Shown one piece after another: positions 1 to 49,920 of a DNA stretch of 49,920 bases. This stretch comes from Patescibacteria group bacterium (GTDB lineage Bacteria > Patescibacteriota > Patescibacteriia > 2-12-FULL-60-25), in contig JAGOQX010000006.1 in NCBI GenBank assembly GCA_018063105.1, positions 1-49,920 of the forward strand, written 5' to 3'. The position numbers and the translations under genes were made by a program. Position 1 is the first letter of the stretch. Every line of letters starts with the position of its first letter. Below the pieces are notes generated by a model. The model did no database searches. It saw only the letters and a list, made by a program, of their open reading frames with translations, and was not told where the DNA came from.

Positions 1-3000
1 CAGCGCTCGTGTTTGGATTTGAGGCTTTGTCGATGGTGAGATGGAGAATCGTTGCAGAGGATGAAGCTGTGACGGTTGGAGTGCCTGGAGCATCTGCGAG
101 GGTGTAGAAAGCGATCTCTGAGGCTGCAGGGGTCAGGTGACCAATATCGTCATATGCCCAGATGTTGGCAACGTATTGAGTTGAGGTTGCGAGACCTGAG
201 AGTTGTGTGGTTGCAGTTGAATTGAAATCAATGGCACCGAGGTCTGCGTCAGTGGATGAGGTGAAGGAAGAGTCTGAGACTGCAACACCTGAGGCGCCTG
301 CTTTGTAGTAGATTGCGTATTCTTTGAAGTTGTCGTCTGTGGCAGCTGAACCAAAGGTGAATGTGACGGATTGCGTTGAGGTTGTGCTAATGGCGAGATC
401 ACCTGGAGCAACTGGGGACTTGGTATCTAGGTTAAATGCGTCAGATGTTCTTGTGGTACCTGATGCTGTTCCATCGTTTGGAGTGATGCGGAGATAGACG
501 GATGAGTCTTCTGTGTTTGGAAGGTCTGTGGCTGCATCCCAGGCGAAGGTGAGATCAATGGAACCATCATTGTCTGTATCGATACCAGAGATACGACCTG
601 ATGAGGTTGTGACACCATTTCCTTCACTGTTTTCTGAGGCTGTTGCGACTGTGGCATTGACCCAGGTTGAATTGTCTGTGGAATATTCCACACCGAGGAT
701 TGTTGCGTTCGAGTCTGCATCGGCGATTGTGGAGGTTGCGGTGACGAGAGATGCGGAGGATTGGATTGGGCCGATGTATGAGGAGGCGGTTGGAGCGGAG
801 TTGGAGAGAACTTCAACATATACGCCATCACCACCAGATGCAAAACCGCCAACCCCGCCAGCAAGCGTTAATGTCGATGATACGGAAGCTGACATGGATG
901 CGTACGTAATCTTTACACATCCTCCTCCCCCGCCTCCGCTTGTTGCACCTCCTGCACCACCGTTTACAGTAAATGCATCAGGTGTCCCTGATATCGCGCC
1001 CGCGACAATATTAAATGCTCCACCAGCACCACCGCCGTTATATGTGGAGTTCGTGTCTGTGGTACCAGAAACTTTTCCTCTTGCCATCAAACTACCGTCA
1101 ACCACAAGAGTTGTGGTCGCATGAATCATAACGAGCCCTCCGCCGTAGCCGCCAGGATTACCATAACCATCCGATCCACCTCCGGAACCTAATGTATCAG
1201 GATTATTCGTATCGCAATATGCATCCGTAGCCGGCCAACTAGTACCTGCACCACCGTTACCCGCATGAGCACCGCCAGAAGCTCCACTTTGGTTAGCACC
1301 CCGTCCTCTTCCCGGTCCTGAGCCACTCCAATCCACCCCTCCCTCCCCACCTCGATAGCCTCTACCATCAACATTAATCGAACCACCATTTTGAATATCA
1401 ATTGCATTCGCATCAATGTGCACAATATGCGTTTGTTCAGTCGAATTTGATCCGTGTGTGACTACCGCCTGATTTCGAATAACAAAATTACCAACAGTGA
1501 ATCGTGTAGTCGTCGAATAGTTGTAAAATGTCGTTGTTGCTGCACCAATCGTAACGATGGCTGATTGAGAAAAATATGACTCGATACCTTGATACAGATT
1601 GGTTGTACCACTCGTTGTAAAATCTGTAATTGTTGATCCAAGTGCTGCCCCAGCGCCGAGCGTCAAGGCTCCCGTTGGCGCAACATTTAATGTCGCGTTA
1701 TTTTGAAATGTTCCATTCGAAATATTAACATGAATATCATAGATGGTGCTCGTACCAGAAAGGTTCAAGGTTCCATTTGTTGTTATCGTAGAAGGATTAG
1801 CTCCGTCACTAACAAAAGGTACAGGGGCACTAATCGTCAGAGTTTTTGCTGTAGGGACCAGAACTGTCGTCCCTGTAGTATACAACACGTTCAATGACAA
1901 GCTTGAAACAAGACTCGTAGCTGCATCAGAAACACCCGAACCATATACATATAAATTACCATCAACACCGCTATCCGTATCCTGAACAAAAACTTCACCG
2001 GCCCCACCTCTCTGGTACCCAGCGCTTCCCCCGTACGTGTATACACCGGACAGATCAATGGTATTAGAACTGGTATACAACAAAGCGATACACCCACCAC
2101 CGCCACCACCGCTCACATTGCTACCAGTTCCACCTTTTGCTGTCACCTGCGCTGGCGTTCCGGTTAATGTTCCAGCAGATAAGTTAATACCACCTCCAGC
2201 CCCACCTCCGTTATACGATGAATTCACATCCGTGCTCCCCGAAGCTCTTCCATTAGCCGAAATGACTCCATTAATAGTCAACGAACCACCGGATTGCGTA
2301 TGCAACACAATTAACCCACCACCATTCCCCCCCGTCTCTCCCCCACCGTCTACACCACCTCCTGACCCTAACGTCATCGGATTTGCCGCATCGCAATATG
2401 CGTCAGTCAAAGGCCAACTAGTACCTGCACCACCATTACCCGCATGAGCACCACCAGAAGCTCCGTACTGATTAGCCCCCCGCCCTCCTCCGGGCCCCGA
2501 TCCGTTCCAATCCCAAGCACTATTTCCACCTCTATATCCTTTTCCATCAACATTAACTATACCTCCCAGCTGAACATCAATATTTGCCGCGAGAAAATTC
2601 ACACTATAATCATGAGCCGTTGTATTCGCTGTATGCGTCAACAATCCTCCGCTCTTCACGGTGAGCGCTCCAACGATCGTATTTGTAGATGAAGAGTTTT
2701 GCTGTAGCGTTCCGTTATTATCAATCGTGATATTCGTTCCAGATGTTGAACCGGTAAGAACAAGGGTATTTGATGCTGAAGCGGTTCCACCAAGTGTCAG
2801 ATTATTAAAGACGATTGATCCCGAGGCGGTAACCGTTACTCCAGCGTCAAGATCAACCACAACATTCTTATTTTCGTCTGGTACAGCGTCATCACTCCAG
2901 TTTGTAGCAGATGACCACAACCCATCACTTGCGTCACCATCCCAAGTGACTGTTGTAATATCAGCCTTCACGATTGATGGCGGATGAATCCGATCTACTG

Positions 3001-3076
3001 CAGCAAACACCAAAAAAGCTAGAGCAGAAAAAAGAATGGTGATTGGAAGGATTCGAGAGACTATCTTCTTCATCAT
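1..3076 (-). CDS. Large secreted Gly-rich surface protein (C-terminus cut by window)
   Basis: About 1025 codons are open on the minus strand and run off the window edge, so the C-terminus is missing. The N-terminus (MMKKIVSRILPITILFSALA) is a signal peptide or anchor. After it come Ser/Thr/Asn-rich beta-type sequence and two copies of a Gly-rich module, near 2090-2580 and 900-1400. Each copy has a GASGGAHAGNGGAGTSWP core, an AYCD motif, and a GGGGGGC stretch further on. From about residue 750 the protein changes to fibronectin/cadherin-like sequence, with a calcium-loop-like DTDNDGSIDL segment. Codon use also shifts near base 830 to mostly C- or A-ending codons. It is probably an exported adhesin or cell-surface fibre; the exact function is unknown. 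The start is the first of two adjacent ATGs, with no clear Shine-Dalgarno. Plus-strand ORFs here are shadows. Confidence 0.85.
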   Translation of the reverse strand, partial: MMKKIVSRILPITILFSALAFLVFAAVDRIHPPSIVKADITTVTWDGDASDGLWSSATNWSDDAVPDENKNVVVDLDAGVTVTASGSIVFNNLTLGGTASASNTLVLTGSTSGTNITIDNNGTLQQNSSSTNTIVGALTVKSGGLLTHTANTTAHDYSVNFLAANIDVQLGGIVNVDGKGYRGGNSAWDWNGSGPGGGRGANQYGASGGAHAGNGGAGTSWPLTDAYCDAANPMTLGSGGGVDGGGETGGNGGGLIVLHTQSGGSLTINGVISANGRASGSTDVNSSYNGGGAGGGINLSAGTLTGTPAQVTAKGGTGSNVSGGGGGGCIALLYTSSNTIDLSGVYTYGGSAGYQRGGAGEVFVQDTDSGVDGNLYVYGSGVSDAATSLVSSLSLNVLYTTGTTVLVPTAKTLTISAPVPFVSDGANPSTITTNGTLNLSGTSTIYDIHVNISNGTFQNNATLNVAPTGALTLGAGAALGSTITDFTTSGTTNLYQGIESYFSQSAIVTIGAATTTFYNYSTTTRFTVGNFVIRNQAVVTHGSNSTEQTHIVHIDANAIDIQNGGSINVDGRGYRGGEGGVDWSGSGPGRGRGANQSGASGGAHAGNGGAGTSWPATDAYCDTNNPDTLGSGGGSDGYGNPGGYGGGLVMIHATTTLVVDGSLMARGKVSGTTDTNSTYNGGGAGGAFNIVAGAISGTPDAFTVNGGAGGATSGGGGGGCVKITYASMSASVSSTLTLAGGVGGFASGGDGVYVEVLSNSAPTASSYIGPIQSSASLVTATSTIADADSNATILGVEYSTDNSTWVNATVATASENSEGNGVTTSSGRISGIDTDNDGSIDLTFAWDAATDLPNTEDSSVYLRITPNDGTASGTTRTSDAFNLDTKSPVAPGDLAISTTSTQSVTFTFGSAATDDNFKEYAIYYKAGASGVAVSDSSFTSSTDADLGAIDFNSTATTQLSGLATSTQYVANIWAYDDIGHLTPAASEIAFYTLADAPGTPTVTASSSATILHLTIDKASNPNTSA

Positions 3077-3163
3077 TCGAAACAATGGAAGCTCAACACT
3101 AAGTAACATATATTATTTAAATAATACCATAAAACAAATCCGCCTAATAGGCGGATTTGAATA

Positions 3164-3239
3164 TGGTTGCGGGAGCCGGACTCGAACCGGCGACCTCCAG
3201 GTTATGGGCCTGGCGAGCTGCCAACTGCTCTATCCCGCG
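3164..3239 (-). tRNA. Initiator tRNA-fMet (CAT)
   Basis: A full cloverleaf is readable on the minus strand, with CCA encoded. The anticodon loop CCCATAA gives CAT. Two initiator hallmarks are visible: the first base C cannot pair with A at position 72 (C1-A72 mismatch), and the D stem has the A11-U24 pair. The anticodon stem is CCAGG/CCTGG. It therefore has only two of the usual three consecutive G-C pairs, with A29-U41 replacing G29-C41. The T loop is TTCGAGT. It lies between the surface-protein gene and a glycosyltransferase gene, both on the same strand. Confidence 0.95.
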
Positions 3240-3283
3240 TTAGCTCTACTGTTGAGAGACTATACTGGAAATTGAAAAAAACG

Positions 3284-4456
3284 TCAAACGGATCGAGAAG
3301 CTGCCTGAAGCAGGACTTCCAAGGAGATTCCTGCTGCTTTTTCCCATGTCATCGCTCGACTCCGTTCCTTTCCTTTTTCCGCCAGGGCGCGACGCGACAC
3401 TTCATTATCCATTACTCGAATGAGTGCACGTTCCCAAGCCTCAACATCTTGCGGTGAGATACTTATTCCGTCTGAACCCACCACTTCCGGCAATGCACCC
3501 GCATTAGACGTAAGGACCGCGCTGCCCGCCTGCATCCCCTCTAGCGCTACGAGCCCAAAACCTTCATGCAGCGATGGCACAGCAACGATTTGGGCCCCCA
3601 GAAGCAGGTCTCGGCGGTCCTCATCCGTCGGCATCTCAATACGATGGAGTCGTGAGCCGTTTTCACTTGGAACAGCCCACCCTTCCTTTAGCGCATGCAA
3701 AATTGGCCCCATCTTCCATCCATCACGACCCGCAACCAAAATATCAACGGGATGATTGAATTTTTCTCGAGCTCGAAGCCACGCATCCAATAACATCGGG
3801 ATATTTTTGCGCGGCTCAATCGTTCCCATGCAAAGAATATACGGATTTGAAATTCCACGCTCAGCAACACGATATCGTGCACGCTGCTTCGCATGCAGCA
3901 ACGCTTCTCCTTCTAAACCTGATAATACCGGATCGCCGCCCTCATTCGTTACAACGATCTGCTCACCTTTTAATCCAAAACGGTTCTGTAATTCTTGTTT
4001 TGTGAATTCAGAAACACATAGCACCCGTTTCGATCGCATCACGCCGTGACGAAATAAACTCGTTGTCACAGCACGACGCATGAACGGCTCCGAAAACCAT
4101 TCTGGATGATCGAAAATCGCGATATCATGAACCCAAGGAACTGTCGGGCAACGAATGCCGGGTGGAATCGCACCTGATGGGACGAAGAGCAAATCAATGG
4201 GCGTCCGCGCTAAAGCCCGACGAAGTGCTGCTCCACCTGCATGATCCAGTCGAATGATGTGTGTTGATATGGGTTTCTGCCGCACGAGCCAGTCCTCTGC
4301 CCCAGGGGCCGCGCCCTTCGGCATAAACATCGTCCAACGAATATCTTGATTTGGCAACGCAACAAGCGCCTTTGAAAGCGCTTTTGCCGCATGAGCGATC
4401 CCCGCTCCAGGCGACCCGTCGCTTGGCAAACATCGGAGATCGATTCCAATATGCAT
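3284..4456 (-). CDS. Family 4 (GT-B) glycosyltransferase
   Basis: This 390-residue protein probably transfers a sugar from a nucleotide donor to a cell-envelope acceptor. The N-terminus MHIGIDLRCLP is the usual first strand of the GT-B fold. The C-terminal half holds the donor-site signature, with LHEGFGLVALEGMQAG giving the paired glutamates (EX7E) of family 4 enzymes. Other visible marks are GTIEPRKNIPMLLDAW and SNAGALPEVVG. A longer start at 4480 exists, but it would overlap the upstream carboxypeptidase gene. The ATG at 4456 begins two bases after that gene's stop codon and matches the family N-terminus. It is the last gene of a cell-envelope and chromosome-segregation cluster. The acceptor cannot be told from sequence. 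Confidence 0.9.
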   Translation of the reverse strand: MHIGIDLRCLPSDGSPGAGIAHAAKALSKALVALPNQDIRWTMFMPKGAAPGAEDWLVRQKPISTHIIRLDHAGGAALRRALARTPIDLLFVPSGAIPPGIRCPTVPWVHDIAIFDHPEWFSEPFMRRAVTTSLFRHGVMRSKRVLCVSEFTKQELQNRFGLKGEQIVVTNEGGDPVLSGLEGEALLHAKQRARYRVAERGISNPYILCMGTIEPRKNIPMLLDAWLRAREKFNHPVDILVAGRDGWKMGPILHALKEGWAVPSENGSRLHRIEMPTDEDRRDLLLGAQIVAVPSLHEGFGLVALEGMQAGSAVLTSNAGALPEVVGSDGISISPQDVEAWERALIRVMDNEVSRRALAEKGKERSRAMTWEKAAGISLEVLLQAASRSV

Positions 4457-4457
4457 A

Positions 4458-5369
4458 TTATTTCCACTCGTACGTATCAAATGCCCAGGTCGTCAATGCT
4501 TTAATGTCTTGATATCGAGAAAAATGATTATCACTACCTAATTCAACCGCCACAATCTCATGGCCCTCTTTATTCTTTGTAATTTGCGCCATGCAATATC
4601 CAGCTTCTGGTAATGAACCCGTCTTTGCCGCAACAATACCGTATGGATCTTTATTTAAATATGTTGGAAGAAGAAGATTCGTAGACAAAACTCTGTAATC
4701 CTTGTTCGAGTTTATTGCATGAGCCGTTACTTCTGACAATTTAGCAATCTCGCGAATTTCTGGATACGCGGCAGCCGCAGACAACAGCGCTCCAACGTCT
4801 GCGGCACTTGCCCGATTCTCTGGATTCATGCCTGACGGTTCTACAAATATCGGTGTTCGAAGTCCGAGGCTCTTCACCTTCTCATTCATCAATTCTGCAA
4901 ATCGTTCTTTCCCACCCGTCACACGAGCAATCGCGTTCGCAGATGCGTTCACAGATCCGACCAACATCGTTTCTAATGCATCTCGCAATGTGACCGTCTC
5001 ACCAACCGGAATCACGATCTTTCCTTCTGATCGATCTATATCCGCACTAACGTACGTGAGCGTTTTATCCAAATTCGGTTTTCGATCAAGAAAAACCATT
5101 GCGGTCACAAGCTTTGTCAAACTCGCAATCGGCATCACGCGATGTGGATCTTTCGCATACAACACATTTCCCGTTGCAAGATCAGCAACAAATACACTTG
5201 GACTACTTGTCCGCACCCCTAAACTATTTGCAATACGTTTTTTGGGACCCTTTGGGCGTTGTACCGTGGCAGCCATTGGAAGCTGACGGAAAAACGAAAG
5301 CTCCTGCGCCTGCACGGGCGCTGGCGCGATAATGAATGCGGCGAGACCGCCGAGAAAAGATGAGAGCAT
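4458..5369 (-). CDS. D-alanyl-D-alanine carboxypeptidase (peptidase S11)
   Basis: This 303-residue exported serine peptidase trims the terminal D-Ala from peptidoglycan stem peptides. All three penicillin-binding-protein motifs are present: S83-L-T-K86 (nucleophile and base), S139-V-N141, and K249-T-G251. The first 22 residues are hydrophobic and end in a VQAQ signal-peptidase-like site, though the N-terminus lacks the usual positive charges. The catalytic domain is complete. The long beta-rich C-terminal domain of typical DacA is missing, which fits the small family members of reduced genomes. The gene sits 7 bases after scpB and just before the glycosyltransferase, so the cluster probably acts in wall maturation and division. 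Confidence 0.92.
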   Translation of the reverse strand: MLSSFLGGLAAFIIAPAPVQAQELSFFRQLPMAATVQRPKGPKKRIANSLGVRTSSPSVFVADLATGNVLYAKDPHRVMPIASLTKLVTAMVFLDRKPNLDKTLTYVSADIDRSEGKIVIPVGETVTLRDALETMLVGSVNASANAIARVTGGKERFAELMNEKVKSLGLRTPIFVEPSGMNPENRASAADVGALLSAAAAYPEIREIAKLSEVTAHAINSNKDYRVLSTNLLLPTYLNKDPYGIVAAKTGSLPEAGYCMAQITKNKEGHEIVAVELGSDNHFSRYQDIKALTTWAFDTYEWK

Positions 5370-5376
5370 GCAAAAA

Positions 5377-5955
5377 CTAAATGGTTAACGACTGCTGGTC
5401 CGTCGGCGGTGGCGCTTTTTCAAGTTGCGCAAGCACATCTGAAACAGCCGAATGACCGCGCAACGTTACGTAATCTGGAAGCGACTCCACACCTGGAACA
5501 CCAATGTGATGTATAAAAGCAAAACTCACAGCATAGACCGGCTGACCTAAACGAGTATCTTCTTTCTCTTCAATCAAGCCACGCAACAATAGGTTACGCA
5601 AAATCATTGAAGACTGAACACCGCGAATCTGCTCAAGCTCTGGTCGCGTCAACGGTCCACAATAGGCTAAAATCGTTAACGCCTCAAGCGACGGACGAGA
5701 AAGCTCTCCAGCCGCCTCATCGTGCACAACACGTCGCACATCATCGGCCATCTCTGGTCGTGTGACGAGTTCGTATGATGGACCATTCTGCTGCAACATC
5801 ATCCCACTCCCTGATACATCAAGACGATCCGCAAGCTGTTTCAAGACCACATCTACTTCTGCCGGCTGCATATCAACAGCCTCAGCAAGCCGTTTGATAT
5901 TCAACGGTTTTGCCGCAGCAAAGAGAAGCGCCTCAAGGCGAGCGTCGAGCGTCAT
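5377..5955 (-). CDS. scpB: Segregation and condensation protein B
   Basis: ScpB is the winged-helix subunit that dimerises and binds ScpA in the SMC-ScpAB condensin, which compacts and segregates chromosomes. The 192-residue product has the expected two winged-helix domains. The N-terminal start (LEALLFAAAKPLNIKRLAE) and the central SRPSLEALTILAYCGPLTRPE segment, followed by an RGV motif and a LEEKEDTRLGQP-like wing, are typical. Its ATG overlaps the scpA stop by four bases (ATGA), so the two are probably translationally coupled. The length is normal for the family. Confidence 0.95.
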   Translation of the reverse strand: MTLDARLEALLFAAAKPLNIKRLAEAVDMQPAEVDVVLKQLADRLDVSGSGMMLQQNGPSYELVTRPEMADDVRRVVHDEAAGELSRPSLEALTILAYCGPLTRPELEQIRGVQSSMILRNLLLRGLIEEKEDTRLGQPVYAVSFAFIHHIGVPGVESLPDYVTLRGHSAVSDVLAQLEKAPPPTDQQSLTI

Positions 5956-6701
5956 AAGAAAGAATTTGCCAATGGATCATGCGTAGGCGCCTCCGGATGA
6001 GATTGAATGCCAATATCATGAAACAACTCTGTTTGGTCAACCGCAACAAAACGTTGCTTCACGAGCTCAAGCAGCGCTAAGAAGCTTACCACAAGCTCCG
6101 CCTTTGTGGCACGGGCACCAACAAATTCATGAAATGTCGTTTGCGCAAGATCTTTAATGCGATTCAATAACCCACGAATTTTGTCGTGAATGGAAATAAC
6201 GCGCTCAACGGCTGCCTGTGGCAACGCTCGCACCGGTTCAAGCCGAGAAATAACACGGCGCATCACCTGCTCTAAGACAACAGAAGTGATACCAGCTGGT
6301 GGAAAAAACGATCCGGCCGGCGGCTTCCAAGCAATATGTTCACGCGGAAAGGACCGGAGACCGGATTTCCACATTACATCGATTTGCTTTGAAGCTTCCA
6401 CAAACATCTGATATCGACGAAGCTGGGTTTCCAAGTCCGGCCCCTCATCCAACATCGGGTCAACAAGCGTTGGCAACAACAAACGAGACTTGAGATAAAT
6501 CAATTTCGCCGCAACAATCAAAAAATCCGCCAGTTCTTCCAGCGGAATCTTTTTCCCCTCCTCTGCCTTCACATACGCCAAAAACTGCTCCGTCACAGCC
6601 GCCAGCGACATCGTTGAAATATCCATCTGTTGGCTCTCAACCAACTGAAGCAACAGGTCCAACGGCCCTTCAAAAGATTCTACACGGAATAGGACTGACA
6701 C
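5952..6701 (-). CDS. scpA: Segregation and condensation protein A (kleisin)
   Basis: ScpA is the kleisin that bridges the SMC heads and recruits ScpB. The N-terminal SMC-binding segment FRVESFEGPLDLLLQLV is diagnostic, followed by MDISTMSLAAVTEQFLAYV and a helical linker. The C-terminal winged helix contains SFLALLELVKQRFVAVDQTELF. An upstream ATG at 6797 would add about 32 residues that do not look like the family. The GTG at 6701 is preferred because the family N-terminus begins there. A promoter (TTGGCT, 17 bases, TACTAT) also ends only seven bases before it, implying a leaderless message. Scp genes head the minus-strand cluster. Confidence 0.93.
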   Translation of the reverse strand: MSVLFRVESFEGPLDLLLQLVESQQMDISTMSLAAVTEQFLAYVKAEEGKKIPLEELADFLIVAAKLIYLKSRLLLPTLVDPMLDEGPDLETQLRRYQMFVEASKQIDVMWKSGLRSFPREHIAWKPPAGSFFPPAGITSVVLEQVMRRVISRLEPVRALPQAAVERVISIHDKIRGLLNRIKDLAQTTFHEFVGARATKAELVVSFLALLELVKQRFVAVDQTELFHDIGIQSHPEAPTHDPLANSFL

Positions 6702-6708
6702 GTGCGGA

Positions 6709-6737
6709 ATAGTAGCGTACGAGCGAACAAAAGCCAA
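6709..6737 (-). promoter_or_regulatory. Promoter of scpAB cluster, leaderless
   Basis: On the minus strand, TTGGCT (6732-6737) and TACTAT (6709-6714) are separated by 17 bases ending in CGC. The -10 box lies seven bases before the GTG of scpA, so transcription should begin at or next to the start codon. Confidence 0.55.
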
Positions 6738-6775
6738 AACATGTACCAGAATGCGTCTGTGAGACATCTGTATCA

Positions 6776-6804
6776 TTGACATAGAATTATACGTCACCTA
6801 TACT
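6776..6804 (+). promoter_or_regulatory. Promoter of the Phd/RelE-type pair, leaderless
   Basis: A consensus TTGACA (6776-6781), a 17-base spacer and TATACT (6799-6804) lie directly upstream of the antitoxin ATG at 6813. The predicted transcription start is within a base or two of the ATG, so the antitoxin message would be leaderless. The promoter is divergent from that of scpA. Confidence 0.75.
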
Positions 6805-6812
6805 GCTTCTGT

Positions 6813-7091
6813 ATGCCTCACTCAATCATCAACTCCGCGTCTGTTCGTGATCTTCAACGCGACTATCGCTCCATTATAGATCTTGCCAAACAAACACATG
6901 ATGCCGTTGTTCTTATCAATAAAAGCGTACCTGAGGCCGTTATTTTGGATATCGAAACATACAACGCATTAGCCGAAGATACCTATCCCGTAGACGAGGC
7001 CTATGCGCTTAAACTCGTTAAAGAAGCTCAACGTTCGTGCACGACCGGAAAACTCAAACAACTCAAATCATGGGATGAACTCGACTCATGA
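6813..7091 (+). CDS. Antitoxin, Phd/YefM family
   Basis: This 92-residue protein has the Phd/YefM antitoxin layout. The N-terminal fold binds operator DNA (SVRDLQRDYRSIIDLAKQ, then DAVVLINKSVPEAVILDIETYNAL). A more polar C-terminal tail from about residue 55 would wrap around the toxin. It is followed after three bases by a RelE-like toxin gene in the same orientation, the usual antitoxin-first order. Autoregulation through the promoter at 6776-6804 is expected from the family. The pair lies between the scp cluster and the DGR, at the edge of an accessory region. Confidence 0.88.
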   Translation: MPHSIINSASVRDLQRDYRSIIDLAKQTHDAVVLINKSVPEAVILDIETYNALAEDTYPVDEAYALKLVKEAQRSCTTGKLKQLKSWDELDS

Positions 7092-7094
7092 TGT

Positions 7095-7364
7095 ATGGCG
7101 CTCACGATTTTTTACGCGCCTCAATTCAAGCGTGACTATAAAAAGCTATCGACAAAACTACAAACGGAACTAAAAGAACGTGGAAAACTTTTTCAAGAAA
7201 AACCATTTCATCCGCTGCTCAAAACCCATAAGCTCACTGGAAAGTTGGATGGGATATGGGCATTCTCAATAGACATCAAGCATCGTATTCTTTTTCAATT
7301 CAAAGACAAGGATTCCGTCGTACTGTTACGTGTAGGCGATCATTCAGTGTATCGAAACAAATAA
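7095..7364 (+). CDS. Toxin, RelE/ParE superfamily (YafQ-like)
   Basis: The 89-residue product fits small ribosome-dependent mRNA interferases of the RelE/YafQ type. It begins with FYAPQFKRDYKKLS, continues with a helical pair and HPLLKTHKLTGKLDGIWAFSI, and ends with KHRILFQF, VVLLRVGDHSVYRNK. These match the core strands and the C-terminal basic or aromatic active-site end of the family. It follows its Phd-type antitoxin by three bases. The choice between RNA cleavage (RelE/YafQ) and gyrase poisoning (ParE) is not secure from sequence. The relative position of GIW and the HRILF strand favours the RelE/YafQ side. Confidence 0.85.
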   Translation: MALTIFYAPQFKRDYKKLSTKLQTELKERGKLFQEKPFHPLLKTHKLTGKLDGIWAFSIDIKHRILFQFKDKDSVVLLRVGDHSVYRNK

Positions 7365-7411
7365 AAAAGCAAAAATCTAAGGTAACGATACATAAAACAT
7401 TTCATACAACA

Positions 7412-8430
7412 TCAAAAATGCTCTTCGACATAAATCTGTCGTAATCGTTGTTTCATCTCATAACCCTCACAATGCGATAGCAGTCCAATACAGGAATAGA
7501 GTTGACACCTCGAAAGTCCATCTTTTTCTACGCGATACAGCATTCGTTGCTCCGTTTTCGCACGAAGATTTTTGTATTTATGCAAGATAACGTACCCCAG
7601 AAAATCAACACCTTGATCGAGTTTGCGTAACTCGATCTTTCGAGGATGAAGATCAAGTATAAGCTGCTCTTTTAGGAATGTACGCATAGGAGGAAGCAAA
7701 GAAACAAGCGCGACCGGATTTTCATGAACCATGATAAAATCATCGGTGTACCGTACATAATATTTCACATGCAAAACCTCTTTCACGAAATGATCAAACA
7801 GATTCATATACACATTCGCAAACAATTGCGATGTAAGGTTTCCGATAGGAATTCCATGAGCTCTCTCTCTCTCTCAATAAAGTTATCCACAACCTCATAA
7901 CGATCACCGATACTACGCAACAACCACAGCGTATCCGGATCTTTCACTTTTTGCTCAATCAATCGCATAAGAGTGACATGGTTAATGCTATCAAAAAATT
8001 TCCGGATATCGCACTTCAGTGCCCAACACGGTCCGAAATAATTCTTACTCACTTTTCGCATAAACCCTTCAAGCCTATCGACTGCTGCGTGCGTCCCCTT
8101 GCCGATGCGACAGGAATAGGAATCGAAAATGAAAGATGGTTCAAAGACAGAAGCGAGAACTCTATAGATCGCATGATGCACGACCCTATCACGCACATCC
8201 GCTTTATGAATGATACGATGCTTTGGATCAAAAATCTGAAAACGTTTATACGGAGCGTGGCGATATGTTTTCGTCTTTAACTCATAATTCAAACGAAACA
8301 AATTATCCTCCAAATGATATTCAAAATCTTGTACATCAGCATTCGCTCGTTTCCCCATCTTAAATTCAGCCCATGCGGTAAATAAGTTTTTTAACGAGAT
8401 AATTTCATCAAATGTATGCAAGAAATCCAC
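7412..8430 (-). pseudogene. DGR reverse transcriptase, frame split at a GA repeat
   Basis: Two abutting reading frames (8430-7804 and about 7870-7412) together form one reverse transcriptase of about 338 residues. The first holds DPKHRIIHKADVRDRVVHHA and motif A KCDIRKFFDSI, with catalytic Asp141. The second holds GIPIGNLTSQLFANVYMN (the DGR-type motif 4), the catalytic YTDD box and the GVDFLGYVI thumb segment. The break lies in a GA tract at 7861-7875. Removing one GA unit rejoins the frames as ...DNFIERERAHGIPIGN.... Everything else is intact, so this may be a reversible on/off switch, a recent inactivation or an assembly error. The start overlaps the divergent avd start by 15 bases. Neighbouring Avd, TR and VR identify it as the retroelement polymerase. 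Confidence 0.88.
7861..7875. repeat. (CT)7C / (GA)7G microsatellite inside RT
   Basis: Fifteen bases of alternating CT on the plus strand (GA on the coding strand) sit exactly where the two reverse transcriptase frames diverge, just before the GIPIGN motif. Seven units put the downstream half out of frame. Six units would restore it. Such tracts are classic slipped-strand phase-variation sites. Confidence 0.9.
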
Positions 8431-8760
8431 GAGTCATCAGTATTTCAGAAATCATACGACCTGTACAAGGCCATTCATGTAACAATCAAAAAATACCCAA
8501 AAGGAGATCGCTACTCTCTTGGAGAAAAGACTCAAATTCAAGTCCTCGACTTAATTGAGGCTATTACGAAAGCAGGCCATGCCAAGAAAGAATGGAAGGT
8601 ACCACAGATCGAGCAAGCGATTATTAAACTTGAACTGATCAAAGTACTAATTCGTTTAGGGTACGACACGCACTGTCTCAACGAAAAACAATCTTTGAAC
8701 ATACAGGAAAAAATCCAGGAGATCGGACGAATGCTCGGAGGGTGGAAACGGTCTATTTGA
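8416..8760 (+). CDS. avd: DGR accessory variability determinant (Avd), four-helix bundle
   Basis: This 114-residue, all-helical, mostly basic protein matches the Avd / S23-like four-helix bundle family. Avd binds the reverse transcriptase and the template RNA and is required for mutagenic homing in characterised DGRs. Visible marks are VFQKSYDLYKAI at the start of helix 1, GDRYSLGEKTQIQVLDLIEAI, the LELIKVLIRLGYDT helix, and the C-terminal IGRMLGGWKRS end typical of Avd. Unusually it lies on the plus strand, while the reverse transcriptase, TR and target lie on the minus strand. Its ATG at 8416 overlaps the 5' end of the reverse transcriptase gene. A later start near residue 9 is possible. 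Confidence 0.9.
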   Translation: MQEIHESSVFQKSYDLYKAIHVTIKKYPKGDRYSLGEKTQIQVLDLIEAITKAGHAKKEWKVPQIEQAIIKLELIKVLIRLGYDTHCLNEKQSLNIQEKIQEIGRMLGGWKRSI

Positions 8761-8763
8761 AAA

Positions 8764-8782
8764 GAATCCCGTGAAGGGATTC
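8764..8782 (-). terminator. Intrinsic terminator of the TR RNA
   Basis: On the minus strand GAATCCC and GGGATTC form a perfect 7-bp stem with a five-base loop, followed immediately by TTTTC. It lies 20 bases beyond the template repeat, so it would end a short RNA carrying the TR before it runs antisense into avd. Confidence 0.65.
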
Positions 8783-8802
8783 AATTCAGGGATAGAGACA
8801 CA

Positions 8803-8932
8803 TCGGGAGGAAGCCGGAGACGGCACCGAAGTTGTCATTCGGGTTGTCGACATCGTTCGTGTTGAACTTGAACTTGCCGTCGTTGAAGTTGCAGTACGGA
8901 GCCTTCGAGAAGACGCCGTCGGCATCCGGAGC
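8803..8932 (-). repeat. DGR template repeat (TR)
   Basis: The 130-bp element aligns without gaps to 9359-9488 at a constant offset of 556. There are 18 mismatches. Seventeen fall where TR has T on the plus strand (A on the coding strand), out of 29 such positions. Only one falls among the other 101 positions (8896). In the VR frame TR would read KAPYCNFNDGKFKFNTNDV and onward. All seven Asn codons in that stretch (AAC/AAT) are changed in the VR, which is the hallmark of adenine-directed mutagenic retrohoming. Confidence 0.95.
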
Positions 8933-9126
8933 CTTGTTGCTTCCAGCCATCCAGAATCACCACGATTTTCTACGATTTGTAGATCGTCGTTGAATTTCAT
9001 TTGGGAGCATCCCGACTTGAGATCAGGAACCTCCACCAGATAGAAGCAAGGAGTGTCAGCTATCTCTCGTGCACGACTATAAAATGCAGACTCTTCCAAT
9101 AACCTTAATTATCGGAACTCTGGCTT

Positions 9127-9152
9127 GGTACGTCGCTCGCGAGCGACGTACC
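9127..9152. repeat. 26-bp perfect palindrome in TR leader
   Basis: GGTACGTCGCTCG followed by its exact reverse complement gives a spacer-free 26-bp palindrome. It can form a cruciform in DNA or a hairpin in the TR RNA. A related palindrome of identical length with the same GTCG-TCGCGA-CGAC core is at 48818-48843. Confidence 0.85.
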
Positions 9153-9222
9153 GGAGAGAAATCGTGAAATTTCGGGGACGGCAGACCATGGTCCGACGTG
9201 CATGACCCTACTTTCAAGAAAA

Positions 9223-9251
9223 ATTATATCGCTTCGCGATGTAACGAACAA
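9223..9251 (-). promoter_or_regulatory. Predicted promoter of the TR RNA
   Basis: On the minus strand TTGTTC (9246-9251), a 17-base spacer and a perfect TATAAT (9223-9228) point towards the TR. A TAGGGT hexamer follows at 9205-9210, close to the predicted start. The -35 box overlaps the tail of the hairpin that ends the target gene. Confidence 0.6.
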
Positions 9252-9277
9252 GCCCCGCACCAAGATTGGTACGGGGC
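9252..9277 (-). terminator. Hairpin terminator after the DGR target gene
   Basis: GCCCCG/CGGGGC plus ACCAA/TTGGT form a stem with one mismatch and a two-base loop, about 80 bases after the target stop codon. On the minus strand it is followed by TTGTTC, a weak U-rich tail. This is consistent with a terminator or a DGR-associated hairpin downstream of VR. Confidence 0.5.
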
Positions 9278-9353
9278 ATGCCCTCAATCAGAAAAATGAT
9301 AAGGGATAAGAAGAAAACGATTAAGAAGGGACAAGAAGTTAAGAACTAAGCGG

Positions 9354-10244
9354 TCACTCCGGGAGGAAGCCGGAGACGGCACCGAAGTCGCCACCCGGGT
9401 CGTCGACATCGTCCGCGTAGAACCTGAACTCGCCGCCGTCGAAGCTGCAGATCGGAGCCCTCGAGAAGACGCCGTCGGCACCCGGAGCGTACTCGTCACC
9501 CGCGAAGTCCGAGTGAAGCTGCTCCCAGCGAACCTCCCGCTCGGGGTGAGTCAGGTGCATGATGAGCCCAGCGAAGGCTCCGAAGCCGAACTCGTTCGAG
9601 GCGAAGATCTCACGAGCGCGACGGATCGACCGACCGCGGTGGCGCAATCCGAATTGCGCATCAACCACGAGGAGATCGTGACCTTCCTGCTGCTTAGCGA
9701 GTTTGTCCCACATCTCGGTGGAACGAGTCGACTGCCGCAGATGATTCGGCCCAAGCTGGCCATCGCGGAAGTTGTAGACCGTGCGCTTGTCCTTGATCTT
9801 CGAGATGACGAGCTCGACCGCCTGACCGTAGGTCGGAGCGACCTTCTGCCATAGCGGGATGACGAACTTGCCCTCGGCGCCCGTGATGAGCGGCTTCGTG
9901 GCCAAGTCCTCATTCACGAGAACGAGACCAGGGAAATCCTGGCGCAGGATACTCGCCTGGACGCCGAGCGGCTTCGCGCCCGTGTACTCCGCGGGATAGG
10001 TGAAGGTCGAGGCGACCTCTTCTTCCGACGCGAACCGATTCGTGGTTCCGTGGGCGCGGATGGCCGCCATGAGCGGCTCGCGGAGCGTGGCCTTGAACGT
10101 GCCCGCGTCTCCGATGAGCTTCTGCGCGCCCTCACGATCCACATCGGCCTCTCCCACGAGATCCTTGACCAGTGCTCCCAAGATGGCGGCGATCTGGTTC
10201 TTCTGTCCGTCCGTGGCGCGCTTGATCGACTTAGTGGTCGTCAT
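9354..10244 (-). CDS. DGR target protein with C-terminal variable region
   Basis: This 296-residue protein looks cytoplasmic, with no signal peptide or membrane segment seen. Residues 253-295 are encoded by the variable repeat. They contain FSRAPICSFDGGEFRFYADD and end GFLPE, in keeping with the C-type-lectin-like fold that displays DGR diversity. I do not recognise the N-terminal region (ATDGQKNQIAAILGALVKDL and onward). The gene looks more G/C-rich at third positions than neighbouring housekeeping genes and has its own promoter and structured leader. A good Shine-Dalgarno (AGGGAG) precedes the ATG. The ligand recognised by the variable face is unknown. Confidence 0.88.
   Translation of the reverse strand: MTTTKSIKRATDGQKNQIAAILGALVKDLVGEADVDREGAQKLIGDAGTFKATLREPLMAAIRAHGTTNRFASEEEVASTFTYPAEYTGAKPLGVQASILRQDFPGLVLVNEDLATKPLITGAEGKFVIPLWQKVAPTYGQAVELVISKIKDKRTVYNFRDGQLGPNHLRQSTRSTEMWDKLAKQQEGHDLLVVDAQFGLRHRGRSIRRAREIFASNEFGFGAFAGLIMHLTHPEREVRWEQLHSDFAGDEYAPGADGVFSRAPICSFDGGEFRFYADDVDDPGGDFGAVSGFLPE
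9359..9488 (-). repeat. DGR variable repeat (VR)
   Basis: This is the mutable copy of the TR, at the 3' end of the target gene and reaching to within three bases of its stop codon. Relative to TR, the coding strand carries 15 A-to-G, two A-to-T and one T-to-A changes, and no A-to-C. The G/C-rich end (GTGCCGTCTCCGGCTTCCTC) is identical in both copies. It is the likely initiation-of-homing side. Confidence 0.95.
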
Positions 10245-10257
10245 TGTCGTGCTCCCT

Positions 10258-10390
10258 TACATTCCTTTGGGGAATGCGCCGAACGAGATTCGCTTCGGTG
10301 GAATATCCACCTAACAGTCTTCGTTGAAAACGGCGTCGCTAACCCCGCCTTTCGCGAAAGGCAGGAGTAATAAAGCCGTTTTCAACGGTT
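10258..10390 (-). promoter_or_regulatory. Structured 5' leader of the DGR target gene
   Basis: The roughly 150-base untranslated leader can form several hairpins. A 13-bp inverted repeat (10322-10334 with 10375-10387) encloses a perfect 16-bp palindrome (10347-10362). A third hairpin, GGTGGA/TCCACC, spans 10297-10311. CATTCC/GGAATG (10260-10276) lies just before the ribosome binding site. This looks like a regulated leader, but no known riboswitch is recognised. Confidence 0.55.
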
Positions 10391-10413
10391 CTTAGCTTAT
10401 CAAGGAACGATAT

Positions 10414-10455
10414 AAAATAGCACAAAATGGCCATTTTGTCAAACGGTATACCCTA
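10414..10455 (-). promoter_or_regulatory. Promoter and operator-like palindrome of the DGR target
   Basis: On the minus strand TTGACA (10437-10442), 17 bases ending in TGC, and TATTTT (10414-10419) form an extended -10 promoter. The spacer is almost entirely a perfect 18-bp palindrome (10422-10439, ACAAAATGG and its complement), as expected for a repressor site. A TAGGGT hexamer (10450-10455) lies just upstream of the -35 box. Confidence 0.7.
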
Positions 10456-10474
10456 AAACAGAAACAAGCCCTGC

Positions 10475-11773
10475 TTACGGCGTCAAACGCTTCACATCTC
10501 TCGGCAAGTACGTCGCCTCTCGAACATTTGGCAGATCTAACAATTTCATAATCAATCTCCCCGGGCCAATACCGGCGCCACCGTGTGGAGGACAGCCATA
10601 ACGGAAGAAGTTGAGGTAGTCTGCGAGCGCTTCCAATGACATTCCTTTTTCAATCGCCTGCTTTTCTAAAACCTCAATGCGATGTTCGCGTTGCGCTAAT
10701 GTCGTAATTTCAATTCCACGGAACAACAAATCTGCACGTCGGAAATAGTCCGATCCTTCTTCGAGGCGCATGTGATAAAACGCACTCTTGGATTTATGAT
10801 AATCCGTGATGAAGACAAAATCGTGATCTTTTGTCAGTTTGATCTGCTCACATACATTCCGTTCTTCTTCTGGTGACAAATCATGATCTTCCTGGCTCTC
10901 AATTCCAAGTGTCGACAACATCTTTTTTGCTTCGAGCATCGTTACACGAGGAAATGGACGAGACGGAATAGCAAGATTCAATTCTGGAAATTTCTTGGCA
11001 ACAGCTTCAAAGCCAGCAACAATCATCCCTTCTTCCATATCCATCACGTCATGATGCGATTCGACGAATGCCATTTCAAAATCCCAACCCGTAAATTCCG
11101 TGAGATGGCGCGTGGTGAACGATTTTTCTGCGCGGAAGACTGGGCCGACCATGAAGACGCGTTCGAGCCCTGATGCGATTCCCATCTGTTTGTAAAATTG
11201 TGGTGACTGCGCGAGATAGGCTTTGCGATCAAAATAGTTGACCTCAAACACTTCAGCGCCCGTTTCACTTGGCGTTGACATGAATGACGGGGTATAAAGT
11301 TGGACGAAATTATTTTCATCCCAAAACGTGCGGAATCCTTTTTCCAATTCTGTCCACACTTTGAAAATTTTTGCTTTTTCTGGCTTTCGAATATCCAACC
11401 AACGATAATCAAATCGAATTGTCGCGTCCGTCTCTTCCCCGCTCTTTGGCGCAATCACCGGGATCGGTAATTCTGGCGTAGCATATGACAACACTTCGAT
11501 TGACTCTACGCCAATTTCACATCCACCTGGAGCTTGTGGAACTTCTTTGACCAGACCACGAACGCAGACCACGGACTCGTGCGACAGACCTTTTGCAACC
11601 TCAAACACTTCTGGCTTTGAGGCTTCGATGACGACCTGGATCGTGCCCATGACATCGCGCAAGACTAAAAAGATGATCTTACTTTGAATGCGGAGAACGT
11701 GGACAAACCCCTGGATATCAACCGTCTCGCCGATGTAGTTTCGCAGCAATGAAGTATGGATGGCATTTTTCAT
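10475..11773 (-). CDS. aspS: Aspartyl-tRNA synthetase, archaeal type
   Basis: This class II synthetase charges tRNA-Asp. At 432 residues it lacks the GAD insertion of the usual ~590-residue bacterial enzyme and matches the archaeal/eukaryotic form. It has an N-terminal OB fold (YIGETVDIQGFVHVLRIQSK), motif 2 FRAEKSFTTRHLTEF, and motif 3 GAGIGPGRLIMKLL. The C-terminus is the typical RDVKRLTP. A separate AsnRS gene nearby (14022-15314) means Asn-tRNA need not be made by transamidation. Whether this enzyme discriminates tRNA-Asp from tRNA-Asn cannot be settled by eye. Confidence 0.92.
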   Translation of the reverse strand: MKNAIHTSLLRNYIGETVDIQGFVHVLRIQSKIIFLVLRDVMGTIQVVIEASKPEVFEVAKGLSHESVVCVRGLVKEVPQAPGGCEIGVESIEVLSYATPELPIPVIAPKSGEETDATIRFDYRWLDIRKPEKAKIFKVWTELEKGFRTFWDENNFVQLYTPSFMSTPSETGAEVFEVNYFDRKAYLAQSPQFYKQMGIASGLERVFMVGPVFRAEKSFTTRHLTEFTGWDFEMAFVESHHDVMDMEEGMIVAGFEAVAKKFPELNLAIPSRPFPRVTMLEAKKMLSTLGIESQEDHDLSPEEERNVCEQIKLTKDHDFVFITDYHKSKSAFYHMRLEEGSDYFRRADLLFRGIEITTLAQREHRIEVLEKQAIEKGMSLEALADYLNFFRYGCPPHGGAGIGPGRLIMKLLDLPNVREATYLPRDVKRLTP

Positions 11774-11788
11774 AACGTGAATTCAACC

Positions 11789-12502
11789 TTACCGTACAGC
11801 CTCAACGGTTGCAACTTTCATGACTAAGCCTGACCAGGTTCCGTCCGTTCCTTGCGCCACCAAATTCAATTCTTTCACAGAAGACGGGAATGCGACGTCC
11901 GCAGTGTATAAACCGCCTTTCCCCTGCTTAAACGACACAGCAGATTCTACTGTACCAAAATTTGAAGCAACGCTCTTCGCATTCACAGCCTGAATTGTAA
12001 CAGCGGCTTTCGTTCCAGCGATCACGCGATAGACTCCATCGTTCAATTGTGCCCCTTCAATTTTCACAGACAGAATACGAGGTGAACTTGTTGCGGCTTC
12101 CCCACATTCGTCGACGGTGATACTTGATCTACAAACCAATGCGGGAGCACAAATCTGACTCAAATCTGCACATGGCTCACCCAATACGAGCGATCCATTT
12201 TTCTTCTGGATTCCAGAATCCGTAGACGTCGCCACTTCTGGAGCTCGCTCACAAGTTCCGAGATCAACGGAGCCGGCGGTATGTGTACAAACCAATCCAG
12301 CGTTACACGGCAAACGTTCTCCCCCACCACAAATCGACCCCTCAGCGCCCAATGCACCGGCAGGAAGCAACGTTGATACAGGTCCACCCGAAGCAATATA
12401 TAGCGCAAGCAAAACTGGGACGACGATGACACCTGCAGCAATGGCTAAAAATCCAAGCCAGCCAAAAATCTTTAAATCAAGCGATGATGAGGAGTTTTTC
12501 AT
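11789..12502 (-). CDS. Membrane-anchored Cys-rich exported protein, unknown function
   Basis: This 237-residue protein has one N-terminal transmembrane segment (IFGWLGFLAIAAGVIVVPVL, about residues 12-32). An external domain follows with about ten cysteines in two clusters, around CGGGERLPCNAGLVC and CADLSQICAPALVC. They are spaced like small disulfide-rich modules. The C-terminal 100 residues are beta-rich and immunoglobulin-like. I do not recognise a specific family. It lies between aspS and the hicBA pair on the same strand. Confidence 0.75.
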   Translation of the reverse strand: MKNSSSSLDLKIFGWLGFLAIAAGVIVVPVLLALYIASGGPVSTLLPAGALGAEGSICGGGERLPCNAGLVCTHTAGSVDLGTCERAPEVATSTDSGIQKKNGSLVLGEPCADLSQICAPALVCRSSITVDECGEAATSSPRILSVKIEGAQLNDGVYRVIAGTKAAVTIQAVNAKSVASNFGTVESAVSFKQGKGGLYTADVAFPSSVKELNLVAQGTDGTWSGLVMKVATVEAVR

Positions 12503-12508
12503 ATCTGT

Positions 12509-12733
12509 TCACAAATGTTTTAAAAAATCTGTATATTCAATTTTCGCAAGTCGTAAAATCCCTCTCAATGTTCCGTGAGCCAATTCACGATGAAGAGGAA
12601 CAATCGTTCGTATAGACGTACCACGAATATTCTTCTGAAGTTTTACATGGCTGCCTTTTTGACTCACAACGAGGAATCCAAACGAGCTCGTTAATATCTT
12701 AATCACTAAGCTGCCAGAAAACGGCTTTGGCAT
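12509..12733 (-). CDS. hicA: HicA-family toxin (mRNA interferase)
   Basis: The 74-residue product has the dsRBD-like HicA fold. SGSLVIKILTSSFGFLVVSQ is followed by KGSHVKL with the catalytic His29, then a TIVPLHRELAHGTLRGIL core that matches the family. HicA toxins cleave mRNA until neutralised by HicB. Here it lies downstream of its antitoxin gene, separated by six bases. The order is antitoxin first, the reverse of the classical hicAB arrangement. Confidence 0.87.
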   Translation of the reverse strand: MPKPFSGSLVIKILTSSFGFLVVSQKGSHVKLQKNIRGTSIRTIVPLHRELAHGTLRGILRLAKIEYTDFLKHL

Positions 12734-12739
12734 ACTCGC

Positions 12740-12949
12740 CTAGATATTTGCTTCAAGAACCGTAAGGAGTGGCACCTCGCTCACTCGTTTCATCTTTGGC
12801 TGATCCTCCAAATATAATTCTACCGCTTCCTGAAGATTCTTTTGTGCTTCTACAATCGTTTTCCCTTGGCTCACAACACCAAACTCAACAGCGTGTGCAA
12901 CATACCATTTGCCCTCCCGAATAATACTCGCAGTAAATTTGCACGTCAT
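12740..12949 (-). CDS. hicB: HicB-family antitoxin
   Basis: This is a short 69-residue antitoxin with the partial RNase H fold: TCKFTASIIREGKWYVAHAV, GVVSQGKTIVEAQKNLQEAVELYLE. It has no C-terminal DNA-binding domain, so it may neutralise the toxin without binding an operator itself. The ATG at 12949 fits the family start. An upstream ATG at 12985 would add unrelated residues. It precedes hicA in the same operon. Confidence 0.85.
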   Translation of the reverse strand: MTCKFTASIIREGKWYVAHAVEFGVVSQGKTIVEAQKNLQEAVELYLEDQPKMKRVSEVPLLTVLEANI

Positions 12950-12986
12950 AGAGGTAAAGATAGAGGAATTGAAGCAAATATGCAAC

Positions 12987-14009
12987 CTACGGCATCAAGA
13001 ACATCGTCACCGAACCCTCTGGCACTGCTACCAGCCTGCGTGTCGCACCTGTCTTTGGATCAAAGATAATGAGATCAAATCCATCACGCACGATCAGTCG
13101 CTGATCTGGAAGAACGAGGAGGGGTCTTCGGCTTCCGATCGAAATATCCTGCCAAAAAGATTCTCCCGTATCCAACGTGAATGCAAGCGGATTCGTTCCG
13201 GTCAATCCAATCACAACCTTTGTGTCTTCATGATGCTCAATCGTGTCTTTCACCGCAGGATGGATCACGACCCGATGAACGTCTGACGGACCGACCGGAT
13301 TCGATTCAATTCCTTCTCCCTGAACGGCCGTCGTATACCACAACTCGCCATTTCGTACTTGAGACAGAACAATCGTTTCAGGAAGTTGCTCAATAGGCTG
13401 AACCACGCCCTGCACAGAAAACGCATACAGCCATGACGTACTTGTGACATGCCCTGTTAACATCATCGTCGCATCATCAAACCAGCCTACAATGGAGGCG
13501 TCCTTAATTGGAGCTCCGCCGGGCTGACGAAAGACGAGATCTTTGGTCTTTGCCTTGCTCACAATCCGAATCACTGATGCGCCGTCCGATTTTACAGATC
13601 CCGAAGATGCAACCCACGTTCCATCCGTGGACGGAAATAGCCCTCGTGTTCCAGAAGCTACCTGTGCCGGCATCTTGAACGAAACCCATTGCCCATTCGA
13701 AACCTGCACCCCATCTCGAGGCCAGGTTGAAGATGGATGTGCATTCAAAAACTCCTCAGCTGTCATTCGCTTTGCCTCACCGTTCAAATACACCAGAGTG
13801 ACTGCATTTTCATTGACGAGCGCGATTGTTGTCGTTGACGTTTCTGCTACGGCAGGGACTACGGGGGCAAGAACAACCGGAATACTGCTCGAGACATCAG
13901 GTTGCAAAAAGCGAAATGCGGCGAATGCTAACACCACAACCAACACAACCCGAATCCACCACACAAATGGATTCGTTTTTTTTGAATATTCAAGGGACGG
14001 CTTCTTCAT
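12987..14009 (-). CDS. Membrane-anchored exported protein, propeller-like, unknown function
   Basis: The 340-residue protein has a short basic cytoplasmic start, one transmembrane helix (VWWIRVVLVVVLAFAAFRFL, residues 16-35) and a long exported part. The exported part is made of repeated beta strands with WVASSG, IVGWFDD, LWYTTAV and FDLIIFDPKTGATRRL elements, which suggests a beta-propeller. No catalytic motif is evident. It sits between hicB and asnS, on the same strand as both. A role in envelope assembly or binding is only a guess. Confidence 0.75.
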   Translation of the reverse strand: MKKPSLEYSKKTNPFVWWIRVVLVVVLAFAAFRFLQPDVSSSIPVVLAPVVPAVAETSTTTIALVNENAVTLVYLNGEAKRMTAEEFLNAHPSSTWPRDGVQVSNGQWVSFKMPAQVASGTRGLFPSTDGTWVASSGSVKSDGASVIRIVSKAKTKDLVFRQPGGAPIKDASIVGWFDDATMMLTGHVTSTSWLYAFSVQGVVQPIEQLPETIVLSQVRNGELWYTTAVQGEGIESNPVGPSDVHRVVIHPAVKDTIEHHEDTKVVIGLTGTNPLAFTLDTGESFWQDISIGSRRPLLVLPDQRLIVRDGFDLIIFDPKTGATRRLVAVPEGSVTMFLMP

Positions 14010-14021
14010 ACGGACGAAAAA

Positions 14022-15314
14022 TTATGGTTCAAGTCGGTTGATGAGACGTGGGAACGGAATAGTTTCACGGACATGATGAATCCCACAAATCCAAGTGACG
14101 ATGCGCTCCAATCCATAGCCAAACCCAGAATGTGGAACAGAGCCGTAGCGGCGCAAATCAAGATACCACTGAAACGCTTCCTCTGGCAGATGATGTTCAC
14201 GGACACGTTCAAGCAATGCCTCGTAATTATCTTCGCGCTGTGATCCACCGATGATTTCTCCGTATCCTTCCGGTGCCAACAAGTCCGCGTTCAACACGTG
14301 CGTCGGATCATTCGGATCGCGCTTCATATAAAACGCTTTCACGGCTGTTGGATATTTTTCTACGAAAATCGGCTTGTCATATAAGTTCGTCAGTGTCGTT
14401 TCATCATCCGCTCCAAGATCATCCAGTTCGCCAATATCACTCCCCAACTCACGCAACTTCGCAATCGCTTCAGCATGAGTGATGCGATAGAACGGTGCTT
14501 TCACATTTTTCAACGGCTCGATATTTCGTTCCAGCAATTTCAATTCTGGCTGACACAGCTCTAACACTTTTTCAACAATATACGAAACGAGCTGCTCCTG
14601 CGTCTCCATGTTTTTCTCGTGGTCAACAAATGCAGCTTCTGCATCCATCATCCAGAACTCAGTGAGGTGACGACGTGTCTTTGATTTTTCTGCACGAAAG
14701 ACCGGACCAAAATCAAAACAACGGCCCACAGAAGCGATGGCGGCCTCGAGATAGAGCTGACCAGATTGTGTGAGATACGCTTTGCGATCTTCAAAATAAT
14801 CCACTTCAAATAATTCCGTGGTTCCTTCACAGGCGTTTGGCGTGAAAATTGGTGAATCGATTTTGACAAAATCATGATCACGCATCCATTCGTACGTTGC
14901 CAAAATGATGACATTACGAACGCGTTGAATAGCCCACTGTGACGGCGCACGCAACCAAAGATGACGATTGTCGAGCAAGAAATCTGGACCATGCTCCTTC
15001 TTGCCGATCGGATATTCTTCCGCGCGTTGCACCAATATCAGCCCCGTTGCCTGCAATTCGTACACACCCTCTTGCTTTGGATGTTTTGCGACAATACCGG
15101 TGACGATGATCGAAGATTCAATCGTTGTTTGCGTTGCAGCTTCCCACGTTGCCTCATCAACACCCTGTTTCGCAACAACGGCCTGCGTAAAGCCAGAGCC
15201 ATCGCGGACCTGCAAAAAGCAGATACTGCCGGAAGATCGGACATTGTATGCCCATCCTTTGATAGTGACCGTTTGGCCGACAACGGCCTGAAATTTCGAG
15301 ATCAATGTATCCAT
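14022..15314 (-). CDS. asnS: Asparaginyl-tRNA synthetase
   Basis: This 430-residue class II synthetase charges tRNA-Asn. The N-terminal OB domain begins VGQTVTIKGWAYNVRSSGSI. Motif 2 is FRAEKSKTRRHLTEF, and the AsnRS-like MMDAEAAF segment follows. Motif 3 is GFGYGLERIVTWI, and the C-terminus RETIPFPRLINRLEP is characteristic. The ATG at 15314 fits the family start; an upstream ATG at 15359 would add 15 residues lying over the terminator of the preceding gene. The gene is preceded by that terminator. Confidence 0.93.
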   Translation of the reverse strand: MDTLISKFQAVVGQTVTIKGWAYNVRSSGSICFLQVRDGSGFTQAVVAKQGVDEATWEAATQTTIESSIIVTGIVAKHPKQEGVYELQATGLILVQRAEEYPIGKKEHGPDFLLDNRHLWLRAPSQWAIQRVRNVIILATYEWMRDHDFVKIDSPIFTPNACEGTTELFEVDYFEDRKAYLTQSGQLYLEAAIASVGRCFDFGPVFRAEKSKTRRHLTEFWMMDAEAAFVDHEKNMETQEQLVSYIVEKVLELCQPELKLLERNIEPLKNVKAPFYRITHAEAIAKLRELGSDIGELDDLGADDETTLTNLYDKPIFVEKYPTAVKAFYMKRDPNDPTHVLNADLLAPEGYGEIIGGSQREDNYEALLERVREHHLPEEAFQWYLDLRRYGSVPHSGFGYGLERIVTWICGIHHVRETIPFPRLINRLEP

Positions 15315-15331
15315 ATCCCCATAGAGTATTG

Positions 15332-15368
15332 AAAAACCCCCTTCCGCGCAACTGGGCACGGTCGGGGG
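15332..15368 (-). terminator. Terminator of the 15375 gene
   Basis: On the minus strand five C (15364-15368 complement) pair with five G just before TTTTT, enclosing an inner GC-rich section. The structure ends the upstream hypothetical gene seven bases after its stop codon. Confidence 0.6.
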
Positions 15369-15374
15369 CCGAGA

Positions 15375-16487
15375 CTATGAGGCGAAATCGCCCTCATCAT
15401 CGTCAACGAGATGAAGACGAGGGGGTCGAACCGGTAGGCAGCACGGCTTCAGCTTTCGAAGCCACTGGCCGAGCTCTACGTCGCTCATGAGCTTGTGAAC
15501 AGTTGGAGATTTCGTCTTCGCATGTTCGAGTACAAAGAACACCTCTCTACCTTCCGTCAGAGTCGAATGACGGCATACGTAGACAGAAAACGGACTCAAC
15601 GCAACCGACAGATGACGCTTTCTTTCCCAGGCAATCGGCCGATGCGGGTGGCTCGATGAAGTAGCGACACTATACGGCTGCGAGTACCTCACACATTCCC
15701 AGACCCATTTGATCAGCCGACTCAGCGCACGATCAGCCATACGTCGAAGCAGGCTATGCGTAACTCGCTCACCGCTCTCCTGCGCCTGTGCGACTTCAGC
15801 GCGTGTGCAGTGAACGAGGTATTCCACGACTGAACCAAATGCCGTATCACCATACTGAACGACGAGTGCTGCGTGGAGAACTTCCTCGTGATGTTCGATG
15901 CGCTGCGGATTGCAACGCTTCCACGCATGCTCTGCCTTGTAAAGGTATCGAGCGTCGTCCAGTGTCGGCAGCGGCTCGGGCTGCTTCACCGGACTCGGCT
16001 CACGAGCAGCCCCCTTTGAAGACTTCTTCTTCGATGATCTGGGATGACGAATACCGTACTGGCTCGAAGAAAGCGTGGGCCGGCCACTAGCACCTGCGCC
16101 CATACGCCCTTGAATGAACTTTCGTCCATTCTTTAGAGCCTTGTCGATCTCCTCCTGCCTCCGACCACGCGCCTGAGCAATCACCTTCGGCGGCGTTGGT
16201 TTCTTCAGAAGACCAACTGCCTCCTGCCGAGGCTCTGCCGCAGGCAACGGATCGTGTCCGCCCTCCCCCATCAGAAACCGATGCTGCTCCTCTGCGATGC
16301 GAATCCGTTCGGCAATCTCAGAATCAACGGAGGCCTCGGGAACAGGAGCCGGCACTTGAGCCGTCCTACGACGCGGAACAAACGGAATCACCCTTCCCCA
16401 CCCAGGAGGTGCACTCACCGCCCGAAAGTCAATCGATCGACTTGGCGCCGGCACCTGCCTCAGAGCACTCGCTGTTCGTCTGTGCAT
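15375..16487 (-). CDS. Hypothetical protein, disordered basic N-terminus, accessory type
   Basis: The 370-residue product is not recognised. Residues 1-170 are rich in Arg, Pro, Ala and Lys and look disordered. Residues 175-340 look folded and mostly helical (LYKAEHAWKRCNPQRIEHHE, DTAFGSVVEYLVHCTRAEVA, LSRLIKWVWECVRYSQPY), ending in an acidic VDDDEGD tail. Codon use looks more G/C-rich than the flanking genes and resembles the DGR target and the tuf-fusA island genes. It has its own promoter-like TTGACA just upstream (about 16550) and a terminator. This suggests an independently acquired cassette between asnS and the 16556 gene. Confidence 0.7.
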   Translation of the reverse strand: MHRRTASALRQVPAPSRSIDFRAVSAPPGWGRVIPFVPRRRTAQVPAPVPEASVDSEIAERIRIAEEQHRFLMGEGGHDPLPAAEPRQEAVGLLKKPTPPKVIAQARGRRQEEIDKALKNGRKFIQGRMGAGASGRPTLSSSQYGIRHPRSSKKKSSKGAAREPSPVKQPEPLPTLDDARYLYKAEHAWKRCNPQRIEHHEEVLHAALVVQYGDTAFGSVVEYLVHCTRAEVAQAQESGERVTHSLLRRMADRALSRLIKWVWECVRYSQPYSVATSSSHPHRPIAWERKRHLSVALSPFSVYVCRHSTLTEGREVFFVLEHAKTKSPTVHKLMSDVELGQWLRKLKPCCLPVRPPRLHLVDDDEGDFAS

Positions 16488-16555
16488 TGGTCACCCTTTC
16501 ACGGCATTGAACAATCGAAGGAGCACCACGATTGAACAGGAAAAACTGAGTTTTG

Positions 16556-18706
16556 TCAATGCTTTGAACGCTCTTCAATTGTGTTCTGACGCCCTATTTC
16601 GTAATCAATCCGCTCCATCAACCCTTTAATCCGCGGATGGTGCTTCTTCAGTAACTCGGAACGAAACCAAGCTAACTGTCCTCGTTCAATATCTTCAAAT
16701 GAAGGCACGATATTCCTATAATCAAAAACCTTATCATCGCGTAATACCTGATTCATAAAAAAGGTGCCATCAATGCAGATACGCTTCCCAGAAACCTGTA
16801 GTCCAAGCAAAACCTTTCCAACGTCTGCATTCTGCTCATCATCTGCGTATATTTTTGTGACATCAACACTTATATCGCCATTTTTATTATCGCCAATAAC
16901 ACCTATATGAAATCTCTTTACATAGCTTAAATCAATTATCTGGGCCTCCAATCCCTTTATCGCCTCCCACTCCCAAAGATCCAAGGTTGGATACTTAACA
17001 ATGATCGTGCGGTCTTTTTTATCAAATTTTGATAAAAGTTTATAAAAATCTTCAATTCCAAAATGCTGAAAAGAAATTCCGTGCCTCGTTTCCAACTCAG
17101 TCCCAGCCAACACAACATCATGCGCAAGCACATCTTTTGAAGAAATCGTTGAATCCAACACCCGTTCTAACGTAACCGGTTGAACAGTAGCAGCGTTAAT
17201 CTCAAGACTATCAATAGGTGCACGCAATAATTCATCAACCGAATCCTGCGACCAACCATCTAAACTCGTGATTCGAAATCCTTCAACTCGTATGTATGGC
17301 ACGCCCTCTTCTTGCATCCGCAATCCTAACTTTCGCACATCTTCAGCGGATGGATTACGCAATTCAGACGTCTCAATTTTTGTTGGAAATACATGAGTCC
17401 CAGCATCCGTCATCCTTTGATCAAATAATGCATTAGCCTGCTCACTCGTATTTCGCTCATCCAATATCTCCACCTGCATCGGCGCTACCGCCGTGTCAAC
17501 ATATTTCTCTGGTTCCAACCCCTCTTTTTCAGCCTGCTCATAATTAAAGCTTGATCCTTTCAATTCACCCGTTGTGATATATCCACGCGGAATCGCTTGA
17601 TTCGTCACAACATCTATATTCGGACTCGGTGCAACCTCACCAGACTTTCCGGCAACGGCTGCGACTGCAACAATTTCCGATGCCACCGTACTCTTTTTTA
17701 AGAAATCTGCATTCACACGAACGGTGCCCGGCTCTGGTGACTCCCCCTGCAGCGTACGCAGACCCGGCTCCAACAGATATGTCGTCGGCGCCCCACCATG
17801 ACGAACGGTTAGCGTGGCAATAACGTGCTGCTTTTGAGCCGTCTCTCCAAGTTCATATCGCGATCGTTCAGACTCAGGCAAACGCTCAATAACTCCTTCC
17901 AAAACAATCTGCAATGCACGATCTATGGAATCACAATTTCGTTTCCCTGTTCTGAAGTATGTTGAAACCAACGCCTGCGACCAGTCATACGCCTTTTCTG
18001 ACCCAAATCGTTCTTCGACAATTCGCTTTATTTTTTGCTGATCAAGAGAACCACCGATCTCATTCACATATTTCTCAATCAAGCTATCTGCAATTCGCTC
18101 TGCCTCAGCAACCTCTTCTGCCGGAACCCCATGCAACCGCTCTAAATCAAAATACATTCGCTTGAATGAAATATGTTCACCGTGCGCGAGCTGTTCAGCT
18201 GTTTTCTTTTCATATTCTGCAACTGCTTTTTTATCTACTCGCAACTCACGCTCTCTAATCTGCGCCCGTACCTCCGCCTTTTTCTCGTCGCTTTGCGGGT
18301 GAATTACCATCCCCTCCTTAAACCAATTCGGATTGACCGACTCAACACCATGGACCACTCGATCGATCATCGTTCTTCCTTGAGGCGTCATCGGCACATG
18401 TAACCCAGCTGCAACCATCAGCATTTTTGCGAGCTTGCTTTGTTTTAACGATGCATATGCTTTTTGAAATACATTCAGCTCTTGTGGCTCCTGTGTTTGT
18501 ACCGGGACATCCAACACTGAAGGTGCTGGCTCTTCGCGTGCAATTTGATGCTTGATCTCTACAATACGATGATGCGCTTCTTGCGAAGCAGCGACTCGTT
18601 CACGTTCTAGTTCTTCAACAGAAAAATCTGGACGATCTTCAACGTCTCGTATTCGTGACCTCTGCTCTGTATGACGATCACCACCTCGCCGCTCTGTCTC
18701 GTGCAT
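16556..18706 (-). CDS. Large hypothetical protein with possible transglutaminase-like domain
   Basis: This soluble 716-residue protein has a charged, probably coiled-coil N-terminus (residues 1-60). A helical region then leads to a possible papain/transglutaminase-like core: GKRNCDSIDRALQIVLEGV with Cys258, QKQHVIATLTV with His294, and TYLLEPG with Glu313. That order fits a Cys-His-acid triad but is an inference only. The C-terminal 250 residues contain alternating strands and helices (IVKYPTLDLWEWEAIKGLEA). No known family is recognised. Its neighbours are a metallophosphoesterase upstream and the 15375 cassette downstream. Confidence 0.7.
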   Translation of the reverse strand: MHETERRGGDRHTEQRSRIRDVEDRPDFSVEELERERVAASQEAHHRIVEIKHQIAREEPAPSVLDVPVQTQEPQELNVFQKAYASLKQSKLAKMLMVAAGLHVPMTPQGRTMIDRVVHGVESVNPNWFKEGMVIHPQSDEKKAEVRAQIRERELRVDKKAVAEYEKKTAEQLAHGEHISFKRMYFDLERLHGVPAEEVAEAERIADSLIEKYVNEIGGSLDQQKIKRIVEERFGSEKAYDWSQALVSTYFRTGKRNCDSIDRALQIVLEGVIERLPESERSRYELGETAQKQHVIATLTVRHGGAPTTYLLEPGLRTLQGESPEPGTVRVNADFLKKSTVASEIVAVAAVAGKSGEVAPSPNIDVVTNQAIPRGYITTGELKGSSFNYEQAEKEGLEPEKYVDTAVAPMQVEILDERNTSEQANALFDQRMTDAGTHVFPTKIETSELRNPSAEDVRKLGLRMQEEGVPYIRVEGFRITSLDGWSQDSVDELLRAPIDSLEINAATVQPVTLERVLDSTISSKDVLAHDVVLAGTELETRHGISFQHFGIEDFYKLLSKFDKKDRTIIVKYPTLDLWEWEAIKGLEAQIIDLSYVKRFHIGVIGDNKNGDISVDVTKIYADDEQNADVGKVLLGLQVSGKRICIDGTFFMNQVLRDDKVFDYRNIVPSFEDIERGQLAWFRSELLKKHHPRIKGLMERIDYEIGRQNTIEERSKH

Positions 18707-18721
18707 GTATCAATAATAGCA

Positions 18722-19477
18722 TTATTTATTCACCACACACCATTCCGGCTGACCGATGAGCCCACTGTGATTCCATCGAAATAATCGAAACCCTTGCAAC
18801 TCGGTTGATGAACCTGCATTAAAAATCGTCAGAGCCCTTGGACTATGCGCAATCCGTGTTTCTAAAGACTTGTGACGATGTCCGTGAAGAATCAGATCAC
18901 AACGTCCAACGAGATCTTGGATCAAGTCCTGTCCAAGACACAACTCCTTGGCAAATGGCAAACGGAAAAATGTTGCTGCCTTCTCTAACCAATATTCTTC
19001 CGGCTGTGGCATCAAATGATGATGCAATGCGACGATCACCAAACTGTTCAAATCCGCATCTGCTACGGCTCGGTCAATATCCTCAATAACCTGCGCATCA
19101 ATTTTTCCATGCGAAAGCAATACATGCCGATTGTGCGCCCCCGTTGTATCAACCAATACCAGGTGTAGCCCATCACGACGTTCAATGGTCACACGCTGAT
19201 CCAGCATCATCCCATGGGCAACGCCTTCCCCAACGCGATCATGATTTCCCGGTACGACAATGCATCGATTTGTCTCGATAAATTCAGCAAAAAGACTCTG
19301 GAACTGCGCGTATTCAGACAAGCGTCCATGTTCCGTACTATCCCCCGTCACAATCACAAGGTCTACCCGAGCCTCCCGAAGTCGATCACGAATAGCGGTT
19401 GCAATACGCAATCGTTCTGGAGAATAGCCAATATGCAGATCGGACAGATGGGCTATTAGTTTTGGAGGAATTGCCAC
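18722..19477 (-). CDS. Calcineurin-like metallophosphoesterase
   Basis: The 251-residue hydrolase has every motif of the dinuclear-metal phosphoesterase fold: DLHIG near the N-terminus, GDSTEHG, GNHD, LHHH and GHRHKS near the C-terminus. These bind two metal ions and activate water. Substrate is unclear; cyclic nucleotide, lipid phosphate and nucleic acid members all share these motifs. The start codon is GTG. The domain spans the whole protein, with no signal peptide. It precedes the 716-residue gene by 15 bases and is probably co-transcribed with it. Confidence 0.88.
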   Translation of the reverse strand: MAIPPKLIAHLSDLHIGYSPERLRIATAIRDRLREARVDLVIVTGDSTEHGRLSEYAQFQSLFAEFIETNRCIVVPGNHDRVGEGVAHGMMLDQRVTIERRDGLHLVLVDTTGAHNRHVLLSHGKIDAQVIEDIDRAVADADLNSLVIVALHHHLMPQPEEYWLEKAATFFRLPFAKELCLGQDLIQDLVGRCDLILHGHRHKSLETRIAHSPRALTIFNAGSSTELQGFRLFRWNHSGLIGQPEWCVVNK

Positions 19478-19549
19478 AATGGTGCCTTCAATATATTACG
19501 ACACAAACACTGAAAAAGGTACAAATAAGGAGATTTATTCAAAAAATGC

Positions 19550-20233
19550 CTATCCCATCAACGCCTGCACCGTGAGTGCCCCATGAAGTTCTCGTTCAAG
19601 CGGCGTCTGCTTTACAGCCTCATCTACGAACTCACAGGCAGAGTGAAGTACGTCAACTGAAGCCGTGACCTTTGCAACGTGAGCCAGGGACATTGAGCGC
19701 ATGTATGAAATGAGGGCAAGCGAAGGCATCAACGTTGTTTGTTCTGGATTTTTTTCAATAGGTGGAGCGAAACCTGTAAGACCCAGCAGACGAAGCGTGA
19801 CGGCTGAAAGTAACAGTCGCGCGCGATCCGGCGTTGGCTCATGTGGAAACCAATTCAACGTCTGTTGAACTTCTTGAAGCAACTCAAAAACCTGCACGTC
19901 CGAAATTCCAGGACGCGTTAACCGAATCACCATATCCGAAACAGCACCAGCGATCGCAAAACAGGAGAGGCCGGATTTCGATGACCAATTCATCACCGGA
20001 CTCGATTGAAGGCGCGCGACCGCTAAACTATCAAAATATTTTCCCTTTGCGATCATCACTTCACTTTCTGAAAATGGTTCAAGATGACCCGCCTGCTTTG
20101 ATGAACTCGAACACGACCCGCGAGCCACCGCAACAAGCAATCCGTGTTCACGACCGTACATCGTGTATCGCCGATCACGTTCACGATACGCTTCGCGTTT
20201 TAAAACAATGACACGATCACGAAGGTAAGCCAT
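19550..20233 (-). CDS. recO: DNA repair protein RecO
   Basis: RecO, with RecR, loads RecA on gapped single-stranded DNA. The 227-residue product starts with the N-terminal OB fold (VIVLKREAYRERDRRYTMY, HGLLVAVARGS) typical of RecO. A helical domain follows with HLEPFSESEVMIAKGKYFDSL and ends LHGALTVQALMG. The zinc-binding cysteine set of some RecO proteins is absent. Its start overlaps the end of ruvX by 17 bases, so the two recombination genes are probably translated together. Confidence 0.85.
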   Translation of the reverse strand: MAYLRDRVIVLKREAYRERDRRYTMYGREHGLLVAVARGSCSSSSKQAGHLEPFSESEVMIAKGKYFDSLAVARLQSSPVMNWSSKSGLSCFAIAGAVSDMVIRLTRPGISDVQVFELLQEVQQTLNWFPHEPTPDRARLLLSAVTLRLLGLTGFAPPIEKNPEQTTLMPSLALISYMRSMSLAHVAKVTASVDVLHSACEFVDEAVKQTPLERELHGALTVQALMG

Positions 20234-20630
20234 TAGCGTTTTTATCTAACCATGTTTGCAAAATTGCGACCGCAGCTAAATCATCACGCTTTCCCTTTTC
20301 CCCCATCTCTTGCGTGTATCGCGCAGCCAGTTGTGATGACATTGTTTCATCCTGCTCAACAACTCGACATCCGAGACCAGAAAGATCTTCAATAAATTTC
20401 CGAATCGATCGCACCTGATCATTTTCCTGACCAGACTGACGCAATGGACGTGGAATACCGATCACAATTAATTCAACAAGATCGCGCTTCACGACATCAT
20501 GGATACGAGCCAACAATGTGAGTTGATCATCCCAAGTAATGATTCCCCACGCACTCGCGATGCAGGATTCTGTATCACCAATAGCTAATCCAACGCGACG
20601 TGATCCGTAATCAATTCCAAGGACTCTCAT
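20217..20630 (-). CDS. ruvX: Putative Holliday junction resolvase RuvX/YqgF
   Basis: This 137-residue RNase H-fold nuclease is thought to process recombination intermediates or pre-16S rRNA. Catalytic acids are seen in VLGIDYGSRRVGLAIGD, in the EQDETMSS strand and in GKRDDLAAVAIL. VIGIPRPLRQSG is the usual loop. The ATG at 20630 overlaps the map stop codon (ATGA), a better start than the one 12 bases upstream, and begins MRVLGIDYG as in the family. Confidence 0.92.
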   Translation of the reverse strand: MRVLGIDYGSRRVGLAIGDTESCIASAWGIITWDDQLTLLARIHDVVKRDLVELIVIGIPRPLRQSGQENDQVRSIRKFIEDLSGLGCRVVEQDETMSSQLAARYTQEMGEKGKRDDLAAVAILQTWLDKNANGLPS

Positions 20631-21403
20631 AGCGTTGGCCACGGCGTGATCAATTCATATCCATCATCTGTCACCGCGATCGTCACTTCTTCATGTGCTG
20701 CTGTTGAGTGATCACGCGTCACAATCGTCCATCCATCATCCTTCATCGCCACGCGCCAATCACCCATCGTCACCATCGGCTCAATCGCCAACACCATGCC
20801 TGTTTGTAATTTTATTTTTGGAGCGCGTGCATCTCGGAAATTTGGAATCTGTGGTTCTTCATGAACCGCGTGACCAACACCATGACCAACAAGATCTCGC
20901 ACGATGCCATATTTTGGTTTCAATGCATCTTCAACCGCCGCGCTAATCTCACTAACCAACGCCCCGGACTTAATGACGGACAAACCTTGACGCAATGATT
21001 GTTTCGTCGCAGCACATAAATCCTTCACCTCTTGTGAAACATCACCAACCATCACGGTCGACGCCATATCCGTCGCCAACCCTTCAAACCAACAGCCGAT
21101 ATCGAGACCAACGACGTCGCCATTTTTGATGGTGCGAGACGGAGTTGCGAGACCATGAACCACTTCATCGTTAATCGAAATACAAATCGTCCCGGGATAC
21201 GCCGGATCATTCATTGAAATGCGATACCCCAAAAATGAAGGCTTCGCGCCCTCCGCCTCCATCGTCTCTCGCGCCACCCGATCAATCTCGACCGTCGTCG
21301 CACCCGCCACACACACCTTCATCGCCGCAACCAACGCCCGCGACAAAATAGCGCCACCGCGCTTCAGTTTTTCAATTTCTTCAGGGGATTTTATGAGAGA
21401 CAT
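20627..21403 (-). CDS. map: Methionine aminopeptidase, type I
   Basis: This 258-residue enzyme removes the initiator Met from nascent proteins. The five metal ligands are visible: the Asp of GLDIGCW, the Asp of LATDMAST, the His of GHGVGHAVHEEP, the Glu of AIEPMV and the Glu of AHEEVT. There is no N-terminal zinc-finger extension. It lies in the usual adk-map order downstream of secY, but the infA-rpmJ-rpsM group that often follows is absent, replaced by ruvX and recO. Confidence 0.95.
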   Translation of the reverse strand: MSLIKSPEEIEKLKRGGAILSRALVAAMKVCVAGATTVEIDRVARETMEAEGAKPSFLGYRISMNDPAYPGTICISINDEVVHGLATPSRTIKNGDVVGLDIGCWFEGLATDMASTVMVGDVSQEVKDLCAATKQSLRQGLSVIKSGALVSEISAAVEDALKPKYGIVRDLVGHGVGHAVHEEPQIPNFRDARAPKIKLQTGMVLAIEPMVTMGDWRVAMKDDGWTIVTRDHSTAAHEEVTIAVTDDGYELITPWPTL

Positions 21404-21415
21404 ACTATCAACAGC

Positions 21416-22075
21416 TTACCCAGAAAATCCCAATTTGGCCATCTTTCTCGTCATCTCTTCAAATGTATACGAAATCGGCTGTTCTCCCTGAACAACTAAA
21501 AGAACCCCGCGCTGACGGTAAAACGTGTTCAGCGGTTCGGTCATGAAATGAAATGCGGCGAGGCGTTTGCGGATGGCTTCTTCGTAGTCATCGTCTCGTG
21601 GGGCGATTTTTCCTCCGCAGAGGGTGCAGACATTCGGCTTCACCGGTGGTGAGTCTGTGAGGTGATAGGTCGCTTTGCATCGTACGCATTGGCGACGACC
21701 GAGGAGACGACGGACGGCTTCGGTGTCTGAAATTTTGATGAAGAGGGCAAGGTTGATTTTCACGATGCGATCTAAAAACATGGCCTGCTCAATGTTGCGC
21801 GGATAGCCATCTAAAATAAATCCTTTGCTCAAATCTAATTTTTTTAATCGTTGCGTCACAACCGCGTTCACCACTTCGTCCGGTGCGAGGAGCCCTTGAT
21901 CAACATACGCTTTCAACAATTTTCCGAGGTGTGTCTGCTCCGCAATTTCTGCGCGAAACATCTCCCCTGCCCCGATCAACGGAATATCATAACGCTCGGC
22001 CAAGAGTTGGCCTTGCGTTCCTTTTCCGCAACCTTGCGGACCAAATAAGACAGCTTGAATGCGTTTTGTTTTCAT
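21416..22075 (-). CDS. adk: Adenylate kinase (zinc LID type)
   Basis: The 219-residue enzyme interconverts ATP plus AMP and two ADP. The P-loop is GPQGCGKGT, and the AMP region has GFILDGYPRNIEQA. The LID carries two CxxC pairs (CVRCKATYHL and CTLCGGKI) that should bind zinc, followed by RDDDYEEAIRKRL with catalytic arginine. The ATG at 22075 fits the family; an open frame continues upstream to 22345 but overlaps another gene in a wrong frame. It overlaps the upstream membrane-protein gene by four bases. Confidence 0.95.
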   Translation of the reverse strand: MKTKRIQAVLFGPQGCGKGTQGQLLAERYDIPLIGAGEMFRAEIAEQTHLGKLLKAYVDQGLLAPDEVVNAVVTQRLKKLDLSKGFILDGYPRNIEQAMFLDRIVKINLALFIKISDTEAVRRLLGRRQCVRCKATYHLTDSPPVKPNVCTLCGGKIAPRDDDYEEAIRKRLAAFHFMTEPLNTFYRQRGVLLVVQGEQPISYTFEEMTRKMAKLGFSG

Positions 22076-22839
22076 AACACTCCGACAAGACGTAAGATCG
22101 TAAATGGAACAGCGGCACCCACAACAAGAATCCCAACGCTGAATTGACGACGTGAAACCGGCAGAAGAAGAACACAGAATACCGCAACGGCAATGCCACC
22201 GCCAATACACCAAGCCCAATATGATTTCACTGCAACAGCATAAGCCAGGATACTCATCGGTACAACCAGATCTGCAGGCATCAAGATGGGTCCTTTCACA
22301 CGACCCGGAAGCTCGTATGAGGTGCCTGGTAATTTTCCGATCCAACCCAATTCAATTGGCGGAAAGAGCATATCATAGGCTCCCCACGAGACCAACGCAA
22401 GAAGAAGAAAATCTGGAGGAAACCCTGTTCCGAGATTGATGGATGCGCCGACAACACCAATCGCACACATCATCCACTGAAATGCGGGGACACGAATGAC
22501 TAAGCCACACAACGTAATCAGTGAGGCGATTCCAATCGCCACGTCATACGGGAACACGAGCAAACACGCAAACCATACGCCGGGGAAGATCCAGAGAGCT
22601 GCGATCAACTCCCACAACCCACGAGCGGAATGCCGCAGCGCGAGACCAATCACCAACACGCACGCCACAATCCCATTAAAAACATACTGCCACGATTGAA
22701 CGGACGACTGAGACAACTGGGGGGCCAACGTCGTTCGCCATGTTAATCCGGCCACGATCACTGCCTGGACAAGGTACAATCCTAACCGTAGCCATTGTTC
22801 GTGACGCGCAGAAAGATGCTCAAGGCTCGGTGATGCCAT
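22072..22839 (-). CDS. Multi-pass membrane protein, presenilin-like aspartyl protease candidate
   Basis: This 255-residue protein has about eight or nine transmembrane helices. The pair W-G-A-Y-D156 and M-P-A-D190-L-V-V-P resembles the YD and GxGD catalytic motifs of archaeal presenilin homologues, with LVVP after the second Asp as in that family. The GxGD glycines are replaced by P-A, and the terminal PAL is at best a VPF. It may be a divergent or inactive relative. The ATG at 22839 is chosen, since the ATG at 22902 lies inside the terminator hairpin. It is coupled to adk by an ATGA overlap. Confidence 0.6.
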   Translation of the reverse strand: MASPSLEHLSARHEQWLRLGLYLVQAVIVAGLTWRTTLAPQLSQSSVQSWQYVFNGIVACVLVIGLALRHSARGLWELIAALWIFPGVWFACLLVFPYDVAIGIASLITLCGLVIRVPAFQWMMCAIGVVGASINLGTGFPPDFLLLALVSWGAYDMLFPPIELGWIGKLPGTSYELPGRVKGPILMPADLVVPMSILAYAVAVKSYWAWCIGGGIAVAVFCVLLLPVSRRQFSVGILVVGAAVPFTILRLVGVL

Positions 22840-22890
22840 ACGTGAATCGCCCACAGCATATCGGATATGCAAACGTGTGACGAGGAATAC

Positions 22891-22930
22891 AAAAATCCTC
22901 AATGCGACTGACGGTCATTGAGGATTTTTT
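22891..22930. terminator. Bidirectional terminator after secY
   Basis: A perfect 14-bp stem (AAAAATCCTCAATG and its complement) has an 11-base loop and T runs on both strands. It ends the long ribosomal-protein/secY transcript on the minus strand before the membrane-protein/adk unit. Confidence 0.8.
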
Positions 22931-22942
22931 GTTTTTTCTGTT

Positions 22943-24214
22943 CTAGTAGGCGTCGTATTCGTGCATCGTCAATTGTGATTCAACCTGTTTCACAGATTCG
23001 ATAATCACAGACACCACGATCAACAATGAAGTTCCACCAATCGCCAATGTGGTCGATCCAGCCAATCCTTGAACAATGAGCGGAAGTACCGCGATCGCGC
23101 CCAAGAACAATGCACCGATCAAATTGATACGATAGATAATGGATTGCAAATAGTCAGCCGTTGGTTTACCAGGACGAATGCCTGGAATAAACCCGCCTTG
23201 TTTTTGCAAGTTCTCCGCAATCTGTTCTGGATGGAACACGACTGCCGTGTAAAAGAATGTGAACAACACGACGAGCGCGAAATATAGAACACCGTACACA
23301 ACCTGATTTTGAATGATTGCAACAACCCACTGTGCCGCGCCAGCAACCCACGCGGTCTTCGCGTGAATGAAGAACTGTGCAACAACGGATGGGAAGAGCA
23401 ACAATGAAATCGCGAAGATGATCGGGATCACCCCAGACATATTCACACGCAATGGCAAGCTTGTCATTACCCCACCTCCACCACCTGCGTGAGACTGTCG
23501 TGCATATTGCACCGGAATATTGCGCTGACCTTCCGTGATAAACACAACACCGATAATGGTGATCACTGCAACAACCGCATACATCACATAGGTGAAGAAT
23601 TGTGACGGATCATAGGTTGAAGCCATCTGACCAAACATACGTGGAATATCGGCTAAAATACCGGCCATGATGAGCAATGACACGCCATTTCCAACCTTCT
23701 TTTCTGACATCAACTCACCAATAAACATGAGGAACACCGTACCGGCAGTAACCGTTGCGATCAATGCAACCATGTGCAACGTATCCGTCTTAGTCAAGAT
23801 CTGAAGCTGTGATTGTTGAAGTAATTGAATCAATCCAAATGACTGAATAATTGCCAGTGGAATCGTCAACAGTCGTGTCCATTGCGTGATACGTTTTTGA
23901 CCCTGCTCACCCTCTTTTTGAATTTCTTCCAATCGAGGAATGATCATCGTTAAGAGCTGAAAGATGATTGACGCCGTAATATACGGTGCAACACCTAACG
24001 CGATAACGGCAAAGTTACGTACCGTTCCACCGGAAAACAGGTTCAAGAGACCGAGAACTTGATTTGCCTGGAAGAACCGATGCAATGCATCAAGATCAAT
24101 TCCAGGAAGCGGGATGTGTGCGGTCAATCGAAAGATGACCATCATGGCAAACACAAACAGCAATCCACGACGGACTTCACTGACGCGCCAAATTGCTTGT
24201 ACTTTTTCCCACAT
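22943..24214 (-). CDS. secY: Protein translocase subunit SecY
   Basis: SecY is the channel of the general secretion pathway. The 423-residue product has ten hydrophobic helices and typical landmarks: FRLTAHIPLPGID (helix 1 and plug region), LNLFSGGTVRNFAVIALGVAPYI, KRITQWTR and PGIRPGKPTADYL near the cytoplasmic loop before helix 9. The ATG at 24214 has GGAGG five bases upstream. A TTG four codons earlier would have the Shine-Dalgarno inside the gene. It follows rplO, as in the standard spc order. Confidence 0.96.
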   Translation of the reverse strand: MWEKVQAIWRVSEVRRGLLFVFAMMVIFRLTAHIPLPGIDLDALHRFFQANQVLGLLNLFSGGTVRNFAVIALGVAPYITASIIFQLLTMIIPRLEEIQKEGEQGQKRITQWTRLLTIPLAIIQSFGLIQLLQQSQLQILTKTDTLHMVALIATVTAGTVFLMFIGELMSEKKVGNGVSLLIMAGILADIPRMFGQMASTYDPSQFFTYVMYAVVAVITIIGVVFITEGQRNIPVQYARQSHAGGGGGVMTSLPLRVNMSGVIPIIFAISLLLFPSVVAQFFIHAKTAWVAGAAQWVVAIIQNQVVYGVLYFALVVLFTFFYTAVVFHPEQIAENLQKQGGFIPGIRPGKPTADYLQSIIYRINLIGALFLGAIAVLPLIVQGLAGSTTLAIGGTSLLIVVSVIIESVKQVESQLTMHEYDAY

Positions 24215-24236
24215 AGGGGCCTCCAAAAATCAAGAA

Positions 24237-24713
24237 TTAGCTTTTCTTATTCCGTTGCTTGCTGCGAGGTTTTGCGCCCGCTTTTCCGCCAGCCTTTTCG
24301 ATCGCTGCTGCTGCAGAAGCGGTCGCCAAGACATGATCCAACACGAGAGCCTTATCAAGCGCGATCGAACCAACGATCTTCGCTGAATCAGCTGTTTTTG
24401 AAATGAGATGCTTGTCCTTCAACGTTTGCACTGTAATCTTATCACCTGCGTTAAAGTTCTTCGCCAAAACTTCAAGGCTCACGACCGCTGACTTTTCGTA
24501 GCGGCTCTGGAACCCGCGCAATTTCGGGAAGGACAACAACATCTGCTTGATACCCTTGAGTTTCAAGTTTTTGCGTCCGCCAGTACGTGCACGTTGCCCC
24601 TTTGTACCGCGACCTGCTGTGGTTCCGCGACCGGAAGCGTTACCGCGACCAAGACGAAATGTTTTCGTACGTGAACCTGCGGCAGGTTTGATTGTGTGGA
24701 GAGTAAGTGACAT
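24237..24713 (-). CDS. rplO: Ribosomal protein L15
   Basis: L15 is a late-assembly 50S protein. The 158-residue product has the Gly/Arg-rich N-terminal extension that enters the rRNA (RLGRGNASGRGTTAGRGTKG) and the globular domain with VVSLEVLAKNFNAGD. The C-terminus carries an extra Lys/Arg/Gly tail. It begins three bases after the rpsE stop codon. No rpmD (L30) gene lies between them, unlike most bacteria. Confidence 0.95.
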   Translation of the reverse strand: MSLTLHTIKPAAGSRTKTFRLGRGNASGRGTTAGRGTKGQRARTGGRKNLKLKGIKQMLLSFPKLRGFQSRYEKSAVVSLEVLAKNFNAGDKITVQTLKDKHLISKTADSAKIVGSIALDKALVLDHVLATASAAAAIEKAGGKAGAKPRSKQRNKKS

Positions 24714-24716
24714 ACG

Positions 24717-25487
24717 TTAGACGGTCGTTGCAGACGATTCAGAAGCCTTTGCAGGTGCGTCACCAACTTTTTTTGCTGGTGCCTTCAGCATTTGCAATGC
24801 TTTCATCGTCGCTTTGACGTTGTTAATTTTATTTGCTGATCCAAGAATCTTTGAAACGACATTTGGGATGCCGGCCAATTCGAGTACGACGCGGACTGCA
24901 CCACCAGCTTTTACTCCAGACCCCTTTGGTGCTGGCTTAAGCAAAACCTGTGCGGCAGCAAACTTCGCGAGAACTTGGTGCGGAATCGTTTCGTTCACTA
25001 ACGGAACGGTAATCAATGCCTTGCGTGCTTTGGTTGTGGCCTTTGCCGTTGATGCTGCAACGTCGATGCCCTTACCCAAGCCAAATCCGACTCGGCCCTT
25101 GCGGTTACCGATAACGGACAAGACGCGGAAGCGCATGCGCTTACCACCCTTGGTCACACGCGTCACGCGAGCGACTTCGACGTTCTTTTCTTCGTAATCT
25201 GATTCGACAGCCTGTTCGCCGTGTCGAGGTCCACCTGGGCGATTGCCGCCAGGTCGCTGACCGCCGCGTCCAGGAGCGCCACCACGTTGGCCACCACCGG
25301 CGCCACCGCGAGCAAATCCGAACCGTTGGCCGCCGCGTTGTTGACCCGCTGAAGACGGACTACGCGCTGGAGCTGCTGCAGGAGCAACAGGGGCTGGAAC
25401 AGCCGCTGCAGGTTGAGCTACAGGCTCAGCCGTTGGCTGAACCACTGGCTCGACTGCTGGCTCTGGTTGTTGTGTATCGTTCATCAT
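24717..25487 (-). CDS. rpsE: Ribosomal protein S5 with long low-complexity N-terminus
   Basis: S5 is a 30S protein important for decoding accuracy. The conserved part starts near residue 95 (VARVTRVTKGGKRMRFRVLS), with GNRKGRVGFGLGKG and NVVSKILGSANKINNVKAT. Before it is an unusual extension of about 90 residues: first Pro/Ala/Gln-rich, then Gly/Arg-rich with repeated RGG-type steps (for example GGAGGGQRGGAPGRGGQRPG). At 256 residues it is far longer than the usual ~165. The ATG at 25487 follows the rplR stop by 11 bases; an adjacent ATG at 25484 is equally possible. Confidence 0.94.
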   Translation of the reverse strand: MMNDTQQPEPAVEPVVQPTAEPVAQPAAAVPAPVAPAAAPARSPSSAGQQRGGQRFGFARGGAGGGQRGGAPGRGGQRPGGNRPGGPRHGEQAVESDYEEKNVEVARVTRVTKGGKRMRFRVLSVIGNRKGRVGFGLGKGIDVAASTAKATTKARKALITVPLVNETIPHQVLAKFAAAQVLLKPAPKGSGVKAGGAVRVVLELAGIPNVVSKILGSANKINNVKATMKALQMLKAPAKKVGDAPAKASESSATTV

Positions 25488-25498
25488 AATAGTCAACA

Positions 25499-25855
25499 TT
25501 AAAAGACAAGACCTCCGGCGCGCGCGCCATCAGCCAGGGCTTTGACTCGACCGTGATATTGCTTATCGCGGCGATCAAACACGACGTGCGTAATTTTTTT
25601 CGCTGTTGCGCGTTCTGCCAAAATCTTTCCAACGGCTTCAGCTACTTCTACCTTTTTCATTTTTTCACCTTTCACATCAGCATCAGAAGCTGCGACGAGC
25701 GTCTTCCCCACCGTGTCATCGATGAGCTGGGCGTACATATGGGAAAGCGAGCGGCGCACGCTTAAGCGAGGGCGCTCTGTGGTGCCTTCAACTTTGGATC
25801 GAACGCGAGCAATGCGGCGTGCGCGGCGATCAGTTTTGAGTGTTGCTTTATTCAT
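25499..25855 (-). CDS. rplR: Ribosomal protein L18
   Basis: L18 binds 5S rRNA in the central protuberance. The 118-residue product has the basic N-terminus ([18 protein letters not shown]), [20 protein letters not shown] and the closing [20 protein letters not shown] segment. Length and position between rplF and rpsE are normal. Confidence 0.96.
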
Positions 25856-25864
25856 ATGTGTACG

Positions 25865-26419
25865 TTATGCGCCCTTCGTGGCTGCCTTACCAGCCTTGCG
25901 TTTAATCACTTCTGTGGTGTATTTGATCCCCTTGCCCTTGTATGGCTCTGGTGGCTTCACGCGGCGAATCTGTGCAGCGATTTCACCGACCATGCGCTTG
26001 TCACAACCGGACAATGTCAACACCTGCTTTTCTACCTTTGCTTCAATCCCCTTTGGGAGCTTGAATTCAACCGGATGAGAAAAACCAACTTCAAATTTCA
26101 ATGTATCAGCCGAGACTAACGCGAGCTTAAAACCAACGCCGATAAATTCGAGTGATTTTTCAAATGGCTTCTGAACGCCGTCAACCATGTTTGAAATGAG
26201 TTGGCGCGTCAAACCCCACACAGCACGTTCACCTGGATTTTCCGGATGTTTCACCGTCACTTCCAATGATCGTGGCTCCGCTTGCTCTGTCACCTTCACT
26301 GCAGAATTCAAATCAATGGACAACGCGCCTTTTGGTCCGCGTACGTCAATGCTTCCATCTTTCAGCGTGGCTTCAACTCCGGCAGGGAGGATAATAGGTT
26401 TCTTTCCAATACGTGACAT
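25865..26419 (-). CDS. rplF: Ribosomal protein L6
   Basis: L6 lies near the sarcin-ricin loop at the base of the L7/L12 stalk. The 184-residue product has the duplicated domain structure, starting SRIGKKPIILPAGVEATLKD. The signature PEPYKGKGIKY near the C-terminus is clear. Spacing to rpsH (one base) and rplR is tight, consistent with one operon. Confidence 0.97.
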   Translation of the reverse strand: MSRIGKKPIILPAGVEATLKDGSIDVRGPKGALSIDLNSAVKVTEQAEPRSLEVTVKHPENPGERAVWGLTRQLISNMVDGVQKPFEKSLEFIGVGFKLALVSADTLKFEVGFSHPVEFKLPKGIEAKVEKQVLTLSGCDKRMVGEIAAQIRRVKPPEPYKGKGIKYTTEVIKRKAGKAATKGA

Positions 26420-26420
26420 A

Positions 26421-26813
26421 TTAGTAGACTTCGCACATTATCTCGCCGCCCAATTTGCGCTTGCGAGCTTCCTTGTTGGTCATGATGCCGGCGGATGTTG
26501 AGATGATCGCGATACCGATGTCCGACAACACACGTGGCAATTCGTTTGACTTGCGGTACACACGCAAACCCGGCTTGGAGATGCGTTTGATGTTGCGAAT
26601 CGCAGGTTCTTTTCCGTCGTACTTGAGGTTCAAGCTCAAGATGCGTTTCGTTCCCTCACGATGTTCGGAAACATTCGTGATGAACCCTTCGCGTTCCAAA
26701 ATTTTTGCCACCACAACTTTCAGTTGCGAGGATGGCAATTCAACTGTCTCATGACAGGCGGCCTGCGCATTGCGGAGGCGGGTGATGAAGTCACTCAGTG
26801 GGTCAGTATTCAT
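26421..26813 (-). CDS. rpsH: Ribosomal protein S8
   Basis: S8 binds the central domain of 16S rRNA and nucleates the platform. The 130-residue product shows DPLSDFITRLRNAQAA at the N-terminus and the RNA-binding signature GIAIISTSAGIMTNKEAR near the C-terminus. Length is normal, with no added domains. Confidence 0.97.
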   Translation of the reverse strand: MNTDPLSDFITRLRNAQAACHETVELPSSQLKVVVAKILEREGFITNVSEHREGTKRILSLNLKYDGKEPAIRNIKRISKPGLRVYRKSNELPRVLSDIGIAIISTSAGIMTNKEARKRKLGGEIMCEVY

Positions 26814-26819
26814 ACAATT

Positions 26820-27005
26820 TTACCAGCTAGATTTGGTTACGCCTGGCAACTCGCCTCGATTCGCCAATTCACGGAAACAGATACGGCAGAGATCGAAGTC
26901 GCGCATAAAGCCATGACGACGACCGCAACGCCAACAGCGGCGAACCGTTCGGGTCATGAACTTCGGGGTGCGAGCTGATTTTGCTTTTTGAGCTTTTGTG
27001 GCCAT
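26820..27005 (-). CDS. rpsZ: Ribosomal protein S14, zinc-binding short form
   Basis: This is the 61-residue zinc form of S14 in the 30S head. [21 protein letters not shown] supplies two CxxC pairs for zinc, written here only as a motif of 21 positions at about residues 24-44 with Cys24, Cys27, Cys40 and Cys43 as ligands. The end [16 protein letters not shown] is typical. It lies between rplE and rpsH. Confidence 0.96.
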
Positions 27006-27010
27006 AGATA

Positions 27011-27547
27011 CTAGTCTTTAAATGGGAAACCAAGCGCCCGGAATAAAGCTTCGCCTCGAACGCGGTCTTTTGCCGTCGTGGAGACCGTCACTTCAAGTCC
27101 GTGCACACGCTCGACTTCGTCCGGACGCATTTCAGGAAATGAAACGAATTCGCGGAAGCCAAGAGAAATGTTTCCCGTCGCGTCGATGTGCGACGTTGAG
27201 ATGCCGCGGAAATCGCGGATACGAGGGAATGTCACGTTCAAGAACTTGTCGAGGAAGTGCCACATTCGGTCACCTCGCAAGGTTACGCGCATACCAACGA
27301 CCATTCCTTGTCGAATTTTGAAGTTTGAAATGGACTGCTTTGCCTTTGTGCGCAATGGCTTTTGTCCGGTAATGCGCATGAGCGTATTTTCCGCGACGTC
27401 CAAAAACTTGGCGTCTTTCAACCCGTGCGACAACCCAATCGACAATGTGACGGATTTGACGTGCGGTAAAGACATCGGATTTTTTTCTCCGATTGTTTTG
27501 GCCAATGCTGGCAAAATTTCTGTGTTGTATCGTTCTTTCAGTGTCAT
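27011..27547 (-). CDS. rplE: Ribosomal protein L5
   Basis: L5 binds 5S rRNA and contacts the P-site tRNA. The 178-residue product shows [17 protein letters not shown], the conserved [20 protein letters not shown] stretch, and [18 protein letters not shown]. The standard C-terminus ends [11 protein letters not shown]. It follows rplX by six bases. Confidence 0.97.
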
Positions 27548-27553
27548 ACAAGG

Positions 27554-27823
27554 TTAGGCTTTTGGCCGATCATCGTGACGAAGGGTTTTTCCATCCGCGC
27601 CTACAAGCTGCAAGTTCGAGATATGTAGAGGCATGAAAAATTCCACAATCTGACCAGACTGACCAGATTGGCGTGAACGCAAATGGCGCTTTGATGGATT
27701 GACTCCCTCAACCACTGCGCGTTGAAGACGTGGAAAAACCTGTAAGATTTTTCCGCTCTTGCCCTTGTCTTTTCCGGTTGTGACTTTGACCATGTCACCG
27801 GTTTTCAATAGAGTTGTTTTCAT
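27554..27823 (-). CDS. rplX: Ribosomal protein L24
   Basis: L24 is an early 50S assembly initiator. The 89-residue product contains the KOW motif (KTGDMVKVTTGKDKGKSGKI), followed by LQRAVVEGVNPSKRHLR. It is shorter at the C-terminus than the ~103-residue typical protein. It lies between rplN and rplE. Confidence 0.95.
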   Translation of the reverse strand: MKTTLLKTGDMVKVTTGKDKGKSGKILQVFPRLQRAVVEGVNPSKRHLRSRQSGQSGQIVEFFMPLHISNLQLVGADGKTLRHDDRPKA

Positions 27824-27828
27824 ACCGT

Positions 27829-28200
27829 TTAGACAACCTCCGGGGCTAATGAAATAATTTTCGCATAGCCCTGTTGGCGCAATTCACGTGCAACTGGACC
27901 AAAGATGCGAGTTCCTTTTGGTTCCTTGTTCTTTCGATCGATGATCACGGCTGCGTTGTCATCAAAGCGAATATAGGTTCCATCTGGGCGACGAATCTCT
28001 TTGTGAACACGGACCAATACCGCGTGCACAACGTCTGACTTCTTCACTGTTCCGCGAGGTGCGGCTTTCTTGACCACGCAGGTCACGACGTCGCCCAAAC
28101 TCGCTGTGCGTTTTTGATATCCGCCGAGGACGCGAATGCACTGGAGCTGTTGAGCTCCTGTGTTGTCGGCGACCTTCAGCATTGTTCGATGTTGCACCAT
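27829..28200 (-). CDS. rplN: Ribosomal protein L14
   Basis: L14 sits at the subunit interface and forms bridge contacts. The 123-residue product shows [20 protein letters not shown], the [15 protein letters not shown] segment and the end [19 protein letters not shown]. Length is normal. Confidence 0.97.
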
Positions 28201-28204
28201 AGAG

Positions 28205-28483
28205 TTATTTGGCGGCCGTTACCACGCGAATAAAGCGAAAGCGCTTATCCTTTGAGACCGGTCGCGTTTCTTCGACTTCGATAAGATCACCAACCTTTGC
28301 TTCAGCCTTTTCATCATGGACCTTCAACTTGGTTGAAACAACGGAGTACTTTCCATAGACCTTGTGCGGGACGCGACGGTCAATACGAATGACCACCGTC
28401 TTTGCCATTTTGGCCGAGACGACGAGCCCTTGAAGGCGACGGCGTGCTGCTGTTGATGTGGTTGTTGGAGAAGTGGTTGTCAT
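28205..28483 (-). CDS. rpsQ: Ribosomal protein S17
   Basis: S17 is an OB-fold 16S rRNA binder. The 92-residue product has a Thr-rich N-terminal addition (about 14 residues). The core follows: [40 protein letters not shown] and [10 protein letters not shown]. Its ATG overlaps the rpmC stop by four bases, suggesting coupled translation. Confidence 0.95.
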
Positions 28484-28677
28484 ACTGTTTTGGCGTTCTG
28501 TTCATTCTGCACCGTGAGTGCCCGTGAGAGGTCGCGTTTTGCGGTTCGCAATTCGCTGACTTTGCCGGACTGGCGCGTGGCGACACTGAATGTGGCGTCA
28601 TGGAGACGAGAGCGTGCGTCTGCAATGAACTGTGCGAGCTCGTTAGCTGATTTTTGGCGGAGTTCTTTAGCGTCCAT
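28480..28677 (-). CDS. rpmC: Ribosomal protein L29
   Basis: L29 is a two-helix protein near the polypeptide exit tunnel. The 65-residue product shows [20 protein letters not shown] and the second helix SELRTAKRDLSRALTVQNEQ. It overlaps the end of rplP by 11 bases and the start of rpsQ by four. Confidence 0.94.
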   Translation of the reverse strand: MDAKELRQKSANELAQFIADARSRLHDATFSVATRQSGKVSELRTAKRDLSRALTVQNEQNAKTV

Positions 28678-29089
28678 ATTCTTTGGTGATGTACTTCGAC
28701 TTGCAAGGAAGTTTATACCCAGCGGCCGTTAAAGCTTCTTTTGCCTGGTCTGGAAGGATCCCCTCCATCTCAAACAGCATGGTTCCCATTTTGACTGGGG
28801 CGACGTAATGATCAACTGCACCTTTTCCGGAACCCATCGGCACTTCATTTCCCTTCTTCGTAATCGGCTTGTCCGGGAAAATACGGATCCAGATCTTTCC
28901 TCCACGCTTTGTGTAGCGGGTAAGGACACGGCGGCAGGCTTCAATTTGTTGTGCGCTGAGCCAGGCTGGGCCAACGGCTTTGAGACCGTAGGAGCCGAAC
29001 GCTAACTCAATCTTATCCGTTGCGCGGCGGATGTTGCGGGCGCGGCCTTTATGCCACTTGCGGTGTTTTACTTTTTTTGGGATTAACAT
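28667..29089 (-). CDS. rplP: Ribosomal protein L16
   Basis: L16 organises the A-site region of the 50S subunit. The 140-residue product begins [19 protein letters not shown] and has the signatures [20 protein letters not shown] and [20 protein letters not shown]. Length is normal. It overlaps rpmC slightly. Confidence 0.97.
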
Positions 29090-29100
29090 ACGTTTGTGGT

Positions 29101-29880
29101 TTACGTTGAAGATGAAGCCGGTGCTGGAGCACGGTCATCGCGACGTGGGGTAAAGCGGCGCACGCCTCCTCGATCGCCACCACCACGTGCATCGCGGGAA
29201 GGTGTCGTCGGTTTGTATTGCGACAATTTATCCTGTTCAAAAATATCACCGCGATAAATCCAGACCTTGATGCCGATTGCACCAGCCATGGTTCGCGCTG
29301 TTTCTTGCGAGTAATCAATGTCGGCACGCAAGTTCGTCAATGGGATCTTTCCCCAATCAAGACGTTCGCGGCGTGCAATTTCCGCACCGTTCAAACGGCC
29401 AGAAACGACGATCTTCACACCTAAGGCACCTGCCTTTTTGACGCGTTCAATCGACATCTTCATGACGCGACGGAATGGCATACGGCGCTCGAGCTCCTGT
29501 GCCATCTGTTGTGCGACGAGAGCGGATTCAAGTGATGCTTTTGCAACCTCAGTCACGTTCAATTGGAACTGCGTCTTCTTTCCCTTTGTTGGGAAAAACT
29601 TCTTCAAAAATCGCTTCTTCAAATCTTCAACACCAGCGCCGGAGCGACCGATGACAAGACCTGGCTTTGCCGTTGCAACCGTCACAACGAGCGAACCACG
29701 TGAGCGATCAATAATGACCTGGCTCACAGAAGCATCTTTCAATTCTTTCATGAAATATTCACGAATCGACACATCCTCTTTGAGGTGTGCGCGATAGGCT
29801 GCATCGCGAGCAAACCAACGCGACGGCCAGGTGACGGTCGTTCCGATGCGGAACACTTTTGGATTGACTTTGTGACCCAT
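29101..29880 (-). CDS. rpsC: Ribosomal protein S3
   Basis: S3 lines the mRNA entry channel of the 30S head. The 259-residue product starts MGHKVNPKVFRIG and has the KH domain GLVIGRSGAGVEDLKKRFLK. The C-terminal signature GALGVKIVVSGRLNGAEIAR follows, then GAIGIKVWIYRGD. A Gly/Arg/Asp-rich tail (about 35 residues) is added at the end. The ATG at 29880 is chosen over an upstream frame start at 29976, which would overlap rplV. Confidence 0.96.
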   Translation of the reverse strand: MGHKVNPKVFRIGTTVTWPSRWFARDAAYRAHLKEDVSIREYFMKELKDASVSQVIIDRSRGSLVVTVATAKPGLVIGRSGAGVEDLKKRFLKKFFPTKGKKTQFQLNVTEVAKASLESALVAQQMAQELERRMPFRRVMKMSIERVKKAGALGVKIVVSGRLNGAEIARRERLDWGKIPLTNLRADIDYSQETARTMAGAIGIKVWIYRGDIFEQDKLSQYKPTTPSRDARGGGDRGGVRRFTPRRDDRAPAPASSST

Positions 29881-29881
29881 A

Positions 29882-30301
29882 TTATTTAGCAATGGTTGGG
29901 TTAGTCGCAACCTTTTTAACCCGGATAACCCGGCTCGCCTTGCGCAACATCTTCTTTGTTGGCACAGCTGGCTCATCAGTCAAGATAATGCTGATGTGCG
30001 TGGAACGCTTGCGAATCGGCGCTGCTCGGCCCATGGCGCGAGGACGTGAACGTTTCAACGTCACACCAGCGTCTGCAACGATCGTTTTGATGCGCAAAGA
30101 GGCACGGTCCAGTTTAAAGTTATGTTCTGCGTTCGCGACTGCAGATTGCAGCAACTTCAACACAGGGCGTGAAGCTTCCTTTTGGATAAACTGCAAACGC
30201 GTTTCTGCGTCAGCAACCGTTAACCCGCGGACAGCGTCAACAACCAACCGCACTTTTCGTGGGGCCATGCGTAATTGTCGGAGATAAGCTTTGACTTCCA
30301 T
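29882..30301 (-). CDS. rplV: Ribosomal protein L22
   Basis: L22 lines the peptide exit tunnel. The 139-residue product starts with RMAPRKVRLVVDAVRG. The tunnel hairpin region carries DAGVTLKRSRPRAMGRAAPI followed by RKRSTHISIIL. About 25 extra basic residues follow at the C-terminus. Position between rpsS and rpsC is standard. Confidence 0.96.
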   Translation of the reverse strand: MEVKAYLRQLRMAPRKVRLVVDAVRGLTVADAETRLQFIQKEASRPVLKLLQSAVANAEHNFKLDRASLRIKTIVADAGVTLKRSRPRAMGRAAPIRKRSTHISIILTDEPAVPTKKMLRKASRVIRVKKVATNPTIAK

Positions 30302-30310
30302 AGATGAAAA

Positions 30311-30631
30311 TTATTTCTTCTTCGGAGCAGCTGCAGGAGCTGCTGCCGGAGTGCCTGATTCGATCGTCTTCTGCATCTTGCCGCCGTGACGAACGAACTT
30401 ACGCGTTGGGGAAAATTCACCCAACTTGTGACCGACCATGTTCTCGACGACGAACACAGGGACATGAATCTTGCCGTTGTGCACGCCGAAGGTAAATCCA
30501 ACCATCGCCGGTGTAATAACGGAAGTTCGTGACCAAGTCTTGATAACCACTTTATCGCCAGCGCTGATCTTGGACATTTTAACCAAGAGCTTCGGTTCGG
30601 TAAATGGGCCTTTTTTGAGGGATCGTGACAT
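30311..30631 (-). CDS. rpsS: Ribosomal protein S19
   Basis: S19 binds the 16S rRNA head and contacts S13. The 106-residue product has [18 protein letters not shown] at the start and [20 protein letters not shown] with [14 protein letters not shown]. It ends with an added Ala/Pro/Lys tail ([11 protein letters not shown]), a kind of extension seen on several proteins of this cluster. Confidence 0.96.
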
Positions 30632-30636
30632 ATCAA

Positions 30637-31476
30637 TTATTTCTTCTTGTTACGACGGCGCTCCAAGATCAAGCGGTCGGAGGAAAGATTCTTTCTGCGT
30701 GTCTTGACGCCCATGGCATGCTTACCCCACTTTGTCTTGGCATACTTCATACCAATTGGGTGCTTACCTTCACCACCACCATGTGGGTGATCAACCGGGT
30801 TCATCACCTTACCGCGAACGGTTGGCTTGATACCGCGATGACGCATGCGTCCGGCCTTGCCGTAGCGCACCAAGTGATAGTCTGGGTTTGACACCATACC
30901 GATGGAAGCCATGCTCTCCTTCGGGACGTTACGCGTTTCACCGGAAGGCAAACGCAATGTTGCATATTTTCCTTCAACAGCCATGATCTGAATCACTGCA
31001 CCGGCTCCACGACCAAGCTGTGCGCCTTTTCCTGGAACAAGTTCCACGGCATGCACCATTGTACCAACTGGGATCTTGTCGATTGGCAATCGGTTTCCGA
31101 TCTGGATATCTGCACCGGTCTTTGAGGACACGATGACATCGCCGACCTTCATGCCATTTGGCGTGAGGACGTAGCGCTTCTCACCATCTTTGTAGATGAC
31201 GAGTGAAATACGAGCACCGCGAATCGGATCGTATTCAATAGAGTCTACGCGAGCTGGAATATCAAATTTATCGCGTAAAAAATCAACGGTGCGAACAAAT
31301 TGCTTTGCTCCTCCGCCCTGGTGGCGAACCGTAATCTTTCCGTTGGTGCGACCAGCAAACGCTTTGCGCGTCGTGATCAATGACTTCTCTGGTTCACTTC
31401 GTGTGATGTCAGAAAAATCCTGCACCGAGGAATTTCGGCGGCCTTTTGTGACTGGTCGGTATTGTTTAATTGGCAT
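30637..31476 (-). CDS. rplB: Ribosomal protein L2
   Basis: L2 lies near the peptidyl transferase centre and is needed for subunit joining. The 279-residue product carries [20 protein letters not shown], the RNA-binding core with [20 protein letters not shown], and the signature [18 protein letters not shown]. The conserved His after HPHGGGEG is present. Length is normal. Confidence 0.97.
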
Positions 31477-31481
31477 AAATT

Positions 31482-31889
31482 TTAGACACCTTTATACAGC
31501 TCAATTTTTTCACCGGCCTTCACGCTGACCATCGCCTTCTTCCAGCGATTGCGAACGCCGCTTGTGCGACCACGTCGGACGACTTTTCCGATTCCGCGGT
31601 TCGTACGAACGCCCGTAACATGAACCTTGTACGATGCTTCAACAGCCTTGCGGATTTCAACCTTGTTGGCTTTCACCGGAACGTTGAACACGTACACACC
31701 CTTTGATGCCAAGATCGCAGCCTTTTCGCTCACGCGAGGTGATTCGAGAAGAATAGCTAATGGCGTTGATGTTCCAGGTGCGACAACCATTGTCGTTCCT
31801 TCGACTGTTTCTTCAGCCTTCGTAGCACCTGCCTCTTTTGCGGCAGCTACCTTTGGCTGTGATTTTGTGATTCGTTGAAAAATTCCCAT
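31482..31889 (-). CDS. rplW: Ribosomal protein L23 with N-terminal extension
   Basis: L23 sits at the tunnel exit and docks SRP and trigger factor. The conserved part starts near residue 47 (LLESPRVSEKAAILASKGVY), with EIRKAVEASYKVHVTGVRTN and a C-terminal AMVSVKAGEKIELYKGV. About 45 Ala/Glu/Thr-rich residues precede it, which typical L23 lacks. Confidence 0.95.
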   Translation of the reverse strand: MGIFQRITKSQPKVAAAKEAGATKAEETVEGTTMVVAPGTSTPLAILLESPRVSEKAAILASKGVYVFNVPVKANKVEIRKAVEASYKVHVTGVRTNRGIGKVVRRGRTSGVRNRWKKAMVSVKAGEKIELYKGV

Positions 31890-31894
31890 AGTGG

Positions 31895-32527
31895 TTAGGC
31901 GCTACGATATAACGTTTCAAAAGCTGGAATACTTTCTTTCCAGAAAATGACCGTTTGGTAGTTGATAACATCTTGCAAGTTCATGCTGTTCACCGTGACC
32001 AACTTGATGTTCTGCAAGTTGCGAACCATTCGCAATAATTCTGGCGCTGACTTTGGAATAACAACCAATGCCTTTCGGGTAACCGGAAGGGCGCTGAACA
32101 ATGCAACGGCGTGCTTCGTCTTGATTGCCTCAGGAACAAAGTTCTCGAGAACGATGAGACGGTCAGCAGCGACCTTATCAGACAATGCCATGAAGAATGC
32201 CTTCTGCTTTGCCTTGTGGTTCACTTTGACAGAGAAATTGCGTTCGCCACGTGGACCAAAGACAATACCTCCACCGACCCATTGTGGTGAACGGATTGAA
32301 CCCTGACGTGCACGACCGGTTCCCTTTTGCTTCCATGGTTTCTTACCACCTCCATGCACTTCACCTTTTGTCTTGGTGTTGGCAATGGACTTGCGGGCGT
32401 TGGCCTGTTGCGCGATGACAACTTCGTGAATCAAACCTGGATTCACTTTAACGCCAAAATGCTTCTCGTTTAATTCGAGATCGCCAGTAACTTTTCCTTG
32501 TTGATTGTAGACTTTAACGGTAGCCAT
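31895..32527 (-). CDS. rplD: Ribosomal protein L4
   Basis: L4 has a long loop in the exit tunnel and in many bacteria autoregulates the S10 operon. The 210-residue product has the loop with GGGKKPWKQKGTGRARQGSI, RSPQWVGGGIVFGPRGERNF, and the C-terminal VVIPKSAPELLRMVRNLQNI. The ATG at 32527 gives the family start MATVKVYN. An upstream ATG at 32542 overlaps rplC. Confidence 0.96.
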   Translation of the reverse strand: MATVKVYNQQGKVTGDLELNEKHFGVKVNPGLIHEVVIAQQANARKSIANTKTKGEVHGGGKKPWKQKGTGRARQGSIRSPQWVGGGIVFGPRGERNFSVKVNHKAKQKAFFMALSDKVAADRLIVLENFVPEAIKTKHAVALFSALPVTRKALVVIPKSAPELLRMVRNLQNIKLVTVNSMNLQDVINYQTVIFWKESIPAFETLYRSA

Positions 32528-32532
32528 ATAGA

Positions 32533-33135
32533 TTAATTGCAACGAAGTTCAAGAATCGCATTTCGCGCTCCCGGGACAGCTCCCTTTAATGCAATGATTC
32601 CGTTTTCGCGCAATTCAACGACCTGCAAATTCTTCACCGTAATTCGCTCGTCGCCCATGTGACCGGCCATGCGCTTGCCCTTCAAGACATGCTGCACACC
32701 ACCGGCACCGATGGAACCCGGCATGCGCAACTGGTCTTTGTGACCGTGTGATGCTGGATGACCATGGAATCCATGACGCTTCACAACACCTTGGAACCCT
32801 TTTCCTTTTGAAACACCACAAACGTCCACTTTGTCACCAATTTGGAACAAGGCAGCTTCAATGGCGTCACCGCGTTTAAACGCTGATGGGTCTTCGATGC
32901 GGAATTCGCGTAAAATGCTCAACTTCGGTAAATCCTTCAAGTGACCCTCTTCTGGCTTCGCCAACTTTTTTGCTGGCAAAAAACCAACCTGCACGGCGGT
33001 GTATCCCGCATCTGCGGCTTCTTTGATCTGCGTGACAACACAAGGACCTGCTTGAACAAGCGTAACTGGAACAACCGTCCCATCTGGACGGAAGACCTGT
33101 GACATTTCAATTTTTTTCGCAAGAATGAATTTCAT
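32533..33135 (-). CDS. rplC: Ribosomal protein L3
   Basis: L3 is an early assembly protein near the peptidyl transferase centre. The 200-residue product shows MKFILAKKIEMSQVFRPDG, VSKGKGFQGVVKRHGFHGHP, and MPGSIGAGG with the KGKRMAGHMGDERITVKNL signature. The ATG at 33135 fits; an open frame upstream to 33291 runs through a structured non-coding gap. A promoter is proposed just before the gene, so it may head its own transcript. Confidence 0.96.
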   Translation of the reverse strand: MKFILAKKIEMSQVFRPDGTVVPVTLVQAGPCVVTQIKEAADAGYTAVQVGFLPAKKLAKPEEGHLKDLPKLSILREFRIEDPSAFKRGDAIEAALFQIGDKVDVCGVSKGKGFQGVVKRHGFHGHPASHGHKDQLRMPGSIGAGGVQHVLKGKRMAGHMGDERITVKNLQVVELRENGIIALKGAVPGARNAILELRCN

Positions 33136-33165
33136 AGGTATGGAACGTGCGCCAAAGGCGTAGAG

Positions 33166-33194
33166 GTTACAGTTTCGAACAATTAAGATGACAA
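33166..33194 (-). promoter_or_regulatory. Predicted promoter of rplC operon
   Basis: On the minus strand TTGTCA (33189-33194), 17 bases and TGTAAC (33166-33171) lie about 30 bases before the rplC start. The match is moderate. Confidence 0.45.
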
Positions 33195-33246
33195 AAGACC
33201 AGAAGCAATATTCACGCGTCGGATTGACGCATGCACACACTTCTGG
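33194..33246 (-). terminator. Branched terminator/attenuator before rplC
   Basis: CCAGAAG (33240-33246 complement) pairs with CTTCTGG (33199-33205 complement), enclosing an inner GCGTC/GACGC hairpin. On the minus strand it is followed by TCTTTTG. It lies directly upstream of the rplC promoter. Confidence 0.5.
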
Positions 33247-33408
33247 CCTCTCTGCGAACGAAAGGCACACTGGGTTGTAGAACCTACCCATCGCTCAATT
33301 ACACATCATGGAGGTTATGCCATAGTCTCACATCGCGGTGAGGGGTACTCCGACGAATCGGAGAGCAACTTACTCCTTGGGAATTGAACAGTGGGGTGCA
33401 AACACTTC

Positions 33409-33464
33409 GTCGGAGCGCTCCGTTCTAGATCCAACAACTTGGATGGAGGACGGAGCGCTCCGAC
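33409..33464. repeat. 15-bp inverted repeat with nested hairpin
   Basis: Arms GTCGGAGCGCTCCGT and its exact complement flank a 26-base loop that itself contains ATCCAA/TTGGAT. Each arm includes the self-complementary CGGAGCGCTCCG. It starts nine bases after the rpsJ stop codon. No U tail follows, so it may protect the 3' end or regulate rather than terminate. Confidence 0.7.
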
Positions 33465-33472
33465 GCTCCTAA

Positions 33473-33817
33473 TTACATTTTGATTTCAACGTCTACACCG
33501 GCTGGAAGATTGAGAGATGTGAGGGATTCGATCGTCTTTGCATTCGGATCGAGGATGTCCACGATTCGTTTGTGAATGCGCATTTCGAACTGTTCGCGCG
33601 CATTCTTGTGAACGAAAGTTGATCGATTCACTGTCCACTTCTTTTTTTCCGTCGGGAGCGGGACCGGACCAACAACACGTGCGCCCGTTCGTTCTGCCGT
33701 ATCGATGATTGTACGAGTCGCTTGATCAATAATCTTGTGATCAAATGCGCGGATTTTGATGCGGATGCGGGAGGCTGTCTCCTTTGTCACCGCTTTTTTT
33801 GTTGCTGTCTCGGTCAT
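33473..33817 (-). CDS. rpsJ: Ribosomal protein S10
   Basis: S10 is a 30S head protein (and NusE in antitermination). The 114-residue product shows [40 protein letters not shown] and the [17 protein letters not shown] segment. The ATG at 33817 fits ten bases after the tuf stop codon. An upstream ATG overlaps tuf. A ten-residue Thr/Ala/Lys addition precedes the core. Confidence 0.95.
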
Positions 33818-33827
33818 GTCCTTGAGG

Positions 33828-35021
<1,194 letters not shown>

Positions 35022-35050
35022 AGAAAATTACGAGAATTTTAAGTAGCAGG

Positions 35051-35079
35051 ACTATAGCAGGTCATTCAAAATCATGCAA
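35051..35079 (-). promoter_or_regulatory. Promoter of tuf-rpsJ
   Basis: On the minus strand TTGCAT (35074-35079), 17 bases ending TGC, and TATAGT (35051-35056) give an extended -10 promoter, about 22 bases of leader before the tuf ATG. Confidence 0.65.
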
Positions 35080-35088
35080 GACCTTGGG

Positions 35089-35418
35089 CTATATCGCCAC
35101 TTGGTCATCCGATGGGTCAAGATAAAAACCTTCTTCTAGCAAAATTTCTGAGGAAAAATGGGTCATTTGAGGAGATACGATCGGCTCGACCTCTGGAACA
35201 CTGGAAACGGACGGAATCTGCTCAGAATGCGGCTGTTCAAGAGGTTGTGCTGATTGAGACTCTGACAATGGCTCCAATTCACGCGTCTCCCCCGACCCTG
35301 CCATGGCTTCAAATTGCTCCAACGGCAACACCACCATTGGCTCCCGACCGGCAGGATCCGTGATAATGACCGGAAAACCGAGTTTTCGGGCAGATTCAAA
35401 TATTCGCTGAAGAGACAT
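35089..35418 (-). CDS. Small acidic hypothetical protein
   Basis: This 109-residue protein is unrecognised. The N-terminal 40 residues (RIFESARKLGFPVIITDPAG, then REPMVVLPLEQFEAMAG) resemble the strand-turn-strand of Phd-like antitoxins or other small DNA-binding folds. The rest is acidic and rich in Pro, Ser and Glu. No toxin gene is next to it. It is separated from tuf by that gene's promoter, and its coding style resembles the housekeeping genes rather than the island. Confidence 0.6.
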   Translation of the reverse strand: MSLQRIFESARKLGFPVIITDPAGREPMVVLPLEQFEAMAGSGETRELEPLSESQSAQPLEQPHSEQIPSVSSVPEVEPIVSPQMTHFSSEILLEEGFYLDPSDDQVAI

Positions 35419-35483
35419 AGATTCACCGGTACTGAATCATTTTTGACCCAGACTGACAAGCTTCCAGAGAAGACAAAGCTCGA

Positions 35484-35512
35484 TTGACAAAACCCTAGTG
35501 TTTTGCTACGGT
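35484..35512 (+). promoter_or_regulatory. Promoter of the 35561-38276 operon
   Basis: TTGACA (35484-35489), 17 bases ending TTGC, then TACGGT (35507-35512). The spacer contains ACCCTA (35492-35497). A TCCCT/AGGGA hairpin lies in the short leader, and AAGGAG precedes the ATG. Confidence 0.7.
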
Positions 35513-35560
35513 CGATCGTCCCTTCTTTGAGGGAAGTCCTTCGACAACAAGGAGAACACG

Positions 35561-36760
35561 ATGAAAACATTCGCAGAATGTCTCCAGGACTATCTAGATC
35601 AGCAGGCAGCTCTGTACAACGTTCCATTTGCGGAGAGCGTGCGTGCATTTAGCCTCGATGTGAACGCACCGAACGTCGGTCTCATTCATGGATGGCTCAA
35701 CGGGCACCCCGTAGACGAGCTCCGCCGAACGGCAGCGAGCAAATTGACGGGCTTCAGCTTCGCAGATGCCGACCTCATGGAGGCGAAGACGCTGATCATC
35801 AACGCACTCAAGGATCAGGGATCTGCCCCGCATCCTTCGATCATGACCTGTCTCACGTTCGACAATTTCCGTTCAATGATCACCGTGCTTGTCACCAATT
35901 TCCACGCGGGCGTCATCCGTCGGATGACCGGTATCGATACGAGCCTCGAGGGAAGGTACGTGAAATACGGGGAAACCCCGTCCCTCACTCGACTGGTCGC
36001 GTTGTTCAAGACGATGCACCTCTGTGCAACGGCCTGTGACTACAACACGCAACGACTGCTGAACGATTTTCCCGAGGTGATGCCACTACGCGGAAAGCGC
36101 GTGAGCATTTCGGACGTCGACCTCAGCAAGATCGGGAGCTGGACGCAGAAGCTCATGAAAGAATCCAATCATCTCGATTGCGTTCCGCCGCCGCCAACCC
36201 CACCGCTTCCTGCGGATACGGTCGAGGCGGCAGACCAAGAAGACATCATCGATACGCTTCGCGGCGCTCAACGTCGGTTTCCGGAACGCGACATCGTCAG
36301 CGAGATCTGCAATGTCACGGGCAAGGGGCCCGATGCCGTGCAGCGCTGGCTCAGGCGTCAGCGCGCAATCACGGAAGAAAACCAAGCGCTCATCCGAGAG
36401 AAGATGCCTTGGGCATTCCGCGCTGCGCACGAATCAGACTCCGAGGTTCCTCAGGAGATCATCCGAGGAAGTCGTACGCTCGTTTCGCCTCCTTCAACGA
36501 ACATGCAACTGGATCAGCTTGCCGGTGCAAACCTGGCCGCGCTCAGTGCGACGGCGGGTGCGCTGAAGGTGTTGAACGGACAAGTTGGCGCCTTTACGCA
36601 AGATCAGCGAAACGAGATGACGCGCATCATGATCGGCCTCGCCATCATCGCGAACGTCACTTCCGACATGCTGGAAGACGCGCTAGTTGGTCAGGATATC
36701 GATCCGAGGTCCGCACTAGGCCGATCACTCGCAAGACTCGCAACCCGAGGAGACCGCTAA
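35561..36760 (+). CDS. Hypothetical protein with two HTH-like segments
   Basis: The 399-residue product is not recognised. Two segments resemble Xre-type helix-turn-helix units. One near residues 30-60 has APNVGLIHGWLNGHPVDELR, and one near 225-270 has DIVSEICNVTGKGPDAVQRW. A Pro-rich linker (PPPPTPPLP) joins an N-terminal helical domain to the second. The C-terminal 100 residues are helical. The stop codon is one base before the GHKL ATPase start, so the two form one operon. It may be a DNA-binding regulator or sensor for the ATPase, which is inference. Confidence 0.75.
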   Translation: MKTFAECLQDYLDQQAALYNVPFAESVRAFSLDVNAPNVGLIHGWLNGHPVDELRRTAASKLTGFSFADADLMEAKTLIINALKDQGSAPHPSIMTCLTFDNFRSMITVLVTNFHAGVIRRMTGIDTSLEGRYVKYGETPSLTRLVALFKTMHLCATACDYNTQRLLNDFPEVMPLRGKRVSISDVDLSKIGSWTQKLMKESNHLDCVPPPPTPPLPADTVEAADQEDIIDTLRGAQRRFPERDIVSEICNVTGKGPDAVQRWLRRQRAITEENQALIREKMPWAFRAAHESDSEVPQEIIRGSRTLVSPPSTNMQLDQLAGANLAALSATAGALKVLNGQVGAFTQDQRNEMTRIMIGLAIIANVTSDMLEDALVGQDIDPRSALGRSLARLATRGDR

Positions 36761-36761
36761 T

Positions 36762-38276
36762 ATGGCAACCGCTCAAGAAGTAGCTGCTGGTCAGTTTCAC
36801 TTCCACATGGCACCGGGCTTCGTGGCCCACACGCTTGCCACAGATTTGTATCAGGACATCGGTGCCTGCCTGTACGAAATTCTGCGGAACGGCTGGACCG
36901 CGTGCATGCCAAGTAATCGATGGACACCGAGTTCCGTTCATGTCGAGATCTCTCTCATCGATCATCACCCGCTCTGCCCAACCGGACGATCTCTGGTCAT
37001 CATGGACCACGGCCAGGGGTTTACGGACGAGAACGTCCGTCGCTTCTGCATGATCGGCGAAGAGGACCAAGACGCGCTTTCCGCGCGTCATCATGGCGCT
37101 TCGCAGAAACGAACGGGCAAGTTTGCCGCGTTCGGCATGAATGACGCGATCCAGAAGAATCGCAATTACGCATCCGGTTTCTACATCATGAGCCGGACGT
37201 CGGAGACCGGTCGAGTGATGAAGGTTCACATCACGCCGAGCAACGTCGCTTCCGGGCAAGCGATGCCCGTGTTCATCAATCCCGATGCATCGGAGCTCGG
37301 GGAATACGCTCGGTACAAGGGTAAGTTCACCATCATCCTGATTCAAGAGACCAGCTTCGCGCACCTGGATGAGATCCGTGACGCCCTCCGCTGGTATCTG
37401 CCGCGAAAGCAGGATCGAGCGATCAAGGTTCTTGTTGGAGGCAAGCCACTGATCGCGCCGAAGCTTTCTCCACATTCCAAGTTGGAGGAAGGGATCGAGG
37501 CCTATCTCGAGCGTGTCCATCTGAAGGACAGCAGCGGCGGCGGCATTCGATTGGTCGATGCGGAAACGGGACTCATGTGCGCCAATGCTTCGAAGCTTGG
37601 CAGCTACCTTCCCTATCCACTCGCTCGCCCAGATCTGATCGGTGACATCTTCATTCCTGGCCTCCTTCAGCACCAAACCACGGATCGCTCTGGCATCAAG
37701 CAGAGCCATCTGCGGAGCAAGTTCTGGAGAGAGAAGGTGGATCCTGCACTCCAGCTTCGCATTGCTCCCTTTGCACTGCAGCTCCTTGGTGAAGAGGCGG
37801 TGTTCCAGGCCGAGGATCGATTCGATCGGACGATTCGATCGCTTGCGAAGCTGTTCGAAACGCACTGGGGAGAGCCGGACCAGATCACGAATCATCGACC
37901 GCCTCGACCTCCGGGTCAACGGCCGCCTTCCGGTCCGAGTACGGGGAGTCGCCCGCCCAACGGTGGTCCGAAGGATCCGGATGAGACGGAAGAGGTCAAG
38001 CATCATGGCATCCGCATCAAGGTTGATGGGAAAACCTATCTTCTGCGAAAGATGGTTTCGATGGATCCGTACGAGCGGGCCCAGCTCCAGGAAACGACTC
38101 AGACGATCTTCCTGAACCCCAACTATCGCGCGTTCCCGGGCTCTGACGGAGCGCTGATGGAGCACGAGATGATCAAGGTTCTGGAAGCGATCGCATGCAA
38201 CGCCTTCCGATTCGATACGCGCCAAGCCGGCATCTATGCTTCGAAGCTGATGGCCGGGCTGCGCGAGAAAAAGTAG
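36762..38276 (+). CDS. GHKL-fold (Bergerat) ATPase
   Basis: This 504-residue protein has the three ATP-binding boxes of the GHKL superfamily. The N box is YEILRNGWTAC with Glu39 and Asn43, the G1 box is IMDHGQGF with Asp82, Gly84 and Gly86, and the G2 box is KRTGKFAAFGMNDA. An S5-like middle domain follows (residues 180-330). Then comes a Pro/Gly-rich linker (about 385-415) and a helical C-terminal domain of about 85 residues. No kinase or protease domain is seen, so the layout is closer to MORC/MutL/Hsp90-like ATPases than to sensor kinases. It is paired with the HTH-like gene and followed by a strong terminator. A defence role is possible but unproven. Confidence 0.82.
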   Translation: MATAQEVAAGQFHFHMAPGFVAHTLATDLYQDIGACLYEILRNGWTACMPSNRWTPSSVHVEISLIDHHPLCPTGRSLVIMDHGQGFTDENVRRFCMIGEEDQDALSARHHGASQKRTGKFAAFGMNDAIQKNRNYASGFYIMSRTSETGRVMKVHITPSNVASGQAMPVFINPDASELGEYARYKGKFTIILIQETSFAHLDEIRDALRWYLPRKQDRAIKVLVGGKPLIAPKLSPHSKLEEGIEAYLERVHLKDSSGGGIRLVDAETGLMCANASKLGSYLPYPLARPDLIGDIFIPGLLQHQTTDRSGIKQSHLRSKFWREKVDPALQLRIAPFALQLLGEEAVFQAEDRFDRTIRSLAKLFETHWGEPDQITNHRPPRPPGQRPPSGPSTGSRPPNGGPKDPDETEEVKHHGIRIKVDGKTYLLRKMVSMDPYERAQLQETTQTIFLNPNYRAFPGSDGALMEHEMIKVLEAIACNAFRFDTRQAGIYASKLMAGLREKK

Positions 38277-38293
38277 CCTTCTCTGAAACCAAA

Positions 38294-38330
38294 GAGCCGT
38301 TCGACAAGTGTCGAACGGCTCGTTTTTTTT
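38294..38330. terminator. Bidirectional terminator between convergent genes
   Basis: A 13-bp stem (GAGCCGTTCGACA with its complement, two-base loop) is followed by eight T on the plus strand. On the minus strand it follows the stop codon of the coiled-coil gene and has a TTTGGTTT tail. Confidence 0.88.
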
Positions 38331-39957
38331 AGGAGTTTTTCTGATTTGCTGCCAGAGCCATGAAGTGCTCTGCAAATGCAGCACGGTCTGTTGCGGAAAA
38401 GAGCGAATCGATCGACCAAGGCAATGCCACGTTAGTGATCCGGCGGTACACATGACTTCTCGCACTCGGAGGTCGTCCGTTGTAAACGAAGTACTGTTTC
38501 AGAATCTCCTGCTGCGCCTCTGACCCCTTCCAGGTCGCACCAGAGCAAGACTCAACGAACGTCTCGCGCCAGGCAAGGTCCAATAGAATTCCAGCATTCA
38601 TCGCAGCATCGAGAACGCGCTGCATACCGGACTGCTTACGCTCACCTGGAAGCAGCTCGTACAAACTGACTGCCAAAACGACATTCACCGGTAGCCCAAC
38701 TGCGGTCGCGATCATCCGGAGCTTCATGTCCCTCGTGCCGGACTTTGGCGCGATGGTTCCCGAAGACACAGGAGGAGAGGTTGTATAAGCTACCTGCTGC
38801 ACCTCGATGACCACGGGCCTGGCCGACACCAGATCCGGCACCTCCTGATCCATCCGAATCTCCGGGAGCGTTGCATTGAACTGAATCGCAGAAGGAACAC
38901 CCGCCTGAACCAACAGCCTCGCTTGCTGGTATCGAAGAAGTGACTGCCTCTCCTCTTCCAGCGTTCTGAGTGGCTGCTGCCAGGCTTCGATGAATGCATT
39001 AACCTGCTTGGTCTGCACTCGCAGATTCGCGATTGCCGTCCGAATCTCTTCCGGTGCCTGGGGATTTGCATGAGCCAGCTTCAGCTCACCCTCAAGACGT
39101 CGCATCTCATACTTCATTGACTCAACTCGCTCCCCAGCAGACATGAGATCTTCGGTGACGCCCGCAAGATGCGCGTCACGACGAGCGATCTCTTTCTCGA
39201 GCGTCTCGAGAGCCATCTCAGAGGTTGGGACCACCACCTGCTGCGGCTGAACATGCTGCTTGATGATGTCAACGTACGCGCTGAGCGCCTTCAAGGCAGC
39301 AGGAGCAGATTCCTGGACGATCGAAAGAGCCTGCATATGCTCTGTGCGTTCACGCTCGAGATCCATCTGAGTAGCTTTGCATCGAACCGACAGCTCCTCG
39401 ACCTCTTTGCGCAGCTGACCAACCAACGTCTGACTCCAGCCACCCTCACGCGCATGTCGCTCGATCTGTTGCTGCAACCGAGTGATGGTCTTTGCATCCC
39501 CAGCTGACGCATCCTCCAACTCCTTGCAGCGGACCTCCATAACCGGAAGCGTACCGAGCTGCTCACGCAGGCCCCGAACAGAACGGGTAAGGTCGTCACG
39601 CTGCGTCTGTGCCGCCTCTAGTCCACGATTGGCCGCAGCAAGCTGCTTTTCCAAAGAACGGACATCGTCACTCGGCGCAATGGGTTGAGATAGAGCCGCG
39701 TCAAACGTTGACAAGATATCCGCGAGCTCCAGGGCCGCATTTTGCATGCCAACCGAATTGCCACGCAGACTGTGAAAGCATCCCGTGATCGTCTGCAACA
39801 GCAGCTTCACCGCGTCCTCTTTGAGGTCAGCGTCGATCAAGCCATCAAGACACGAAAGGAAAAAACTGAGATTCTGATCGATTTCCTCGGGACGAATCCC
39901 ACGAACAACGCTATCCGTCGTCGAAGATGCTGGTCGTGAAGCATCTTTCCCTGCCAT
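38329..39957 (-). CDS. Long coiled-coil protein
   Basis: This 542-residue protein has a helical N-terminal domain (about residues 25-95, with FFLSCLDGLIDADLKEDAVK). A coiled coil of roughly 250 residues follows, rich in Leu, Glu, Gln and Arg heptads (VRSLEKQLAAANRGLEAAQT; MKYEMRRLEGELKLAHA). A globular C-terminal domain of about 130 residues ends it (LRMIATAVGLPVNVVLAVSL). No ATPase motif is present, so it is not an SMC. The ATG at 39957 has a GAGGAGG site five bases upstream. It is transcribed divergently from the 40119 gene through overlapping promoter elements. Function unknown; a structural partner for the island ATPase is a guess. Confidence 0.75.
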   Translation of the reverse strand: MAGKDASRPASSTTDSVVRGIRPEEIDQNLSFFLSCLDGLIDADLKEDAVKLLLQTITGCFHSLRGNSVGMQNAALELADILSTFDAALSQPIAPSDDVRSLEKQLAAANRGLEAAQTQRDDLTRSVRGLREQLGTLPVMEVRCKELEDASAGDAKTITRLQQQIERHAREGGWSQTLVGQLRKEVEELSVRCKATQMDLERERTEHMQALSIVQESAPAALKALSAYVDIIKQHVQPQQVVVPTSEMALETLEKEIARRDAHLAGVTEDLMSAGERVESMKYEMRRLEGELKLAHANPQAPEEIRTAIANLRVQTKQVNAFIEAWQQPLRTLEEERQSLLRYQQARLLVQAGVPSAIQFNATLPEIRMDQEVPDLVSARPVVIEVQQVAYTTSPPVSSGTIAPKSGTRDMKLRMIATAVGLPVNVVLAVSLYELLPGERKQSGMQRVLDAAMNAGILLDLAWRETFVESCSGATWKGSEAQQEILKQYFVYNGRPPSARSHVYRRITNVALPWSIDSLFSATDRAAFAEHFMALAANQKNS

Positions 39958-40003
39958 AATCGCCTCCTCACCTTCATTCCCAGACACCTGCCCAGGACCG
40001 CCA

Positions 40004-40067
40004 ATCACACCCTATTTTACAGGTTTTGTCAATGCGTATTGACTTGTAGCCCTATTTTTGCTAGGGT
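40004..40067. promoter_or_regulatory. Back-to-back divergent promoters in the island
   Basis: GTCAAT-GCGT-ATTGAC (40028-40043) forms two facing -35 boxes only four bases apart. To the right, TTGACT, 17 bases ending TTGC, then TAGGGT (40062-40067) serves the 40119 gene. To the left, TTGACA, 17 bases, then TGTGAT (40004-40009) serves the coiled-coil gene, with TAGGGT overlapping at 40009-40014. Confidence 0.65.
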
Positions 40068-40118
40068 TTCATGTCCTCTTACTTCAGGGGCGAACCTTCA
40101 CAATAAAGGAAGGGTCAG

Positions 40119-41792
40119 ATGGATAAGCCGTCAAAGGCACACATACTGCGAATTCTCGCCCATCGCGTAGATCAAACCGTTCCGCTCCAGAGCGCCAACA
40201 TTGCGGTTCTCGGCGGTGCGGGACTGGAAGTCGACATTCTCCGAGGAGCTGGTGTTCCGGATTCTCAACTCTGGATCGTCGAGCGCAAACCGAAATTGGC
40301 AGGACAGTTGATGCGACGATATCCGGAGGTACACCTGGTGCAGGGAAGCCTTCGGACACTCCCCCGTCTTCTTCGCGGAAGCGTTGGCAAAGACGCTGGA
40401 ATCGATGCGTTTCATTGGGACCTCTGTGGAACCATTGAGCCAGAGATCGCGGAGCTGACGAGCGTACTCCCTCTGCTCGCAAACGGCACGGGAAAGCATC
40501 TCTTCATCACCCTGGCAGATCAACGACGCAATCGATCGCTCGATGAAGAAAAGCTGACTCGCCGAATCTGCGGGAACATTTTTGGGGATAGTTGGCTAGG
40601 TCTTTGGACGCATCTGCTCAAGGTCCACAACCTCGAACAGCACCCCGAACATGTCACGAGCGCTCTTCCGGAGAACAGCGCCCTTCGTGAAGCGGGAAGC
40701 ATGCTCCATCTTCTGCTCGCACTTTCGTCACTCCAAACGAAACGCGGCCGATACATGAGCCGCACTCGTAGCTTTCCGCTGTCGCAATTTCTCCGATTTC
40801 GCGAAACGGAATGCCGAGAACGATCGCTGCTGAAACAAGCAAAGGCCGGAACAACGGTTCTCGTTCCTGAATCGCTGGAGCGATTCGTGTACTGGTCCGA
40901 TGATTCCAATTTCCGAATGCGAACGTACGTCATTCGACTCAAGCTCTTGAATGAGCCGATTCCGCTCCTCACTGCCGCAAAGCAGTTCGCGCGCCTCATC
41001 AGACGCGCACCATACAGTGCGGTGGATCCGAACCAGATCATCCCGATTTGGCCACGAACTGCTGCACCGATCATGCCAACCACACAACACCTCACGGAGG
41101 AACTAACCATGACAACGGACCTCGTCAAGGATATCCCGACTCCCGAGCTGCTGGCACGACTCGATCCGGTGAAGCGCATGTGCGCGATCCTGAATCCGGC
41201 GCTTCCCGAGTACATCGACGAGCTCGGGCGACGGGCCACGATGACGGACACGGGGAACGACACGCAGAAGACCCTCATCGCCGTGCTCGAGCACGTGCAG
41301 CACGCCCTCGATGCTGGGCTCAAGAACGGCACTGCAACCGAGGCTCTGCCTGCCGCAACGGAGACGGAGACGGCGGATCCCGTTCCTCCGAGTAGTGCCG
41401 GTACGAGCAGGCGCTCTGCGAGGAGCCGACCTCAGCGGCTCGGAGCAGACACGGTGATCGAGATTCAGCTCAAGATGCTCGAAGCCTGGAACAAGGGCGA
41501 TCCTGCATCCGCGAACGCGCTCGAGAAGTGTAAGGAGCAGATCGCACGCGATCTGGGCATTTCCCGGCAAAAGAACCGTTACCGTCGCATCGGTGCCTGC
41601 TTCGCCAGGACGCAAGGAGCGTTTCGCGGTGACTTCGTCGCTCGCGTGCTTCTCAGCGTGGAACCCTCTCAGCACAAGAACCAGCTGAAGAAGCTGGCCA
41701 AGCTGTACCCGGATACGACTCCGGCACTGCTTCAGACCGAAGTCGAAGCCAGCACGCCCTGGAAGAAGCACCTCGCCCAGTCCCAGCCCTGA
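40119..41792 (+). CDS. Two-part hypothetical protein, Rossmann-like N-terminus
   Basis: The 557-residue frame has two dissimilar halves. Residues 1-330 resemble a class I methyltransferase or other Rossmann fold: NIAVLGGAGLEVDILRGAGV, then LWIVERKPKLAGQLM with an acidic strand end, VHLVQGSL, and IDAFHWDLCG at the motif 4 place. Residues 331-557 begin with a Met that has GGAGG eight bases before it, at 41096-41100. They contain a disordered Ser/Arg/Pro linker and a helical basic C-terminus (NQLKKLAKLYPDT). Third-position G/C appears higher in the second half. It may be a fusion, or make a second shorter product from 41109. No catalytic function is claimed. Confidence 0.72.
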   Translation: MDKPSKAHILRILAHRVDQTVPLQSANIAVLGGAGLEVDILRGAGVPDSQLWIVERKPKLAGQLMRRYPEVHLVQGSLRTLPRLLRGSVGKDAGIDAFHWDLCGTIEPEIAELTSVLPLLANGTGKHLFITLADQRRNRSLDEEKLTRRICGNIFGDSWLGLWTHLLKVHNLEQHPEHVTSALPENSALREAGSMLHLLLALSSLQTKRGRYMSRTRSFPLSQFLRFRETECRERSLLKQAKAGTTVLVPESLERFVYWSDDSNFRMRTYVIRLKLLNEPIPLLTAAKQFARLIRRAPYSAVDPNQIIPIWPRTAAPIMPTTQHLTEELTMTTDLVKDIPTPELLARLDPVKRMCAILNPALPEYIDELGRRATMTDTGNDTQKTLIAVLEHVQHALDAGLKNGTATEALPAATETETADPVPPSSAGTSRRSARSRPQRLGADTVIEIQLKMLEAWNKGDPASANALEKCKEQIARDLGISRQKNRYRRIGACFARTQGAFRGDFVARVLLSVEPSQHKNQLKKLAKLYPDTTPALLQTEVEASTPWKKHLAQSQP

Positions 41793-41815
41793 TCAGAATA
41801 TGTAGCGTATGACTC

Positions 41816-41848
41816 GAGCCCAAACCAACCACGGTTTGGGCTCTTTCT
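41816..41848 (+). terminator. Intrinsic terminator
   Basis: An 11-bp stem GAGCCCAAACC/GGTTTGGGCTC with a six-base loop and TTTCT tail follows the 40119 gene. Confidence 0.85.
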
Positions 41849-41863
41849 ATATCCAACAACTCA

Positions 41864-41892
41864 TTGACATATACCCTATCTATTGCTTAACT
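41864..41892 (+). promoter_or_regulatory. Promoter of ADP-ribosylglycohydrolase gene
   Basis: TTGACA (41864-41869), 17 bases ending TTGC, then TTAACT (41887-41892). The spacer contains ACCCTA (41873-41878). The leader would be about 25 bases. Confidence 0.65.
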
Positions 41893-41923
41893 TTTCGGAC
41901 ATCTCGTGAGAAAGGCCCGTCCA

Positions 41924-42886
41924 ATGCAGATGCGCTTTCCCAACCCGAACCTTCTAGCCTACATCGCCATGGCTGACGCGTATTGCGCGGCCGTCGAGTA
42001 CGTGAAGCTACCACAGCACGTTGCCCTGGTTCAGCAAGCACTTCGTTTCGAGAAGTACCTGCAACATCCGACGCATGGACTAGCTCCGGGTCAGTACACA
42101 GATGACGGCGAGATGAACTGTGCGAACGCCCAAGCACTTCTGAACTTTGGCGAACGACCCACAGCACGAAATTTTGCCGACGAATATGTCAGGGAGTTCA
42201 AATCCGGTGGAGAACGACGGGGCTACGCCCAAGGGTTCTACGCCGTCTTGCAACAAGTACGCAACGGAGAAGAACTTCTCCGCATGACCAAATCTCATGG
42301 CAACGCCTCAACCAAGAACGGCGCCTGTATGCGAGCACCCGTTCTCGGCGTTCTTCCCACGGTCCGTGCGGTCCTAGATGCGGCGACCACGCAGGCGCGC
42401 ATCACGCACGATTCATCAGTAGGTCGATTCAGCGCTCGAGCCGTCGCGCTCATGGCACATTACGCCATGTATCACCACGGCCCGCTCGAGCAGGCAGGCG
42501 ATTTCTGCGTCGACAATCTGCCAGATGAAGACCTTCACTTCATGAGCATCCTCTTCGAGCCGTGGGAAGGTCCGGTGAAATCCGACCCGTCACGTGGACT
42601 CTCTGTCGGTGTTGCAACCGTTCACGCTGCGCATCACATCATCGAAACCGAAATGCTCAAACCAGTCCCCTCGCTCATGGGAATGCTCGAGCAGGTCATT
42701 CAACTGGGTGGTGACACGGACACGGTCGCAGCAGTCGTATGGGGAATTGCGTCAAGCCGGTTCCAAGACGAAACACTTCCCGAGTTTCTCTTTCAAGATC
42801 TCGAAGGCGGAAAACAAGAAACCGGCCTCCCCTATTTACAGCACCTCGGTACGACGCTCATGCAAACGTTCAACAAGCTCTCCTAG
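41924..42886 (+). CDS. ADP-ribosylglycohydrolase family protein
   Basis: This 320-residue protein belongs to the ARH/DraG family, which removes ADP-ribose from proteins or nucleic acids using two magnesium ions. The metal motifs are clear: GQYTDDGEM (Thr59, Asp60, Asp61) and GGDTDTVAAVVWGI near the C-terminus, with NGACMRAPVLG between. The first motif reads ADAYCAAVEY where most members have GDALGAPVEF. The ATG at 41924 has AGAAAGG upstream; a GTG at 41906 is an alternative. It has its own promoter and terminator. No ADP-ribosyltransferase is recognised next to it, so its target is unknown. Confidence 0.9.
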   Translation: MQMRFPNPNLLAYIAMADAYCAAVEYVKLPQHVALVQQALRFEKYLQHPTHGLAPGQYTDDGEMNCANAQALLNFGERPTARNFADEYVREFKSGGERRGYAQGFYAVLQQVRNGEELLRMTKSHGNASTKNGACMRAPVLGVLPTVRAVLDAATTQARITHDSSVGRFSARAVALMAHYAMYHHGPLEQAGDFCVDNLPDEDLHFMSILFEPWEGPVKSDPSRGLSVGVATVHAAHHIIETEMLKPVPSLMGMLEQVIQLGGDTDTVAAVVWGIASSRFQDETLPEFLFQDLEGGKQETGLPYLQHLGTTLMQTFNKLS

Positions 42887-42891
42887 CGCAA

Positions 42892-42924
42892 AGCCCTGGT
42901 CACTCGACCAGGGCTGCTTATTTT
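42892..42924 (+). terminator. Intrinsic terminator
   Basis: A 10-bp stem AGCCCTGGTC/GACCAGGGCT with a four-base loop and a TTATTTT tail ends the ADP-ribosylglycohydrolase transcript. Confidence 0.85.
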
Positions 42925-42942
42925 GAATTGATAAAAACAAAC

Positions 42943-43030
42943 AAAAAAGACGGGTGACACGGCGAACACTTTTTACAACGCCTGAAAGCGTTGAAAAAAG
43001 TGCGAACCGTGGCAGGCCACGTCTTTTTTC
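42943..43030. terminator. Large composite terminator after fusA
   Basis: A long imperfect stem pairs the region around 42949-42975 with 42993-43023. It encloses an inner hairpin CAACGC/GCGTTG, with A/T runs on both outer sides. It should stop the fusA transcript on the minus strand and back up the plus-strand terminator. Confidence 0.7.
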
Positions 43031-43041
43031 TCCCTTTGATT

Positions 43042-45123
43042 CTATTTCTTCGTTCGTCCTTCAATGATCGCAGCCTGCACGTTCTGTGGCGTCTCCGCGT
43101 AGTGGTCGAATTCCATAGAGTTGGAAGCGCGACCTTGCGTCATAGAGCGCAATGAAGTTGCATAGCCGAACATTTCTGAAAGTGGGACGAAGGCTTTGAT
43201 GATTTTCACACCCATGCGTTCCGTCATTTCGTTGATCTGACCTCGCTTGGAGTTCAAGTCACCGATAACATCACCCATGTATTGTTCCGGAGTCACAACT
43301 TCAACATTCATGATTGGCTCGAGAATGGAGATTCCACCTTTTGCACATGCATCCTTGAATGCCATGGAAGCAGCGACTTTAAATGCCGCTTCGGAAGAGT
43401 CAACGTCGTGGTAGGAACCGTCATAAACCGCGGCCTTGATATCGACGACTGGGTAGCCGGCGACAACACCGCGCGTCATAGCTTCCTGAATACCACGGTT
43501 GATTGGGGTGATAAATTCGCGAGGAATGACACCACCCTTTACTTCGTCAACGAATTCGTAGCCCTTGCCACGTTCCATTGGTTCCAAGCGGACCCAGCAA
43601 TGACCGTATTGACCACGACCACCAGACTGGCGAACAAACTTTCCTTCTCCTTCTGCTGATTTTTTGAGTGATTCTTTGTACGAAACCTGTGGCTTACCAA
43701 CGTTGGCTTCCACCTTGAATTCGCGCTTCATACGATCGACGATGATGTCGAGATGCAATTCACCCATACCGGCGATGAGGGTCTGCAACGTTTCTTCATC
43801 TGTGCGAACGCGGAAGGATGGGTCTTCTTCAGCCAACTTCTGCAAAGCGACACCCATCTTTTCTTGGTCCTGTTTTGTCTTTGGTTCAATGGCAATTTCG
43901 ATAACTGGTTCTGGGATTGCGATGGATTCGAGAACGATTGGATGAGCTTCATCGCAAATCGTGTGACCTGTAAACGTTCCCTTCAAACCCACGGCAGCGG
44001 CGATTTCACCGGCATACACATGGTCCACATCTTCGCGTGAATTTGAGTGCATGCGCACAATGCGACCGATACGTTCGCGCTCCCCTGTCTTACTGTTCAA
44101 GACGTAGGAACCAGCGGCCAAGTTTCCGGAGTACACGCGGAAGAACACGAGTTTTCCGACAAATGGATCGGACATGACTTTGAAGGCCAATGCAGCAAAT
44201 GGCGCATTGTCATCTGCTGGGCGTTCTTCGATCTCATCATCATGGTCAACCATGTGACCCTTGATTGCAGGAATTTCGAGTGGGGATGGCAAGTAATAAG
44301 TGACGGCGTCGAGCAAGAATTGCACGCCCTTGTTCTTCAATGCGGAACCACACAAAATCGGGAAAAGCTCTTGCTTCAACACAGCCTTGCGCAATGCTTC
44401 GCGAATTTCAGCGATGGACAATTCCTCACCGGCCAAGTGCTTATTCATGAGCACTTCGTCCGTTTCTGACAATGCATCCAAGAATTCACCACGAGCTGTT
44501 TTTGCCGCTTCCATCATGTCCGCAGGGACGTCTGACTCAACGATATCTTGTCCCATTTCATCCTTATAGATTTCTGCCTTCATCGTAATCAAATCGATGA
44601 TACCGAGGAATTTATCCTCTTGGCCGATTGGGAGTTGAATTGGGTACGCGTTCTTGTTCAAACGGTTTCGAATGGATGCAACGTCCTTGGTGAAATCTGC
44701 ACCGGTACGATCCAACTTGTTCACGAAACAGATACGAGGCACGGAATACTTATCAGCCTGGCGCCACACGGTTTCGGATTGTGGTTCAACACCAGCAACA
44801 CCATCAAACACGGTGACCGCACCATCCAACACGCGCAATGAGCGCTGCACTTCAATGGTGAAATCGATGTGTCCTGGAGTATCAATCAAATTCAAACGGT
44901 GACCCTTCCAAAAACAGGTCGTTGCAGCAGCCGTGATCGTGATACCACGTTCACGCTCTTGCTCCATCCAGTCCATGGTCGCTTCACCTTCATGCACTTC
45001 GCCGATCTTGTGCTTGCGGCCGGTGTAAAACAACACGCGCTCAGACACGGTGGTTTTTCCAGCGTCGATGTGAGCGATGATCCCGAAGTTTCGGGTATCT
45101 TTGAGGGAATATTCTCGAGGCAT
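43042..45123 (-). CDS. fusA: Elongation factor G
   Basis: EF-G is the translocase GTPase. The 693-residue protein has all five domains. Landmarks are G1 AHIDAGKT, switch [12 protein letters not shown]3 [10 protein letters not shown]4 [10 protein letters not shown], domain [17 protein letters not shown] and domain [13 protein letters not shown] with [10 protein letters not shown]. It follows rpsG with a gap of about 150 bases and is the last gene of the str unit here. tuf is displaced 8 kb away by the inserted accessory block. Confidence 0.98.
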
Positions 45124-45275
45124 AATAGGTCAGTGAATGATGAAATGATTGAATGTGGGAGCAGAGTGAAAACAAAATGCCATCCTGAACGGGGCACACA
45201 CATCTCACAGGTTTACCCCGTGAGATCCGTTGCGCTGCTCAAGATGACATTACGGCCACTATCTGCGTCCATACA

Positions 45276-45743
45276 CTAGCGAGCGAAGTGCGCGAAGGCG
45301 CGGTTTGCTTCGGCCATGCGTTGGACATCTTGCTTCTTCTTCACGGCGTCACCTTGGTTTTCTGCTGCGGCCAAAATTTCGGTCGCGAGCTTTTCAGCCA
45401 TTGGCTTACCCTTCTTTGATCGAGCTGCCAACAACAACCAGCGGAATGCCAATTGCGTGCGTCGTTCTGCGCGAACCTGCATCGGGATCTGGTAGTTTGC
45501 ACCACCGACGCGCTTTGATTTCACTTCGAGAAGAGGTGAAATGTTGTTCACAGCGGTGTTGAACGTATCGATGGCAGGCGTCTTTGTCTTCTCTTCGATA
45601 ATATCGAGAGCCTGGTAGACAATGCGTTGTGCTGTCGATTTCTTGCCATCTTTCATGACATAGTTAATCAACTTCGCGACCACTGGGGATGCGAACTTGA
45701 TATCTGTGCCAATTTGGCGTTTTGGAGCTTGTTTTCCGCGCAT
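45276..45743 (-). CDS. rpsG: Ribosomal protein S7
   Basis: S7 initiates assembly of the 30S head. The 155-residue product shows MRGKQAPKRQIGTDIKFASP, LINYVMKDGKKSTAQRIVYQ, the signature KRVGGANYQIPMQVRAERR and the C-terminal AEANRAFAHFAR. Length is normal. Confidence 0.97.
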   Translation of the reverse strand: MRGKQAPKRQIGTDIKFASPVVAKLINYVMKDGKKSTAQRIVYQALDIIEEKTKTPAIDTFNTAVNNISPLLEVKSKRVGGANYQIPMQVRAERRTQLAFRWLLLAARSKKGKPMAEKLATEILAAAENQGDAVKKKQDVQRMAEANRAFAHFAR

Positions 45744-45746
45744 ATA

Positions 45747-46181
45747 TTATTTCTTTGCTGCACCTGCCTTAGGACGCTTCGCTCCGTAGAGTGATCGGCT
45801 GCGACGTCGGTTCTGCACACCCTGTGTATCGTACACACCGCGAACGATGTGGTATCGAACACCTGGCAAATCTTTCACACGACCGCCGCGGATTAAAACG
45901 ATGGAGTGCTCTTGGAGGTTGTGTCCTTCGCCAGGGATGTAGGCGGTGACTTCCATGCCGTTCGATAAGCGTACGCGAGCAATCTTTCGGAGAGCCGAGT
46001 TCGGCTTCTTTGGGGTGGTCGTCGTCACCTTCGTGCACACGCCTCGCATAAACGAAGCGCCACGGCTAAGGGTCGTCCGCTTGCGGTGAAGCGAATCAAG
46101 CCGGGACTGGAGAGCCGGGCTTTTAGACTTGGTCTTCAGCGGACGGCGTCCGCTTCGGATGAGTTGGTTCATTGTAGGCAT
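45747..46181 (-). CDS. rpsL: Ribosomal protein S12
   Basis: S12 lies at the decoding centre and controls accuracy. The 144-residue product starts [20 protein letters not shown] and has the universal [19 protein letters not shown], where Lys in KKPNS is the classical streptomycin-sensitive residue. [20 protein letters not shown] follows. The ATG at 46181 is chosen over one at 46223. It is the first gene of the str operon. Confidence 0.97.
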
Positions 46182-46199
46182 GGCAGTGAAATGTGGCCG

Positions 46200-46230
46200 A
46201 AATATAGCAAGAGTAGTCCGCACCTGTCAA
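46200..46230 (-). promoter_or_regulatory. Promoter of the rpsL-rpsG-fusA operon
   Basis: On the minus strand TTGACA (46225-46230), 18 bases ending TTGC, then TATATT (46201-46206), with about 13 bases of leader before rpsL. It is the best housekeeping promoter in the window and shows that TGC before the -10 box is general here. Confidence 0.75.
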
Positions 46231-46255
46231 GTGTTTACCGCCCCAAGAGCGTAAA

Positions 46256-46615
46256 TCAGAGAATCTGCTCTATATAATGAAAATCGGGGTCTTGACCTTC
46301 TAACACCAGAATCGCCAGTGCATCGACCTGATAACTCTTAGCAGCACCAGAATGTTGAGCCAGATAGACCTCAATAGCTCGTGCCAGATGTTTTAGCTTC
46401 GTTCGGGTGATCGATTCTTCCGGATAACCAAATGTCATCGTTTGCCGAGTCTTTACCTCCACAAAATGTGTACACCCGTTCTTTTCCACAATCAGATCAA
46501 CCTCCCCTAGTTTACAGGTCCAATTCCGATCAATGACCCGAAATCCCTTTGAGGTAAAGAAAACCGCGGCAAGATCTTCGCCACGGTTTCCAAATTTTCG
46601 TCGTTCGTGAATCAT
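46256..46615 (-). CDS. YraN family (UPF0102) nuclease-fold protein
   Basis: The 119-residue protein has the PD-(D/E)XK-type core of the YraN family: KFGNRGEDLAAVFFTSKGFR, RNWTCKLGEVDLIVEKNG, then HFVEVKTRQTMTFG with the E-x-K acids and lysine. Members resemble Holliday-junction or restriction nucleases, but the cellular role is poorly known. The ATG at 46615 fits the family. An ATG at 46693 would overlap the upstream gene. It follows the upstream membrane-protein gene by four bases. Confidence 0.88.
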   Translation of the reverse strand: MIHERRKFGNRGEDLAAVFFTSKGFRVIDRNWTCKLGEVDLIVEKNGCTHFVEVKTRQTMTFGYPEESITRTKLKHLARAIEVYLAQHSGAAKSYQVDALAILVLEGQDPDFHYIEQIL

Positions 46616-46619
46616 GCGA

Positions 46620-47030
46620 CTATTTTTTCTTCGGTAACCACTTGTTGATACGGTCACGCTCGGCCTGAACCTCCTGTCTGGCTGGAATATCAATGGTAAC
46701 GTAGCGATAGATGCTCCAGGCCTCTAAACCGGTCCACAGGGCCCAAATGAGCCACATAAAACGCATACTGAGGAATGGAACACGTTCAAATGCGCAGGCG
46801 TAGAGCGCAAGACCCACAAAACCTGAAATAACACCCAATAGCCCTCCGCGAAGAAGTGCTCGACGAACCATTTTCTCGTATTTCTTCGTTGAACGGAGCC
46901 AAAGCGCCACAACCCCGCCAAGAGTTAATACGATCATCACAACAAGAATAAACCAATCAACAAACGGAATAAACGGGGGCGGATTCACGTTAAACCAAAA
47001 CTGCAAGGTCAAAAATGGAGGCAAATTCAT
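46620..47030 (-). CDS. Small membrane protein, unknown function
   Basis: This 136-residue protein has three or four transmembrane helices (WFILVVMIVLTLGGVVALWL; GLLGVISGFVGLALYACAF; FMWLIWALWTGLEAWSIY) and a basic cytoplasmic C-terminus. It is not recognised beyond resemblance to small hypothetical membrane proteins of CPR genomes. It lies between a methyltransferase gene and YraN on the same strand. Confidence 0.75.
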   Translation of the reverse strand: MNLPPFLTLQFWFNVNPPPFIPFVDWFILVVMIVLTLGGVVALWLRSTKKYEKMVRRALLRGGLLGVISGFVGLALYACAFERVPFLSMRFMWLIWALWTGLEAWSIYRYVTIDIPARQEVQAERDRINKWLPKKK

Positions 47031-47061
47031 AAGTCAGACTATATTGCCTGAAATCAACTCG

Positions 47062-47628
47062 TTATGCAACCGGTTCTTCCGTTCGGGTATAGATCAAACC
47101 GTAGTGATACTGACCGGCCTCAAACTCTTCAACAAACTTCATTAACGGTGAGGCTAAAATCTCTTTGGCCTGTTGCGCATCTATTCGATGCTCTACGGAC
47201 GGACCAATCGGTGTATGCGTCGCCTTCCACTCAACAACAATGATCCGACCACCCGGTCGTGTTAAACGCGCCATCTCTCGAATAAGCTGAGGACGATTTT
47301 GTGACAAATACAAATTATTGATCAATAACGTGAGATCAAGAGATGCATCATCAATACGCGTCGCTCGATACACATCGATGTCTGACCAGACGGGATACAC
47401 ATTCCAAAACTGCATCTCTTTTGAGGTCTTTTCAATTTGTTCCAGTACACCGCGCTGAATATCAACGGCATAGACAACGCCCTTGCCGCCAACAAGCTGT
47501 GCTGCTGGAAATACAAAATGGCCCAACGATCCACATCCAAGATCCGCAACACGCTGACCTTCACGAATACCAACACGCTCAAGCAGCTTAAACGGATTAA
47601 CAAGTTCTGTGCCGCTTCGCGTAATCAT
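47062..47628 (-). CDS. Class I SAM-dependent methyltransferase
   Basis: The 188-residue protein shows the SAM-binding motif I VADLGCGSLGHFVFPAAQLV, an acidic strand end at YAVDIQRGVLEQI, and motif IV LTLLINNLYLSQN. The post-motif MARLTRPGGRIIVVEWK completes the fold. It resembles the UbiE/small-molecule group, but the substrate is not evident. It overlaps nothing and follows the 47631 membrane-protein gene by two bases. Confidence 0.88.
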   Translation of the reverse strand: MITRSGTELVNPFKLLERVGIREGQRVADLGCGSLGHFVFPAAQLVGGKGVVYAVDIQRGVLEQIEKTSKEMQFWNVYPVWSDIDVYRATRIDDASLDLTLLINNLYLSQNRPQLIREMARLTRPGGRIIVVEWKATHTPIGPSVEHRIDAQQAKEILASPLMKFVEEFEAGQYHYGLIYTRTEEPVA

Positions 47629-47630
47629 AC

Positions 47631-47879
47631 TTATTCCTTATTCGGCGTTAGCAAGGAACCGAGTGTTGCTTGCAAAAAGGCGTTCCACAAATTCGTCGCC
47701 CACATGAACCCGACAAAAATGACTACAATGCCAATAAACTTATACAAGAGCATGGTGCCACCGCCACCGAGCTTCGCATCAGCCCAAGAGCTCGTTCCAA
47801 AAACATCTATTATTTTACGCGTCTTCCATACAATAAGGAAACCAATCACAACGAGAAGGAGCCCAATGAAAATATTCAT
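47631..47879 (-). CDS. Small two-helix membrane protein
   Basis: This is an 82-residue protein with two hydrophobic helices (IFIGLLLVVIGFLIVW and YKFIGIVVIFVGFMWATNLW) joined by a loop with WADAKLGGGG. It is not assigned to a function. It is directly upstream of the methyltransferase gene and probably co-transcribed with it. Confidence 0.75.
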   Translation of the reverse strand: MNIFIGLLLVVIGFLIVWKTRKIIDVFGTSSWADAKLGGGGTMLLYKFIGIVVIFVGFMWATNLWNAFLQATLGSLLTPNKE

Positions 47880-47921
47880 AAAGATTTTCTAAAGTATATC
47901 AAACATGATTGAAACGTGCAT

Positions 47922-48749
47922 TTATTTTTTCTGTTCTGAATTCCACTGATCACCATCTTGCACTAATTTTGCTTCCCCAAAAAAACCTGCGGCATGAACT
48001 TCTTCAATATATGCCTCCGGCGCATCGATTCCCATGTAATGCGTCATCCACAACTGTTTCACGCCGGACTTTAATGCAATATCCCCACACTGCTTTGGCC
48101 CCATGTGCCCGTACCCACCCGTATATTCTTGGCCCACACGAGCACTACAGTCGGAAATAAATAGATCCGCACTTTGAGCCAGCGTCCGAACGCCCTCACA
48201 CACACCTGAGTCACCGGTATACGCGACGACACCGTACGGAGTCTCTAAACGAAATCCCATAGACGGGTGCTTCCCGAATCCGTGATACACATTTCGAGCT
48301 TTCAAGTGCACGCCCGGAGCAATCTCTTCATCAAAACCCTCATCCATCGGAATCATCGTTGGTTGAAATTCACTCCAATATCCCCCATCATTTTCCGGCT
48401 GATGCCAATTCCACACTTGCGGAAAATCTCGCGACAACATCTTGTGCATATAGATGCGAAGCGTTTGCGTTGGGACATCGTGCGTTCCCCACAGCTGACG
48501 ACAGAATCGTGCTTGAATAAATTGTGGAAGTGCTGCGTGGTCTGGATGCGCATGAGAAACACACACATGACTCACACGACCATAATCAACACCTGCTGCT
48601 TGAATGCGTTTTCGAATCCCTTCGCTACAATCAAACAACACGTAGAGATTATCAATCTCAATTAAAAATCCCGGCGGATATCGATCTGGAATATTTGCAA
48701 TTCCATTGACACACACACCGGTTCCTAATGCAATAACACGTAAGGGCAT
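47922..48749 (-). CDS. RNase Z-like metallo-beta-lactamase-fold hydrolase
   Basis: The 275-residue protein has the metal site of the superfamily: VCVSHAHPDHAALPQF (HxHxDH), YTGDSGVC (bridging Asp), and a late MTHYMG His. The spacing and the GTGVCVNGIANIPDRYPPG start resemble the RNase Z/ElaC branch that matures tRNA 3' ends. The arylsulfatase-like relatives are also possible. The ATG at 48749 gives MPLRVIALGTG; a longer start at 48845 would run over the palindrome. Both window tRNAs encode CCA, so a tRNA role is not required here. Confidence 0.8.
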   Translation of the reverse strand: MPLRVIALGTGVCVNGIANIPDRYPPGFLIEIDNLYVLFDCSEGIRKRIQAAGVDYGRVSHVCVSHAHPDHAALPQFIQARFCRQLWGTHDVPTQTLRIYMHKMLSRDFPQVWNWHQPENDGGYWSEFQPTMIPMDEGFDEEIAPGVHLKARNVYHGFGKHPSMGFRLETPYGVVAYTGDSGVCEGVRTLAQSADLFISDCSARVGQEYTGGYGHMGPKQCGDIALKSGVKQLWMTHYMGIDAPEAYIEEVHAAGFFGEAKLVQDGDQWNSEQKK

Positions 48750-48817
48750 GGGGATAGGATACGCGAAATGTGAGAGAGGCTCAAGAGAAAAAAATATTCC
48801 GATAACGGCTGCGCCAC

Positions 48818-48843
48818 GTCCCGTCGGTCGCGACCGACGGGAC
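48818..48843. repeat. 26-bp perfect palindrome
   Basis: GTCCCGTCGGTCG followed directly by its exact reverse complement. The length and the inner GTCG-TCGCGA-CGAC core match the palindrome at 9127-9152, while the outer bases differ. It lies between tRNA-Val and the hydrolase gene. Confidence 0.85.
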
Positions 48844-48903
48844 ACGTGAAGCCCTAGCGAAGACGATCAAGTGGTAGCCCCGTAAAACGCTTCGCGCACG
48901 GGG

Positions 48904-48940
48904 CACGTAAAAACCCCATTTTGTAGATGGGGTTTTTACG
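48904..48940 (-). terminator. Terminator after tRNA-Val
   Basis: A 15-bp stem (CACGTAAAAACCCCA and its complement) with T runs begins right at the tRNA 3' end and should end its transcript. Confidence 0.75.
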
Positions 48941-49017
48941 TGGTGGACGCTGCAGGGATCGAACCTGCGACCTCCTCGGTGTAAACGAGGCGCTCTAACC
49001 AGCTGAGCTAAGCGTCC
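48941..49017 (-). tRNA. tRNA-Val (TAC)
   Basis: A complete cloverleaf lies on the minus strand with a seven-base acceptor stem GGACGCT/AGCGTCC and D loop AGCTGGTTA. The anticodon stem CCTCG/CGAGG has loop TTTACAC (anticodon TAC), and the T loop is TTCGATC. The CCA end is encoded at 48941-48943. Confidence 0.96.
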
Positions 49018-49068
49018 AAATTGAATTGTTGTCGTAGTGTAGACAGGCCCGCATCAAATGTCCAGTGC

Positions 49069-49097
49069 TTGATCATTCAAAAAAAGTTTAGTAGGGT
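49069..49097 (+). promoter_or_regulatory. Promoter of the 49129 gene
   Basis: TTGATC (49069-49074), 17 bases, then TAGGGT (49092-49097), followed by GTGACAT. The same TAGGGTGTGA decamer occurs, on the other strand, at the coiled-coil gene promoter near 40005-40014. Confidence 0.55.
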
Positions 49098-49128
49098 GTG
49101 ACATACGTACTCATGAAAAGGCAGTTCA

Positions 49129-49572
49129 ATGACTCCACATCAAGTCATTACGAATTTTCTGATTGAAGCACGCCTTGCCACTCAAGCCTCACCCGAACAG
49201 GACTGCGTTATCTACACTGAACGGGAAATGACGTACATTCGATATGAAGGCGAGGAGCCAAGCTCATCCATCGAACAGATCTCCACGCTGGTTGGAACCA
49301 TCTGGAATGCAACGCACACCGGCGGACTTGATCGCTCCGCGCTAGAACAAGCGCGTCTCAATACGCAAGAGGTTCTCCAGTTCATCTACTATTGCCGCGG
49401 TGTCACGTACGCTCAGTGTCGCGTTCTTGGACGAACGATCAAACGGCAGAGCGGCTTTGACTACATGGATATTGGTTGGGGAAATATTCTGGACTTTACC
49501 GCAGAAGAGACACTCTCCTACAAAGGCACACTCATTTTCAAACTCCATTCGAAAGGCGGTCGCGTCACGTAA
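49129..49572 (+). CDS. Hypothetical accessory protein
   Basis: The 147-residue soluble protein is not recognised. It is mainly helical in the first 100 residues (TPHQVITNFLIEARLATQAS; SALEQARLNTQEVLQFIYYC). It ends in beta strands with FDYMDIGWGNILDFTAEE and GTLIFKLHSKGG. AAAAGG lies upstream of the ATG. Coding style and promoter resemble the tuf-fusA island and the DGR target, so it may be a dispersed member of the same accessory group. Confidence 0.7.
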   Translation: MTPHQVITNFLIEARLATQASPEQDCVIYTEREMTYIRYEGEEPSSSIEQISTLVGTIWNATHTGGLDRSALEQARLNTQEVLQFIYYCRGVTYAQCRVLGRTIKRQSGFDYMDIGWGNILDFTAEETLSYKGTLIFKLHSKGGRVT

Positions 49573-49574
49573 CC

Positions 49575-49602
49575 AGAGACATTTCTTCAAATGTCTCTTT
49601 TC
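49575..49602 (+). terminator. Intrinsic terminator
   Basis: A 10-bp stem AGAGACATTT/AAATGTCTCT with a CTTC loop and TTTT tail directly follows the 49129 gene. Confidence 0.85.
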
Positions 49603-49607
49603 ATATC

Positions 49608-49640
49608 AAAAACGCTCTCGAAAAATCTGAGAGCGTTTTT
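49608..49640. terminator. Bidirectional terminator
   Basis: A 12-bp stem AAAAACGCTCTC/GAGAGCGTTTTT with T runs on both strands ends the minus-strand gene that enters from the right edge. Confidence 0.85.
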
Positions 49641-49655
49641 GATTCTTCACGATCC

Positions 49656-49920
49656 TTACATTTGCAAACTATCGCTTGGAAACTGCACCGAGGCTTTCAC
49701 ATTCGCTGGATTGAAATCTCCGATCCCGTTAATCTCTGCACCGAATGTATAATTGGTAAAGAATGCATCGTTGATATCATCGATATTCTTATTCCACTGC
49801 GCTCCGTACAACTCAACTGCAGCGGCTTGAGATTTGACCCAGCGTAAGATTCCACCTTTTGCCACCGCGTACACCTTTGGATCCGTCATAAACTTCACCA
49901 TCTTCACACCTGGCTTGTAC
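49656..49920 (-). CDS. C-terminal part of a secreted protein (cut by window)
   Basis: The frame is open to the right edge, so the start is outside. The visible 88 residues read YKPGVKMVKFMTDPKVYAVA and then GGILRWVKSQAAAVELYG, followed by WNKNIDDINDAFFTNYTFG. It ends SVQFPSDSLQM. The alternation of short strands around VYAV and LRWV is reminiscent of small repeat domains in exported CPR surface proteins. The internal GTG at 49907 is not needed as a start. Function unknown. Confidence 0.65.
   Translation of the reverse strand, partial: YKPGVKMVKFMTDPKVYAVAKGGILRWVKSQAAAVELYGAQWNKNIDDINDAFFTNYTFGAEINGIGDFNPANVKASVQFPSDSLQM

Follow-up and report, generated by a model that had tools for sequence, protein, structure and literature searches.

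A sporadic four-gene module of Patescibacteria built around a GHKL ATPase, with a possible role in the control of mobile DNA

Introduction

Proteins that join a GHKL ATPase domain to an S5-type domain, among them MutL, topoisomerases, Hsp90 and the MORC proteins, work as dimeric clamps that ATP closes around DNA or around a partner (PMC2292703). In prokaryotes, genes for such proteins of the MORC and paraMORC type are found in mobile modules that also encode methylases (PMC2292703). For one bacterial representative, the GHKL-Shedu or paraMORC3 protein VcSduA, which occurred in about 1.2% of the genomes of that study, an anti-phage activity has been demonstrated experimentally (PMC12137116). 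Patescibacteria, according to two published accounts, have streamlined genomes in which CRISPR is rare and which reportedly hold many undescribed defence genes (PMC6509639, PMC12259885).

Here we analyse a stretch of 49,920 nucleotides (hereafter called the window) from contig JAGOQX010000006.1 of a Patescibacteria group bacterium (assembly GCA_018063105.1), whose genome of 0.96 Mb is 90% complete. An original prediction, made from this stretch by itself, had singled out a pair of genes for an HTH-like protein (here A) and a GHKL ATPase (B) as a candidate defence or silencing module. Our findings show that Patescibacteria sporadically carry a four-gene module, A-B-C-D, which is larger than the pair noted first and includes a gene for a coiled-coil protein (C) and one for a protein with a predicted methyltransferase fold (D). 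The features of the window are collected in Table 1. A literature search found no published description of the module.

Table 1. Features of the A-B-C-D locus and its surroundings, in window positions
Feature	Positions	Strand	Remarks
Small conserved gene	35089-35418	-	weakly Phd/YefM-like, E 0.003; beside tuf in most family members
Insert with A-D and the ADP-ribosylglycohydrolase gene	35419-43041		horizontally acquired-looking
Gene A, HTH-type protein, 399 aa	35561-36760	+	5' of B in 11/11 loci
Gene B, predicted GHKL ATPase with S5-type middle domain and small C-terminal alpha/beta domain, 504 aa	36762-38276	+	
B residues 15-345, predicted GHKL and S5/transducer part	36804-37796	+	fold matches over residues 1-349
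B N box	36876-36890	+	
B residues 415-504, C-terminal domain	38004-38273	+	also on its own in contig 47 of G031
Strong hairpin with T tail between convergent B and C	38294-38321		likely terminator
Gene C, coiled-coil protein	38329-40008	-	homologues adjoin B in other loci
Gene D, predicted class-I SAM-methyltransferase-fold N-terminal domain (about 1-300) and helical C-terminal region	40119-41792	+	
ADP-ribosylglycohydrolase gene	41906-42886	+	PF03747, E 4e-29

Results

Genes A and B are separated by a single base in the window, just as had been predicted, and each is preceded by an AGGAG-type ribosome site visible in the sequence. In most homologous pairs the two reading frames share 4 nt (ATGA), an overlap that speaks for translational coupling. 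The single promoter that had been proposed for the pair was not recovered: a scan with the sigma-70 consensus found no promoter-like site on the plus strand upstream of it, so that the operon call rests on spacing and conserved coupling. Eleven loci were compared, the window included, and at every one of these Patescibacteria loci (11/11) gene A lies immediately 5' of B. The order is thus kept in 10 other genomes whose copies are about 28-49% identical (one outlier excluded), and such conservation among diverged relatives places the pairing far above chance. Failure of the pair to recur elsewhere had been named beforehand as a sign against the proposal, as had a match between the ATPase and a housekeeping family; the pair was present at all 11 loci, and B matched none of the housekeeping families.

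How widely is the unit spread? Within a partial sampling of genomes, 7 of the 381 sampled from the class and 4 of the 380 from the phylum carried B, each count taking in the genome of the window itself, and one further locus, L021, emerged from a scan of genome contigs with the B alignment; the B sequence alone, used as the query of the same contigs, gave no match. A and D were found only in genomes that carry B (in samples of 144-192 genomes from the class and of 287 from the phylum), and C occurred without B nowhere in 192 genomes except for one weak coiled-coil match in G168. Such near-confinement of A, C and D to B carriers is what a dedicated multi-gene system would show. The apparent restriction of the module to Patescibacteria rests on pattern-based scans of genome contigs, phages, plasmids and viral contigs, which have limited sensitivity; the last three collections yielded no module homologues. 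The copies are strongly diverged: B proteins are 27-40% identical to that of the window, even within its family, and 18% in the outlier L024; EF-Tu, the product of tuf, is 81-89% identical within the same family. In a poorly resolved tree of B, the three copies from that family did not group together.

Protein B is predicted to be a GHKL-S5 ATPase with intact nucleotide-binding motifs. It carries an N box (EILRN, residue 39), a G1 box (DHGQG, from residue 82), a G2 box (QKRTGKFA, residue 115) and a GT motif (GKFT, residue 187), and Pfam recognised no kinase domain, all in keeping with the original prediction of complete N, G1 and G2 boxes in a protein that is not a kinase. In the alignment E-N, DxGxG, the G2 glycine and the GxF motif are kept in 11/11 members, and motif searches by regular expression agree for 10-11 of the 11. 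Mean pairwise identity over the GHKL and S5/transducer part is 38% among ten members. An AlphaFold2 model of B (mean pLDDT 74) matches MORC4 over residues 8-345 with a Z score of 18.1 (rmsd 4.1, 276 residues aligned), tied with MORC3 (Z 18.0) and the yeast Hsp90 protein Hsc82 (Z 17.9); across these three alignments rmsd is 4.1-4.4 over 273-279 residues. The top Foldseek match was TRAP1 (E 6e-10), which was also found by the family profile in the PDB (E 4.4e-5), and the profile matched E. coli HtpG (E 6e-5 over 111 columns, ending at HtpG residue 137). The published MORC motif of the S5 domain, GhXhhpXXRhl, was found by regular expression in 0/11 members; B is therefore not a MORC protein in the sense of Iyer et al. 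(2008), and the comparison with the MORC/paraMORC type made in the original prediction does not hold as far as MORC membership is concerned. Nor did B reveal a C-terminal domain of the Hsp90 type, fold matches stopping near residue 349. With neither the MORC motif nor a recognisable Hsp90 C terminus, B is best described as a separate GHKL-S5 family with a C-terminal domain of its own, in a position like that of paraMORC (PMC2292703).

On contig 47 of G031, a region at L025:6896-9895 encodes a weak relative of this C-terminal domain alone (E 5e-4) in the first of two tandem small reading frames, which are followed by a gene for an SF2 helicase; the latter has five INT_rpt repeats and matches models of type IV methyl-directed restriction enzymes.

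Among the described systems, Hsp90, HtpG and TRAP1 share with B the predicted fold of the GHKL and middle domains (Z 16-18) and are also found by sequence. A nearly invariant arginine of B, in the motif Q-N/D-T-S/A-R, resembles by eye the catalytic arginine of the Hsp90 middle domain. In contrast to the roughly 600-residue Hsp90 architecture, B has 504 residues, and its C-terminal domain of about 90 residues is apparently unrelated to the Hsp90 dimerisation domain; moreover, B is operonic with an HTH gene and is accessory rather than widespread. SMCHD1, whose ATPase matches the model of B with a Z score of 15.6, likewise combines a GHKL domain with a coiled coil, although in the module the coiled coil belongs to a protein of its own, in which no hinge domain was recognised, whereas SMCHD1 has an SMC-type hinge. 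The paraMORC and prokaryotic MORC proteins of mobile restriction-modification-like operons (Iyer, Abhiman and Aravind, 2008, PMC2292703) have in common with B the GHKL and S5-type domains, ATP motifs that are intact and a C-terminal extension peculiar to the family, and their genes are similarly patchy, mobile and accompanied by a gene with a methyltransferase fold. They differ in the GhXhhpXXRhl motif and in their partners, which here are an HTH protein and a coiled-coil protein, no SF2 helicase or nuclease having been recognised in the unit. VcSduA is a bacterial GHKL ATPase clamp, as B would be, but is fused to a PD-(D/E)xK nuclease, of which none was recognised in B (PMC12137116). The module is an undescribed variation on the paraMORC-type theme and, by analogy, resembles mobile anti-phage or DNA-control systems.

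The HTH character ascribed to A finds support in the family and is marginal for the window protein taken singly. The latter matches HTH_29 weakly (E 0.02, 15.4 bits); a homologue (L009) scores 29.9 bits against HTH_31, above the curated cut-off of 27, and the best PDB match of the family profile is P22 Cro (E 0.0034). A comprises a variable N-terminal part with one to several predicted HTHs and a more widely shared helical C-terminal region. The N-terminal part is the least conserved of the module (mean pairwise identity 17%, in a region that aligns poorly, versus 38% for the ATPase part of B), as would be expected of a recognition subunit. Conceivably, the combination of an HTH protein, a MORC-like clamp and a coiled-coil protein might instead be an accessory complex of the host that controls transcription or compacts DNA and has nothing to do with mobile DNA, all the more so as eukaryotic MORC-type proteins have been tied to chromatin superstructure (PMC2292703). 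We consider this improbable: a presence in only 1-2% of genomes, scattered over families, is unusual for housekeeping regulation, and the DNA-binding part of A is poorly conserved between copies. Next to A at one locus (L029:10892-11464) lies a gene that is restriction-nuclease-like by eye and has no Pfam or PADLOC match.

The prediction that neighbouring coiled-coil and Rossmann genes belong to the system was borne out. Gene C adjoins B in the ten non-outlier loci, mostly in convergent orientation; in L023, where its relative order and orientation are rearranged, the two genes are co-directional. Sequence similarity of C links the window with L007, L008, L009, L023, L029, L030 and L031, and weakly with L010; in L024, the most divergent locus, the candidate for C was identified by position only. 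At L021 (L021:1129-2712) B is split into two reading frames and the coiled-coil gene is shortened to 242 aa, which suggests that this copy is decayed or an assembly error. SMC, JetC and LmuB were rejected as identities for C, the matches being of a generic coiled-coil kind.

Gene D is present in nine of the eleven genomes: in the window, L007, L009, L021, L023, L029 and L031, and in G453 and G031, where its place at the end of a contig would fit a split locus. In L007 it is hidden under a spurious antisense reading frame and was recovered by tblastn and HMM searches. The two genomes from which it is absent, G050 and G296, hold the two most divergent copies of the module. Modelling indicates that the N-terminal part of D is a class-I methyltransferase fold; the AlphaFold2 model, built on three sequences and confident only in its core, has a pLDDT of 57 overall and of about 75-90 over residues 1-100. 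Its best structural match is the tRNA methyltransferase Trm1 (Z 14.8 over 223 residues), in company with COMT, RsmD and PmtA (the last with a Foldseek E value of 2.8e-5) and with many families at tied Z scores. A GGxGxE loop occurs in all six aligned D sequences. The DNA-methylase motifs [DNS]PP[YFW] and PC[QN] are absent from 6/6, which carry H[LW]D[LIF]C in place of these signatures.

Might D act on RNA rather than DNA? The likeness to Trm1, together with the proximity of several copies to translation genes (fusA/tuf, tig, thrS, ileS, infB and pnp/rpsO), invites a scenario in which D methylates RNA, B works as a chaperone in the manner of Hsp90, and translation is regulated or protected by the module, for instance when phages attack. 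We hold such a role to be unlikely, given that the methyltransferase fold is common to many families with tied Z scores, that two divergent copies lack D altogether, that the HTH evidence in A points to DNA, and that dense housekeeping neighbourhoods are to be expected anyway in genomes of 1 Mb.

In the window, the module occupies most of a 7.6-kb insert between fusA and a small gene 5' of tuf. The GC content of the insert is 0.563, compared with 0.490 for the rest of the window and with at most 0.512 in any 7.6-kb stretch to the left of the insert. In several relatives fusA, the small gene and tuf are near neighbours; in others the gap holds 1.6-3.8 kb of other genes. The differing cargo marks the gap as an insertion hotspot. 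Cargo seen in relatives (L064-L072, L076) comprises lipoprotein-like genes, an ABC transporter with a peptidase-like gene, and secretion- or pilus-like genes. The ADP-ribosylglycohydrolase gene, which the original prediction had included in the system, is one more such item: a homologue with 46% identity occupies the same spot in G012 (L064:7465-8382) without A-D, which identifies the gene as independent hotspot cargo, and it is missing from all ten other module loci. We therefore rejected it as a part of the module.

An insert-like site, an anomalous GC content and patchy, highly diverged copies would also fit genes that serve a mobile element rather than its host, in segregation, choice of integration site or transfer, and an HTH protein with a coiled coil may bring partition-type proteins to mind. 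That the module is selfish in this way seems to us about as unlikely as an RNA-directed role, if not slightly more so. No integrase, transposase or relaxase was recognised in the module, searches for terminal repeats around the insert returned only chance-like short repeats, and scans of phage, plasmid and viral collections, limited in sensitivity, found no copy of it.

The proposal of a multi-part defence or silencing system held in its first half, the genes being a multi-gene unit; direct links to defence were not found. Against PADLOC-DB 2.0.0, A and D gave no matches, B only TmtA (E 0.06) and C only coiled-coil noise; their homologues from other loci likewise gave no matches at E 0.01. Searches of A-D turned up no recognisable helicase, nuclease, NADase or toxin domain, and those of the few neighbours scanned no SF2 helicase or nuclease, although divergent nucleases could escape them. 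Neighbour genes, called by simple ORF selection, were mostly housekeeping, with no known defence gene beside the module. The copies at L009, L010, L021, L024, L030 and L031 adjoin core genes of translation or replication, drawn from pnp/rpsO, tig, thrS, ileS, recF/dnaN/dnaA and infB. With no such domain recognised in the module and no known defence gene alongside, a role in defence is something that we infer.

Discussion

What might such a unit do? We favour the view, to which we assign a probability of roughly 45%, that A-D form a dedicated Patescibacterial complex which spreads horizontally and whose target is DNA, most plausibly mobile DNA that enters the cell. The role against mobile elements is its least certain step, and the odds of a defence or silencing function lie somewhat under one half. 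The presence of GHKL-S5 genes in mobile methylase modules and the anti-phage activity of VcSduA favour such a role; the lack of a recognised nuclease or toxin and of neighbouring defence genes weighs against certainty.

We envision a scenario whereby A would serve as the DNA-recognition subunit that chooses the target, as the variability of its N-terminal half, the highest in the system, suggests. Binding of ATP might then close a dimer of B around DNA or a partner, as in MORC, MutL and Hsp90, and C could act as an elongated scaffold that bridges B to A or to D. D, in turn, may write or read a methyl mark that tells self from non-self; the absence of standard DNA-methylase motifs, and the RNA methyltransferase as its best structural match, count against this view. 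Given that neither a nuclease nor a toxin domain was recognised, the target DNA would conceivably be looped, compacted or blocked.

A more specific form of this complex acting on DNA, which we think rather improbable, would be nuclease-free immunity or silencing, in which the HTH protein targets foreign DNA, the ATP-driven clamp and the scaffold compact or silence it, and a non-canonical methyltransferase marks self. If it were true, the module would be the equivalent, in bacteria with ultra-small genomes, of silencing of the MORC/SMCHD1 type, and control of foreign DNA without a nuclease would offer a simple prokaryotic model for silencing by MORC-type clamps. In any case, a four-gene unit that spreads despite the pressure to shrink these genomes must pay its way, and a module of the kind proposed here would, if the proposal is true, offer a way into transformation and the control of phages in Patescibacteria.
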